From: a virus
DNA: 43,611 nt
Direction: 5' to 3' (one strand)
Virus record (IMG/VR): IMGVR_UViG_3300034198_016666
Span: 1 to 43,611 of that record
A model generated the notes under the pieces. The model did not search any database. It worked only from the letters and a program-made list of their open reading frames with translations, and was not told the origin of the DNA. The position numbers were made by a program, and so were the translations under genes. How positions within the stretch are numbered: the stretch's first letter is position 1; the number at the start of each line of letters is the position of its first letter. Shown here piece after piece: positions 1 through 43,611 of the stretch.

Positions 1-1881
1 AATCGGAGAATCGAATCCGGTCGTTATAGCGCCAATAGAGACGACTGCTTTGTATTTGCCTTGTCTAATATCTTCTAGAATTGCGTCTCGGTCTTTAGTC
101 TCGCCATCGACGTAAACGATTTCATCTTCAGCAAGATATGCCTGCAACGCCTTGCATATCTTTTGCCCGTGGTTGCGGGTGACGCAAAAAAACATGGTGC
201 ATTTTCTAAACTTTTCGTAGATGAGCCATTCCTGAATAGACTCTTTGATGACGAACTCGTTGCTGGTTCTTTCTTCGAGTTCTTTAATATTAAAGTCACC
301 GTTTTGAGTTTTAATCCCTTCAGTATCAATCTTAGTGTTGACGAGCGGAAACTTATATGGAACTAGGAACCCCTGCTTTCGCAATACGTCCATTCCGATG
401 TTGTAACAAATCCCCTGAAAGAACTTATCCTCACCCCAGATTTTCCCGCCTGAAAGCCTCCACGGCGTGCCGGTCATTCCAACGACAAGGGCGTTTGGCT
501 GAGCAGAAAAAATACGGCCATACATTGTATTATTGTTACTATTTCCACATTCAACAACGGCTTGATGGCAGTTACCAATAATTAAAGGTTTGCCATTTCT
601 TCTTACAATTATGTTTCCCTTGGGAACCCTCACACAATATACATGTCCGGTGTAACTTGATTCTGTTTTACTTAATCCTTGAAGACCAATTTTATTGGTA
701 TCTTTGTGAATAAATAATCTATGTATTGCACTAAATCTTTCGCTTCTATTATCTTCTTGAATTATCTTGTTTGTTGAATATCCACATAAACAACATATTG
801 CTTGATAAAAGTCACAATTTCTTTTTTCTTTGCTAGAATAATAATATGAATTTTGAGATAAAATACTTCCATCCCATTTTACCATGTATTCTATTATGTT
901 TTTTGCTTTCTGAAGACTGGTTTCTTCAAGCTTGAAATATTCATCTAAGAACTTTGTCTTATATTTCATTTCTACGGAAAAACGTCTTTTTAGTTTGATG
1001 TTTTTGCTATTTACTTTGTCGCATGAAGATACTTCTTTGAAAGTGAAATTCCCTTCATTCATAAGATTCAAGAAGTCTTCTATCTTTCTTTCTTTTGAGA
1101 ATGAAAAATAAGCTCGCCCAGAACTATGAAAACTACCGTCAGCCTGAAATGCAATCAATAACTTTTCAAATGGTGTTAATTCACTTTCTGACTCTAATGA
1201 TTCTGCAAATCCAGCTCTAAACATACTATAATTAACATTAAATTTATTATTAAACTGTGATATTGATTGCTTAAATGTTTTTGATTTATTTCTATCTAAG
1301 AATAGAATCTCATGATTTTCGGTCATTGAAATATCAATTCTTTTATCACTTTTTAATGATATAAGTTTTGAATTGTTAACCCATTTTTTTATATGTTCTG
1401 TTGGTTTGCAAAAAGATATTTTTAATGAATCTTTATCAACTTGAGCGACTTTCTTTTCTTCTGAAAGCTGATCGAATCTAACAAAACCATCTTCTGTTAA
1501 AATTTCAACATCGGGCGGAAAACATTCATCAAGAATAATCAATCCAAAAGATCCACAAATACCAGGATTTCTTCCGAGTGAATCCCGTGAAGCGAAGATG
1601 ACCTGATGATCGGTGTCTTTGCGATTTAGGCTCTGACAGTAAACGCCCGCCTCGATATCGCAAAAGTGATTAAATTTATCCAGATTTTGCTTGATAAGAT
1701 GTGATTGTGAGCAAAGAACTAGCACTCGACCTTTGGGCGCAGCGAGCGCGGCTATTTTACCGCTCAAAATCGCCTTTCCTGAGCCAGTGGGCGCGACAAT
1801 GAGAGTATGCCTACGCCCACTCATTAGGTCTTGTCTGGCGGCATTTATGGCGGCTTCTTGATAGTCTCTAAGTATTATCAT
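1..1881 (-). CDS. SF2 DECH-box DNA helicase containing an intein (3' end off window)
   Basis: Superfamily 2 helicase, probably unwinding or annealing DNA in phage recombination or replication, of the UvsW/type III restriction-helicase-like kind. The minus frame is open from ATG 1881 to the window edge (627 codons, no stop seen). Visible motifs are a Q-like RDYQ at residues 5-8, Walker A APTGSGK at 30-36, motif II DECH formed only when residues 119 and 438 are joined, motif III MTGTPWR, and motif V TTGFDSP just before the edge. An intein occupies residues 120-437. The ATG overlaps the upstream small membrane gene by 14 bases, and the ribosome site (AGAAAG) is weak. It closes the leftward operon with nuclease, SSB-like and Sak4-like genes, which suggests a joint recombination role. 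The helicase call is firm; the exact subfamily and substrate are inferred. Confidence 0.88.
   Translation of the reverse strand, partial: MIILRDYQEAAINAARQDLMSGRRHTLIVAPTGSGKAILSGKIAALAAPKGRVLVLCSQSHLIKQNLDKFNHFCDIEAGVYCQSLNRKDTDHQVIFASRDSLGRNPGICGSFGLIILDECFPPDVEILTEDGFVRFDQLSEEKKVAQVDKDSLKISFCKPTEHIKKWVNNSKLISLKSDKRIDISMTENHEILFLDRNKSKTFKQSISQFNNKFNVNYSMFRAGFAESLESESELTPFEKLLIAFQADGSFHSSGRAYFSFSKERKIEDFLNLMNEGNFTFKEVSSCDKVNSKNIKLKRRFSVEMKYKTKFLDEYFKLEETSLQKAKNIIEYMVKWDGSILSQNSYYYSSKEKRNCDFYQAICCLCGYSTNKIIQEDNRSERFSAIHRLFIHKDTNKIGLQGLSKTESSYTGHVYCVRVPKGNIIVRRNGKPLIIGNCHQAVVECGNSNNNTMYGRIFSAQPNALVVGMTGTPWRLSGGKIWGEDKFFQGICYNIGMDVLRKQGFLVPYKFPLVNTKIDTEGIKTQNGDFNIKELEERTSNEFVIKESIQEWLIYEKFRKCTMFFCVTRNHGQKICKALQAYLAEDEIVYVDGETKDRDAILEDIRQGKYKAVVSIGAITTGFDSPI
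571..1524 (-). other. Intein with LAGLIDADG homing endonuclease, inserted in helicase motif II
   Basis: In-frame 318-residue insertion that splits DE from CH of the DECH box. It starts with Cys1 (FPPDVEILTEDGF follows, as in intein block A) and has block B as TENHEIL at intein residues 68-74. Two LAGLIDADG-type helices are visible (LLIAFQADGS at 122-131, IIEYMVKWDGS at 210-220). The C-terminal blocks are GHVYCVRVPKGN and NGKPLIIGN, with Asn318 last and extein Cys +1. The usual penultimate His is Gly317. The insert is visibly more AT-rich than the flanking extein, as expected of a mobile element. Splicing would restore DECH. Self-splicing and endonuclease activity are inferred from the motifs. 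Confidence 0.9.
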
Positions 1882-2071
1882 TCTTTCTGAACACAATCGT
1901 ATAAAGTGCGCTTGCGATGATAAATGGCCAGGCTAACATGCAGAGCAGAACCCCAATGGCCATCGAGCTTGCATCAAGTTCATCGTAAGAGCGGATTGCA
2001 GCGGCTACAAACAAGGTCAGGCCAATAACTAGGTACAACAAAACCGCATGTTCAAGGCTGAATGCTGACAT
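1868..2071 (-). CDS. Small two-helix membrane protein
   Basis: Unrecognised 67-residue protein. Two hydrophobic stretches can be seen, at about residues 8-26 (HAVLLYLVIGLTLFVAAA) and 34-58 (a stretch rich in A, I, L, V and F), separated by a short acidic turn (YDELDASS). The C-terminus is short and charged (FRKNDNT). It lies between the Cas4-like nuclease (20-base overlap) and the helicase (14-base overlap), so it is translated within the recombination operon. The ATG at 2071 is preferred because GGGA lies 6 bases upstream; in-frame ATGs at 2083 and 2116 have no visible ribosome site. No lysis function can be assigned, although a holin-like role cannot be excluded. Confidence 0.6.
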   Translation of the reverse strand: MSAFSLEHAVLLYLVIGLTLFVAAAIRSYDELDASSMAIGVLLCMLAWPFIIASALYTIVFRKNDNT

Positions 2072-2897
2072 AGGGCGTCCCATAACACTGTGACCAGAAC
2101 TCACAAACCAAACCATTTCGCTTGCAATTGCTGGTATTTTGCATTGGCTGATCAGTTTTCAACGTGCGCGCCCGCAAAAGCTGAGAGCGCATATTGAACA
2201 TCGTCTGCTCAATGTTCAGCATATCAAGAGTGAGGAATGTTTCTCTATAGTTCGTCAAACCAATGCGCTCGACAAATTGCTCATGGGTTTCGCCTTTTTT
2301 GAGCCGTTGCCTTGGTTTTTCTATTTCACGGTAACTCATCCCAATGAACTTATCTGGATTGAGGCCGGTCTTGCGGGCGAAGTGTTCAGCGTGTGAAGCA
2401 TATAGACACATCTGCGGGTCGTTTTTGAGCTTGAACCTAATCATCTCATCAAGGCCCACGCCGACGGTCTTCATGTCGACAATGTACCAATGCCCGCCTT
2501 CGTCTTCAAAGATAGCATCGGCGTACATTACGAAGTCTTCTGTGAAGATCTCTACTTCAGTCGCTATGAAGCGTTCTTTTTTAATATTGTTTGCAAAATA
2601 TGTATCAAGACACGCGCGCAGTTTAGCACCGTCGTTGTCCCAATTAAGCCCATTCACGGCCACAACGGATTGCAAAATGTCTTCCGTGAATGAGGCTTTG
2701 TCATAGGCTGATAGGTACAGCGCCTCATGGAAAGCGCTTCCGAAGGCGAAATAAGTGGGTGACACCCAGTTTTCGTCCCTGGGGGTCAAATCAACATAAC
2801 GATGTTTGAACTTGGTTTCGCAGGTCATAAGCGTTCCGAGCGCACTCTGGCTCGCAACAAATGGCTTCTCAGGGTCACGTCGGAACGCTCTTTCCAT
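2052..2897 (-). CDS. Cas4/RecB-like PD-(D/E)XK exonuclease with Fe-S type cysteines
   Basis: Predicted single-strand DNA exonuclease of the PDDEXK superfamily, 281 residues. Motifs in order: GSAFH at 53-57, Glu114, Asp127 (YADAIF), D-M-K at 141-143 and Gln162 in PQMCLY. Four cysteines (Cys26 near the N-terminus; Cys258, Cys265 and Cys271 near the C-terminus) reproduce the one-plus-three arrangement that binds a 4Fe-4S cluster in Cas4 and AddB. The start is supported by GAGGTG four bases upstream. It follows the SSB-like gene by 8 bases in a leftward operon. The likely role is end-resection to supply single strands to the Sak4-like annealase. No cas genes are nearby, so CRISPR adaptation is not suggested. 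Confidence 0.82.
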   Translation of the reverse strand: MERAFRRDPEKPFVASQSALGTLMTCETKFKHRYVDLTPRDENWVSPTYFAFGSAFHEALYLSAYDKASFTEDILQSVVAVNGLNWDNDGAKLRACLDTYFANNIKKERFIATEVEIFTEDFVMYADAIFEDEGGHWYIVDMKTVGVGLDEMIRFKLKNDPQMCLYASHAEHFARKTGLNPDKFIGMSYREIEKPRQRLKKGETHEQFVERIGLTNYRETFLTLDMLNIEQTMFNMRSQLLRARTLKTDQPMQNTSNCKRNGLVCEFWSQCYGTPYVSIQP

Positions 2898-2905
2898 GCT
2901 TCACC

Positions 2906-3430
2906 TCAAAATGGGACGTTAGTCTTAGAACCAGCCGGACGCGGAGAAACGCGCGGTGGAGGCGTAGTTCTTACTGGGGTTTTTGCTGGCGGCATCTCAG
3001 GAACGTCGTCTTCTTCAGTAGCGACAGCAGGCTGATCTCTCTGAACAATGTAGTTCTTGACCTTGGAGGACATCGAGCCGTTGTATTCTTCGACCTTAGT
3101 CTGAACTTCGAGAACTTGATTCTCCAGGTCGGCGGCGGTGAACTCTTCTGGGAAGCTTCCCCAGATCGCTTTGACGCACTTCTTTAACTGCTGCCAGCCA
3201 ATCTCTTCAGCCTTGGGATTGTCGTTTTGATAGTTGATCATATCCGACGTATTCCAGTTACTGTATTGACCATCGACCACTTGGAACTTGAGGCGAAGAT
3301 ATCGACCAGTGCCGGTCTTTGTTTCCCTGTCTTCAACGGACGTAATCATAACGCGATATTTGCCTGCTGGCAGACAATCCATTGAATCAGAGTAGTTCTC
3401 AGCTTGTTCACGGCGAAATACGAAACTCAT
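2906..3430 (-). CDS. DUF669-type, SSB-like DNA-binding protein
   Basis: 174-residue protein of the DUF669 type common in phage recombination modules. The N-terminal half has the signature LPAGKYRVMITSVEDRETKTG followed by RYLRLKFQVVDG, which predicts an OB-like beta barrel. The C-terminal third is low-complexity, rich in Pro, Thr and Arg with one acidic patch (EEDDVPEMPP), and ends in NVPF. That tip resembles the DIPF tail of bacterial SSBs, which recruits partner proteins, but it is less acidic. The gene lies between the Sak4-like ATPase and the nuclease in one operon. It is likely to coat single-stranded DNA and support annealing. Family is likely; the binding role is inferred. Confidence 0.75.
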   Translation of the reverse strand: MSFVFRREQAENYSDSMDCLPAGKYRVMITSVEDRETKTGTGRYLRLKFQVVDGQYSNWNTSDMINYQNDNPKAEEIGWQQLKKCVKAIWGSFPEEFTAADLENQVLEVQTKVEEYNGSMSSKVKNYIVQRDQPAVATEEDDVPEMPPAKTPVRTTPPPRVSPRPAGSKTNVPF

Positions 3431-3452
3431 TAGATACTCCTTATGTTGTTAT

Positions 3453-4157
3453 TTACTTGAGAGAGGCGAAAATCTTATCATCCATTGGAATGCTAGGTGT
3501 CAGTCCAAATCTGTTTTTTGCAATCCACGCGGGCGTTTCACAGGTACGCAGGACGCGCTTGCCTGTGCCAACAGCACGCAGACGGTCATCTTTCACGCGG
3601 TCTTCTTTGAGGATTGTCTCGAACTGAGCAAAGAAGACAAAATCCATCTTGGCCACGACCAGCGCGGCAGATTTCTGATTGAGCTTTATTAAGTAGCGAT
3701 CATAGGCGTCTTGGTCAGGCGAGACGTAGCTCTTAATCTGATCGTGGCCCACAAGAAGGATGTTTTTTCCGGCAGCAACAAAGTTGTCGAAGATATGCAT
3801 GAGCTTGAACCATTCTTCCTGTGCAATCGCATAGCCCTTGCCAAAGCCGGGTTGCTCGATGTTCTTCCAGTTATTCACAATGCATAAATGATTATGGATG
3901 TGATTTTCGAGATAGTCCATCGTATCGATCACGATAGTCTGATATTCGCTATCATAAGCCCATCTAAGGGCTTGAAGAAACTCATCATAGTTCTTTAAGA
4001 GGGGTGTTTTGTCGGCATCAATCCGCGCGATGCCATCCTCGATATCGAGAAACAGAGGCTTCGGTGCAAGTGCCGCAAAGCTAGATTTACCAATGCCAGG
4101 AACGCCATAAATTAGGCCCTTCCAAGCGCGTTGCTGCTTGCCTTTGATTATGTCCAT
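3453..4157 (-). CDS. Sak4-like RecA-fold ATPase (AAA_24), single-strand annealing protein
   Basis: 234-residue P-loop ATPase of the phage AAA_24/Sak4 group, a short RecA-core recombinase. Walker A is GVPGIGKS at 18-25 and Walker B is TIVIDTMD at 74-81. A central segment reads NILLVGHDQIKSYVSPD, like the sensor strand in this family. The length is usual for Sak4. AAGGAG upstream supports the ATG. It is the first gene of the leftward operon Sak4-SSB-nuclease-membrane protein-helicase, and its promoter must lie in the 106-base divergent gap. Sak4 proteins are known to act with a phage SSB to pair DNA, which matches the next gene. Confidence 0.8.
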   Translation of the reverse strand: MDIIKGKQQRAWKGLIYGVPGIGKSSFAALAPKPLFLDIEDGIARIDADKTPLLKNYDEFLQALRWAYDSEYQTIVIDTMDYLENHIHNHLCIVNNWKNIEQPGFGKGYAIAQEEWFKLMHIFDNFVAAGKNILLVGHDQIKSYVSPDQDAYDRYLIKLNQKSAALVVAKMDFVFFAQFETILKEDRVKDDRLRAVGTGKRVLRTCETPAWIAKNRFGLTPSIPMDDKIFASLK

Positions 4158-4263
4158 ACGGCTCTCCTTGTTAGGTGTGGGGGTTTGACTAACACCAAAA
4201 AATTGAATAGGTCAACACCGAAAGCACACAGTGACATATATTAGAAACAACGGAGGTATTTCA
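4158..4263. promoter_or_regulatory. Divergent promoter region with inverted repeats
   Basis: This gap separates the leftward recombination operon from the rightward HTH/primase operon. TTGACT at 4185-4190 faces right. GTCAA at about 4210-4214 gives TTGACC facing left, and the two form an imperfect inverted repeat with about 17 bases between. TGTTAG (4169-4174) and CTAACA (4189-4194) are a second inverted pair, and AACACC occurs twice. This fits back-to-back promoters or an operator, perhaps for the HTH protein encoded next to it. No strong -10 box is clear on either strand. Confidence 0.4.
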
Positions 4264-4551
4264 GTGAGATACGCTAGTGTTACTGAGGCCGCGCATATTC
4301 TTGCCGTGAGCAAGATGGCGGTCCGGCAGTGGTGTTTACAGGGGAAAATTAAATTCCTGAAAATAGGAGACTTTTTGCATGTCGATCTTTGGAACTACCT
4401 AAAGGACCAGGGCGTAGATCCAAAGCAAGTTTTCGATTCCCTCGATCACCAACGGGCCACAAGGACGGGTTGCCATGCTATCAAAGAACGACGAGTTAAG
4501 AAGTCTAAACCAACTCAAGTGGAAGTTATTCACGGTTCATTCGGTCGATGA
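4264..4551 (+). CDS. Excisionase/MerR-like HTH DNA-binding protein
   Basis: 95-residue protein with an N-terminal winged helix-turn-helix of the HTH_17/excisionase type: SVTEAAHILAVSKMAVRQW, then GKIKFLKIGDFLHVDLWNYL. The C-terminus is basic (KERRVKKSKP). The GTG at 4264 is chosen because GGAGGT sits six bases upstream; an in-frame start at 4231 has none. It overlaps the following primase gene by 77 bases and faces the recombination operon across a divergent gap, so it may regulate either. With no integrase in the window, a recombination-directionality role is unsupported. DNA binding is likely; the target is unknown. Confidence 0.75.
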   Translation: MRYASVTEAAHILAVSKMAVRQWCLQGKIKFLKIGDFLHVDLWNYLKDQGVDPKQVFDSLDHQRATRTGCHAIKERRVKKSKPTQVEVIHGSFGR

Positions 4552-6664
4552 TTACGGGCAATGTTCATGCAAGAATCCCGCCTGCCCATCGCCTGGCAAA
4601 CATCCGCTAGAGCGCAATTGGCAAGGTAACGCACGCCATTGGCCGCATCCATTCCCAGAGCGTCACAACGTAGGGGTTCCGTGTGGAACGCAATGCATTG
4701 TGCTCGATATCGACCCGCGTAATGGTGGCATTGATAAACTCAATGCGTTGGTTGCTGAGTATGGTGAGTTACCTGAAACATGGACGGTGCATACAGGCGG
4801 CAACGGGTTTCACTACTATTTCAAAGCGCCACATGAAGAGTTCCCAAGTGGAAACGCTCTGAAGGCACAAGGCGTGGAGCTTAAAGGTCACGGTAGTTAC
4901 GTTATCGGGCCAGCGAGTAAACATATAAGCGGCAAGCAATATGAATGGATGGACGGCTTTAGGCCGGAGGATAAGCCGCTGGCTGAGTGTCCTCAGTGGG
5001 TCATCAGCGTTTGCTCGGAGAAGCGCAGAGTACAGCGTGAAGCGCGCGAGTACGACGGGAGCGTTGACCGTGAAGAATTGATGGATGCGTTGCGTTCTAT
5101 AAGCCCAGACATATCGAGATATGATTGGATCAAGATTGGCGGCGCATTAAAAACTGCCGGATTGTCTTTTGAAGATTGGGATGCGTGGAGCGCACAAAGC
5201 CCGAAGTATAAAAAGGACGAGATGGAAGAACAGTGGGCTTCACTAGAGGCTAATCGAGTTTTTCCCGAAACTATTTTCCATCTCGCGTATAGACAGGGTT
5301 GGACACCACCATTGGATGAAACGCCGTTGAATTTTGTCGTTTCGAGGGAAACACCTAACCCACCGCCGCCGGGATGCCCAGTTGGATTGCCCGATAACAC
5401 GCTTATCAAGGCGGTTGCAAGTGCGATACTCGACTCAGCTATGCACAAGCATTCTGCCTTTGCGATTGCGAGCACTCTTAGCGCGCTTTCGGGCCTTTCC
5501 CAGGGGAACTATTACACACCCGTGAAGCATGGGTACGTCGGCAGTTATTACATCCTCATGGCGGGTGCATCGGCGGGCAAGGAGCACTACGGAAACCGCA
5601 CGATGGATATTATCCGGCGTGTGGCAGAGCACCGGGTTCTTAGGATGCCTAGTTCATCGCAGGCACTCAGGTTTGAGTTGTCAGACTGCAACGCGCGCAT
5701 CCTGTTTATGGACGAGGCGCTGCGCGTTTTACAGAACAAGGTAGAAAGTAAGAACCAGGTCGATCAGCAGCTCATAAGCGATATTCTGAGCATCTGGGGC
5801 ATGTCAGGAGAGATTCTCTCCGGTTACTCGACAAAGCGTGAGCAGGATAAAACGCCTGACGTGAGACTTCCTTTTTTGTCAATCATTGGCTGCGGGACAA
5901 CGGAAAAGTTTGACTATCTTTTGCGCCGGAGTGCAGATTTTATCACCGACGGCATCCTTTCACGGTTTGATATTGTACAATCAGATTATGCAAGTGATGA
6001 CGATTTTGATGAGAGTAGTAAATTTATTTTGGAAGATTGGTGTTTGGATACTCTCCGTGAAGTGGATGGTAGGCCGGAACATAAAGAGACTTTTGTGTTA
6101 CCTAAAGACAATGAGAAGGTCGGATCAAAGAGAGAGAAAATCTTCTATTTCGAGCCACGACCAGTGGTTTATACAGGTACATCAGCAGCAGAGTGGAAGG
6201 CGATTTTCAAGGACTATCAGCGCAAAGCCCGTGACGATTCAGAGAATAACCTCGCGTCGTCGCTTTGGAACCGCGCTGCGGAGAAAATCTTGCGTACAAG
6301 TTCACTACTCGCCATTGCCAGAAATCCCCGTGAACCGAAGATAACCCCGTCGGATATCGAATGGGCACGAGGATGGCATGAGTGGATTGTGACCAACATG
6401 GAGGTTCGGGTCTTGGATAAAGCAGGTCAAAGCATTGAGGCGGAGATCGGTGAGATTCTCCTCCACCAGCTCCAGAGGACCGCTCCCCAGGGTCAATGGG
6501 TTGGCTTGGGTGTGCTTCGCAACACAAGTAGGCGTTTACGGAACTGCGAGGTCAAGGTCATCGAGAAGGCGGTCGAGAGTTTGGTCATGTCGGGTCTTGT
6601 CAAAGTTAAAGACACTCGGCGGGGTCCGGCCAGCACGGTGATTGCTTTAAACTCAGCACAATGA
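4475..6664 (+). CDS. Primase-polymerase fused to a DUF3987-like helicase domain
   Basis: 729-residue replication protein. The N-terminus is an archaeo-eukaryotic primase (Prim-Pol) domain: cysteines at 30, 32 and 37 with His43 resemble a zinc site, DID at 78-80 is the metal-binding pair, and GGNGFHYYF at 108-116 supplies the catalytic His. Residues about 195-265 look like PriCT_2 (YDWIKIGGALKTAGL). The C-terminal half is DUF3987-like, with a P-loop variant AGASAGKE at 362-369 (Glu replaces Ser/Thr) and Walker B ILFMDE at 408-413. The ATG at 4475 has AAGGAC eight bases upstream and lies inside the HTH gene. It probably primes and unwinds at the repeat-rich region immediately downstream. Confidence 0.85.
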   Translation: MLSKNDELRSLNQLKWKLFTVHSVDDYGQCSCKNPACPSPGKHPLERNWQGNARHWPHPFPERHNVGVPCGTQCIVLDIDPRNGGIDKLNALVAEYGELPETWTVHTGGNGFHYYFKAPHEEFPSGNALKAQGVELKGHGSYVIGPASKHISGKQYEWMDGFRPEDKPLAECPQWVISVCSEKRRVQREAREYDGSVDREELMDALRSISPDISRYDWIKIGGALKTAGLSFEDWDAWSAQSPKYKKDEMEEQWASLEANRVFPETIFHLAYRQGWTPPLDETPLNFVVSRETPNPPPPGCPVGLPDNTLIKAVASAILDSAMHKHSAFAIASTLSALSGLSQGNYYTPVKHGYVGSYYILMAGASAGKEHYGNRTMDIIRRVAEHRVLRMPSSSQALRFELSDCNARILFMDEALRVLQNKVESKNQVDQQLISDILSIWGMSGEILSGYSTKREQDKTPDVRLPFLSIIGCGTTEKFDYLLRRSADFITDGILSRFDIVQSDYASDDDFDESSKFILEDWCLDTLREVDGRPEHKETFVLPKDNEKVGSKREKIFYFEPRPVVYTGTSAAEWKAIFKDYQRKARDDSENNLASSLWNRAAEKILRTSSLLAIARNPREPKITPSDIEWARGWHEWIVTNMEVRVLDKAGQSIEAEIGEILLHQLQRTAPQGQWVGLGVLRNTSRRLRNCEVKVIEKAVESLVMSGLVKVKDTRRGPASTVIALNSAQ

Positions 6665-6704
6665 TATAAAAATGGTAATTGGTTCGGGTTTGGGCGGATT
6701 CCGC

Positions 6705-7064
6705 TAAAAACTTAGTACAACTTAGTACATACTTAGAACAGGGGTGTACTAAGAAGTTATTCAAGCCCGATAAGCACATAATGCTAACTTAGTACATTAG
6801 TACGGGGGATATACCCGACCGCAAAATCACTAAATTTTAGGATTTTGAGGGTCGAGTATTTTATTTTATTATATATATCTATTATTACTACTATTAAAAC
6901 TATTAGACTTTTTTATTCTGAAAGCCCTTCGGGCTTTTTTTTCTTTTTATTCAGATCTCTCTTATAGAGCGTACTATGTGTACTAAGTTTAATACTTGTC
7001 TTACTCTCAGTTAAATAAAAACTTAGTACACCCCCGTACTAAGTTTGTACTATGTGTACTAAGT
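6705..7064. repeat. ACTTAGTAC iteron clusters around an AT-rich core; candidate replication origin
   Basis: Twelve copies or near-copies of the 9-mer ACTTAGTAC lie in this gap. Forward copies are at 6710, 6720, 6731 (ACTTAGAAC), 6787, 6797 (partial) and 7021. Reverse copies are at 6746, 6971 (GTACTATGT), 6980, 7036, 7047 (GTACTATGT) and 7056. The first three step by 10-11 bases, one helical turn. Two groups flank a very AT-rich stretch at 6840-6920. Iterons beside an unwinding-prone region, directly after the primase/helicase gene, fit an origin. Operators for a dimeric repressor are the main alternative. Confidence 0.65.
6919..6947 (+). terminator. Rho-independent terminator
   Basis: A perfect seven-base stem AAAGCCC/GGGCTTT (6921-6937) with a three-base loop, followed by a T-rich tract. 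It lies 255 bases after the primase stop and inside the iteron region, so it separates the two repeat clusters. Confidence 0.75.
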
Positions 7065-7194
7065 TTTAAAATGTTCTTCTTATTATTGATAATCTTCGCA
7101 ATAAATTATTGAGGCGTCCTAAGAATAGGTATTACCCCCCCCTCTCTCCCACCTCCCTCATTCACGGTCCTCCCTGACTCCTGGGCGTTAGGAA
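7065..7194. other. Gap without genes
   Basis: This stretch after the iteron clusters contains no supportable gene. It holds an AT-rich segment, a pyrimidine run (a C8 tract with CTCTCTCCC at about 7134-7150) and one TTCACGG heptamer at 7161. Nothing else is recognised. Confidence 0.5.
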
Positions 7195-7221
7195 TGAAAA
7201 AGGCGGGCTTTAGCCCCGCCA
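7195..7221 (-). terminator. Rho-independent terminator of the leftward small-gene operon
   Basis: Read on the minus strand, a GC-rich stem (GGCGGGGC with GCCCGCC, TAAA loop, one bulged base) is followed by TTTTTC. It lies 46 bases beyond the stop of the 7267-7575 gene and ends that operon. Confidence 0.8.
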
Positions 7222-7266
7222 TTCGTTCAGACATAGTGTTTTTGTACTCTCACCCCAACTGGTGGG

Positions 7267-7575
7267 TTATCTTTCAGCCACGGCCTTCTTTGATGCCCTT
7301 TTGGCGAACTCCTCGGTTATAAGGATTGTGTCCACGTCCAGGTCAGGATGTTCACGGCGCATCATGGCCGTAAAGCCGTCCTCAAGGGAGCGCGCTACCA
7401 TCCGAGCGCGTTCGGTGACCGCCAAGGCCACTGCGCCCTCAGAGCGGTCGATGTAGCCCATGAGCATTATCTTTGCGGGGTAGCCGTACTCACTCGCCCT
7501 GGCGAACTCGGCACACACCTCGCGCTCCAATCCGGGGCATGCTTTCAAAATCAGATTCTTCGCTACCGTCTTCAT
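7267..7575 (-). CDS. Hypothetical phage protein
   Basis: Unrecognised 102-residue soluble protein. It is rich in Ala, Glu and Arg, with probable helices (REVCAEFARASEYGYPAK, ALAVTERARMVARSLEDGF) and a C-terminus that reads DVDTILITEEFAKRASKKA. The ATG at 7575 is preferred over a longer start at 7662 because GGAGG lies eight bases upstream and the ATG overlaps the previous stop as ATGA. It is the last of four leftward genes ending at the terminator near 7200. No function can be proposed. Confidence 0.7.
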   Translation of the reverse strand: MKTVAKNLILKACPGLEREVCAEFARASEYGYPAKIMLMGYIDRSEGAVALAVTERARMVARSLEDGFTAMMRREHPDLDVDTILITEEFAKRASKKAVAER

Positions 7576-7871
7576 GTGTGAATCCTCCACTGAGGATATC
7601 GTATCGCATCCACTGTCACGGACAGAGTTTCTTCGTACCCGTGAAGAATCCACCCTCCCCAAAGAGAACGCTTCCCGTCGGGTTTCTCAAAAGCGAAAAT
7701 AAAGCTGTGCTTAACCCAGTCTGGCGACAAGTATAATTTCTCTTTACTATTCCTCTTGATACGGTTCAGCATACCAAGCGCATTCAAAAATGACCTGCGT
7801 GTTTCTTGCGAACTAGCACGCGCAAACTTCAACGCTTCACGGAAGTGTTCGATATTGTTTATCTCGATCAT
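7572..7871 (-). CDS. Hypothetical phage protein
   Basis: Unrecognised 99-residue protein. The N-terminal half is helical and basic (a stretch rich in Phe, Arg and Lys with ETRRSFLNALGMLNRIKR). The C-terminal half looks like beta strands (HSFIFAFEKPDGKRSLWGGW, ETLSVTVDAI). GAGGTG upstream supports the start. It is coupled to the next gene by an ATGA overlap. Part of the leftward cluster 8451-7267; function unknown. Confidence 0.68.
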   Translation of the reverse strand: MIEINNIEHFREALKFARASSQETRRSFLNALGMLNRIKRNSKEKLYLSPDWVKHSFIFAFEKPDGKRSLWGGWILHGYEETLSVTVDAIRYPQWRIHT

Positions 7872-7879
7872 TTTGCACC

Positions 7880-8077
7880 TCAGTTAAAATATTCATCCCA
7901 AGAAAACTTCTCGATGTTTAATTCAATTGTCATGCAGTCAACTTCAATTACGCAGTCGTTTTCTAAGAAAGCCGTGAAGCTTTCCGGAGTGGTGACCTCT
8001 ACTTCAAATCCTTGAGCGGAGAGTTCGGCGGCATATCTGTTCAGTTTGCTGATTGAGGAATCCTTTGAGCGTTTCAT
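7880..8077 (-). CDS. Small hypothetical protein
   Basis: Unrecognised 65-residue protein with a basic N-terminus (MKRSKDSSISKLNRY) and an acidic second half (NDCVIEVDCMTIELNIEKF). The pattern suggests a small alpha/beta fold. GAGGTG precedes the ATG. It lies 8 bases both from the gene before and the gene after in the leftward operon. No function is visible. Confidence 0.62.
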   Translation of the reverse strand: MKRSKDSSISKLNRYAAELSAQGFEVEVTTPESFTAFLENDCVIEVDCMTIELNIEKFSWDEYFN

Positions 8078-8085
8078 CCCGCACC

Positions 8086-8451
8086 TCAGTTAGTTCGATA
8101 GACGTAATAAGTTTCATCTTTAATTTGAATTTCAATTTCATCGCCGTCATAGGTTGATATGAAATGACCACGACCATCTGCGGATATGGCTTGCTGAACT
8201 AATTCGTTAATTCCACAACCGCGTTCGACAAGTTGTAGAATTGTTTCATTAGCGTCTTCACAAAGACCACTTAATGCTTCAAATACTTTGCTAGGGATGT
8301 TGGTACATGCAGAAAGAAACATTGGCCTAAATGCCCATAAACTATCAATAATTGTATCCCTAGCCGCCTCATCAGCCTCCTCATCTGACATGATTAAATA
8401 TTTTGAATCAGGATATTCCTCTTGAGCTTGTTCGAGTGTTTCGTATTTCAT
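8086..8451 (-). CDS. Conserved-looking acidic phage protein
   Basis: 121-residue acidic protein beginning MKYETLEQAQEEYPDSKYL. Features are an acidic helix SDEEADEAARD, a segment DSLWAFRPMFLSACTNIP, then ISADGRGHFISTYDGDE and a terminal YVYRTN. I recall the combination of an acidic helix, WAF and ADGRGHF...YDG from phage accessory proteins of unknown function. The ATG at 8451 is chosen over 8466 because GGAGG lies five bases upstream. It is the first gene of the leftward cluster, so its promoter lies between about 8460 and 8530. Role unknown; a host-interaction protein is only a guess. Confidence 0.72.
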   Translation of the reverse strand: MKYETLEQAQEEYPDSKYLIMSDEEADEAARDTIIDSLWAFRPMFLSACTNIPSKVFEALSGLCEDANETILQLVERGCGINELVQQAISADGRGHFISTYDGDEIEIQIKDETYYVYRTN

Positions 8452-8606
8452 ATGCCCTCCTGACACTTCCTATAACGGCAATTTAGCACAAAGATTAAGC
8501 AGTATTTTTTATGGCCACGGTTTTATTGGATTTTATTTTTTTGTTGCGCTTTAATTCGCTTCCGGTTACGGAACACATCCTTATCCATTCACGGAGAGAA
8601 AACCCT

Positions 8607-8981
8607 ATGCACAATGCGAAGCCATGCCCGTTTTGCCAATCAACACGCCTATCGTTTGACTGTTCTCATCTTGGCACTTCGATGCGCGTGCGTTGCAGAA
8701 GTTGTGATGCGCTTGGGCCGTGGATATTTAAAGCAAAGAATGACGAGATTGAAGACCTTGCTCAAGAGTGCATTGAGCGCTGGAACTTTCGCAAGTCACA
8801 AGATGGATTTACCAAGGTCCAAGACACCTATTTTGGAGGGAAAACAGATGATGAAATTCGTGCTTATGGCAGAGAACAGGGGGCGGGAGAGCCTCAAGTC
8901 CGTACATACCGACCCGAACTTCCCGCCGCGCATCGAGGTCGATCCACGCTCTCACGAAGCGAAAATAGTCGTTACAAATAA
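8607..8981 (+). CDS. Lar-like zinc-ribbon protein (restriction alleviation family)
   Basis: The N-terminal half matches the Lar restriction-alleviation zinc ribbon: CPFC at residues 7-10, then CRSC at 30-33, with SMRVRC between and CIERWNFR after, as in the family. Lar of Rac prophage modulates type I restriction-modification. The ATG at 8607 follows GGAGAG; the frame is open upstream to 8511 without a good site. The last 45 residues overlap the next gene's start and look less protein-like, but no earlier stop exists. The neighbourhood also holds a Dam-type methylase, so an anti-restriction role is reasonable; alternatively it is a general phage zinc ribbon. Confidence 0.7.
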   Translation: MHNAKPCPFCQSTRLSFDCSHLGTSMRVRCRSCDALGPWIFKAKNDEIEDLAQECIERWNFRKSQDGFTKVQDTYFGGKTDDEIRAYGREQGAGEPQVRTYRPELPAAHRGRSTLSRSENSRYK

Positions 8982-9108
8982 GGTAACAAACCATTCGTCA
9001 GAACGAACGCTTTCAATGCGTATTCTGATGGAAGCGCCACAACCAACGGTGATTCATTCACTCTCGATTTCTTATCAACAATGTATGAGGGAGCTACAAT
9101 GGAAATAA
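8848..9108 (+). CDS. Small hypothetical protein overlapping the Lar-like gene
   Basis: 86-residue frame starting at ATG 8848 with GGAGGG seven bases upstream. It overlaps the last 134 bases of the Lar-like gene in another frame and the next gene by 10 bases. A possible strand-rich segment reads RIEVDPRSHEAKIVVTNKV. No family is recognised. It is kept because of the strong ribosome site and its position in a tightly packed operon, but it could be spurious if the Lar-like reading is full length. Confidence 0.5.
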   Translation: MMKFVLMAENRGRESLKSVHTDPNFPPRIEVDPRSHEAKIVVTNKVTNHSSERTLSMRILMEAPQPTVIHSLSISYQQCMRELQWK

Positions 9109-9359
9109 AGATTACAAACGCAGTGAATGGGTTCATTGTTGAGCGCACGATTGAAGATGAAAAGCAATACTTTTCCTTTGGCGGATACAGCGATGAAATT
9201 GATATCTGCACTGATATGCTTAGGTTTATCCTTTCTGAAATTGCACCATGTACATCCCGTTATGCGGATAAAAGGATATACATAGTTGTCAAGCCCGGAG
9301 ATAAGAATGAAAAGTTCACCGAAGAAGATTCTGCTGAAATCTGGCCAGAAAGTATTTGA
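9099..9359 (+). CDS. Small hypothetical protein, paralogue of the 13380-13571 product
   Basis: 86-residue protein starting MEIKITNAVNGFIVERTIED. The pattern of a short strand, NGF(I/V) and a charged second strand is repeated by the product at 13380-13571, suggesting one family of small phage proteins. GAGGGAG five bases upstream supports ATG 9099; an in-frame ATG at 9081 has no ribosome site. It overlaps the following gene by 53 bases. Function unknown. Confidence 0.68.
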   Translation: MEIKITNAVNGFIVERTIEDEKQYFSFGGYSDEIDICTDMLRFILSEIAPCTSRYADKRIYIVVKPGDKNEKFTEEDSAEIWPESI

Positions 9360-9579
9360 TAAACAATATGGGGACGGTGTTGTGGTGTGCCAGTGCCATA
9401 ACACATTCACGGCCTCATTCGATAACAGAGTCGCTTATTACTATGCAGACGGAACAGAACTTGGCAGTAACTTGCGCGGCGACCGACCCGGAGCTTTATT
9501 GGATGATCTTCACATCGACGCGGGTTTGTCGCGTTCTGGATATTCTTTCTGGCGGTGGCTACTTGGTGCAAAGGTTTGA
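9307..9579 (+). CDS. Hypothetical protein, possible small beta-barrel
   Basis: 90-residue protein. After a basic start (MKSSPKKILLKSGQKVFDK), YGDGVVVCQCHNTFTASFDN resembles the strand pattern of small Tudor/SH3-like barrels such as CarD-type domains (a GQ-V-YG-GVV motif). The C-terminal part is WRWLLGAKV. GGAG six bases upstream supports ATG 9307. It overlaps the gene before by 53 bases. The barrel assignment rests on a short motif only. Confidence 0.58.
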   Translation: MKSSPKKILLKSGQKVFDKQYGDGVVVCQCHNTFTASFDNRVAYYYADGTELGSNLRGDRPGALLDDLHIDAGLSRSGYSFWRWLLGAKV

Positions 9580-9784
9580 GAGATCACATCCGCAGTATCC
9601 AAAAAGCAAAAGGACCAAAACTGTTACGCGCCTTTTTGATAAAGATGGAAAACAGCTTGAAGGTGTTCACAACTACGCGCGCATGAGGCTTATGCGTTGT
9701 GCGCGGCTTGAGGTGTTCTGTCATGGAAAAGGGATCTCAGTATTCGTACTCAAAAAAGAAAAGGATACTCAAACTTTGGCGTGA
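9566..9784 (+). CDS. Possible small basic protein (non-ATG start)
   Basis: 72-residue frame starting at GTG 9566 (TTG 9563 also possible), rich in Arg and Lys: RSHPQYPKSKRTKTVTRLF, then DKDGKQLEGVHNYARMRLMR. It fills the stretch between its neighbours with protein-like composition, but the ribosome site is poor, and it overlaps the genes on both sides by 14 and 62 bases. It may be a real small gene or chance. Confidence 0.4.
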   Translation: MQRFERSHPQYPKSKRTKTVTRLFDKDGKQLEGVHNYARMRLMRCARLEVFCHGKGISVFVLKKEKDTQTLA

Positions 9785-9962
9785 CCATTGCGAAGAACTC
9801 GCAAGGCTTGTGCGCTCGGCACACAAGACAAGCGGCATTGAATATCTACATCTAATGAATGCTCTTGATGAATATGAGCGCGATGAGGTGTTGGCAATAC
9901 TGGAGATAGACAATGAAGGAAAACGTGTTTCAACTCATAAACCTCGGGATAATGAATCCTAA
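9723..9962 (+). CDS. Small charged helical protein
   Basis: 79-residue protein rich in Lys, Arg and Glu, predicted mostly helical (KRILKLWRDHCEELARLV, NALDEYERDEVLAILEI). GAGGTG seven bases upstream supports ATG 9723; a longer frame from 9699 has no site. It overlaps the following membrane-protein gene by 50 bases if that starts at 9913. No family recognised. Confidence 0.62.
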   Translation: MEKGSQYSYSKKKRILKLWRDHCEELARLVRSAHKTSGIEYLHLMNALDEYERDEVLAILEIDNEGKRVSTHKPRDNES

Positions 9963-10251
9963 TTCTGAAATGGGATCTATTCTGATCGCTGAAGAGTTTC
10001 AGCATAATCTTTTTTGGGCGCTGATTATTTTCGGTATTGCTACTTTATTTTTTAGCCTCTCCACGCTATATCAGCCGCAACAAATCAGATGTGCGTTTGA
10101 TAGATACAAGATAGCAAACAAAAGGATTTTCCTGCGCTGTTGTGGTGTGGTGTGTCTTTTGATCTGCTCTTTCTTTTTGTACAACGCCGCGCGTGCGTAC
10201 TTCCATCCGCATCTGGTTCTGTTCGATAAAATGAAGGAGCTGGTTCGGTGA
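9913..10251 (+). CDS. Two-helix membrane protein
   Basis: 112-residue predicted inner-membrane protein. Two hydrophobic segments (NLFWALIIFGIATLFFSL at about 32-49, CGVVCLLICSFFLYNAA at about 77-93) are joined by a basic loop (DRYKIANKRIFLR). GGAG seven bases before ATG 9913 supports this start; ATG 9952 is an alternative next to the upstream stop. The stop overlaps the GTG of the next gene. No lysis-gene context is seen, and the function is unknown. Confidence 0.65.
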   Translation: MKENVFQLINLGIMNPNSEMGSILIAEEFQHNLFWALIIFGIATLFFSLSTLYQPQQIRCAFDRYKIANKRIFLRCCGVVCLLICSFFLYNAARAYFHPHLVLFDKMKELVR

Positions 10252-10601
10252 GGATTATGATCAACACAAAGATTGCAAAAGAATATGGTATGCAAGGCGC
10301 GGTTCTTTGGGCGGCCTTTGAAAAGATTTTAGATGAGAGTAAATGGACACAGGTTCGTGTCTCTGAGTTGGTTAACATGACAGATAAGTTATTTTCTGAG
10401 ACACCACTCAAAGTAGCTATCCGTAAGATGGAAGCAGATGAGCTTATCGAACGTATCTCAGACGCGGCTTCAGATGGGGCGAGATATAGGTTTGGTCTTA
10501 ATTCAACTCGGTACTATCGTAAGCGCCCATCACGACCCGAGCAGATCCAATTCCCAGTTCACTCATCTCCTGTTCATCCAGATGGCGCATCAACAACTTA
10601 A
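10248..10601 (+). CDS. Winged-helix DNA-binding protein
   Basis: 117-residue protein. Residues about 10-75 look like a replication- or MarR-type winged helix: GAVLWAAFEKILDES, then RVSELVNMTDKLFSETPLKV (helix-turn-helix), then AIRKMEADELIERI and a strand RYRFGLNS. The GTG at 10248 is preferred: AAGGAG lies eight bases upstream and it overlaps the previous stop as GTGA; ATG 10257 has tight spacing. The last 30 residues, rich in Pro and Ser, are antisense to the gene at 10498-10695. A transcriptional or replication regulator is likely. Confidence 0.65.
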   Translation: MRIMINTKIAKEYGMQGAVLWAAFEKILDESKWTQVRVSELVNMTDKLFSETPLKVAIRKMEADELIERISDAASDGARYRFGLNSTRYYRKRPSRPEQIQFPVHSSPVHPDGASTT

Positions 10602-10695
10602 TCGCCTCTGCCGTTTCATCGTCTTCGATGCACTGGAGAGCGATTGCAAGGCATTCATTTAATAGCGGCATCCACTCATCGGAAACCATCACCAT
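10498..10695 (-). CDS. Small acidic helical protein, antisense overlap with its neighbour
   Basis: 65-residue acidic protein (VSDEWMPLLNECLAIALQC, EDDETAEAIKLLMRHLDEQE) that reads as two or three helices. ATG 10695 has GAGGTG six bases upstream, better than the longer start at 10737. Its last 104 bases are antisense to the 3' end of the winged-helix gene. Its start codon shares CATG with the start of the rightward gene at 10694. No family recognised. Protein-like composition and ribosome site argue that it is real. Confidence 0.6.
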   Translation of the reverse strand: MVMVSDEWMPLLNECLAIALQCIEDDETAEAIKLLMRHLDEQEMSELGIGSARVVMGAYDSTELN

Positions 10696-10990
10696 GCGAC
10701 ACCTCACGCTAGATACTGAACTAAATTCTCCAATCACCTCCCCTCACGGTAACACCGAAATACAGGATTACCTGCGCGAAAATGTTGGCGAAAAGTTCTG
10801 TGGTTATGTCTATATATCGGTACACTATTACTCCTCAGAGACAATCAATCCATTCAAGGTCGCAGAACTGTTCCGTGATTATTTAGACTTTATTTGCTAC
10901 AGTGATGGGCAGGTAAAGAAACTCAAGATCAAAACTTCTGTTGATTGTAGAGAGTTTGTTTCTATCGACGTGATTGAGGTTGTCGAATGA
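10694..10990 (+). CDS. Hypothetical protein
   Basis: 98-residue protein of unknown family. Strand-rich segments FCGYVYISVHYY and KKLKIKTSVDCREFVSIDVI flank a helix NPFKVAELFRDYLDFICY. The ATG at 10694 is the only reasonable downstream start, but its ribosome site is weak (GGAAA). Its stop is coupled to the RuvC-like gene by ATGA. The first bases overlap the oppositely oriented start at 10695. Confidence 0.6.
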   Translation: MRHLTLDTELNSPITSPHGNTEIQDYLRENVGEKFCGYVYISVHYYSSETINPFKVAELFRDYLDFICYSDGQVKKLKIKTSVDCREFVSIDVIEVVE

Positions 10991-11532
10991 ATCTCGCTGG
11001 TATTGATGCGTCTCTGTCTGGAACTGGTATTTGTGTTGTCACCCCCGAGCGCACTTATTTTTACACCTGTCGCGGTGTTAAACTTGGCGTTCGTCCGTCG
11101 GATGTGGAAAAGAACCAGCGACTCGCTAAGTTGGTTGCAGAGATCCTTGGCATCCTCAAAAAACATGAGGTCAAGATTGTTGCCATTGAGAACTATGCCT
11201 TCTCAAAATCATCTGCGTCCGTGACACCGCTTGCCGAACTCCAGGGCGGCCTCAAGGTAGGTATGTTCTTTGCAAAGATGCTTTGTGTTTCACTCCCGGT
11301 TTCAACCATCCGCAAGTTCTGCGTAGGTAGACACATTCCAAAGAAGATTGAGTTTCAAAGAGAATTTAAAAAAGCGCACCATAGGCTTGATACGCTTCCA
11401 AAGAATGAAGACGAGTGGGATGCCTTTGCGGTCGCATATACGCTCGATAGAGGTTGGAGACTAAACGGCGATACCGATCTCCATGAGCTTATCAGCTTCC
11501 ACCTTAGCGTGCCGGACGAGAGCCTCTCTTAG
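10987..11532 (+). CDS. RuvC-like Holliday junction resolvase
   Basis: 181-residue RNase H-fold nuclease. Catalytic acids as in RuvC: Asp7 in GIDASLSGTG, Glu68 in VAIENYAF, and Asp142/Asp145 in EDEWDAFAVAY. The length matches phage RuvC-like enzymes (about 150-190). Expected role: resolve branched DNA from replication and recombination before packaging. It is coupled upstream by ATGA. Its last 72 bases are antisense to a leftward HTH gene. Resolvase activity rests on the motif set; a related role in restriction or debranching is possible. Confidence 0.82.
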   Translation: MNLAGIDASLSGTGICVVTPERTYFYTCRGVKLGVRPSDVEKNQRLAKLVAEILGILKKHEVKIVAIENYAFSKSSASVTPLAELQGGLKVGMFFAKMLCVSLPVSTIRKFCVGRHIPKKIEFQREFKKAHHRLDTLPKNEDEWDAFAVAYTLDRGWRLNGDTDLHELISFHLSVPDESLS

Positions 11533-11694
11533 CTCCGCTGGGAGCTTTCGCACGTCCAGCAATAGCTCATGTGGCTCAAGTACAAGCCACGTCCCCGCAA
11601 TCTTGATGGCCTGGTACTTTCCAGCAGCCATCTGCATACGTACCCACCTGGGACTTTTCTTTTCCTTCTTTGCTATCTCATCAACTGTTTTCAT
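11461..11694 (-). CDS. Small helix-turn-helix protein
   Basis: 77-residue protein with an excisionase/MerR-like N-terminal HTH: TVDEIAKKEKKSPRWVRMQM, followed by GKYQAIKIAGTWLVLEPHE (wing), as in the protein at 4264. The C-terminal half is a charged helix. Coupled to the upstream gene by an ATGA overlap (11691-11694). It converges on the RuvC-like gene with a 72-base antisense overlap. Probably a DNA-binding regulator; target unknown. Confidence 0.66.
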   Translation of the reverse strand: MKTVDEIAKKEKKSPRWVRMQMAAGKYQAIKIAGTWLVLEPHELLLDVRKLPAELREALVRHAKVEADKLMEIGIAV

Positions 11695-12374
11695 TTTTTC
11701 TTTTCCTCTTCCATAGAGCGCAAATAGTTTTGCAAATTCTCCATGCGTTCTTTTTTCTGATTGTATTTGTTTTGCTTCTTAATCTTGTCCATCTCGAACT
11801 CGCGCTGTTCGTCCGAAGCCTCAGCAGCAGTCTTTGTTCCGCTCATCCGCCCGCGTTTAAGCTTCTCAGTTCTGTTTTTAAAAGCCTGCGTCTTGTTGTC
11901 ATGCAGTTCACGGATAACAATGTTGTTCTTCCAGATCATGTTGAAGAATCTATTGCGGGCCATTTCATAAAGTTTTTTGATGTAGTTGTGCCTAAAGCTC
12001 TCGACCATGTGTCTGACGGGCAGAATCCCATCCTCTGTCATGTAGTCGCAGTACACTCGGTTCACTATCCCGCGCACCAATTCAAACTCTAAGTATTTCC
12101 CAAGTGGCCTTGCGTGCCCTGCTGTTACTTTAAGACCAACTCTCCGCGACAGAATCTGTGCGTATTCTTCCCACTGGTCTTGTTCAGAATATGCACACGG
12201 TACGATCTTCGTACGATGCGCTCCGGTTGTGTACTTGTTGTGTATCTTTGCCGGGGCAAAATCTTTTTTCTCAGTGGCCTTTCTGATGGCACGCCTTATC
12301 TTATTGCCGCGCCCATCAAACTCTTCGATAATAACAAAGTCGTCTTCATTGATTTGTGTGATCTCTCTTGTCAC
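11691..12374 (-). CDS. Hypothetical basic protein with charged C-terminal helix
   Basis: 227-residue protein without a recognised family. The N-terminal half reads as mixed alpha/beta (NEDDFVIIEEFDGRGNKIRR). The C-terminal 80 residues are strongly basic and acidic by turns (KKQNKYNQKKERMENLQNYL, ending EEEKKK), suggesting a long helix or coiled coil. GTG 12374 is chosen because it overlaps the methylase stop as GTGA and GGAGG lies six bases upstream; a TTG 27 bases earlier is open. It sits between a Dam-type methylase and a small HTH gene in one leftward operon. Confidence 0.65.
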   Translation of the reverse strand: MTREITQINEDDFVIIEEFDGRGNKIRRAIRKATEKKDFAPAKIHNKYTTGAHRTKIVPCAYSEQDQWEEYAQILSRRVGLKVTAGHARPLGKYLEFELVRGIVNRVYCDYMTEDGILPVRHMVESFRHNYIKKLYEMARNRFFNMIWKNNIVIRELHDNKTQAFKNRTEKLKRGRMSGTKTAAEASDEQREFEMDKIKKQNKYNQKKERMENLQNYLRSMEEEKKK

Positions 12375-12862
12375 CACGCACCTCCATGTGTGTTTATCCA
12401 AAAGCCCAAGTGCATCGAGCTAGTCGGTCTTCTCTTATGCATGTTGTAAAAAATGATAGCGCTCCCAAACGGCACCCCACCCCCCTTCTTCTCTTCACGG
12501 ATATACTCCGTTCGACCCTTAAGAAAGAGGACTGCGCTTGCGTGGGGGAAAATAGCCTCCTGCCACGTTTTAGTCTCAAGATTGGTGGCTTTGTATATGG
12601 CGGCCACCTGAACGCCCCTGGAGGCTTCCTTTGCGGCCTTTCTGAACCACACCTCCGATTCCGAGAATGGCGGGTTCATCCAACACACCCTCTCAAGCGG
12701 CCAGTCTTTGCTCAGTGCGTCATCTTCTTTTGTCCAATAGTCCGTAAACTTTGCGTTTATCGCCGACGCACACACATCCAGGGCGTCCCGTATCTCAAGT
12801 TTCTCCAATAAATCCTGCGGTGTTCCCCATTCGTCGTTCCGCCCGCCCTTGTAAATATCCAT
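12371..12862 (-). CDS. Phage DNA N6-adenine methyltransferase (Dam family)
   Basis: 163-residue methyltransferase of the phage Dam type. NEWGTPQ-like NDEWGTPQDLL at 9-19 and the catalytic NPPF at 63-66 (WMNPPFS) are the hallmark motifs; LDVCASAINAKF at 28-39 would be the SAM-binding region. It probably methylates adenine in phage DNA, protecting it or setting regulatory marks. ATG 12862 has GAGGG seven bases upstream; an ATG at 12919 is open but lacks a site. First gene of a leftward trio, with a 49-base divergent gap to the 12912 gene. The target sequence cannot be read from the protein. Confidence 0.85.
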   Translation of the reverse strand: MDIYKGGRNDEWGTPQDLLEKLEIRDALDVCASAINAKFTDYWTKEDDALSKDWPLERVCWMNPPFSESEVWFRKAAKEASRGVQVAAIYKATNLETKTWQEAIFPHASAVLFLKGRTEYIREEKKGGGVPFGSAIIFYNMHKRRPTSSMHLGFWINTHGGAW

Positions 12863-12911
12863 GTTTTCCCTCACTTTACTTCCTATATCGGATGTTTTGG
12901 GGAAAACTTCA

Positions 12912-13136
12912 ATGATCACCCGCCTTGGCTATTACTCCACCCGTGATGGGCGGATTGTTCACATCACCAAGATTTATCAGTCGCAGCCGATTGCGGAAGG
13001 GTCTGTGCGTGAGGGGGATAGAGAGATTCTCGCTATGTGGAGAACCGTGGATGGTCGCATAAGCGAATGGAAATCAAGCCCGCGCGATATCGTCGAGTAT
13101 CTGCATCCCGATACCTCAAACGACTACGATTACTGA
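12912..13136 (+). CDS. Small hypothetical protein
   Basis: 74-residue protein starting MITRLGYYSTRDGRIVHITK, with strand-like segments and an acidic tail (HPDTSNDYDY). It is the only rightward gene between two leftward groups, transcribed away from the methylase. GGGGA nine bases upstream supports ATG 12912; a longer start at 12861 lies in the methylase start. No family recognised. Confidence 0.58.
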   Translation: MITRLGYYSTRDGRIVHITKIYQSQPIAEGSVREGDREILAMWRTVDGRISEWKSSPRDIVEYLHPDTSNDYDY

Positions 13137-13159
13137 TTGTGCAAAAATGATGGGGGATA

Positions 13160-13336
13160 TCACGGTGTCTTTTCGCCCTCTAGCATTCTGAAGACCTCAA
13201 TATAGCCAGCCAGAAAGAAATGCTCTTTAATTTCTTCGGGTGATTTTGCCTCTTGCGATTCAAACGTTTCCCAAATCTCGCATACTTTCTTAAACGCTTC
13301 TTGCAGTTCTTTTGGGGTGTCCTTAACTTTATGCAT
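13160..13336 (-). CDS. Small hypothetical protein (58 residues)
   Basis: Short leftward gene beginning MHKVKDTPKELQEAFKKVCE, with helical, charged composition and a second helix near SPEEIKEHFFLAGYIEVFRM. AGGAG five bases upstream of ATG 13336 is a good ribosome site. It follows the 13380 gene across a 43-base gap containing a perfect palindrome. It is separated from the rightward 12912 gene by 23 bases at its 3' end. Function unknown. Confidence 0.62.
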   Translation of the reverse strand: MHKVKDTPKELQEAFKKVCEIWETFESQEAKSPEEIKEHFFLAGYIEVFRMLEGEKTP

Positions 13337-13350
13337 GTTCGCTCCTGAGT

Positions 13351-13369
13351 TATCCGGAAATTCCGGATA
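13351..13369. promoter_or_regulatory. Perfect 19-base palindrome, possible operator
   Basis: TATCCGGAAATTCCGGATA is a perfect inverted repeat with nine-base arms around one central base. It lies between the stop of the 13380 gene and the ribosome site of the 13160 gene. There is no T tract, so a transcription-factor site is likelier than a terminator. Confidence 0.5.
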
Positions 13370-13379
13370 GTTGAATTGT

Positions 13380-13571
13380 TTACGGTGACACGTCTAGCTT
13401 GATGCCGACAGCCTCTGACTCATCTTGCCAGCGGTCAATTAGTAGCTTACAGACGGCCGTTAGTGCCACGTTCATGCTGTTGTATTCTTTCTGGCAGACT
13501 AGCGTTGCGTCCTCTTCCGCCTCTTCAATGCGTATAACAAATCCATTCGAAACTTTCTCGATGCTAATCAT
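13380..13571 (-). CDS. Small hypothetical protein, paralogue of the 9099-9359 product
   Basis: 63-residue acidic protein. MISIEKVSNGFVIRIEEAEE matches the layout of the 9099 product (short strand, NGF, charged strand), then a helix ALTAVCKLLIDRW. A purine-rich GGGGGAAA precedes ATG 13571. First visible gene of a short leftward pair with the 13160 gene. Function unknown. Confidence 0.66.
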   Translation of the reverse strand: MISIEKVSNGFVIRIEEAEEDATLVCQKEYNSMNVALTAVCKLLIDRWQDESEAVGIKLDVSP

Positions 13572-13600
13572 TCTAATTTCCCCCTATCTATGTGGTGTTT

Positions 13601-13780
13601 TTAACCCCGGCCACCTAGAAGAATCACTTCCTCCGTCAGTCGCTGGTTCTCCCGCCGTTCCGTTTCTAGGCGCTCCACCAGTCTCCGTACCTGCATCTCC
13701 AGCGTTTGCACCCGGTCTTCTGTCTTGCGCACCTGCAAACGGAGCGCGTTCATCATCGTGATCACTTTGTCCAGGTCCAT
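13601..13780 (-). CDS. Small coiled-coil protein
   Basis: 59-residue protein dominated by one coiled coil: heptad-spaced Leu, Val and Met in ALRLQVRKTEDRVQTLEMQV followed by RRLVERLETERRENQRL. ATG 13780 follows a GGGGG run. The start lies within a microprotein gene in another frame (13762-13854). A membrane-anchor microprotein followed by a coiled-coil protein recalls spanin-like or assembly pairs, but nothing in the sequence proves a lysis role. Confidence 0.58.
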   Translation of the reverse strand: MDLDKVITMMNALRLQVRKTEDRVQTLEMQVRRLVERLETERRENQRLTEEVILLGGRG

Positions 13781-13854
13781 ACAAAAACCCCCAAGGCGCA
13801 TCCCAAACCACAAACAATTCCGATCACCAACAACAAATTTATCCATTCCGCCAT
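13762..13854 (-). CDS. Single-pass membrane microprotein (30 residues)
   Basis: A short frame MAEWINLLLVIGIVCGLGCA continuing to VWTWTK, with a single uninterrupted hydrophobic span and a small polar N-terminus. GGGGAAA about nine bases upstream of ATG 13854 could serve as ribosome site. It overlaps the start of the coiled-coil gene by 19 bases in another frame. The combination of ATG, hydrophobic span and coupling makes a real microprotein plausible. Confidence 0.48.
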   Translation of the reverse strand: MAEWINLLLVIGIVCGLGCALGVFVWTWTK

Positions 13855-14211
13855 ATCCAAAATTTCCCCGTACTTATGAGCGTTTTTCGACCCCCGGCAC
13901 CCCTAGTTACCCCCAGGACCGACAGCCGCTGATATCATTGGCTTTTTTATTTTCCAGTCTTTTTAGCATCTTGGCATCTATATGATTTGATTGGATATTT
14001 ATTCTCCAATATTTTCAACGTCTTGCCAAACACACAATTCCATTGAACATTTTTTTGTCCAATGTTTTCAACGTGTTTGAACGCTCCCATGTAACACCAC
14101 GAAACATGAGAGAAACACAAAAAAGCATCAAATAACGCTCATGTAAATACAATTTTCTGCCGATATGGGATCGATCCTCAGTCTCGGGGATCACCTTTGG
14201 GAGATACTGTT
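13855..14211. promoter_or_regulatory. Regulatory gap upstream of the amidoligase operon, with repeats
   Basis: No gene is seen here. TCCAAT(A/G)TTTTCAACGT occurs twice, at 14005-14021 and 14058-14074, exactly 53 bases apart. Each copy sits in a small inverted repeat: TTGGA with TCCAA near 13991-14009, and CATTG with CAATG near 14041-14063. A single CTGATATCATTGG at 13929-13941 matches the array before the terminase genes. These are likely operator or activator sites for the rightward cassette. Confidence 0.5.
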
Positions 14212-15426
14212 ATGACAACGAACCCTAATCTTGTTTGCGCTCGTTCCGCATCTCAGTCTGAGTTCCGCAATTCCCATGTTAGATTGGGTTTTGAGCTTGA
14301 AACAAACTCAGTCAATTCCCTCAATTATCAATCCCTGAACGCTCAGAAACGCTCAGTCACCAAGACACGTACAATTCTCGCACAATCCGCCAACACCTAC
14401 GCCGTCGATGTGCATGATGGGGTTCGATATTCAATATCCAACATAAAACACAAAACACTAAAAAAGATCCACAAGCTAATCTTGTCTGAACACCTCTTAA
14501 CTCAAGATCCACCCATTCAAATCCCCTGTCAGGATGACGCTTTCAGGTCACTCACGATGTTTGTACATACATTTGCAAGACGCGGTCAATCAGGTTTTAA
14601 TTTCCACCAATACCAGAACGCTCACAACGGCCTCTTGGGCGTTCTGAAATACACTCTCGCGCAAACACAAAACACCCAAACAAAGATCAAGCTCACACGT
14701 TTGATCGGGCAATACTTGGCTGCCGATCACTCCATTGTTCCGTCGCTCTCTTCCGCGCCAAGATCCGAAACTCGGACAGAAGAATATCAGGAAGAAGAGA
14801 GCATAGATCTAAAGGAATATCTCCAGTCACTCAATTTCTCCGATGAAACTCTTTCGCTCGATTGGAAACCAGATGGATCGGTGCGCGGTCCAGAGATAAC
14901 AACGGAAGGCCCTCAAACATGGTCGGAAGTCACAGAACGCGCAATCTCTCTTTTCACGGATCTTGATCGTGTTGGTTTTTCAGTCAATTCAGGTTGCTCG
15001 TTTCACATCCACGCATCGATCAATGGAGTGACTCCAAAATATTCTATCAATTTCCAATCGTTTCTCATGCGTTTCGTCCTGAACGATCCAAGGGTTCCAG
15101 TTGGCGTGAGAATGCGCTGGAGATCCGATTCACTCTCTCAATATTTCAATTTCACTCTCGATGCTCAGAAATATCGCTTCGTTGCCATGCGCTCGCAAAC
15201 ATGGGAATTCCGGTGTTTCGGGAATATCGACAATATCACCGATGCTCTTGCCTGTTTGGCTATCGCATCCGACGCATATCACGCGGCCATCAACAATACC
15301 GAAACACTCATGCTACCTATGGGCATGCGCTTTGAAGCTATCGCGCTCCATGCTGCAAAACACTCCATGACGTTTGATCAAGCTCTTGCCGCTCTCACAA
15401 CCAAAGATCAATCGGAAGCTGCTTAA
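14212..15426 (+). CDS. Amidoligase family enzyme (glutamine-synthetase fold, COOH-NH2 ligase)
   Basis: 404-residue protein matching the Amidoligase_2 family. Visible motifs: LGFELETN with Glu28 and Glu30, a middle DGSVRGPEITTEGP (metal and substrate loop), GCSFHIHAS (His pair) and WEFRCFGN near the C-terminus. These enzymes use ATP to join a carboxylate to an amine, forming amide or peptide-like bonds. ATG 14212 has GGGAG eight bases upstream; a TTG at 14197 is poorer. It is followed after 23 bases by a class-II glutamine amidotransferase that could supply ammonia. Codons look richer in ATC/CTC than in neighbouring genes, a hint of transfer. Substrate unknown: host wall peptide, a protein side chain or a small metabolite are options. 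Confidence 0.8.
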   Translation: MTTNPNLVCARSASQSEFRNSHVRLGFELETNSVNSLNYQSLNAQKRSVTKTRTILAQSANTYAVDVHDGVRYSISNIKHKTLKKIHKLILSEHLLTQDPPIQIPCQDDAFRSLTMFVHTFARRGQSGFNFHQYQNAHNGLLGVLKYTLAQTQNTQTKIKLTRLIGQYLAADHSIVPSLSSAPRSETRTEEYQEEESIDLKEYLQSLNFSDETLSLDWKPDGSVRGPEITTEGPQTWSEVTERAISLFTDLDRVGFSVNSGCSFHIHASINGVTPKYSINFQSFLMRFVLNDPRVPVGVRMRWRSDSLSQYFNFTLDAQKYRFVAMRSQTWEFRCFGNIDNITDALACLAIASDAYHAAINNTETLMLPMGMRFEAIALHAAKHSMTFDQALAALTTKDQSEAA

Positions 15427-15449
15427 TTCTTTTCACGGGAGAAATTTCT

Positions 15450-16316
15450 ATGTGTACTATCATAACAACCGACACGATCGACGAGTCACTGTTTACACAG
15501 ATACGCTCCGATGCTCAATTCAACCCTCATGGCCTATCGGCTGTCACGTTTGACGGGCAAGAGTATCAGATTATCAAGACTCACGATCCAGAGTCACTCA
15601 TTCACTCTCTGAGCTTCAAACAGTTCAAACGTGTTTGGGTTCACACTCGGAATGCGACAACATGGGCAAGAGGGATAACAGCGACCCATGCATTCATTCA
15701 TGGTGATTATATTGTGTTCCACAACGGTGTTCTATCGTCATCTGGAGCAAAACAGCATCCTGTTGATTCCATGCTCTTGTGCGATCTTCTGAAATACACG
15801 TCACCGGCAAATATTCAATCAATGCTTAACACCCTTGGCGAAACATGGGCAAATGTCATGATTGTTGATACGAAACTCGACCGGTATTATATTATCCGTC
15901 AGAATTCCGGATCGCTCCATACCGATGCCCATGGGAATTTCTCGACGAACCCATTCTCCGAAATTTCCGTTCCAGTCGGACAAAGTACCAGCGAAACATT
16001 CTCACTCCGACCAATTCCCGTTCCCGTCAAAATAACACCGAATATCGCCGAAATATATGATAGGTTGTATTCTGTCGCTTCCGATGAAACTCTCTCTCAG
16101 ACTGACAAGATCCAGCTCAAGAATGATATTAGAATGATCTCTGATAGTGACTTCGTCGATCTTGTTTACGACTATCAATTTCACAAAAGAACACCAAGAT
16201 CACAAGAATTCTACGATCTCTGCAATTCTAAACAGCGCAAGAAATTAAGAGTCATCCAAAAAGACAGCGATCGATATGAGTCGAAATACAGCTTGAAGAA
16301 TTGGGGTTCAGTATGA
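15450..16316 (+). CDS. Class-II glutamine amidotransferase (Ntn hydrolase)
   Basis: 288-residue protein beginning MCTIITTD; Cys2 would be the nucleophile after Met removal. VWVHTRNATTWARG (substrate Arg segment), ATHAFIHGDYIVFHNG (the HNG motif) and a following VDSMLLCDLLKY match the glutaminase fold of PurF/GlmS/AsnB-type enzymes. No synthetase domain is attached. Expected role: hydrolyse glutamine and hand ammonia to the amidoligase upstream. The C-terminal 90 residues are charged and helical and unassigned. GGGAG precedes the ATG. ATGA couples it to the next gene. Confidence 0.82.
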   Translation: MCTIITTDTIDESLFTQIRSDAQFNPHGLSAVTFDGQEYQIIKTHDPESLIHSLSFKQFKRVWVHTRNATTWARGITATHAFIHGDYIVFHNGVLSSSGAKQHPVDSMLLCDLLKYTSPANIQSMLNTLGETWANVMIVDTKLDRYYIIRQNSGSLHTDAHGNFSTNPFSEISVPVGQSTSETFSLRPIPVPVKITPNIAEIYDRLYSVASDETLSQTDKIQLKNDIRMISDSDFVDLVYDYQFHKRTPRSQEFYDLCNSKQRKKLRVIQKDSDRYESKYSLKNWGSV

Positions 16317-16537
16317 CAACCCTTTACTCCACCCATCCGACACTCTCTCACCTGAGAGGAACACTTTATTGGTCAGATGCCCCGAGACCCCGTGTTATCT
16401 GGCGCGTGTTCGACGATCTACGCTCGGCTCTCACTTCACTGTCCCCTCTTGCCGAGTATCGCCGTGTGTCTGTTATCGCCCGCTATCACTGCCCGCTCTC
16501 TCCAAGGCTTAAGTTTGTTTTGGTTTTGAAGAGATAG
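16313..16537 (+). CDS. Small protein of the amidoligase cassette
   Basis: 74-residue basic protein, no family recognised. Segments: THPTLSHLRGTLYWSDAPRP, VIWRVFDDLRSALTSL, and a C-terminal VSVIARYHCPLSPRLKFVLV that looks like two strands. ATG 16313 overlaps the amidotransferase stop as ATGA, and a terminator follows 23 bases after its stop, so it belongs to the cassette. It may be an acceptor substrate, a specificity subunit or unrelated. Confidence 0.62.
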   Translation: MTTLYSTHPTLSHLRGTLYWSDAPRPRVIWRVFDDLRSALTSLSPLAEYRRVSVIARYHCPLSPRLKFVLVLKR

Positions 16538-16559
16538 GCTCTCTCTCTCCCATTTGACT

Positions 16560-16588
16560 CGCTCTCTCACTGAGAGCGGGTTTTTTTT
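16560..16588 (+). terminator. Rho-independent terminator of the amidoligase operon
   Basis: CGCTCTC (16560-16566) pairs with GAGAGCG (16572-16578) around a five-base loop, followed by GG and eight T. It closes the three-gene cassette. Confidence 0.85.
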
Positions 16589-17042
16589 GTTAGAGCATGT
16601 TAGTGATGAAAGACAGGGAATTGACTCTCGTTTGTTGCTTTGTTCAGCTTAATTGTGGAGAGAGGCAGGGAAGAGGGGTTTTTGCATTTTTCTCTAGCAA
16701 TATCAACCGGATAGCCCACCAGACCTCTAACCTACCGATATCATTAGCTTCTTAACCACTTAATATCATTATACTTAATCTATCTATCTGATATCATTAG
16801 ACTTCTTAACCTATCAATATCATTGAATATATTATAACATCATGATATCATTGATATCTATTAACAGTCTGATATCATTGGGATAAATAGTCTAATGATA
16901 CCGGGGGGTAAGAAAGTACAGAGATTCCGGGGGGTTGGGTGGAAATACCCCCTCAACAAACCCCACCAAAATTTCAGGTTTTTGCCCCCTCCTCCTTCGC
17001 GTGCTACTCTCAAGCAAAACCACACGAACAGGATGTTCACGG
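16589..17042. repeat. 27-base periodic GATATCATT array upstream of terminase
   Basis: No gene is seen. (G/A)ATATCATT starts at 16737, 16762, 16790, 16816, 16844 and 16871, i.e. every 25-28 bases. An inverted AATGATA lies at 16894-16900. Between cores, a second block resembling CTTCTTAACC recurs in several units. CCGGGGGGT then occurs at 16901 and 16927, 26 bases apart. One more CTGATATCATTGG lies upstream of the amidoligase gene (13929). The array directly precedes the small terminase gene, so it may be its binding/packaging site; a regulatory or replication array is also possible. Confidence 0.6.
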
Positions 17043-17726
17043 ATGGAAATTAAAACAGAGAGCAATGCCAATCTAAAGCGTAGAATCCTAGACGAACTCG
17101 CAAACGGCACCGCACTCAAAGAGATTCTTGAGAATCTCAAAGTCAACCCACAAACTTTTGTTTCATTTCGAGACGACCCGGAGTTCGACACCAGTGTTCG
17201 TGCTATTCAGTCACGGATATTGCCAAACGACTTTGCCGAGACGAAGTTAAAGAGGCTGTTTGAACGCGGAGAATCTGATTCGGAGCGGTACGTCGAGAAG
17301 ATAACGCCATCGACCGCGATGCAGATAGCAGAAAAGATGGGAGATGCTCTTTCACGGGGGCTGACCTATGAGCAGGCGTGTATTTATGTGAGTGTCTCGC
17401 CTCTAGATATCCGCAAGTATGCAGAGAAGAACCCTGATTTCTTCAAGGCGCTCAATGAAGCGGAGATGCGCTTCTCACTTTTCCTTATCGACAAGATTAT
17501 GCGTCACGCCCAGGATGACTGGAAAGCTGCTTCATGGTTATTGGAACGCAAATATCCTGAGAAGTGGTCGGACGTGAAGCGCGTGGATATCAAACAGCGT
17601 GCTGCAATTGAGAAGACGACCCAGATCCGCGACCAAAAGCAGATGAAGGGTAAGATAACGACGGTGGATGTTCAGAAGATGAGCGATGAAGAACTCAGGA
17701 AAGCATTGGAAAGTTCACGGTCGTGA
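17043..17726 (+). CDS. Terminase small subunit-like protein
   Basis: 227-residue protein. An N-terminal helical region (ILDELANGTALKEILENLKV) is followed by a second HTH-like segment (LSRGLTYEQACIYVSVSPLD). The C-terminal part has WLLERKYPEKWSDVKRVDI, a signature often seen in small terminase-like proteins. It would recognise the packaging site and recruit the large subunit. ATG 17043 has AGGA nine bases upstream; a longer frame to 16935 lacks a site. The stop overlaps the GTG of the large subunit. The repeat array just upstream is a candidate target. Confidence 0.75.
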   Translation: MEIKTESNANLKRRILDELANGTALKEILENLKVNPQTFVSFRDDPEFDTSVRAIQSRILPNDFAETKLKRLFERGESDSERYVEKITPSTAMQIAEKMGDALSRGLTYEQACIYVSVSPLDIRKYAEKNPDFFKALNEAEMRFSLFLIDKIMRHAQDDWKAASWLLERKYPEKWSDVKRVDIKQRAAIEKTTQIRDQKQMKGKITTVDVQKMSDEELRKALESSRS

Positions 17727-19153
17727 AATTAACAAATGAAGAGTTCCTACAAATCCAGCTTGAGCTGAGGAAGCGTGACTTGCACAGGTTTGTGGAGTCA
17801 ACGGTCCCGAACTTTTCGGACGGTTGGTTGTACAAGGTGCTCTGCGAGAAGCTACAAAAGTTCGCAGAAGATGTCCGTGAGAAGAAAAGTCCACGGCTTA
17901 TCGTGTGTATGCCCCCGCGCCATCTAAAAAGCGAGACAATCTCGGTACGGTTCCCTGTGTGGGGGATGCTCAATAATCCGGGTTGGGAGATTATTGTCTC
18001 GACCTACGGCTCGAATCTCTCGGAGCGTCTGTCACGCAGGGCGCGGTCGCTTATGACCGAGCAATATATCCAAACGCTTTGGCCCACAGCGCGATTAGAC
18101 CCGAATCAATTTTCCGTGAAAGAGTGGAAGATGTTTCACGGATCTAACTTTGCGATACCGACGACCTATAAGGCGGTGGGCAGGGGCGGGGCGTTGACCG
18201 GAAGCGGGGCGCATATCCTTATCTGCGATGACTTGATTAAGGACCAGGCCGAGGCCGACAGCGCGCGTGTGCGAGACGATATGTGGCATTGGTTCAACTC
18301 GACGGCGCGAACACGTTTGACGCCTGGCGGTGGGATCATTGTGGTGAACACGCGCTGGCACAAGGATGATATTACGGGCCGGTTGATTGCAGAGAGTGAT
18401 GCAAAGACCGGCGACCATTGGGAGGTTGTGAACTTCCCGGCAATTGCTGAGTTTGATGAGCCGTTCCGTAAGGTGGGCGAGGCATTGCACCCTGAGCGAT
18501 TCGATCTGCCTGCGTTAGAGAAGATGAAAAGAGCGCTACCGAACCGTTGGTGGGATGCGTTGTATCAACAGCGGCCTGCGTCGGTGGGCGGTGAGATATT
18601 GAAAGCGAGATGGTTCAATGAGTGGGACGTGGCACCTGAGATGGATATTATCATCCAGGCATGGGACCTTCGTTTCTCACGGTCACAGACAGCGGGTTCA
18701 TCGTATGTGGTGGGTCAGGTTTGGGGTGCGCGTGGCTCAAAGCGTTATCTTCTTGACGAGATGCGCGGGCGATGGAGCTATACTGAGAGCAGAGATGCTA
18801 TCAGGGAGATGTGTGATCGATGGCCGCAGGCGACAGCGGTGCTTATTGAGAACAAAGCCAACGGACCGGCGATAGAAAGTGACCTTGAGGGGGAAGTTTC
18901 TGGCCTTGTGCTGTACGATCCGAGGGGTGACAAGATACAGCGCCTTGAGCGTGTGTCTCCACTCATTCGCGCTGGCGATATTTACTTACCGCCGCACGAT
19001 CAAGCGCCTTGGATAACTGATTGGTTGGGTGAGGTGTGCGGTTTCCCACGCGCACCGAATGATGACCGCGTGGATGCAATGAGCATGGCACTTGCTTATT
19101 TGCATGAGCTAAAGAGCGAGTTGGGAACGGTACATGCAATGCACCTCTTGTGA
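17723..19153 (+). CDS. terL: Terminase large subunit
   Basis: 476-residue packaging motor. ATPase part: Walker A-like PPRHLKSE at 64-71, Walker B ILICDD at 165-170, and a coupling motif VVNTRW. Nuclease part: AWD at 313-315, IENK at 375-378 and DDRVDAMSMAL near 447-457, the RNase H-type acids expected of TerL. The length is normal. GTG start at 17723 overlaps the upstream stop as GTGA. It cuts and translocates phage DNA into proheads via the portal encoded downstream. Confidence 0.93.
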   Translation: MKLTNEEFLQIQLELRKRDLHRFVESTVPNFSDGWLYKVLCEKLQKFAEDVREKKSPRLIVCMPPRHLKSETISVRFPVWGMLNNPGWEIIVSTYGSNLSERLSRRARSLMTEQYIQTLWPTARLDPNQFSVKEWKMFHGSNFAIPTTYKAVGRGGALTGSGAHILICDDLIKDQAEADSARVRDDMWHWFNSTARTRLTPGGGIIVVNTRWHKDDITGRLIAESDAKTGDHWEVVNFPAIAEFDEPFRKVGEALHPERFDLPALEKMKRALPNRWWDALYQQRPASVGGEILKARWFNEWDVAPEMDIIIQAWDLRFSRSQTAGSSYVVGQVWGARGSKRYLLDEMRGRWSYTESRDAIREMCDRWPQATAVLIENKANGPAIESDLEGEVSGLVLYDPRGDKIQRLERVSPLIRAGDIYLPPHDQAPWITDWLGEVCGFPRAPNDDRVDAMSMALAYLHELKSELGTVHAMHLL

Positions 19154-19166
19154 TAGGATGTGTGCG

Positions 19167-19379
19167 ATGGCGTTAGTTGTTGAGCTTAAAAAAGGCGAAG
19201 CGGTGAAGATAGGGAACCATGTGTTGCTGGTATCGGCCACACGCGGAGCGCGCCTTGTTCTTAACGCACCAAAAGAAATGAAAATCGAGCGGCTTGGGAT
19301 TGTTGAGGTCAAGGACAATGAAGAAAAAACTGAAAGCGCGACCATCGTCAGAAAAGCTCTCCCCGCTGAAAAGCGTTGA
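19167..19379 (+). CDS. CsrA-like RNA-binding protein
   Basis: 70-residue protein resembling the translational regulator CsrA/RsmA: MALVVELKKGEAVKIGNHVL lines up with the N-terminal strands, G..RLVLNAPKEMKIERLGI with the GxAPxxVxVxRxEI core. The Arg after NAPKEMKIE corresponds to the RNA-contacting Arg44. It lacks about two residues before NAPKE and has a charged 20-residue tail. ATG 19167 has AGGA eight bases upstream and matches the family start. It lies between terL and portal, overlapping the latter by 62 bases. Expected role: bind GGA-containing leaders of phage or host mRNAs. Confidence 0.72.
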   Translation: MALVVELKKGEAVKIGNHVLLVSATRGARLVLNAPKEMKIERLGIVEVKDNEEKTESATIVRKALPAEKR

Positions 19380-21843
19380 GCCAACCGACTGGGATGATGC
19401 GGCATTAGGGAATTGGAGTTCAGAGAATCAAGCGTTGATGGACGCCCGTACGCTAAAGAGTTTGTTCTTTGGCGAGGATTGGGTCTACATCACGGTGGAT
19501 GCCTATGCACAACCACTTTCGACTGTGCCGCTGCGCGTGTTTGCGCGTGAGAACACGGTCAACAATACAGATGCCTGGAAGCCTGTATCTGAGCGCCATA
19601 AATTAAACCAGATGTTGAAGAACCCGAATGAGTATCAGGATGGGACGCAGTTCCTCTATTCAGTGATTGCGGATTACATCTTGGGTGGAAATGCGTTCTT
19701 CTTCTTTGCTCCAAAATCAGGCTCCATGATCCCTGTTGGTTTTGAGCGTGTTTCTTATCAGTTTGAGGGCGGCTTACCCAAAACATACCTGGTAACAAAC
19801 GGTGTGGATGAGACGTTCACGGACAACAAACCCACGTCTTATAAAATCCAAGAGATATGCCACGTGAAGCGCCCGAACCCGGCAAGTGTTTTCTACGGCC
19901 TCTCGCCCTTTGTCCCTGCGCGTAAATCACTTCTGTTTAACCGCTACTCGCAAGAGTATCTGAACAGCTTTTATCTAAAGGGTGCAACCCCGCAGTTTAT
20001 CCTCTCGCTTGAGCGTGAGGCAAACGAGCTTTCAGCGCAGCGGCTACTTAAATCAATGGAACAAGCCTACACGGGCCGCCGCAACCAACGTCGCACAATG
20101 CTGCTCCCCAAAGGCGTGTCGATTACAACCGCTGAGAACAAGATCTCTGACCAACAGCTTGTTGACCTTATCAATCTGAACCGTGAGACAATCCTCAACA
20201 CTCTCCACATTCCAAAACATGTGGTCGGTATGCAGTCCGCAGGCTCGCTTGGGTCTGAGGAAGCGAAGATGGCGCTACGATATTTCTGGGAGTCGGCAGT
20301 TCGCCCGACGGGTGACTCGATTGCCTCAGCGATGTCGAAGTATTTCCGTGAGCAGAGATTGCTTGGTCAGAACGAAGAATTGCGCTTTGACTACTCTGGT
20401 GTGATGGCGCTGCAAGAAAACCTCGACGCAAAGGCAAACCTGTCTATTCAGATGCTCCAGTCACACACGCTGAATGAAGTGCGTGCGGCTCTGTGGCAGT
20501 TACCACCTGTGAACGGCGGTGATGCGCTCCCAGGCTCGAAGCCGCCTGCTTTGCAATCTATCCAGGTGAACCCCGAGGTTGTTGCCACACAACCTGAGAC
20601 ACCAAACATCTCCCCTTCTGTCACGGAAGCCAAAGCACTCCTTGAGGTGCCTGAGCAGAACATGAAGGCACCCTACGATGTGATCGATTTCCAACCAACG
20701 CAGAAGATGGCCGAGAACGCTGAGCGCGGCCTTGAGCTAAGACAAGAGTTCGGTCGTGGTGGGACTTCGGTGGGTGTGGCCCGCGCGGTTCAACTCAAGA
20801 ACAGAGAGAATCTTTCGCCTGACACAGTGCGTCGGATGAGGTCATTTTTCGCGCGTCATCAGCACGACAACCTGACTCAAGTTGACCCTCCATCGAACGG
20901 CTACATCGCCCATCTTCTTTGGGGTGGAGACGAAGGCAGAAATTGGGCTGAGCGGATTGTTGCGCGTATGGACCGCATCGACGAGATGGATGATAACGAG
21001 GATTCAATCAAAGCACTCTCGCAGGATATCGAAGATGCCTCGAAAAAGCCTGAGCCTGAGATGGTTCTGTGGGCACTCGACTTGTTCACGGACAGCGCCA
21101 AGATAGCGGCAAGGGGTGTGGACACCGTTTACCGCGCGAAGAGCGAGGACGAGGACAGGTTGAAAGAGATTATTGAGGAAGAACTCAAAAAGCTTCAAGC
21201 AGACTATCTGGAGCGATATAATAAAGTTTTGGAACCAGCGCTTGAGGATGGCTACCGCGTGCAAGCAGCGACCGTCTTTGACGCTCCTGCGCGCGAGTCC
21301 ATTTTAGCCGCCATTGCAATAGACAAAGAAGGGCGCCTGGAGTTCCTCAAGGCACGCGGAATTGCTTCTTTTCAGGGCATCAACAAAACAACCACCGACG
21401 AGGTGATGAGCATTGTTCTTGAAGGCGTGAAAGAGGGTCGCTCAACTGCTGAGACGATTGAGAACATCCGTGGTTACTTCACGGATAAGGCCGCAATGCG
21501 AGCGCGCCGGATAGCCCGGACAGAAACGCTGACGGCTATTTCTATGGGCCAAGCGTCAATGATGCGAACAGTGGCCAAAGCTGTCCCTGAGCTAAAAAAG
21601 ATATGGGTTACAATGGCTGATGATCGCGTGCGTGGGAGAAATCCAAACGACACCGCTGATCATGTATCCCTTCACGGCGTAGAAAAGAATTGGAATGAGG
21701 AGTTTGAAGAACAGCTTTCTTATCCAAGAGATCCGCGCGCACCGGCTAAGCACGCAGTAAACTGCCGTTGTACGATGATCACAATTTTTCCGCAGGATAT
21801 TGAAAAAGTAAGGCAAGATATCGCCAATCTTATGAAGGAGTGA
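19318..21843 (+). CDS. Portal protein fused to a Mu gpF-like head morphogenesis domain
   Basis: 841-residue fusion. Residues about 25-420 are an HK97-type portal (TLKSLFFGEDWVYITVDAYA, LYSVIADYILGGNAFFF, then SLGSEEAKMALRYFWESAVR). A middle region about 455-555 contains AENAERGLELRQEFGRGGTS and HLLWGGDEGRNWAERIVARM, a domain I recall from other phage head proteins but cannot name. The C-terminal 150 residues match Phage_Mu_F: ARRIARTETLTA, WVTMADDRVRGRN, DHVSLHGV and VNCRCTM. The portal forms the DNA entry ring; the MuF part would sit inside the head. ATG 19318 follows AAGGAC. Separate portal and MuF genes are the usual state. Confidence 0.88.
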   Translation: MKKKLKARPSSEKLSPLKSVEPTDWDDAALGNWSSENQALMDARTLKSLFFGEDWVYITVDAYAQPLSTVPLRVFARENTVNNTDAWKPVSERHKLNQMLKNPNEYQDGTQFLYSVIADYILGGNAFFFFAPKSGSMIPVGFERVSYQFEGGLPKTYLVTNGVDETFTDNKPTSYKIQEICHVKRPNPASVFYGLSPFVPARKSLLFNRYSQEYLNSFYLKGATPQFILSLEREANELSAQRLLKSMEQAYTGRRNQRRTMLLPKGVSITTAENKISDQQLVDLINLNRETILNTLHIPKHVVGMQSAGSLGSEEAKMALRYFWESAVRPTGDSIASAMSKYFREQRLLGQNEELRFDYSGVMALQENLDAKANLSIQMLQSHTLNEVRAALWQLPPVNGGDALPGSKPPALQSIQVNPEVVATQPETPNISPSVTEAKALLEVPEQNMKAPYDVIDFQPTQKMAENAERGLELRQEFGRGGTSVGVARAVQLKNRENLSPDTVRRMRSFFARHQHDNLTQVDPPSNGYIAHLLWGGDEGRNWAERIVARMDRIDEMDDNEDSIKALSQDIEDASKKPEPEMVLWALDLFTDSAKIAARGVDTVYRAKSEDEDRLKEIIEEELKKLQADYLERYNKVLEPALEDGYRVQAATVFDAPARESILAAIAIDKEGRLEFLKARGIASFQGINKTTTDEVMSIVLEGVKEGRSTAETIENIRGYFTDKAAMRARRIARTETLTAISMGQASMMRTVAKAVPELKKIWVTMADDRVRGRNPNDTADHVSLHGVEKNWNEEFEEQLSYPRDPRAPAKHAVNCRCTMITIFPQDIEKVRQDIANLMKE

Positions 21844-21847
21844 TGTG

Positions 21848-22972
21848 ATGAATTTCCGCTTCAAAGCGCTTGGCGCAAAGCCAAACGAAAACGATGTGGT
21901 CATTGAAGGGTATGCAAACTACTTTGCAAGAGATGCCTACAATGAGCGCATGGACCCGATGAGCGTAAAACTAGAGCGCTACAAAAAGAACCCCATCCTG
22001 CTTTTCAACCACGATATGAACTATCCTATCGGTCGTGTTGTTGAAGTGACCCGTAAAGAAGACGGCTTGTACGTCAAGGCTGCGGTTTCTGGCGTGGACC
22101 ATGATAAGGTGTCCTATATCCGTGAACTCGTTAAGGACGGCACTCTTTGCACGTTTTCTGTACGATTCGCTGACGAGACAGTTGAGGAAGATCCGCAAAC
22201 TGGTGGTAAGCTCATCAAGGATTGGGAATTGCAGGAGCTTTCGATTGTAAGCATACCAGCGCAGCCCGACTCGACTTTTTCGCTCTCTAATTACAAATCT
22301 CTGAGGGATCTGCGTATGGACGTGTTGAAAGCCAAGGGCGCCATGGTGGCCGAGTATGTTCAAGGTCACATGGACAAGGTGGATATTGAGAAGTCTGAGT
22401 TACTTGAAAAGCTCATGCAGCTTTCCGGCCTTTCAGAGGTAGAGTTGAGTGAAACTTTGGCTGGTAACGTCACGCCTGTTTCCGAATCCTTCATGGCCGC
22501 CTGCGCTGAAGTCCTTGGCTGCGACCTCCAGAAGCTCGACGAGTTGAATGGGCAGGATGTTGAAGCTGAGAAATCCAAGCCCAAAGAAGAAGATAAAGAG
22601 AAGGCAGATAGCCCTGAGCTTCAGGCGTGTGTCTCTGAGAAAATCCCGAAACTGATTCAAGAAGGATACGCACAGGATCAGGCAACAGCGATGGCCTACG
22701 ATATGTGTGGTAAGAAGTCGGCCTGTGATTGCTCTAGCGAGGGAGGCGTCAAAGAGTTGGCCAACGAAAACCCAGTTTTGATGATCATGCAAAGCCAACT
22801 TGAAATGCTCGGGTCGCTTAATGCTAAGATGGAGATGCTCATCAAGGCGGTTGAGGCGATGGCTGGATCGCAACCGGAGCCTAAATTAGAGCAAACCATG
22901 ACTGAAGTGAGTGCAGAGTACCAGAAAATGATCTCTGACTATCAAGAACGCATTAAGGCTTTATTGGATTGA
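21848..22972 (+). CDS. Prohead maturation protease (HK97 family) with C-terminal extension
   Basis: 374-residue protein. The N-terminal 160 residues are a herpes/HK97-type serine protease: YANYFARDAYNERMDPMSV, the catalytic His in LLFNHDMNYPIGRV and Ser in TLCTFSVRFAD, then WELQELSIVSIPAQP. It would cleave capsid and scaffold during maturation. The C-terminal half includes an acidic Lys/Glu linker, then CVSEKIPKLIQEGYAQDQAT with MAYDMC, a module I recall from other head proteins, and a final coiled coil that may act as scaffold. ATG 21848 has GGAG six bases upstream. Confidence 0.85.
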   Translation: MNFRFKALGAKPNENDVVIEGYANYFARDAYNERMDPMSVKLERYKKNPILLFNHDMNYPIGRVVEVTRKEDGLYVKAAVSGVDHDKVSYIRELVKDGTLCTFSVRFADETVEEDPQTGGKLIKDWELQELSIVSIPAQPDSTFSLSNYKSLRDLRMDVLKAKGAMVAEYVQGHMDKVDIEKSELLEKLMQLSGLSEVELSETLAGNVTPVSESFMAACAEVLGCDLQKLDELNGQDVEAEKSKPKEEDKEKADSPELQACVSEKIPKLIQEGYAQDQATAMAYDMCGKKSACDCSSEGGVKELANENPVLMIMQSQLEMLGSLNAKMEMLIKAVEAMAGSQPEPKLEQTMTEVSAEYQKMISDYQERIKALLD

Positions 22973-22991
22973 AATAAAAGTGTGCTATTTT
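22964..22991 (+). promoter_or_regulatory. Putative promoter of the major capsid gene
   Basis: TTGGAT (22964-22969), a 16-base spacer, then TATTTT (22986-22991) preceded by TG, an extended -10. It lies in the 77-base gap before the capsid gene, whose product is needed in large amounts. Similar extended -10 motifs occur in gaps at 31419 and 32731. Confidence 0.42.
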
Positions 22992-23049
22992 GAGTCGAGG
23001 CAAGAAGCCAAAGACCTAGTTTGTTTTCCTTTGAAGGAAGGTACGTTTC

Positions 23050-24402
23050 ATGGATAAGAAGCTCGAAGAAATGAAAGCAGAGTTGGATTCTAAGATTGCT
23101 GAACTTGAGAAAATGAAGTCTGTTGGCATTTTGGGCCAATCAAAAAGCACTTCTGACGAAGCTCGCTTGATGGGCGCTTTCGGCGCATCGTCACTTGAGA
23201 AGCTGATGAACACAAACGTCGCTGATAGCCGTTTCGCTCACGTCAGCGATAACGCTAAGGCAACAGTTCTGGCTATCAAGCGCGACCTCGACGTTTCTCG
23301 CGCTATCGGTCAAATCTTTCACGGTGCAGAACTCGACAGCGAAGCGCGTCATGGCCGCGTTAAGGGCGTCCTTGATAACAGCTTTGCCCGCGAAGTGGAC
23401 CTCAAAGGCCGCTTGAAGGCATTCGGATCGACAGTCGTTGGTGCGGGCGATGAACTCGTTCCTACACTTGTGGCCGCTAACTTTATTGAAGAGTACGAGT
23501 TGTTGAAGAAGGTTCAAGGATTGTTCAAATCCCTAAACATGCCTTCGGCTACTTGGGAACTTCCACTCCAAACTAAGGTAACAACCGCACGTTTGGTTGG
23601 CGAAGGCGCTGCCGCTACCGAAGCAAATTTCGGTACTGACAAAGCAATCATGACAGCCAAAAAGTTCAACGAGTATTTCATCCTTCCAGAAGAACTGGAT
23701 GCTGACTCGGCCGCACCCATACTGAGCCTCGCACGATCCGAAGTAATTGAGGCCCAGGCTCGCGCGATCGAACGCGCAATCCTAGAAGGTGATATCACCG
23801 CTCCTCACATGGACAGCGACGTTCTTGGCGTTGATGACGCTCGTAAAGCTTGGAAGGGTCTTCGTAAGGCCGCTCTCGCAGCAGCTTCGTCTGTCGACTT
23901 CACAGGCGGCGGCGTAACAAAGCTCGGACTCGACGCTATGCGTAAGAAAATGAGCAAGTACGGCGTTAACCCTGCTGAGCTTGTCTACCTCGTTGGCTCA
24001 AGCGCTTACAGCCAGATGCTCAACATCGACGAAGTGACATCAATCGACAAGATTGGTGCAGCAGCTACGATGGTTAAGGGCGCGCTTAGCATGTATCGCG
24101 GTTCGCCAATCGTTGTTTCTGAGTTCATTCGTGAAGACTTGAACGACGCTGGTGTACACGATGGCGTGACAACCAACCGCACCTACCTCTTGCTCGTCAA
24201 CGCTAAGCGGTTCTATATGGGCCAAAGAGCGCCGATCAAGGTCATGGTGAAGCAAGACTCTCGTCCTGAGTACGATCGCTGGCAGTTGGTTTCGTACCAA
24301 CGCGCTGCGTTCGTTGGCCACAAGCAAGCGGGCGAATCTCTAGCGGGCGGAGGCGTCTCGGCTGAGCGTTCAGTGGTTATCGGTATCGACATCCTCTCCT
24401 AA
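23050..24402 (+). CDS. Major capsid protein, HK97 fold
   Basis: 450-residue protein with the order and features of HK97-type capsids: a short N-terminal coiled coil (KLEEMKAELDSKIAELEKM), then the conserved FIEEYELLKKVQGLFKSLNM, WELPLQTKVTTARLVGEGAA and a C-terminal RAPIKVMVKQDSRPEYDRWQ. It follows the protease gene and has its own candidate promoter and a terminator after it, giving a monocistronic unit. GAAGGAAGG upstream supports ATG 23050. The protease would remove an N-terminal arm; the cleavage site is not evident. Confidence 0.9.
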   Translation: MDKKLEEMKAELDSKIAELEKMKSVGILGQSKSTSDEARLMGAFGASSLEKLMNTNVADSRFAHVSDNAKATVLAIKRDLDVSRAIGQIFHGAELDSEARHGRVKGVLDNSFAREVDLKGRLKAFGSTVVGAGDELVPTLVAANFIEEYELLKKVQGLFKSLNMPSATWELPLQTKVTTARLVGEGAAATEANFGTDKAIMTAKKFNEYFILPEELDADSAAPILSLARSEVIEAQARAIERAILEGDITAPHMDSDVLGVDDARKAWKGLRKAALAAASSVDFTGGGVTKLGLDAMRKKMSKYGVNPAELVYLVGSSAYSQMLNIDEVTSIDKIGAAATMVKGALSMYRGSPIVVSEFIREDLNDAGVHDGVTTNRTYLLLVNAKRFYMGQRAPIKVMVKQDSRPEYDRWQLVSYQRAAFVGHKQAGESLAGGGVSAERSVVIGIDILS

Positions 24403-24423
24403 TCACCGATAATTAGGTAAGAT

Positions 24424-24446
24424 GGGGGCGTAAGCCCCCTTTTTTT
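24424..24446 (+). terminator. Rho-independent terminator after the capsid gene
   Basis: Perfect stem GGGGGC/GCCCCC with GTAA loop followed by seven T. A weaker inverted repeat (CCTAAT/ATTAGG) lies just before it at the capsid stop. Confidence 0.9.
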
Positions 24447-24462
24447 ATGCCTGGAGCGCCAG

Positions 24463-25704
24463 ATGAGCATTATCAATCTGCCTTTTGTTCAATTTGGTGA
24501 GTTTCAGTCGATCACCTTATTTGAAATTGATTCACGCGCACCGAACACCTATCGCATTCCGCTTCAAGTACGGGGGAACTCAATCCTCAGTTCCCTCCTT
24601 GTCACGGAAATGGACCCAGGCGCGACCATAAAGGTTAACTATTTCCAGACAACATCCGGAAATGAGATCACTGAGCGTTCCGAGCTTTCAGGGCATACGA
24701 TTAAAACTTTGCCGGACATGGAAGCCGACACGATTATCGTCGCGCGGATGCACTTTAAGCCCGTCTGCGAAGTGGTTATTGAAGGCGGCAACGTCAAGTT
24801 CGGCCTCATGGCCACGATGGTTTCCGCCTTTGCTTCCGATATCGAAAGCTCGCTTTTCCTTGACAGCTATCTCACACAAGGAAAAGAGCGCGGTATCCCG
24901 ATCATGTCCTTTGATCAGGAAACAGGACAACTGAATTTCATTCGCTCAAAAGGCGGAAATTTAATTGTCAACGAGGAGCTTGGTGATCCCCTACATCTCA
25001 AACATTCAGGAAGTCTTAACAAGGACGATGATCTTGTTGTTTTCTCGCATCAAAGTTTCACAAAATCATTCAAGGTAACTCAATTCACGGCAGTCTCGGC
25101 GAGTGATTACAGATTCTCTATTTTTTCTGACGGCGAGTTGATTATTTCGAGTCGAACAAGTCAATATCAACCGCAATCTGATCAGCACCTAGAACCGCAT
25201 CGTATTGTTCCCGTGAACGCTATCCTCACCGTCAAAGCAAACCGTCTGACAAATACGAACGACGGAACCTTTGATGTATATTTGAGAGGGTATGAATTTA
25301 TAGATGAGGCTGAAATGGCTAGTTTGACCAAAGTTGTATTCAACAAAACAGGCTCTCTCATCTTTCCATTCAAGGCAGTCGCTTGGAAAGATGACAACTC
25401 AATTGCGCTTGCAGATGCTGATGGAATTGGAGTTGATGATTTCGCTGGTATCACGCAATCAGGCATCTCAAATCTTGGTTACGGCCTTGTTTACAAGGTC
25501 GGCGAAGTTCCTGGCGCGCTTGTCGGCAAGGGTGCGGTCGCTGGCCAGTCTGTCTATCTCTCGACAACACCGGGCGAGTTGACGCTGACAGCTCCTTTGT
25601 CTGGAACTGTCTTCAGAATTGGCCGCGCTGAACCCCCAAGCGGAGGCGCAGAGGGAGAAGCGACATCACTCTTTATCGACCCACAAATAATTTCTGAGGA
25701 TTAA
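24463..25704 (+). CDS. Capsid-associated (decoration-like) virion protein
   Basis: 413-residue, beta-rich protein downstream of the capsid gene. The first 300 residues are not recognised (VQFGEFQSITLFEIDSRAPN, QTTSGNEITERSELSGHTIK). The C-terminal 90 residues form a compact module with NSIALADADGIGVDDFAGIT and VGKGAVAGQSVYLSTT, which recurs in the fibre-like protein at 25906 and more distantly at 42353, and is reminiscent of DUF2190-type decoration domains. GGAG upstream supports the start. Probably binds the mature capsid surface. Confidence 0.6.
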   Translation: MSIINLPFVQFGEFQSITLFEIDSRAPNTYRIPLQVRGNSILSSLLVTEMDPGATIKVNYFQTTSGNEITERSELSGHTIKTLPDMEADTIIVARMHFKPVCEVVIEGGNVKFGLMATMVSAFASDIESSLFLDSYLTQGKERGIPIMSFDQETGQLNFIRSKGGNLIVNEELGDPLHLKHSGSLNKDDDLVVFSHQSFTKSFKVTQFTAVSASDYRFSIFSDGELIISSRTSQYQPQSDQHLEPHRIVPVNAILTVKANRLTNTNDGTFDVYLRGYEFIDEAEMASLTKVVFNKTGSLIFPFKAVAWKDDNSIALADADGIGVDDFAGITQSGISNLGYGLVYKVGEVPGALVGKGAVAGQSVYLSTTPGELTLTAPLSGTVFRIGRAEPPSGGAEGEATSLFIDPQIISED

Positions 25705-25705
25705 A

Positions 25706-25903
25706 ATGAGCGAAGAAACTCGCAAGATATTCATTGAAGGAAAGCCTGTAGATTATATAAAAGACGACCAAAAATTGACGAACTTCTTTGAAGAATTTGA
25801 TGATAAAGTATTCCAATCTGCTGAAAAGCAGTTCAAAGAAATATGCGAAAAATTTGATGTTGATGCTTCTTTCACGGTCTTAATTAAATTCAAGGAGGAA
25901 TGA
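25706..25903 (+). CDS. Small acidic protein
   Basis: 65-residue charged protein (EFDDKVFQSAEKQFKEICEK), probably helical with a final strand SFTVLIKFKEE. GAGGA precedes ATG 25706, one base after the upstream stop. It sits between capsid-associated and fibre genes; no family recognised. Confidence 0.62.
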   Translation: MSEETRKIFIEGKPVDYIKDDQKLTNFFEEFDDKVFQSAEKQFKEICEKFDVDASFTVLIKFKEE

Positions 25904-25905
25904 AT

Positions 25906-28758
25906 ATGGCCACGCAGAATTTTCAGTTGATTCATTGGGATGGTACAAAGCAAAAGCGTTCTGACTCTCAGTCTATGGAACTCAAACTCGGTAAGTTGGC
26001 TATTGGCTCACTTGCTGACATTCGCGAAGTTTCTGGCAAGCTCGACTTTGCTGGAATTGCCTTGACAAACCTTGGCGCTCCATCGGTTGATTCTGATGCA
26101 GCTACAAAGAAATTTGTTGATGACTCAATTGCTGCAATCAGTTCCGGTTCACTGGCTGCTTTGGAAGCAGATGTAGACCAACTTCAAACTGATTTAGCTC
26201 AAGAGATTCTTGATCGTGCCGCTGGAGATGTAAGCACTCTCGCTTCTGCTGAAGCGTATGCAGATACAAAAATTGCTGATTTGATTAACTCAGCTCCACC
26301 AATTCTTGACACATTGAAAGAAATCGCAACGGCTCTTGGAAATGATGGTAACTTTGCGACCACAATCACCAACAGCATCGCCGCTGTTCAAGGTGAAGTT
26401 GACGCAGTTGAACTTGCTTTGGCTGCTGAGACGCTGGCTCGTCAAACTGCCGATACCGGACTTAGTTCGCGATTGACAGCACTTGAGACTTTTAAAGATT
26501 CTCAGGTTCTGTTTGTGAGCAAGTCCGGAAGCGATGTGACTGGTACAGGTGGACAGCACAAGCCATTTGCAAGCGTTGGCGCTGCCTTGGCTGCAATCAC
26601 GGACGCATCTCCGACCAAGCGTTACCTCATCAAAGTTCTTGCTGGTGCATATACTGAAGGCGCAATCGCGCTCAAAGCGAACGTGTTCATTTGCGGTGAC
26701 CAAAAAGAAGCGGTTCGCATTAGCGCATCGAGCTTTGCTCTTGCGTCTGACTTCAGCGGAAGCGGTGACCATCGTTCCGGTATGTCCAAGCTGATAATCG
26801 CAGCAGGAAACTGCAATTTTGATTGGTCTGCTGTAACTTCAGCGGCAGGAAAATTGTACTTCAGCGAAGTCTCTACAAATGGAAGCGTTACTCTTACAGG
26901 CCACAACAACGCAATCGCTCAAGCGCAGTTTGACTCTTGCTTGTTCTATAGCAATATCACAATCAGCGGCATCAATGTTGGCGTTTTCAATAACAACATT
27001 TGCTTCGGAAACATCACTCTGAACCAACATCCAAACGGCGGAATGGCTACCATTCTTGCTGCAACTGGTGGACAAGTTGGTGGAACTGTCACGCTGACGA
27101 CAACTGTCAACGATTTCAATCGTCGCTGTTCTTTGTTCGCGAAGAACTTCTACATGGAATATGTCACCATCAACGGTGCGTCTTCTTATGCAGACATGAA
27201 CGAAGGTTCGCTGCCTCGCTCATATGACCGTATCGTTTCTCAGAACGGCGGAAACATTGTTTACATAACATCGAGCGCACCTCACGCAGCAAACGTGAGA
27301 AACCTCGGTGAAGCTGGCAAGCAATATACCTATGTGTTCGGTTATGTTCACGCTTCCAGTGACAGTGATTTGTACCTCATCTCGATGGGCGCAGATTACA
27401 ATCCTTCAAATACTGGCCGCTCCATATTCTTAGAAGCAGACAGTTACGGCCTTGCTGCAAACGTCAACGGCGGAGACATCAATCTTACTACAGCAGCAGT
27501 TTCAGGAACTGGTGTTCGCGGTAAGTTGAAACTTGATGGTCGTGTCATTGATGTTTCGGCGAAAAAGATTGTTGACCTTGCTTCTGGTACAGACTCAACC
27601 GACGCAGTGAACAAAGGACAACTTGATGTTGTTGCTGGCGCTGTTTCAACCGAGCAATCAAGAGCTGAAGCTGCTGAAGCTGCACTCGACGGCCGCCTTG
27701 ATACAATTGAAGGCTCAGGCGCTGGTTCAATTGCAAAAGCACAAGCTGATGCACAAGATTACGCTGATGCCGCCGTGTTGGTTGAGAAGACACGCGCTGA
27801 AGGTGTTGAAGCTGGACTGCAATCTGATGTTGATGATGTTGCTGCTGACTTAGCGCAAGAAATACTTGACCGAGCATCGGCAGTCTCCGCTGAACAAGAC
27901 AGAGCGGAAGCCGCTGAATTGGCTCTTCAAGGAGACGTTGACGCGGTTGCAGCAGACCTCGCTCAGGAACTTCTTGATCGTGCGGCTGCTGATACTGCGC
28001 TCCAAGGTGAAATTGATGCCGTCGAAGGTGACTTGGCACAAGAACTCCTTGATAGAGCGGCTGCCGACACAGCACTGCAAGGTGAAGTCGATGCTGTGGA
28101 ATCCGCACTTGCGCAAGAATTGCTTGACCGCGCTGCTGCTGACACCGCTTTGGATGGCCGCCTGGACGTTATCGAAGGAAGCGGAGCGGGATCTATCGCT
28201 AAGGCTCAAGCTGATGCTGAAGACTTTGCCGACGCAGCCGTTCTTGTCGAAAAGACTCGCGCTGAAGCTGCTGAGTTGGCTTTGCAAGGCGAAGTGGACG
28301 CTGTTGAAGGTGACTTGGCTCAGGAAATTCTCGACAGAGCATCTGCTGTTTCTGCTGTTCAAGGCGAAATCGACGCTCTTGAAGCGGTTGTTGCTGACTT
28401 GAACTTCGTTACCAAGACCGCTGATGAAGCAATCGCTGCTGGAAAAATTTGCTACATCAAGAGCAATGGAAACATCGCACTTGCTGATGCTGACTTGGAT
28501 ATGAGCGACGCCGCTTTGGTCATCGCATTTGAAGCAATCGCTTCGGCTGCTTCTGGCAAAGTTGTTATCAAGGAAGGAACCGTTGTCGGCGGCTTCTCTG
28601 GGCTTGTTCCAGGCAAGAAGTGCTTCGTTTCCAAGACCGCTGGTGGAGTTGTCCAAGTGTTGACTGGCTTTGAGTCAGGAAACTCGGTTTACTGCGTCGG
28701 ACGTGCTATCTCTGCTTCAGAGATTGCCTTCCAACCTGTCTATGAGTTTGAATACTGA
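25906..28758 (+). CDS. Fibre-like virion protein with beta-helix domain and coiled-coil repeats
   Basis: 950-residue fibre, probably trimeric. Around residues 205-290 it enters a pectate-lyase-like parallel beta helix (VLFVSKSGSDVTGTGGQHKP, then FASVGAALAAI), continuing to about 540. Residues about 585-830 contain a coiled-coil stalk with a 25-residue repeat, ALQGE.DAVEGDLAQELLDR plus AAADT, and two copies of a GRLD.IEGSGAGSIAKAQAD segment. The C-terminus is the IALADAD module shared with the preceding capsid-associated protein. Position among head genes suggests a head fibre; a tail fibre or depolymerase is possible. ATG 25906 has AAGGAGG seven bases upstream; ATG 25900 is too close. Confidence 0.72.
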   Translation: MATQNFQLIHWDGTKQKRSDSQSMELKLGKLAIGSLADIREVSGKLDFAGIALTNLGAPSVDSDAATKKFVDDSIAAISSGSLAALEADVDQLQTDLAQEILDRAAGDVSTLASAEAYADTKIADLINSAPPILDTLKEIATALGNDGNFATTITNSIAAVQGEVDAVELALAAETLARQTADTGLSSRLTALETFKDSQVLFVSKSGSDVTGTGGQHKPFASVGAALAAITDASPTKRYLIKVLAGAYTEGAIALKANVFICGDQKEAVRISASSFALASDFSGSGDHRSGMSKLIIAAGNCNFDWSAVTSAAGKLYFSEVSTNGSVTLTGHNNAIAQAQFDSCLFYSNITISGINVGVFNNNICFGNITLNQHPNGGMATILAATGGQVGGTVTLTTTVNDFNRRCSLFAKNFYMEYVTINGASSYADMNEGSLPRSYDRIVSQNGGNIVYITSSAPHAANVRNLGEAGKQYTYVFGYVHASSDSDLYLISMGADYNPSNTGRSIFLEADSYGLAANVNGGDINLTTAAVSGTGVRGKLKLDGRVIDVSAKKIVDLASGTDSTDAVNKGQLDVVAGAVSTEQSRAEAAEAALDGRLDTIEGSGAGSIAKAQADAQDYADAAVLVEKTRAEGVEAGLQSDVDDVAADLAQEILDRASAVSAEQDRAEAAELALQGDVDAVAADLAQELLDRAAADTALQGEIDAVEGDLAQELLDRAAADTALQGEVDAVESALAQELLDRAAADTALDGRLDVIEGSGAGSIAKAQADAEDFADAAVLVEKTRAEAAELALQGEVDAVEGDLAQEILDRASAVSAVQGEIDALEAVVADLNFVTKTADEAIAAGKICYIKSNGNIALADADLDMSDAALVIAFEAIASAASGKVVIKEGTVVGGFSGLVPGKKCFVSKTAGGVVQVLTGFESGNSVYCVGRAISASEIAFQPVYEFEY

Positions 28759-28765
28759 TAAACTG

Positions 28766-28792
28766 GAGAGCGGAGCAATCCGCTCTCTTTTT
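28766..28792 (+). terminator. Rho-independent terminator after the fibre gene
   Basis: Perfect nine-base stem GAGAGCGGA/TCCGCTCTC with GCAA loop followed by five T, directly after the fibre stop. Confidence 0.9.
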
Positions 28793-28808
28793 ATTAAGGA
28801 TTAGGACA

Positions 28809-29612
28809 ATGACTCAACGACTCATTGCGGTTGATGACATTACCGGAAAGCGCAGTCTTATTGACGTGCCTTCTGGTGGAGGCATTGATCCAGACGTTCA
28901 ATCATTCACGGCAAATGGAACGTGGACAAAGCCAGCCGACTGCAAGCAAGTGCGAGTCATCCTCATTGGCGGAGGCGGAGGCGGAGGCTCTGGAATGTAC
29001 GGCACTGCTGGCTCACAATGCGGTGGAGCCGGTGGTTCTGGCGGCGCTTATATCGTCAAAGATTTCTTGGCTTCTGACCTCACGTCCACCGTCTCTGTCA
29101 CGGTCGGCACTGGAGGCGCTGGTGGCGCTGCTGTTTCAACCAACGGCTACAATGGCAAAGACGGCTCTGATGGAGTCGCAACAACTTTTGGCTCCTACGC
29201 TAAGGCTTTCGGTGGCAAAGGTGGGGCAGGCGGCTGCGAGTTTGTCTCTGGCCGCATGAATTTCTTCTTCTCCGAAGGTGGAGCGGCTCAGGCTGGTGGC
29301 GTTCGTGGTGCTGGAGGCTCTCTCCTTGCAGGACAGTCCGCTGCAAATACCGTGAATGCGCCTTCGTCTGGAGGTGCTGGTGGTGGAATTATCACGTCCT
29401 CGCAAGGCGGAGGCTCTGGTGGAACTGCTGATATTGGTCCGGGCGGCTCGGGTGGTGCAGGAGGATACTCTCGTGCCACTGGAGCGGGTGATTCCGGCAT
29501 TGCTGGCTCTGTAAGCGGTGGTGGTGGTGGAGGCGGAGGGGCTTCCAAAGGAACTGCTTCTGGAGCGGGTGGAAACGGCGCTAGAGGTATTTGTATCGTT
29601 ATCGCTTATTGA
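28809..29612 (+). CDS. Glycine-rich virion protein, possible adhesin
   Basis: 267-residue protein. A short N-terminal part includes VQSFTANGTWTKPADCKQVR, the opening strand of the phage glycine-rich domain. It is followed by long Gly/Ala/Ser runs with GGSGGAYIVKDFLASDLTST and VSVTVGTGGAGGAAV. Such sequences can fold as beta strands or polyglycine-II bundles, as in receptor-binding adhesins like S16 gp38. The gene follows the fibre gene, so it may tip or decorate a fibre. AGGA precedes the ATG. Receptor binding is inferred. Confidence 0.66.
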   Translation: MTQRLIAVDDITGKRSLIDVPSGGGIDPDVQSFTANGTWTKPADCKQVRVILIGGGGGGGSGMYGTAGSQCGGAGGSGGAYIVKDFLASDLTSTVSVTVGTGGAGGAAVSTNGYNGKDGSDGVATTFGSYAKAFGGKGGAGGCEFVSGRMNFFFSEGGAAQAGGVRGAGGSLLAGQSAANTVNAPSSGGAGGGIITSSQGGGSGGTADIGPGGSGGAGGYSRATGAGDSGIAGSVSGGGGGGGGASKGTASGAGGNGARGICIVIAY

Positions 29613-29620
29613 GGTGACAA

Positions 29621-29884
29621 ATGAAAAAGCTCAAATACTGTGGACCAGAAGATCATATCGTTGTCTTCCTTGAGCACGGCGCAGTAAAATTCAAAAAAAA
29701 CGAAGTAAAAGAAGTCTCGGACGTATTCGTTCCGAAGGTTCTTGCTATTCAAGGACATAAGTTTGAAATCCTTGTGCCAGAAGAACCAAAGCCGCAAATT
29801 CAAGCGGAGGCAAAAGTTCTTCCCGCAAGAGCGAGGAATCGTCAATTGCCGAAAGCAGAGGTGAAGGATGGCTCTGAACTCTAA
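29621..29884 (+). CDS. Small basic protein in the connector region
   Basis: 87-residue protein: MKKLKYCGPEDHIVVFLEHG, then strands and a Pro/Glu-rich linker (LVPEEPKPQIQAEAKVLPAR). GAGGTG precedes the ATG, and it overlaps the connector gene by 17 bases. It sits where small head-assembly proteins often lie. No family recognised. Confidence 0.62.
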   Translation: MKKLKYCGPEDHIVVFLEHGAVKFKKNEVKEVSDVFVPKVLAIQGHKFEILVPEEPKPQIQAEAKVLPARARNRQLPKAEVKDGSEL

Positions 29885-30491
29885 TGCTCTTGTTACGATT
29901 GCTAATGTAAAAGTGCATCTGGATATCCCTAGTGCAGATGTGAGCCAAGACGCCAAAATTGAGCTTTATATCAACACCGCGAGCGAGCGAATTGAACGCC
30001 ATCTCGACCGCAAGCTGATTTATCAACAACATACCGAACGCCAAGACGGACGCGGTTCAGATAGGGTTATGCTCAAACACTACCCCGCTCAAAAACCTAC
30101 TCAAGTCTTTGACGATCCATCGTGGGATTTTTTGACCCCACTCAACGTGGCTGATTACGATATTGAAGACGCGGGCGTTGTCGTTTTGAAGAGGGCACGC
30201 TTTCAGCGTTCCAATCTCAACGTCAAGGTCATCTACAATGCAGGATATAAGAGTATCGTGGCTCCTGGCTCGGGGCAGGACTTGCCAGCAGACTTGCAAC
30301 ACGCCTGCATATTGCTTGTCGAATGGATGTATCAAATGCGAGCCGACCGTAGGCTTGGCGTCAAAGGGAAGGCTAAGAATCAAGAGAATATTAGCTTTAC
30401 ACAAGGTATGCCGGCGGAGGTTGTGGAACTTCTTGATCCGCATCGTCGGATCGATGCGCCGCTAACACCCGCGTCGGTTGGTAATGTCTAA
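29868..30491 (+). CDS. Head-tail connector (HK97 gp6-like)
   Basis: 207-residue protein of the Phage_connect_1/gp6-like type: NVKVHLDIPSADVSQDAKIE with helix LYINTASERIERHLDRKL, the standard start, and a C-terminal LVEWMYQMRADRRLGVKG. It would form the ring beneath the portal. GAGGTG precedes the ATG. TAATG couples it to the next gene. The order connector, gp10-like, terminator, tail tube is typical. Confidence 0.8.
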   Translation: MALNSNALVTIANVKVHLDIPSADVSQDAKIELYINTASERIERHLDRKLIYQQHTERQDGRGSDRVMLKHYPAQKPTQVFDDPSWDFLTPLNVADYDIEDAGVVVLKRARFQRSNLNVKVIYNAGYKSIVAPGSGQDLPADLQHACILLVEWMYQMRADRRLGVKGKAKNQENISFTQGMPAEVVELLDPHRRIDAPLTPASVGNV

Positions 30492-30988
30492 TGGCAAATG
30501 TTGAGTTTAAGCGCGTGGAGCTTATCGAGCGCCGCCTTGATGCACTCGCTTCACGGCAAACATTGAACACGGCTGGTGAGCGCATTGGTAGATATCTGAC
30601 TGCTCAAATGAAGGTCAATGCGGTTAAACAAAGGATTGGCACCGAGGGCGGTGGATTCGGAAATACGCTAAACGCAATCAATCACCAAGTACGCACATTG
30701 GGCGGAAAAACGATCGTTGAAGCTGGTGTCTATGGCGTTTTCTACGCCCGCTTCCATGAGTATGGAACGCAGAACTACAAACGCACCAATCCTTCACGGA
30801 TTTTGTACCGTATCCTTGAGAACTACAAAACATTGGGTCTTTTGAAGGGTCCAGGTTCCGGTAAAGGCGTGTTTGATATCAGAACCGGACGAATAAAAGA
30901 GCGTCCCTTTATTAGACCTGCCGTGAGCGATAACATGAACACGATTCTTCAGATGCTGCGCGAGGAGATGAACAATGCCAGTAGCTAA
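30491..30988 (+). CDS. HK97 gp10-like tail/neck morphogenesis protein
   Basis: 165-residue basic protein. VYGVFYARFHEYGTQNYKRT and RPFIRPAVSDNM are the gp10-like signature, with an N-terminal helix (VELIERRLDALASRQ). It acts at the head-tail junction. It starts one base inside the preceding stop and overlaps the tail terminator gene by 14 bases. Confidence 0.78.
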   Translation: MANVEFKRVELIERRLDALASRQTLNTAGERIGRYLTAQMKVNAVKQRIGTEGGGFGNTLNAINHQVRTLGGKTIVEAGVYGVFYARFHEYGTQNYKRTNPSRILYRILENYKTLGLLKGPGSGKGVFDIRTGRIKERPFIRPAVSDNMNTILQMLREEMNNASS

Positions 30989-31415
30989 TGATTCACAGAT
31001 CCTCGACGCCATTGAAAACAAGATCAAAACATTGGCATGGGTCAAGAAAGTCGAAAGCGAAAACATCCGACTTGAGTTCTCAGAAATCCATGATCATGAG
31101 GTTCCCTACGTCCAGATCTATGACAATGGGCAAACTTTCACCCATCAGCGCGGCGAGGTGCTAGTAAACTGGCAGATCGCAGTTGAACTTGCGCTGAAAT
31201 CAAGCTCCTTGAGTGTTGTGAACATGCGAACTCTGCTCGACAAGCGTCAAGAGATTGAGCAAGTCATCGGGTCGAATCCCAATCTCGGCATACCCGGCGT
31301 TATTCATGTACTCTATGTTCAGAATACGCCCGACCTGAATTTGGTCCGGCCATTCTACACGACCACTTTGCTCTTTAGCGTTCAGTATCGGAAGAAGTAC
31401 GTTAGCGAGTGTTAA
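30975..31415 (+). CDS. Tail terminator-like protein
   Basis: 146-residue protein placed between gp10-like and tail tube genes, where tail terminators occur. Composition and pattern (ILDAIENKIKTLAWVKKVES, then EVPYVQIYDNGQTF and VNWQIAVELALKSSS, with YTTTLLFSVQYRKKY at the end) fit the mixed alpha/beta fold of gpU-like proteins. GAGGAG seven bases upstream supports the ATG. Family inferred from position and layout. Confidence 0.62.
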   Translation: MPVANDSQILDAIENKIKTLAWVKKVESENIRLEFSEIHDHEVPYVQIYDNGQTFTHQRGEVLVNWQIAVELALKSSSLSVVNMRTLLDKRQEIEQVIGSNPNLGIPGVIHVLYVQNTPDLNLVRPFYTTTLLFSVQYRKKYVSEC

Positions 31416-31418
31416 GTG

Positions 31419-31427
31419 TGATACATT
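31419..31427 (+). promoter_or_regulatory. Possible extended -10 promoter before the tail tube gene
   Basis: TGATACATT in the 73-base gap before the tail tube gene resembles the extended -10 (TGCTATTTT) before the capsid gene. The -35 region is poor, so this rests mainly on similarity between the gaps. Confidence 0.28.
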
Positions 31428-31488
31428 TTTGCTTGTAAACCGCCTCAAGGACTGAGCGGACGAAATATCGCTAAGGAAGGATTTTGAA

Positions 31489-32727
31489 ATGGCTAAGAAT
31501 TATGCATCAATTTATGCCAACACAGGCGACAGCTCCTCGCTTAATCAGCGTTTCTTTGTGAAGCAAGAAGGCGTTCGTGGAGTCATGGCGGTTCCTGCTG
31601 CTGCTGACTACTTTTTTGCGCTTGCTGGTGGTTCTTTGAACTTCAGCCAGCCCATTGAATCAAGCCCTCATCGTTCTGGACGCCATAACAACAACACCAT
31701 TAAGCAGAAAAAAGCTCTTGAGTGGTCGTTGCCTACTTATGTCAATATCAACACTGCGGCTGCCCAAGGAGTGAACGAACTCGAAGGCGCTTTGCGCGTT
31801 CTTTGGAAGTCTGTTCTCGGCAAAGAAAGCGTTCCTGCCGAAGTTGTTTATGATTCAAGCGAAGATCCAAGCATTACTTTCACGATGTTTGAAGTTGGAG
31901 ATAAATTTTGCAAGCAAGCGCGCGGATTATTCTGTGACTCTGTTGAGATCTCGCTCCCTGGTGATGGTCAGTCACAGTTGAACTGGTCTGGCATGGGCGT
32001 TGAAAGCTATCTCGTTGGCATCGGCAAATCGACCGTTGATAACGATGGAGGCCAAACCGTTACCTTACAAGCTGGCGAAGGAAAGCAATTCCCTGTTGGC
32101 AGCCTTGTGATGATCGTTGAAGCAGACGGCTCAACCCGGTCGGCTGATACTGTCGCTGGTTCGGCTCGCAAAGTTGTCTCGGTTGCTGGTGATATAGTGA
32201 CTTTGGACGGCGCAGCTTTGGCTGACGCTGACGGCTCCGGCACGCCTATCTATCTGTCCTACTTCGAGCCAGTGATGGCCGGAACTGAAGGCATCGACAA
32301 TCCGCAAACTGGTCTTGTTGGCACCTTCACATCAAGCTCCATCCCTGGAGTGCCTTGCGTGCGCTCGGCGACCATCACAATCGCCAACGGCCACGAGATT
32401 GTTGATTACTGCTGGGGCCATGACTCGGCATCTGGTTCGATCTTCGTGCCAGCGAGCCGTTTGGAAGTCGATGTGTCGATTGAATTGAACCTCAACAAAG
32501 ACACCGTGGCTTTCTACAACTCGGTTCAGCAGTTCGAGGCTCAGGATTTGAACTTCAAGCTTGGCGATGCGGCTGGACGCCACCTTGAGGTTGACCTTCC
32601 TCGCTGTATCTTCCAGGTTCCATCAATCTCGGTTCCTGAAACAGGCAGTATCCCCGTGAGCTTTGAAGGCAAGGCTTACCAAACAGCCCTCGATGCCGCA
32701 GATGAGTGCGTAGTAAAATACGCCTAA
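31489..32727 (+). CDS. Major tail (tube) protein
   Basis: 412-residue protein in the tube position between tail terminator and chaperone genes. The N-terminal part (AVPAAADYFFALAGGSLNFS, IKQKKALEWSLPTYVNI) and the C-terminal part (VDVSIELNLNKDTVAFYNSV) look like the beta sandwich of tube proteins. A central insert with VTLQAGEGKQFPVGSLVMIV and VVSVAGDIVTLDGAALADAD may be an added beta domain on the tube surface. It is flanked by its own candidate promoter and a terminator, as expected for a highly expressed structural gene. AAGGAAGG upstream supports the start. Confidence 0.75.
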   Translation: MAKNYASIYANTGDSSSLNQRFFVKQEGVRGVMAVPAAADYFFALAGGSLNFSQPIESSPHRSGRHNNNTIKQKKALEWSLPTYVNINTAAAQGVNELEGALRVLWKSVLGKESVPAEVVYDSSEDPSITFTMFEVGDKFCKQARGLFCDSVEISLPGDGQSQLNWSGMGVESYLVGIGKSTVDNDGGQTVTLQAGEGKQFPVGSLVMIVEADGSTRSADTVAGSARKVVSVAGDIVTLDGAALADADGSGTPIYLSYFEPVMAGTEGIDNPQTGLVGTFTSSSIPGVPCVRSATITIANGHEIVDYCWGHDSASGSIFVPASRLEVDVSIELNLNKDTVAFYNSVQQFEAQDLNFKLGDAAGRHLEVDLPRCIFQVPSISVPETGSIPVSFEGKAYQTALDAADECVVKYA

Positions 32728-32732
32728 TCTGA

Positions 32733-32801
32733 TATGCTTACAGGGCATAGTGAATCTCCATTAAATCTCAGGGCCTCCGCAATTGCGGGGGTTCTTTTTT
32801 T
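32733..32801 (+). terminator. Rho-independent terminator after the tail tube gene
   Basis: CCTCCGC (32774-32780) pairs with GCGGGGG (one wobble pair) around AATT, followed by TTCTTTTTTT. A TGATATGCT element at 32731-32739, similar to the other late extended -10 motifs, lies in the same gap and could start the downstream tail operon, although transcription would cross the terminator. Confidence 0.78.
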
Positions 32802-32838
32802 GGCATAAATTACCCCATCCCCCAGGAAAGGAGATGCA

Positions 32839-33303
32839 ATGGCAATCAAGTTCGCCAGCCCACAGGACATGGCTTTTAAGTTCATTTCTTCAAAAGACGA
32901 CGCAGTACGTTGCTCGGCAGAGGATTATGCAAAATACTCCGAAAGCCTCGATGAGTCGCTTTTAAACCTCAATCCAGAGATCCAACCCACGCGCTTTATT
33001 TTATCTTTAAGCACTAAGATAAAAGACGTTCTCTCGGCCAAGGATTCTTTGGCTGGTATTGCGATGAAAGCTCAAAACACAGGCGAAATGCCAATATACA
33101 GCCTCATGTTCTCTCAAGTTCGCGTGGCAATCCAAGATATTCTCACAGGCGAAGTGAGTGAAATGAAGCGCGGCCCAGATGGCTTGGTGTCTGACGAGAT
33201 TATGGTGTCCCTTGCGTCTTCCGATATTTTGCCAGAGTTGTTCACGGCTCTTCAGAACAAACAAAAGTCTTCTGTTGATTCGGGCCTAGTAAAAAAAAGC
33301 TAA
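32839..33303 (+). CDS. Tail assembly chaperone (gpG-like, zero frame)
   Basis: 154-residue protein in the lambda gpG position, between tail tube and tape measure genes. AAAGGAG upstream is a strong ribosome site. The product is helical (EDYAKYSESLDESLLNLNPE, VSLASSDILPELFTALQNKQ) and ends on a run of A8: GTA AAA AAA AGC TAA. It would bind the tape measure protein during tail assembly. Assignment depends on gene order and on the frameshift arrangement at its 3' end. Confidence 0.78.
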   Translation: MAIKFASPQDMAFKFISSKDDAVRCSAEDYAKYSESLDESLLNLNPEIQPTRFILSLSTKIKDVLSAKDSLAGIAMKAQNTGEMPIYSLMFSQVRVAIQDILTGEVSEMKRGPDGLVSDEIMVSLASSDILPELFTALQNKQKSSVDSGLVKKS

Positions 33304-33737
33304 GCGCAATCATTGAACTCAACTACGCAGATTGGGCGGCCCTTCAGAAAGAAGGCCGCTCTTTTGATTGCAATACTTGTAAACTGCAAAAACTAAGACG
33401 CTGCCGTGAAGATAGATGGGATTTTGACGAGAAGGACGGAACAATCTGGCCTATGTATGTTCACAAGGGCGGTGAACTGTACGGTTTTTGTCCTGCTAAG
33501 GCGACCTGGGATGGACAGACCATGAGCCTATTCCGTATCCTCCATGTGGCATCGGAAACAGGATCGATGTGGGATGAGGGGCCATTATCCGAACAGCCCG
33601 ATTGGTTCATAGATGTGTTATCATGGTTCCTGACAAAGCATGATTTTGCTAAGTTTCAAACTAAGGCAAGGATGGTCTTAGGCGACGGGAAGAAAGAGTC
33701 TTCTACAGCGCCAAAATCAACTTCAAGGAAGAAATAA
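32839..33737 (+). CDS. Tail assembly chaperone gpGT, made by -1 frameshift
   Basis: The A AAA AAA G run at 33291-33299 allows a -1 shift. Reading then continues AAG CTA AGC GCA into a frame open to TAA at 33735-33737, giving about 299 residues. The downstream part (LSAIIELNYADWAALQKEGR, then SFDCNTCKLQKLRRCRED and YGFCPAKATWDG) has no ATG before 33453 and clearly protein-like sequence from the shift point. CNTC plus two later cysteines look like a small metal site, unusual for gpT. A stem-loop (GCGGCCCTT with AAGGCCGC) at 33336-33359 lies downstream, farther than usual for a stimulator. Start codon of the tape measure overlaps the stop by one base. Confidence 0.75.
33291..33299 (+). promoter_or_regulatory. 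Slippery sequence for -1 frameshifting
   Basis: AAAAAAAAG (A8G) at the end of the gpG-like gene. Zero-frame codons AAA AAA can slip back one base and re-pair fully, and the zero-frame stop TAA follows at 33301. Confidence 0.8.
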
Positions 33738-36700
33738 TGGCGACGAAAGTGGACACCGTTGTTTCCATTGTCCTTGATGCTTCCGGCGTTGCGGTTGGCT
33801 TCAAGGACATCAGTGGACAAGTCAGAAACCTGCAAGGTCAGTTTTTGAAACTCAAAGACGGGATGACTCAGGTCGAGAAGGGTAGCGACAAGTTTGCCGA
33901 ATCTCTTGGAACCGTCGTTCTTGCGGCTAAAAAGCAAAATGACGCACTCAAGTCTGTTTCACGGGAAACATCCACGTTCAAGGGCACTCTTGAGGGAATG
34001 TTTAGGCCAGTTACGGCTCTGAACCAAGCCTTTGGCGTGCTTCAACAGTCGCTTTATATTATCCAGCGCGCATTCTCTCTCACGGTTGGCTCTGCAATGG
34101 AGCTTGAGCTTCAGGTTGCACGCATCACAACCGTTTTGGATAAGTCAGAAGTCGGCCAGGTTGATTTTGCAAAACGCATCCTTGATATGCAGGCCACTTT
34201 CGGAGCGAATCCAACAGAAGCGGCCAAGGGATTCTATGAGGCCATCGCTTCTGGCGCGACTAATGCAGCCGGATCGATAGCTCTTATGAATACGGCCCAA
34301 AAGCTTGCCATTGGCGGCCTCCTACCGCTTGATAAAGCTTTGAGTGGTCTAACCTCAATCATGGCCTCATACGGCTACACAGCCGATGAAACAAAGTATA
34401 TTTCCGATGCGTTCTTTATCGCTGCTGCAAAGGGTAAAACGAACGTCGAAGAACTCACAATGGAGATCGGTAACGTCGCTTCGATTTCGCAGCAGGCTGG
34501 TGTGAGTTTTGAAGAGCTTGTTTCGGCAATCTCAGCGGTCACTCTTGGCGGTAAGAGAACAGCCGAAGCCACAACGTCCGTGAGAAACGCGATAAACGCT
34601 CTACTTACACCAACCGAAGACCTTCAGTTCGTTTACAAACAGCTTGGCATTTCTAGCATTACAGCGGAAATCAGACAGCGCGGTTTAGCTGCCGTTTACA
34701 AAGACGTTTATGGATATGTGAACAACAATGCAGACGCTCTGTCTAAGCTCGTTGGTCGCGTTGAGGCAATTTCTGCGGTCGTTGCGCTAACTTCTGGTAA
34801 GCAGAAAACTGCATATCAAGAAATGATATCTTCCATCACAGACAGCAATAAAAAGATGGGAGATACAACAGAAAAGGCGTTCAAATTACTTGAACAAACA
34901 TCTGCCAATAGAATGGAGATTGCGAAGGGCAAAATCCTCGCTTCATTCACGGAAATTAGTAATGCTGCGATGAAATTGATCATTCCAATTGCAGAACTTG
35001 GCGCAGGTATACTTGATAAATTGATGAAACCAATTGTTGCGACAAGCAATGCAATCTCATCAATGATTGATGGTATGAATAGTTTAATGCCAACACTTGC
35101 TGCCTTTGGCGCAACAATCGCTGTCTTTAAGGCTCCAGCTATTTTTGCGTTTTTTACTGCGCTTGCTCCTCTCCTCAAGGCCGTTGCTATTCCTGCCGCT
35201 ATTGTTGCCGCTAAGTTCATTGGCATTGCGGCGGCGATTACCACTGTTACTGTTCTGTTTGATCAAATCATCAGAAACTTCAGGCTCATTCCTGACATTT
35301 TTGACTATGTGATTTCGAGTATCGATCAGTTCGTAATCAGTATGGCTCAGAAATTAGCAGGATTGCAGGATGTCATTGTTAAGTTTGCACAAGAGTTTGC
35401 TGCAAAGTTTCCAAACATTTCAGAAACCCTTGGCTTAAAAATTTATACAGACGCACCGCAACAGCAAGTTAAAAAACTTGGCGATGATTTAGACAAAGCC
35501 GCTGAAAAAGCAAAGAAGGCCAAGGAAAAAATATTAAAAGAATGGGATATGGGTGCAATCAAGGGCATTAAAGATGCTTTTAGCTCGCTGAGTGGCGCAC
35601 TTAGTGGCGCTCCAGAAGTTCCAGGCCCTTCAAGACCAACCGGCGCTCCACAACTACCAATTCCAGCACAAGCGAAACCAGTTGATATCAGCGCAGCAAG
35701 AGAAGCTGCAAACAAGGCACAAGAACAACTTAATTCCATACTTGATGGCACTCGTGATCTTGAAAAAGAAATAGCACTTTCAAAAGCCTACGGAACAGAT
35801 TCTATGAAAGAATCAATGCGTCTTGAGATAGAGCGTGTTGATACACTTGCTAAGCAGTTAGAAAAAACAAAACAGCTATCAGATGCGGATAAGGAAAGAA
35901 TAAAGAAGTTCAAGGAAACGGCTGGAGAGGCACTTGAGATCCGAATAAGAACAGAGGAAATAAAACAAGCGACTGATTTCGTTAATTCTGCCACGGGTGG
36001 AGCAGATGCGGTTGTTGGAAATGCAATCAAACGGTTTGGTGAAGCGTTTGGACCACAAGGACAACTTGTTGCATCAATTATAAATATACTGCGCCAAGGC
36101 AAAGACTTCATGTCAAAACTTGGAAGCGATCTCATCAAGATAATTGTTGAACTTCCGCTCAAAGTCGCCGAGGGTGCCGTTGGTCTTGTTGAAGGTTTGT
36201 TGCAGGGCATTATTGATATGCTCGGTGATCCGGCTAGGCTTGCAAAAATCATAACTGCTTTTTCAACGATTGGTCCAAAGATAATCACTTCAATCGTTAA
36301 AGCTTTGCCAATATTATTAAAAATGCTTCTTGATCCAAAATTCTGGGTCGAACTGGCTTCACAAATTGTCCGATCAATCTTCGATGCTCTCAAGGAAATG
36401 ATTTACGCCATCGGTGACTTGTTCGCTTCGATATTTAGCGGTGACATATTCGATGGCATTGGCGAGGCTGTCGAGAATATGGGTAACTCGATTGGAGACG
36501 GTATCCGTGACGCGACAAAAGCAGTCACAGGATTTACTCAACAGCTTTTCGGTGTGCAAGAAGATGTCGCTGGCCAAGAAAAGGACAAGGGCGCTGGTAC
36601 AGATATTAGAAAAGCGTTTGACTACGGCGCAAAGAAAACTCGTGGTCTTTGGAAAGACATCACAAAATTCCTGGTGGACACATTCAATCTGCTTAAACAG

Positions 36701-37810
36701 ATCATCATTGCTCCTTTTGAGTTTGCTGCTTTGGTATTTAAAAACACATTTGACCTATTCGCAAAAACTCTTGAGGCCAGCATTGGCCTACTCGGAGTAT
36801 TGCTTCAATCAGTTGGAATGACCTTCGAGGCGGCTGCAAATATTACAGGAACAATTCTTTCAACAGCATGGCAAGGCGCTGTGATTGTCTTTGAAGGCAT
36901 AGTGAATCTTTTTAATAGTGCATGGAATACATTCAAAAACGTATTCATGGCCGTCTTCAATTTTGCTAAGTCAATCTTCCAGGGAGTCATCGACGCATTC
37001 AAAGCGGTATTTAACTTCTTCAAAACTTTATTCGATGATCCAATCAAAGCATTTAAGCAATTATTTGAGGACTTTAAAAATATCTTCTCGAATATCTGGG
37101 ATTCTTTCAAAGAGATTCCAACTAAGCTCTGGAATGGCCTAAAAGATGGCGTTGGAATCATTTTTGACACGTTCAAGTCTCTCGGCTCTGCTATCTGGGA
37201 AGGCTTAAAGAATGTTGGTAGACAAATATTTGATTGGGCTAAATCCATTGGCTCAACAATTTATGACGGATTCTCAGAGTTCTTTGGAAAAATTGCCGAC
37301 GGATTTAGAAACTTCGGACGTAATATCTGGGAAGGATTCAAGCAAATTATTAAGGATACCGTCGGAAAGCTCGCAGATTGGCTTGGCCTTGCTGAAGGCG
37401 GTATCGTGCCGGGAACCGCGCGTGCTCCTGGAGACAGCGGGAGGAACGATATAGTTCCCGCTTTGCTTTCACCAGGCGAAGCGGTCATTCCTCGTTCACT
37501 CATGGCCAATCCAGAAATCAACACGATGATTCGTGACCTGCTCAAGAATAGACAGATGCCAATCTCATCGATCTCTGAAGCAGTTCCTCGAATTTCAATG
37601 GCCAACGGAGGCATGGTGCCTGCACTTGTCGGCGGAGGCGGAACCAGCTTCGGAGACACCAACGTGAATGTTGTGCTACAGATTGAAACCAACCAACAGA
37701 TTGACGAGTCATTCATTCGTCAACGCCTGATGCCTGCTCTAAAGTCAGAGCTCAAAGCAAGCTCTCTGCGTGGTGACTTTGTTCTCAGTGCGAAAGGAGT
37801 TCGCCGGTGA
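33737..37810 (+). CDS. Tape measure protein
   Basis: 1,357-residue protein that sets tail length and is the DNA-injection scaffold. The N-terminus is a coiled coil (GQVRNLQGQFLKLKDGMTQV); residues about 100-380 are the TP901-type tape measure core (YEAIASGATNAAGSIALMNT). Hydrophobic membrane-type segments follow (AIFAFFTALAPLLKAVAIPA, then IVAAKFIGIAAAI), as do many aromatic repeats spaced about 11 residues (WNTFKNVFMAVFNFAKSIF). The end carries GGIVPGTARAPGDSG and ALLSPGEAVIPRSL, a known tail-tip-contact signature. TAATG coupling links it to gpGT. The stop overlaps the next GTG. Predicted tail length is about 200 nm from 0.15 nm per residue. Confidence 0.92.
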   Translation: MATKVDTVVSIVLDASGVAVGFKDISGQVRNLQGQFLKLKDGMTQVEKGSDKFAESLGTVVLAAKKQNDALKSVSRETSTFKGTLEGMFRPVTALNQAFGVLQQSLYIIQRAFSLTVGSAMELELQVARITTVLDKSEVGQVDFAKRILDMQATFGANPTEAAKGFYEAIASGATNAAGSIALMNTAQKLAIGGLLPLDKALSGLTSIMASYGYTADETKYISDAFFIAAAKGKTNVEELTMEIGNVASISQQAGVSFEELVSAISAVTLGGKRTAEATTSVRNAINALLTPTEDLQFVYKQLGISSITAEIRQRGLAAVYKDVYGYVNNNADALSKLVGRVEAISAVVALTSGKQKTAYQEMISSITDSNKKMGDTTEKAFKLLEQTSANRMEIAKGKILASFTEISNAAMKLIIPIAELGAGILDKLMKPIVATSNAISSMIDGMNSLMPTLAAFGATIAVFKAPAIFAFFTALAPLLKAVAIPAAIVAAKFIGIAAAITTVTVLFDQIIRNFRLIPDIFDYVISSIDQFVISMAQKLAGLQDVIVKFAQEFAAKFPNISETLGLKIYTDAPQQQVKKLGDDLDKAAEKAKKAKEKILKEWDMGAIKGIKDAFSSLSGALSGAPEVPGPSRPTGAPQLPIPAQAKPVDISAAREAANKAQEQLNSILDGTRDLEKEIALSKAYGTDSMKESMRLEIERVDTLAKQLEKTKQLSDADKERIKKFKETAGEALEIRIRTEEIKQATDFVNSATGGADAVVGNAIKRFGEAFGPQGQLVASIINILRQGKDFMSKLGSDLIKIIVELPLKVAEGAVGLVEGLLQGIIDMLGDPARLAKIITAFSTIGPKIITSIVKALPILLKMLLDPKFWVELASQIVRSIFDALKEMIYAIGDLFASIFSGDIFDGIGEAVENMGNSIGDGIRDATKAVTGFTQQLFGVQEDVAGQEKDKGAGTDIRKAFDYGAKKTRGLWKDITKFLVDTFNLLKQIIIAPFEFAALVFKNTFDLFAKTLEASIGLLGVLLQSVGMTFEAAANITGTILSTAWQGAVIVFEGIVNLFNSAWNTFKNVFMAVFNFAKSIFQGVIDAFKAVFNFFKTLFDDPIKAFKQLFEDFKNIFSNIWDSFKEIPTKLWNGLKDGVGIIFDTFKSLGSAIWEGLKNVGRQIFDWAKSIGSTIYDGFSEFFGKIADGFRNFGRNIWEGFKQIIKDTVGKLADWLGLAEGGIVPGTARAPGDSGRNDIVPALLSPGEAVIPRSLMANPEINTMIRDLLKNRQMPISSISEAVPRISMANGGMVPALVGGGGTSFGDTNVNVVLQIETNQQIDESFIRQRLMPALKSELKASSLRGDFVLSAKGVRR

Positions 37811-39231
37811 TTCAGTTAATCCAGTACGGATACCTTGAAACTCCATATCTGAGCGAGTTTCCATACCTTGGACCTGCGGCTGAGCAAGGCTTAGCTTTCC
37901 AGACTGAGTTCGCAATCAGGTCAGAGCATGAACTTGGAGCACAGTTCCTTGGAGACATCACTAAGGACAAAGCAATCGCTACACAGTTTGAAGGACTTAT
38001 TGAGAACTTTGAGCAAGCTCGTGGATTTCAGACAGAGTTCAGCGTTGGTGTTGATCATCCGTTTGGATTGCAAGCGTCTGTATTTAACACGCAAGATAGT
38101 GAACTTGGAATCCAGAGTGCTTTGACGGTTATCTCTGAGCATAGCGCTGGCGTTCAATTCAGTGCGTTTATAAATAAAGACAAGGTTCTGAGCTTTCAAA
38201 CAAAAAGAAAGTTTGATGGTAAAGAGAAATCAAAAGGATTCCAGTTCCGTCAAAGTAAATCTTTGGCTCACCTTGAGTGTTTTGGCGCTGGATATCTTAA
38301 CGACGAGCCTTATCTTTCTCTTTATCCGTATTTGCAGTCGTTCTTCTGTGTTCCAATAGGCATCCAGTTCACGGCAGTGAAGGAAGAAGCACGAGCATTC
38401 CAATTCCGTTCTGCATTGTACAACACAACAAACTTGCGCATCTTGGTTGATTTCCCAAGCCGTGGAACAACGGGAACAAACTGGACCTCAACAACGACTG
38501 AACCAAGTTCTACGAGTAGTTTCACGGTCAATAACGTCAATACAGATATCGTTGAGCAATACTGGCGCTCAGCAACAGGTGTTCTTTCTGCAACACTCGT
38601 TTGTGATACGCAATTGCCTCAAGGCGTATATTTGGACACGCTAGCAATTTTGAATCACAACTTGTCAGGCTCAGCGACCGTAATTCTACAAGGATCAAGC
38701 GATCCAAGCTTTGCAACAATTCCTGTGAATATCGGGCTAACTTATGAAGCGAACAATATGTACTATATCGCTCCTACGTTGCCTCTACTGCCTTATAGAT
38801 ACTGGCGATTGAATGTCAGTGATGCGGGATCGGCAGACAACTTCTTGCGTATTGGAACGATTGTCTTTGGCTCGGCTATCATTTTCAGCCAAGAATCTTT
38901 TGTTGACCAAGTTCAGTTTGGTCAGAAGCAATTCGTGGATAAGGTCTATACTGAAGGCTTTACGAACGTCAGCAATGACCGAGGCAAAAAGAAATACTTG
39001 AACCTTGAGTTCAGAAATTTGTCTTATGGTCGCGTAAACTTCCAGAACATGCGTGAGATTTTTGAATATGCAGGAACAACTCTGAAGTGCCTTTATATTC
39101 CAGTACCTCAACAGGCGAGCAGGTTTGCTGTCTTTGCCAAGATGAATGAGATTCCAGCAGAGACGCATAACTACAAAGGCGCAGATGCGGATTATGTAGA
39201 CTTCTCAATCTCAGTGGATGAATCGCTATGA
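37807..39231 (+). CDS. Distal tail protein with 14-residue Gln repeats
   Basis: 474-residue protein after the tape measure. Residues 29-150 hold nine tandem repeats of 14-15 residues, each with a central Gln (Gln32, 46, 60, 75, 89, 103, 117, 131, 146) in a context such as G.QF or GFQT. Short YL..YPYL motifs occur at the N-terminus and near residue 163. The second half (TTNLRILVDFPSRGTTGTNW onward) looks like a jelly-roll (discoidin-like) domain followed by a conserved tail domain ending DADYVDFSISVDESL. GTG start overlaps the tape measure stop. Probably a distal tail/baseplate component. Confidence 0.66.
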   Translation: MIQLIQYGYLETPYLSEFPYLGPAAEQGLAFQTEFAIRSEHELGAQFLGDITKDKAIATQFEGLIENFEQARGFQTEFSVGVDHPFGLQASVFNTQDSELGIQSALTVISEHSAGVQFSAFINKDKVLSFQTKRKFDGKEKSKGFQFRQSKSLAHLECFGAGYLNDEPYLSLYPYLQSFFCVPIGIQFTAVKEEARAFQFRSALYNTTNLRILVDFPSRGTTGTNWTSTTTEPSSTSSFTVNNVNTDIVEQYWRSATGVLSATLVCDTQLPQGVYLDTLAILNHNLSGSATVILQGSSDPSFATIPVNIGLTYEANNMYYIAPTLPLLPYRYWRLNVSDAGSADNFLRIGTIVFGSAIIFSQESFVDQVQFGQKQFVDKVYTEGFTNVSNDRGKKKYLNLEFRNLSYGRVNFQNMREIFEYAGTTLKCLYIPVPQQASRFAVFAKMNEIPAETHNYKGADADYVDFSISVDESL

Positions 39232-41186
39232 GTTCATCGAACCGCAAACCATATCTTACTGCGACTAGCATTGACCAATCCCTACTCGATGCGGCGGGTG
39301 ATAACCTGTCCAATCAAATCGAGTTGATTGTGGACATCACCGCTCCTGATGGATCAATTATTCGTGCCAGTGATCGGAATAAATACGTCGGAGAGCACTT
39401 CTATGAGGCTCTGACTAACTTCCCAGACGTGACTCGCACGATTGGTGAGTTCCTGGGCCAAGGATTGGTTTTCTCGGAAATGACCTTTGAGCTTTCCAAT
39501 GCAGACGGACGGTTTAATAAATATCTTCCTGGCGGAGCAAACTTTGGAGGATGGATCGGCCGTAGCGTTGTAGTTAAGATTGGCCTCCGGGACGTTGCTT
39601 CGTCTTATGTAGCAATCTTTAGGGGCGCTATTACAGAAGAAGGCGGTTTTTCACGGTCTGTCAAATCAATCACTATTAAGGCGCGTGATACGCTTGAAAA
39701 GATCAACGTAAGTTTTCCCCCGGACGTATTCACTCAATCAGCGTATCCAAAGGCTGCTGATGACCTTTGGGGAACGACTATCCCGCTCATCTATGGTGAC
39801 TGGACCGTGAACATCCTGCCGGGACTTTCTTCTGTTCCTGCAAGAGTTGTGAACGGGGCTGACATCTTTGTAAACGGTGACGAGCTTCCTGTGACGGTTG
39901 CTCTTGGCACTCCAGTTGTTTTCACGGCAGTAACCCATCGCCTTGATGTTAATGAAGAGATTGATGTTGTTTCAGACAATCCAAGCTTTCCGGGCACTCT
40001 TTTGGGAAAGCACTTTATTAAATCCATTACAGCAAATGAGTTTACAATCTCAAAAACGCTTGGTGGAACAGTGATAAGCCTTACTACTGGCAACGTGACT
40101 GGAAACAATCACGTCATCAAGCACACAGCAAGGGAATTGAAAAACGTCAATCTTGTCATTTCTAGCAATGCAAATACTGACTTTGACCTGAATCAGGTCT
40201 GGCTTAAAAGATCAGAGCTTTATTACAAAATACCAATTTCAATTATTCAAAACGTCAACGCAAATAAGAACTACTTTGAACTTGATCAAGACAATGCAGA
40301 TTTCAAGATTGATGGTGTTCACTGGATGTATGACACGTCAGATGAGTTCTTCGTTCGAGTCAAAGGGAAAGCCATTCCTTCCTATCAAGAAAACATCGTG
40401 GCCATTGCTGAGGACGTTTTAAAGACTTACGGAGGCGTTGTCTCCGGTGACCTTGACGCTACTTGGTCATATTTTAAGACCAAATCCTCTCCGTCCACCA
40501 GTGCCGTTGCCAACGTCAAAGGCAGAGCTTGGATTGGCGAGCCTCAGAACGCTATGGAGTACGCCGTGAGCTTGCTTGAGCAAGTCAGGCTTGAATTGTT
40601 TTTCTCCCGTGAACAGAAGCTCTCTTTAAGCGCGTTGCACTGGGACGAGTTTGACGACACGCCTTCTTTTGTGGTGCGAAACTGGGACATTGAAAAAGAC
40701 AGCCTGGTGCCCCAGATTGATGATCGAAACAACTTTAACCGCGTCAGAGCGGCTTACGCCTTTCTTCCGGATATGAATGAAAACGCATTTTCAACGCGCT
40801 ATTACAAGAATAACGCAGCAATCGCTCAGGCGGGACGCGAAATCACTAAGGTTCTGACCTATCCGAACCTGCATGTGGAGTCGGACGTTATCACTCAGAT
40901 GACTGAAACCATGAAGATCGTGAGTGGTTACCGTGAGATTATTATCTGCTCTTTGACCAATAGAGCCATCCTCAAGGATCTTGGGCAATTTATTTTGCTC
41001 GACGTTGAGATTGGCTCAACGGTCTTCTCGGGAGTACCATGTCAAATACGCGATATTGGCTACTCTCCAGATGGTCTAAAGTTACCAGTGAAACTTTGGT
41101 CGTTTGCCATGCTCCCATTCCAGACCTGGAATCCGGGGTATGCGGGAATTGTTGGCGGTGAGTCGGCGTCTATCGTGCAAGAATGA
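39228..41186 (+). CDS. Tail tip / baseplate hub-like protein
   Basis: 652-residue protein. N-terminal region with FSEMTFELSNADGRFNKYLP and VVKIGLRDVASSYVAIFRGA, and DTLEKINVSFPPDVFTQSAY, resembles phage tail hub proteins (gpL/gp27-like layout of beta domains). A central insertion HRLDVNEEIDVVSDNPSFPG looks like a small beta module. The C-terminal part, LKDLGQFILLDVEIGSTVFS, has the barrel pattern of hub proteins. ATGA couples it to the preceding gene. Likely forms the tail-tip ring. Family assigned from position and pattern only. Confidence 0.6.
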   Translation: MSSSNRKPYLTATSIDQSLLDAAGDNLSNQIELIVDITAPDGSIIRASDRNKYVGEHFYEALTNFPDVTRTIGEFLGQGLVFSEMTFELSNADGRFNKYLPGGANFGGWIGRSVVVKIGLRDVASSYVAIFRGAITEEGGFSRSVKSITIKARDTLEKINVSFPPDVFTQSAYPKAADDLWGTTIPLIYGDWTVNILPGLSSVPARVVNGADIFVNGDELPVTVALGTPVVFTAVTHRLDVNEEIDVVSDNPSFPGTLLGKHFIKSITANEFTISKTLGGTVISLTTGNVTGNNHVIKHTARELKNVNLVISSNANTDFDLNQVWLKRSELYYKIPISIIQNVNANKNYFELDQDNADFKIDGVHWMYDTSDEFFVRVKGKAIPSYQENIVAIAEDVLKTYGGVVSGDLDATWSYFKTKSSPSTSAVANVKGRAWIGEPQNAMEYAVSLLEQVRLELFFSREQKLSLSALHWDEFDDTPSFVVRNWDIEKDSLVPQIDDRNNFNRVRAAYAFLPDMNENAFSTRYYKNNAAIAQAGREITKVLTYPNLHVESDVITQMTETMKIVSGYREIIICSLTNRAILKDLGQFILLDVEIGSTVFSGVPCQIRDIGYSPDGLKLPVKLWSFAMLPFQTWNPGYAGIVGGESASIVQE

Positions 41187-41226
41187 AGTAATGTAAAGTG
41201 AATCAGAATTACAAGGAGGCTTTCAA

Positions 41227-41922
41227 ATGGCAGTTTTATTGACCGTATCGGAATCGCTCGGCGGCGCGGAAGTCTCCGACTCATTAGCAGGTGGCGGTAC
41301 AGGTATTGACTTGGGCCAAGTAGTGAACTCGCAGTTTGCGCCAATTATTGACCAAGTGACTAATAACGGAGCACAAGTTCTTTTCCTCCGTCACAACGCA
41401 GTGGTCGATCCAATCACAAACTTAAAAGTTTACATGGATTCGTATTCACGGACAGGATTCACTTACGGTGGCGCTGGGACTGCAAATTCAGACTACACAG
41501 TCCTCAAGGCTGAAGGTTCTGCTTCGGACGTTTCAGCGGCAGCTAAGAACAACTCAAATGGTCTTGCGAGCGGCGTTTGGATGGAACAGCAATACAATGT
41601 TGCTACTTCGAACCAGTTCGACATTGCGACTGCGCGTGGTGGAGATGCTGGAACCAAATACGTTCAAATCTTTGGCAAGTCTGCTCAAGGTATCGACGAG
41701 GCTACGGCTTACGGCGTCATCAAAGAGGCTTGTCTTTACACTCCAGACAACTTGGCAGAGAACGCTCCATCGGCTCCGGTTAATGGAAAGATTGGAGTCT
41801 CAACAGACAACGTGCTTGGAAACCGTGCCAAGCTGCGCTTCCGCATCTATCTTCGTGATGCATTTGCAGACGGCGGCATCTTTCAGTTCAGCCTGATTGC
41901 TCGCTTCTCATATACAGCTTGA
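41227..41922 (+). CDS. Virion structural protein of the tail
   Basis: 231-residue beta-rich protein. It begins MAVLLTVSESLGGAEVSDSL, has a Gly/Asn-rich middle (YGGAGTANSDYTVLKAEGSA) and ends GGIFQFSLIARFSYTA. AAGGAGG lies well placed upstream of ATG 41227 after a 40-base gap. It lies between hub and fibre-like genes, so it is probably a tail-surface protein. No family recognised. Confidence 0.58.
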   Translation: MAVLLTVSESLGGAEVSDSLAGGGTGIDLGQVVNSQFAPIIDQVTNNGAQVLFLRHNAVVDPITNLKVYMDSYSRTGFTYGGAGTANSDYTVLKAEGSASDVSAAAKNNSNGLASGVWMEQQYNVATSNQFDIATARGGDAGTKYVQIFGKSAQGIDEATAYGVIKEACLYTPDNLAENAPSAPVNGKIGVSTDNVLGNRAKLRFRIYLRDAFADGGIFQFSLIARFSYTA

Positions 41923-41941
41923 GTCAATGGAGAGCGACAAG

Positions 41942-42349
41942 ATGTTAGTTCTCTCACAACCTAATGAGGCTCTTCGTGGTTTACGCTGGAGATTCGAGTA
42001 CACCGACAAGCCCGCAAGGGTTGGTGTCTGGAACTACACCGGTGAAGACCAATCGCTTCAGGCTTGGAGACAGCCGAAGGAAGGACTCCTTTTTGCTGTC
42101 ATTGAAGCCAAAGATCATAATCAAATTATCCATCGCGTGTTTGAATGTCCTGGCCAAGACTTTTGCAATTTCCAGTGGGAAGTAGAAGCTCGGTTCTCGA
42201 TGAACGGCGTAGTCAGTGATCACCGCCTTGTCGGTCTGACACTCGTCTCACGGTCAGAACGCGCTACAATCTTCAAGAATGGCGCTTGTGTGATAGAACG
42301 CAGAAAAGCAGATGATTTAGATAACCACTACCTCTATGGAAAGGTGTAA
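41942..42349 (+). CDS. Hypothetical tail-associated protein
   Basis: 135-residue protein (ALRGLRWRFEYTDKPARVGV, then FAVIEAKDHNQIIHRVFECP) with probable beta strands. GGAGAG seven bases before ATG 41942 supports this start; ATG 41927 is open but has no site. Placed between two structural genes. Function unknown. Confidence 0.58.
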   Translation: MLVLSQPNEALRGLRWRFEYTDKPARVGVWNYTGEDQSLQAWRQPKEGLLFAVIEAKDHNQIIHRVFECPGQDFCNFQWEVEARFSMNGVVSDHRLVGLTLVSRSERATIFKNGACVIERRKADDLDNHYLYGKV

Positions 42350-42352
42350 GCC

Positions 42353-43611
42353 ATGCCAAATCCCACCACAGCTTATGGTCGCCAGGACGTTGCATGGCCT
42401 GACCTCGGCTCCGATCCCGGTACGACGCTTTGGACCCAGATCACTACGGCAATTGCCTTTTTGTCAAACAACGTCACAGCACGTTGGTCTGGTTCTTTAA
42501 CTATTGCAGCAAGCGGAACGGCTCAGATTCCTCATCGCTTCGATACTGTTCTTGCAAACTTAAAAATCTTCGTTATTGAAGGCGGGGTTGTTCTTAGCAA
42601 GGCATTGCAAGATTCTTCGTATCAGTTCTCTTTCGTGGACAACAACACGATTCAGGTTCAAAATATTTCAGGCGGTTCAAAGACTTTTCAAGTCTACGTC
42701 TATCCAAGTTACCTAAATATTCGCGCCGCTGATCTTGATCCAGCAATTGACATCGACACGACAGGCAAATTGTCTATCGGAGGAAGATTCGCTGCTGCGC
42801 AAGCAACGAACTCACAGACAGGCTCCAACGTCACGCTTGGCGATCCAGCTTCAATGGCTATTGCCCTTGCAGGTGCTGGCCTGGCTTCGGTTGATGGCAT
42901 CACTGCTCCTGTTGATACCAAAGGCAAAGTTGTTATTTATCACAACAACAGCGGCAGTGCGATTCAGTTCAACGATTCAACTGGAACAGCAGCAAATCAA
43001 ATTTACACAGGCACAGGCGCTCCATTGCAGCTTGCTGACAAAGCCTCGCTGATTGTTCGCTATGACACTGCTGTCTCGAAGTGGCGTGTGATTGGTTCAA
43101 CCGGAGGCGGTGGTGCTGAACTGACCATCACTCAGGCAAATACATTTGTCGCTGGTGAAGCTCTGTACTTCAACGGAACTGTCTGGGCCAAGGCACAAGC
43201 CAACGCACTTGGAACTGTGGCGATCGGCATAATTAAGTCCAGAACCGCATCAAACTTCATTCTGACTCTGCTTGGTGAAGTGACTCTCAGTGGCTTAGTC
43301 GCTGGTTCGCTTTACTATCTCGATGCTGCAACGGCTGGCGCTTTGACCACAACTCAGCCATCAGCACCGAACTTCTCTCAGCCAGTCGGTATCGCTCTGT
43401 CGGCAACGAAGTTCCTCGTTGGCATCCAAAGAGCACTTGACTTGCGTGGGCCAGCGCCTACCGTTTCAACTGCAACATCGCTTACAGCAGCTGGAACAAT
43501 CACTTTGTCTGTGGCAGCGCATCAAGAGCAAATCCTCGTTGGAACGGCTGTCGTTGGCGGAGTTACTTTGGCAGCAGCGGCTTTTGGATCAACTGCACCA
43601 GTGAATGGTAA
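42353..43611 (+). CDS. Tail fibre-like protein (3' end off window)
   Basis: Frame open from ATG 42353 to the window edge (about 419 codons). It begins MPNPTTAYGRQDVAWPDLGS, followed by a tip-like strand domain (TAQIPHRFDTVLANLKIFVI) and repeats of small beta modules. The segment FVAGEALYFNGTVWAKAQAN through LVAGSLYYLDAATAGALTTT and VGIALSATKFLVGI has the layout of the module at the C-termini of the 24463 and 25906 proteins. AAGGTG precedes the ATG. A receptor-facing tail fibre is likely from position and composition. Confidence 0.66.
   Translation, partial: MPNPTTAYGRQDVAWPDLGSDPGTTLWTQITTAIAFLSNNVTARWSGSLTIAASGTAQIPHRFDTVLANLKIFVIEGGVVLSKALQDSSYQFSFVDNNTIQVQNISGGSKTFQVYVYPSYLNIRAADLDPAIDIDTTGKLSIGGRFAAAQATNSQTGSNVTLGDPASMAIALAGAGLASVDGITAPVDTKGKVVIYHNNSGSAIQFNDSTGTAANQIYTGTGAPLQLADKASLIVRYDTAVSKWRVIGSTGGGGAELTITQANTFVAGEALYFNGTVWAKAQANALGTVAIGIIKSRTASNFILTLLGEVTLSGLVAGSLYYLDAATAGALTTTQPSAPNFSQPVGIALSATKFLVGIQRALDLRGPAPTVSTATSLTAAGTITLSVAAHQEQILVGTAVVGGVTLAAAAFGSTAPVNG

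Follow-up and report, generated by a model that had tools for sequence, protein, structure and literature searches.

Three closely linked open reading frames (ORFs), here called A, B and C, lie on the plus strand of an uncultured phage and raise the question of whether they encode a single enzyme, which of them belong to it and what reaction it might catalyze. The original prediction had described them as a cassette in which an amidoligase is combined with a class-II glutamine amidotransferase (GATase) and a third protein that may be the acceptor. The whole stretch of DNA analyzed, referred to as the window, is the virus record IMGVR_UViG_3300034198_016666 (43,611 nt, 43.6 kb), and its gene set is that of a tailed phage.

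Setting and layout of the operon

On one side of the operon lies an early region encoding a helicase, an exonuclease, SSB, a Sak4-like protein, a primase, RuvC and a DNA methyltransferase, while the packaging and virion genes lie on the other, with terS at 17046, terL at 17723, the portal gene at 19294 and the tape measure gene at 33737. The interval from 12371 to 19153 was seen to hold no more than the methyltransferase, the cassette, small ORFs, terS and terL, and the main ORFs scanned there gave no ATP-grasp or GGCT match. The phage encodes anti-restriction functions close to the operon, namely the methyltransferase (12371–12919, minus strand, PHROG 111) and a Lar-like restriction-alleviation protein (8511–8981, plus strand, PHROG 599).

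The linkage of the three ORFs was confirmed as claimed, with a gap of exactly 23 bases between A and B and an ATGA overlap between B and C (Table 1). A GGGAG ribosome binding site is found ∼8 nt upstream of the A start at 14212, and GGGAG also stands upstream of B. Two related phages, IMGVR_UViG_3300020183_000128 (G001) and IMGVR_UViG_3300023179_000341 (G002), were found first by patterns, and the operon leader can be aligned across all three phages, although a 70-aa ORF sits between the leader and A in G001. Within the leader, the promoter-like motif CTCATGTAAATACAATTTTCTG (14138–14159) occurs only once in the window, and the 7-bp hairpin (14173–14192) keeps its pairing in G002, where by alignment a U-G pair is replaced by U-A. 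The proposed terminator is likewise present as a hairpin with a T-run 3′ of gene C, and a hairpin followed by T-rich sequence can be read at the equivalent position of G002. The pN/pS ratios relative to G002, 0.15 in A and 0.08 in the GATase domain of B, indicate purifying selection, so that both are genes rather than chance ORFs.

The operon had also been said to be bounded by repeats, and this is a fair description. Two copies of a TTTTCAACGT(C/G)TT repeat are found 5′ of the operon at 14012 and 14065, and GATATCATT(A/G)G-type copies occur at 13931, 16737, 16790, 16844, 16871 and 16892, such that the left-hand AT-rich repeats span 13929–14077. The repeat count exceeds that of every one of 100 shuffles, with seven GATATCATT-type matches in the window versus 1.3 expected. 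However, the right-hand array directly precedes terS and may serve packaging or regulation, and the AT-rich arrays are possibly packaging or regulator sites. G002 has T-rich direct repeats of its own, TTTTCAGGATGTTAACTTTC, 5′ of the operon.

Table 1. Coordinates in the window of the operon, its protein domains and the surrounding elements
Feature	Position	Strand	Basis or description
Recombination block (leader, A and GATase domain of B)	14103..16018	+	82% match to G002
Operon leader	14122..14211	+	AT-rich promoter-like stretch, 7-bp hairpin, then ribosome binding site of A
Gene A, predicted glutamine-synthetase-fold amidoligase, 404 aa	14212..15426	+	hhalign, Pfam match of relatives, fold comparison, motifs
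Helical insertion in A, residues ∼57–186	14380..14769	+	Low-confidence model, comparison with relatives
Gene B, 288 aa	15450..16316	+	Class-II GATase domain and helical C-terminal domain
Predicted class-II GATase domain of B, residues ∼1–190	15450..16019	+	hhalign, PDB matches, motifs
Helical C-terminal domain of B, residues ∼199–286	16044..16307	+	Model, relatives; no known family
Gene C, 74 aa, no recognized family	16313..16537	+	ATGA overlap with B
Predicted rho-independent terminator	16556..16589	+	11-pair stem (16556–16582) and T-run
GATATCATT-type AT-rich array between operon and terS	16735..16902		Repeat count versus expectation

Families of the A and B proteins

A locus search with two-row alignments yielded G002 alone, and further relatives had to be sought with hand-made DNA patterns; a degenerate DNA pattern for the A motif WEFRxFGN led to six additional phages (loci L037, L039, L040, L043, L044 and L045). 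Because IMG/VR was scanned with exact patterns, these relatives are a biased sample rather than a census. Two pattern scans of bacterial genomes found no relative; such scans require exact peptide patterns and leave absence unproven.

Neither A nor B of the window passes a cut-off of Pfam, PHROG or NCBIfam. For the window A protein, a Pfam search gave no match to PF12224 (Amidoligase_2), the PHROG amidoligase family was matched below cut-off (E 0.067), and protein searches found nothing in the phage collection (tblastn) or in plasmids. An Auxin_inducible identity (E 0.06) was dismissed as a chance match. When A was compared by hhalign with eight known phage amidoligases, three rows gave a probability of 67 (E 5e-5) and a 10-row alignment a probability of 91 (E 9e-7), and a profile built on known phage amidoligases matches A at E 1.7e-4. 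PF12224 itself is matched by 2 of 10 relatives of A (best E 0.0048). Because the window protein has no such match, we describe A as homologous to amidoligases and probably of the glutamine synthetase (GS) fold, not as a formal Pfam member.

The active-site motifs of A (GFELE 26–30, DGS 221–223, E228, CSFHIH 262–267, R302 and TWEFRxFG 330–337) align with those of the eight phage amidoligases. Across 10 A proteins, the signatures GxExE, D(G/S)S...E, HxH and ...E(F/Y)R occur in order and are invariant or nearly so, with full invariance at G26, E28, E30, D221, E228, C262, H265, H267 and R302 as well as at T330-W331-E332, R334 and F336-G337. At the structural level, the AlphaFold model of A was built from three sequences and is of low confidence (pLDDT 56); in VIA-align, its best-ranking rows consist almost entirely of glutamine synthetases, GmaS and Dop, with Z scores of 4–6.6 that stay below 8. 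The matches also include guanido kinases, and all of them form one broad fold group. None of these proteins matches A at the level of sequence as far as glutamine synthetase, GmaS and Dop were compared, and a viral fold library yielded no significant match. Between the GFELE and DGS active-site strands, A carries a lineage-specific insertion of ∼130 extra, mostly helical residues, which is missing from the compact 270-aa A of L039 and varies in length in other relatives. The profile comparison, the bridging relatives, the fold comparison and the conserved catalytic residues together uphold the amidoligase call, and A is predicted to be a divergent GS-fold carboxylate-amine ligase that has retained its active-site residues.

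For B, hhalign comparison with known phage class-II GATases gave a probability of 95.5 (E 1.6e-8) with three sequences and of 98.2 (E 6e-14) once the six added relatives were included. The B family profile matched 15 PDB sequences (GATases at E 4e-4), the names of which are amidophosphoribosyltransferase, GlmS/GFAT, a class-II GATase-domain protein and one hypothetical protein. Window B by itself has no Pfam match, relatives of B match PF13522 (GATase_6) at E 3e-4, and a protein search with B gave weak GATase matches in Vibrio and E. coli phages only, with no match in plasmids. Its motifs, which were aligned to GlmS and PRPP amidotransferase, are Cys2, HTRxAT 65–70, H80, HNG 91–93 and DS 106–107; C2, H65, R67, A69 and T70 are invariant in all nine sequences, and H80, H91-N92-G93 and D106-S107 in all eight complete ones. 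The class-II assignment thus stands on the hhalign and PDB matches, the GATase_6 matches of the relatives and the retained catalytic residues, and the N-terminus of B is predicted to form a class-II glutaminase domain (Ntn, Cys2) in which the residues for catalysis and glutamine binding are intact. A misaligned active site had been named as grounds for rejecting the cassette; as judged from sequence, the residues of both A and B do align and the catalytic columns are invariant.

The overall AlphaFold model of B, built from three sequences, is of low confidence (pLDDT 51) and matches both Ntn hydrolases and PP2C phosphatases, and it is taken as consistency only. The best-modeled part is the C-terminal domain (pLDDT 62–86), which has the sequence pattern LVYD...LCNSKQRKKLR. 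This domain can be detected in the B of L040 (hmm 223–271), and the compact B proteins of L037, L039, L043 and L045 (222–236 aa) do without it.

Linkage, exchange and the place of gene C

In all nine loci, A lies directly 5′ of B on the same strand, with a spacing that ranges from a short overlap to 27 bases. Because six of these loci were picked on A alone, the presence of B next to it is an independent observation. The A and B distances are correlated across eight loci (Mantel r 0.94, p 3.5e-4), to which shared phage ancestry contributes. The arrangement varies in detail: the 187-kb phage contig of L040 has two tandem diverged A genes (409 and 436 aa) followed by one B (L040:2284–6019), L039 has a compact pair of 270 and 232 aa, and in the L044 record (G007) B is divided by the contig ends, as expected for a circularly permuted contig. 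The tight coupling of A and B that had been claimed from the window alone thus extends to all nine loci, and the two genes are a conserved operon pair that is co-inherited. Small Cys-rich (zinc-ribbon-like) proteins are encoded downstream of B in L037 (1720–1872, minus strand) and L045 (4054–4212, plus strand); they are similar to one another and unrelated to C.

Gene C behaves differently from the pair. It is present only in the window, G001 (78% identity) and G002 (45% identity), which share most of their genome; a survey for C in the loci with the pair found it in three of nine. The C profile matched nothing in the six other A–B phage records, which reach up to 187 kb and may be fragments, and nothing credible among 50,697 phage records; as the profile is built from only three sequences, all of them close, a divergent homologue could escape it. 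Weak matches of C to DUF7457 (PF24256) have E values of 0.014 and 0.0085. In G001, two ORFs separate B from C, and this insert (L024:10673–11271) encodes ORFs of 82 aa and 117 aa (DUF7699, E 9e-18).

These data bear on the proposal that the three genes form a cassette for peptide modification, with C accepting the amide bond. C does overlap B in the window and sits 3′ of B in the three related phages, as such an acceptor might. Since C was not detected in six A–B phages and lies two genes from B in G001, however, the idea is left unsupported, and we consider it very improbable. In addition, C has a variable C-terminus and a single conserved lysine, and it lies outside the exchanged segment described below. 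A Pup-like acceptor with a conserved C-terminal Glu or Gln was not found: C ends in ...LVLKR in the window and G001 and in ...LVFKAPKL in G002. The role of C as a third component, which the original prediction had put forward, therefore does not survive; C is a lineage-specific passenger, a neighbor conserved within one phage group and outside the A–B core.

A comparison of the window with its two closest relatives points to a mosaic history of the operon. G001 is a sister phage, with 96% identity in terL, 98% in the portal protein and 96% in the primase, in contrast to 45% in A and 64% in B. G002 is more distant, with 84% in terL and 77% in the portal protein, whereas A is 85% identical and the first 180 residues of B are ∼95% identical, and the C-terminus of B and C drop to ∼40–47%. 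At the nucleotide level, the G002-like segment is one sharp-edged match of 1917 nt, 82% identical. Sites exclusive to G002 outnumber those exclusive to G001 by 166:8 in A and 62:3 in residues 1–185 of B, and the ratio is reversed past the breakpoint (7:33 from residue 186 of B to its end, 6:31 in C) as well as in terL (3:61), RuvC (2:48) and the portal gene (7:174). The leader, A and the GATase domain were thus exchanged between phage lineages as one block, the right edge of which falls inside B at a domain boundary. Such a block, which takes in A but no more of B than the GATase domain, fits a co-adapted A–GATase enzyme. In G001, A, B and C have each diverged further from the window than the remaining genome has, and this unusual divergence makes it likely that more than one exchange took place.

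Other differences between these phages were seen as well. Among the virion genes of the window, a 952-aa ORF (25900–28758) is 51% identical to its G001 counterpart versus 90–98% for its neighbors, so that it may be a tail or receptor-binding protein that is subject to exchange. G001 also has, between terS and terL, an ORF that reads as a cytosine-C5 DNA methyltransferase-like gene (L024:12673–13620) and is missing from the window.

Proposed reaction and relation to known systems

We regard it as somewhat probable that A and B form one two-subunit, glutamine-dependent amide ligase, because both proteins are homologous to known families, their catalytic columns are invariant, they are linked in nine of nine loci with correlated distances, they fall within a single exchange block, and minimal amidoligase–GATase pairs are already known from Arthrobacter phage Kharcho and from OM43 phages. 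In such an enzyme, B would hydrolyze glutamine to glutamate and ammonia and hand the ammonia to A, which, like glutamine synthetase, would use ATP to activate a carboxylate as an acyl-phosphate and would convert it to a carboxamide. The parts that vary among phages, namely the helical insertion in A and the C-terminal domain in B, may recognize the substrate or a host factor and are plausible specificity elements. Our guess for the substrate is a host component, probably of the cell envelope, or a phage component, the amidation of which might benefit the phage, for instance through superinfection exclusion. We consider unlikely the broader reading that A and B are a separate, database-invisible family of glutamine-dependent phage amidating enzymes with a variable host target in conflicts of phages with hosts or with one another, in which the ligase and GATase domain are swapped among phages as a cassette and the A insertion and C-terminal domain of B set specificity.

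The pair is a divergent variant of already published phage amidoligase–GATase pairs, on a branch that standard databases do not recognize. Amidoligase and GATase genes (PF12224, PF13522) were reported in the OM43 phages MEP401 and MEP402 (PMC10580990). Kharcho gp65–66 resemble A–B in being an adjacent pair with the ligase first and the GATase second, and in having no ATP-grasp or cyclotransferase in the stretch examined. The Kharcho proteins differ in that they have no A insertion and another C-terminal domain than B, and A has no tblastn-level similarity in the phage collection. No enzymology for phage amidoligase–GATase pairs was found in the literature examined, and the roles given there are proposals. 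Proposals that phage pairs modify cell walls, proteins or metabolites date from 2009, the year of the founding paper (Iyer et al. 2009). The Giles Y2H paper is irrelevant as an amidoligase precedent, since its ‘amidoligase’ is host CTP synthetase.

Larger cassettes with an amidoligase, a GATase, an ATP-grasp protein and a cyclotransferase are known from LUZ24-like phages (PMC3890496), from RIO-1-like phages (PMC5498523) and from SU7-type and PhiM6 phages; for such cassettes, an alteration of the cell wall against superinfection has been proposed (PMC5498523, PMC10580990). In the phiEco32/SU7, LUZ24-like and RIO-1-like podoviruses, the amidoligase (PF12224) and GATase are homologous to A and B at the profile level, and the cassettes add an ATP-grasp protein, a COOH-NH2 ligase and a gamma-glutamyl cyclotransferase and lie near the primase gene. 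In contrast, A and B stand as a pair alone in their own operon 5′ of terS, and the ATP-grasp plus cyclotransferase that accompany the pair in phiEco32- and RIO-1-type cassettes were not found among the main ORFs scanned at 12371–19153.

The content of the larger cassettes suggests gamma-glutamyl chemistry and favors an alternative that we hold possible though rather doubtful, in which A serves as a ligase for gamma-glutamyl or other amino-acid groups and B, with its class-II GATase fold, hydrolyzes gamma-glutamyl amides, such that an amino-acid group of a small molecule or peptide would be added by A and trimmed by B. The EgtA and EgtC steps of ergothioneine synthesis provide a model for it, some class-II GATase-like domains may be hydrolases of gamma-glutamyl amides instead of glutaminases, and Amidoligase_2 proteins are usually believed to use amino-acid amines, which also favors this alternative. 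However, neither an ATP-grasp protein nor a cyclotransferase is found beside A–B or, by eye, among the ORFs listed for the six distant loci, and B keeps the residues with which true glutaminases handle glutamine, though its motifs are compatible with a gamma-glutamyl hydrolase.

Another proposal, that such genes boost usable host nitrogen during infection as auxiliary nitrogen or glutamine metabolism, has a precedent in Phage-ZRK32, for which a nitrogen role was suggested for amidoligase, GATase, glutathione synthase and cyclotransferase genes (PMC10945688). That claim is based on whole-phage growth rather than on enzymes. Moreover, A differs from canonical glutamine synthetases, and a coupled glutaminase would consume glutamine and add no nitrogen. 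Allele swapping of the catalytic block would also better suit a variable target than a house-keeping reaction, and we consider a nitrogen role for A–B quite improbable.

A–B is a minimal two-gene version of these systems, occurring in several unrelated phages, with a ligase and a glutaminase that move together as one functional block. The conserved core can now be separated from lineage-specific add-ons, and compact forms such as the L039 pair are good subjects for biochemistry, which makes a known puzzle more testable; the identity of the substrate would put the long-standing superinfection-exclusion proposal to the test.

Outside phages, glutamine synthetase, GmaS and Dop share the fold class of the A model and no sequence-level match; unlike them, A would have no ammonia source of its own and is paired with a glutaminase, and there is no Pup-like protein. 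MurT/GatD of Staphylococcus is a two-gene ligase and glutaminase that amidates a peptidoglycan carboxylate, with MurT reported to resemble Mur ligases (PMC3267633). Its mechanism is analogous to that proposed for A–B, and both folds are different. GatD is a class-I (triad) glutaminase.
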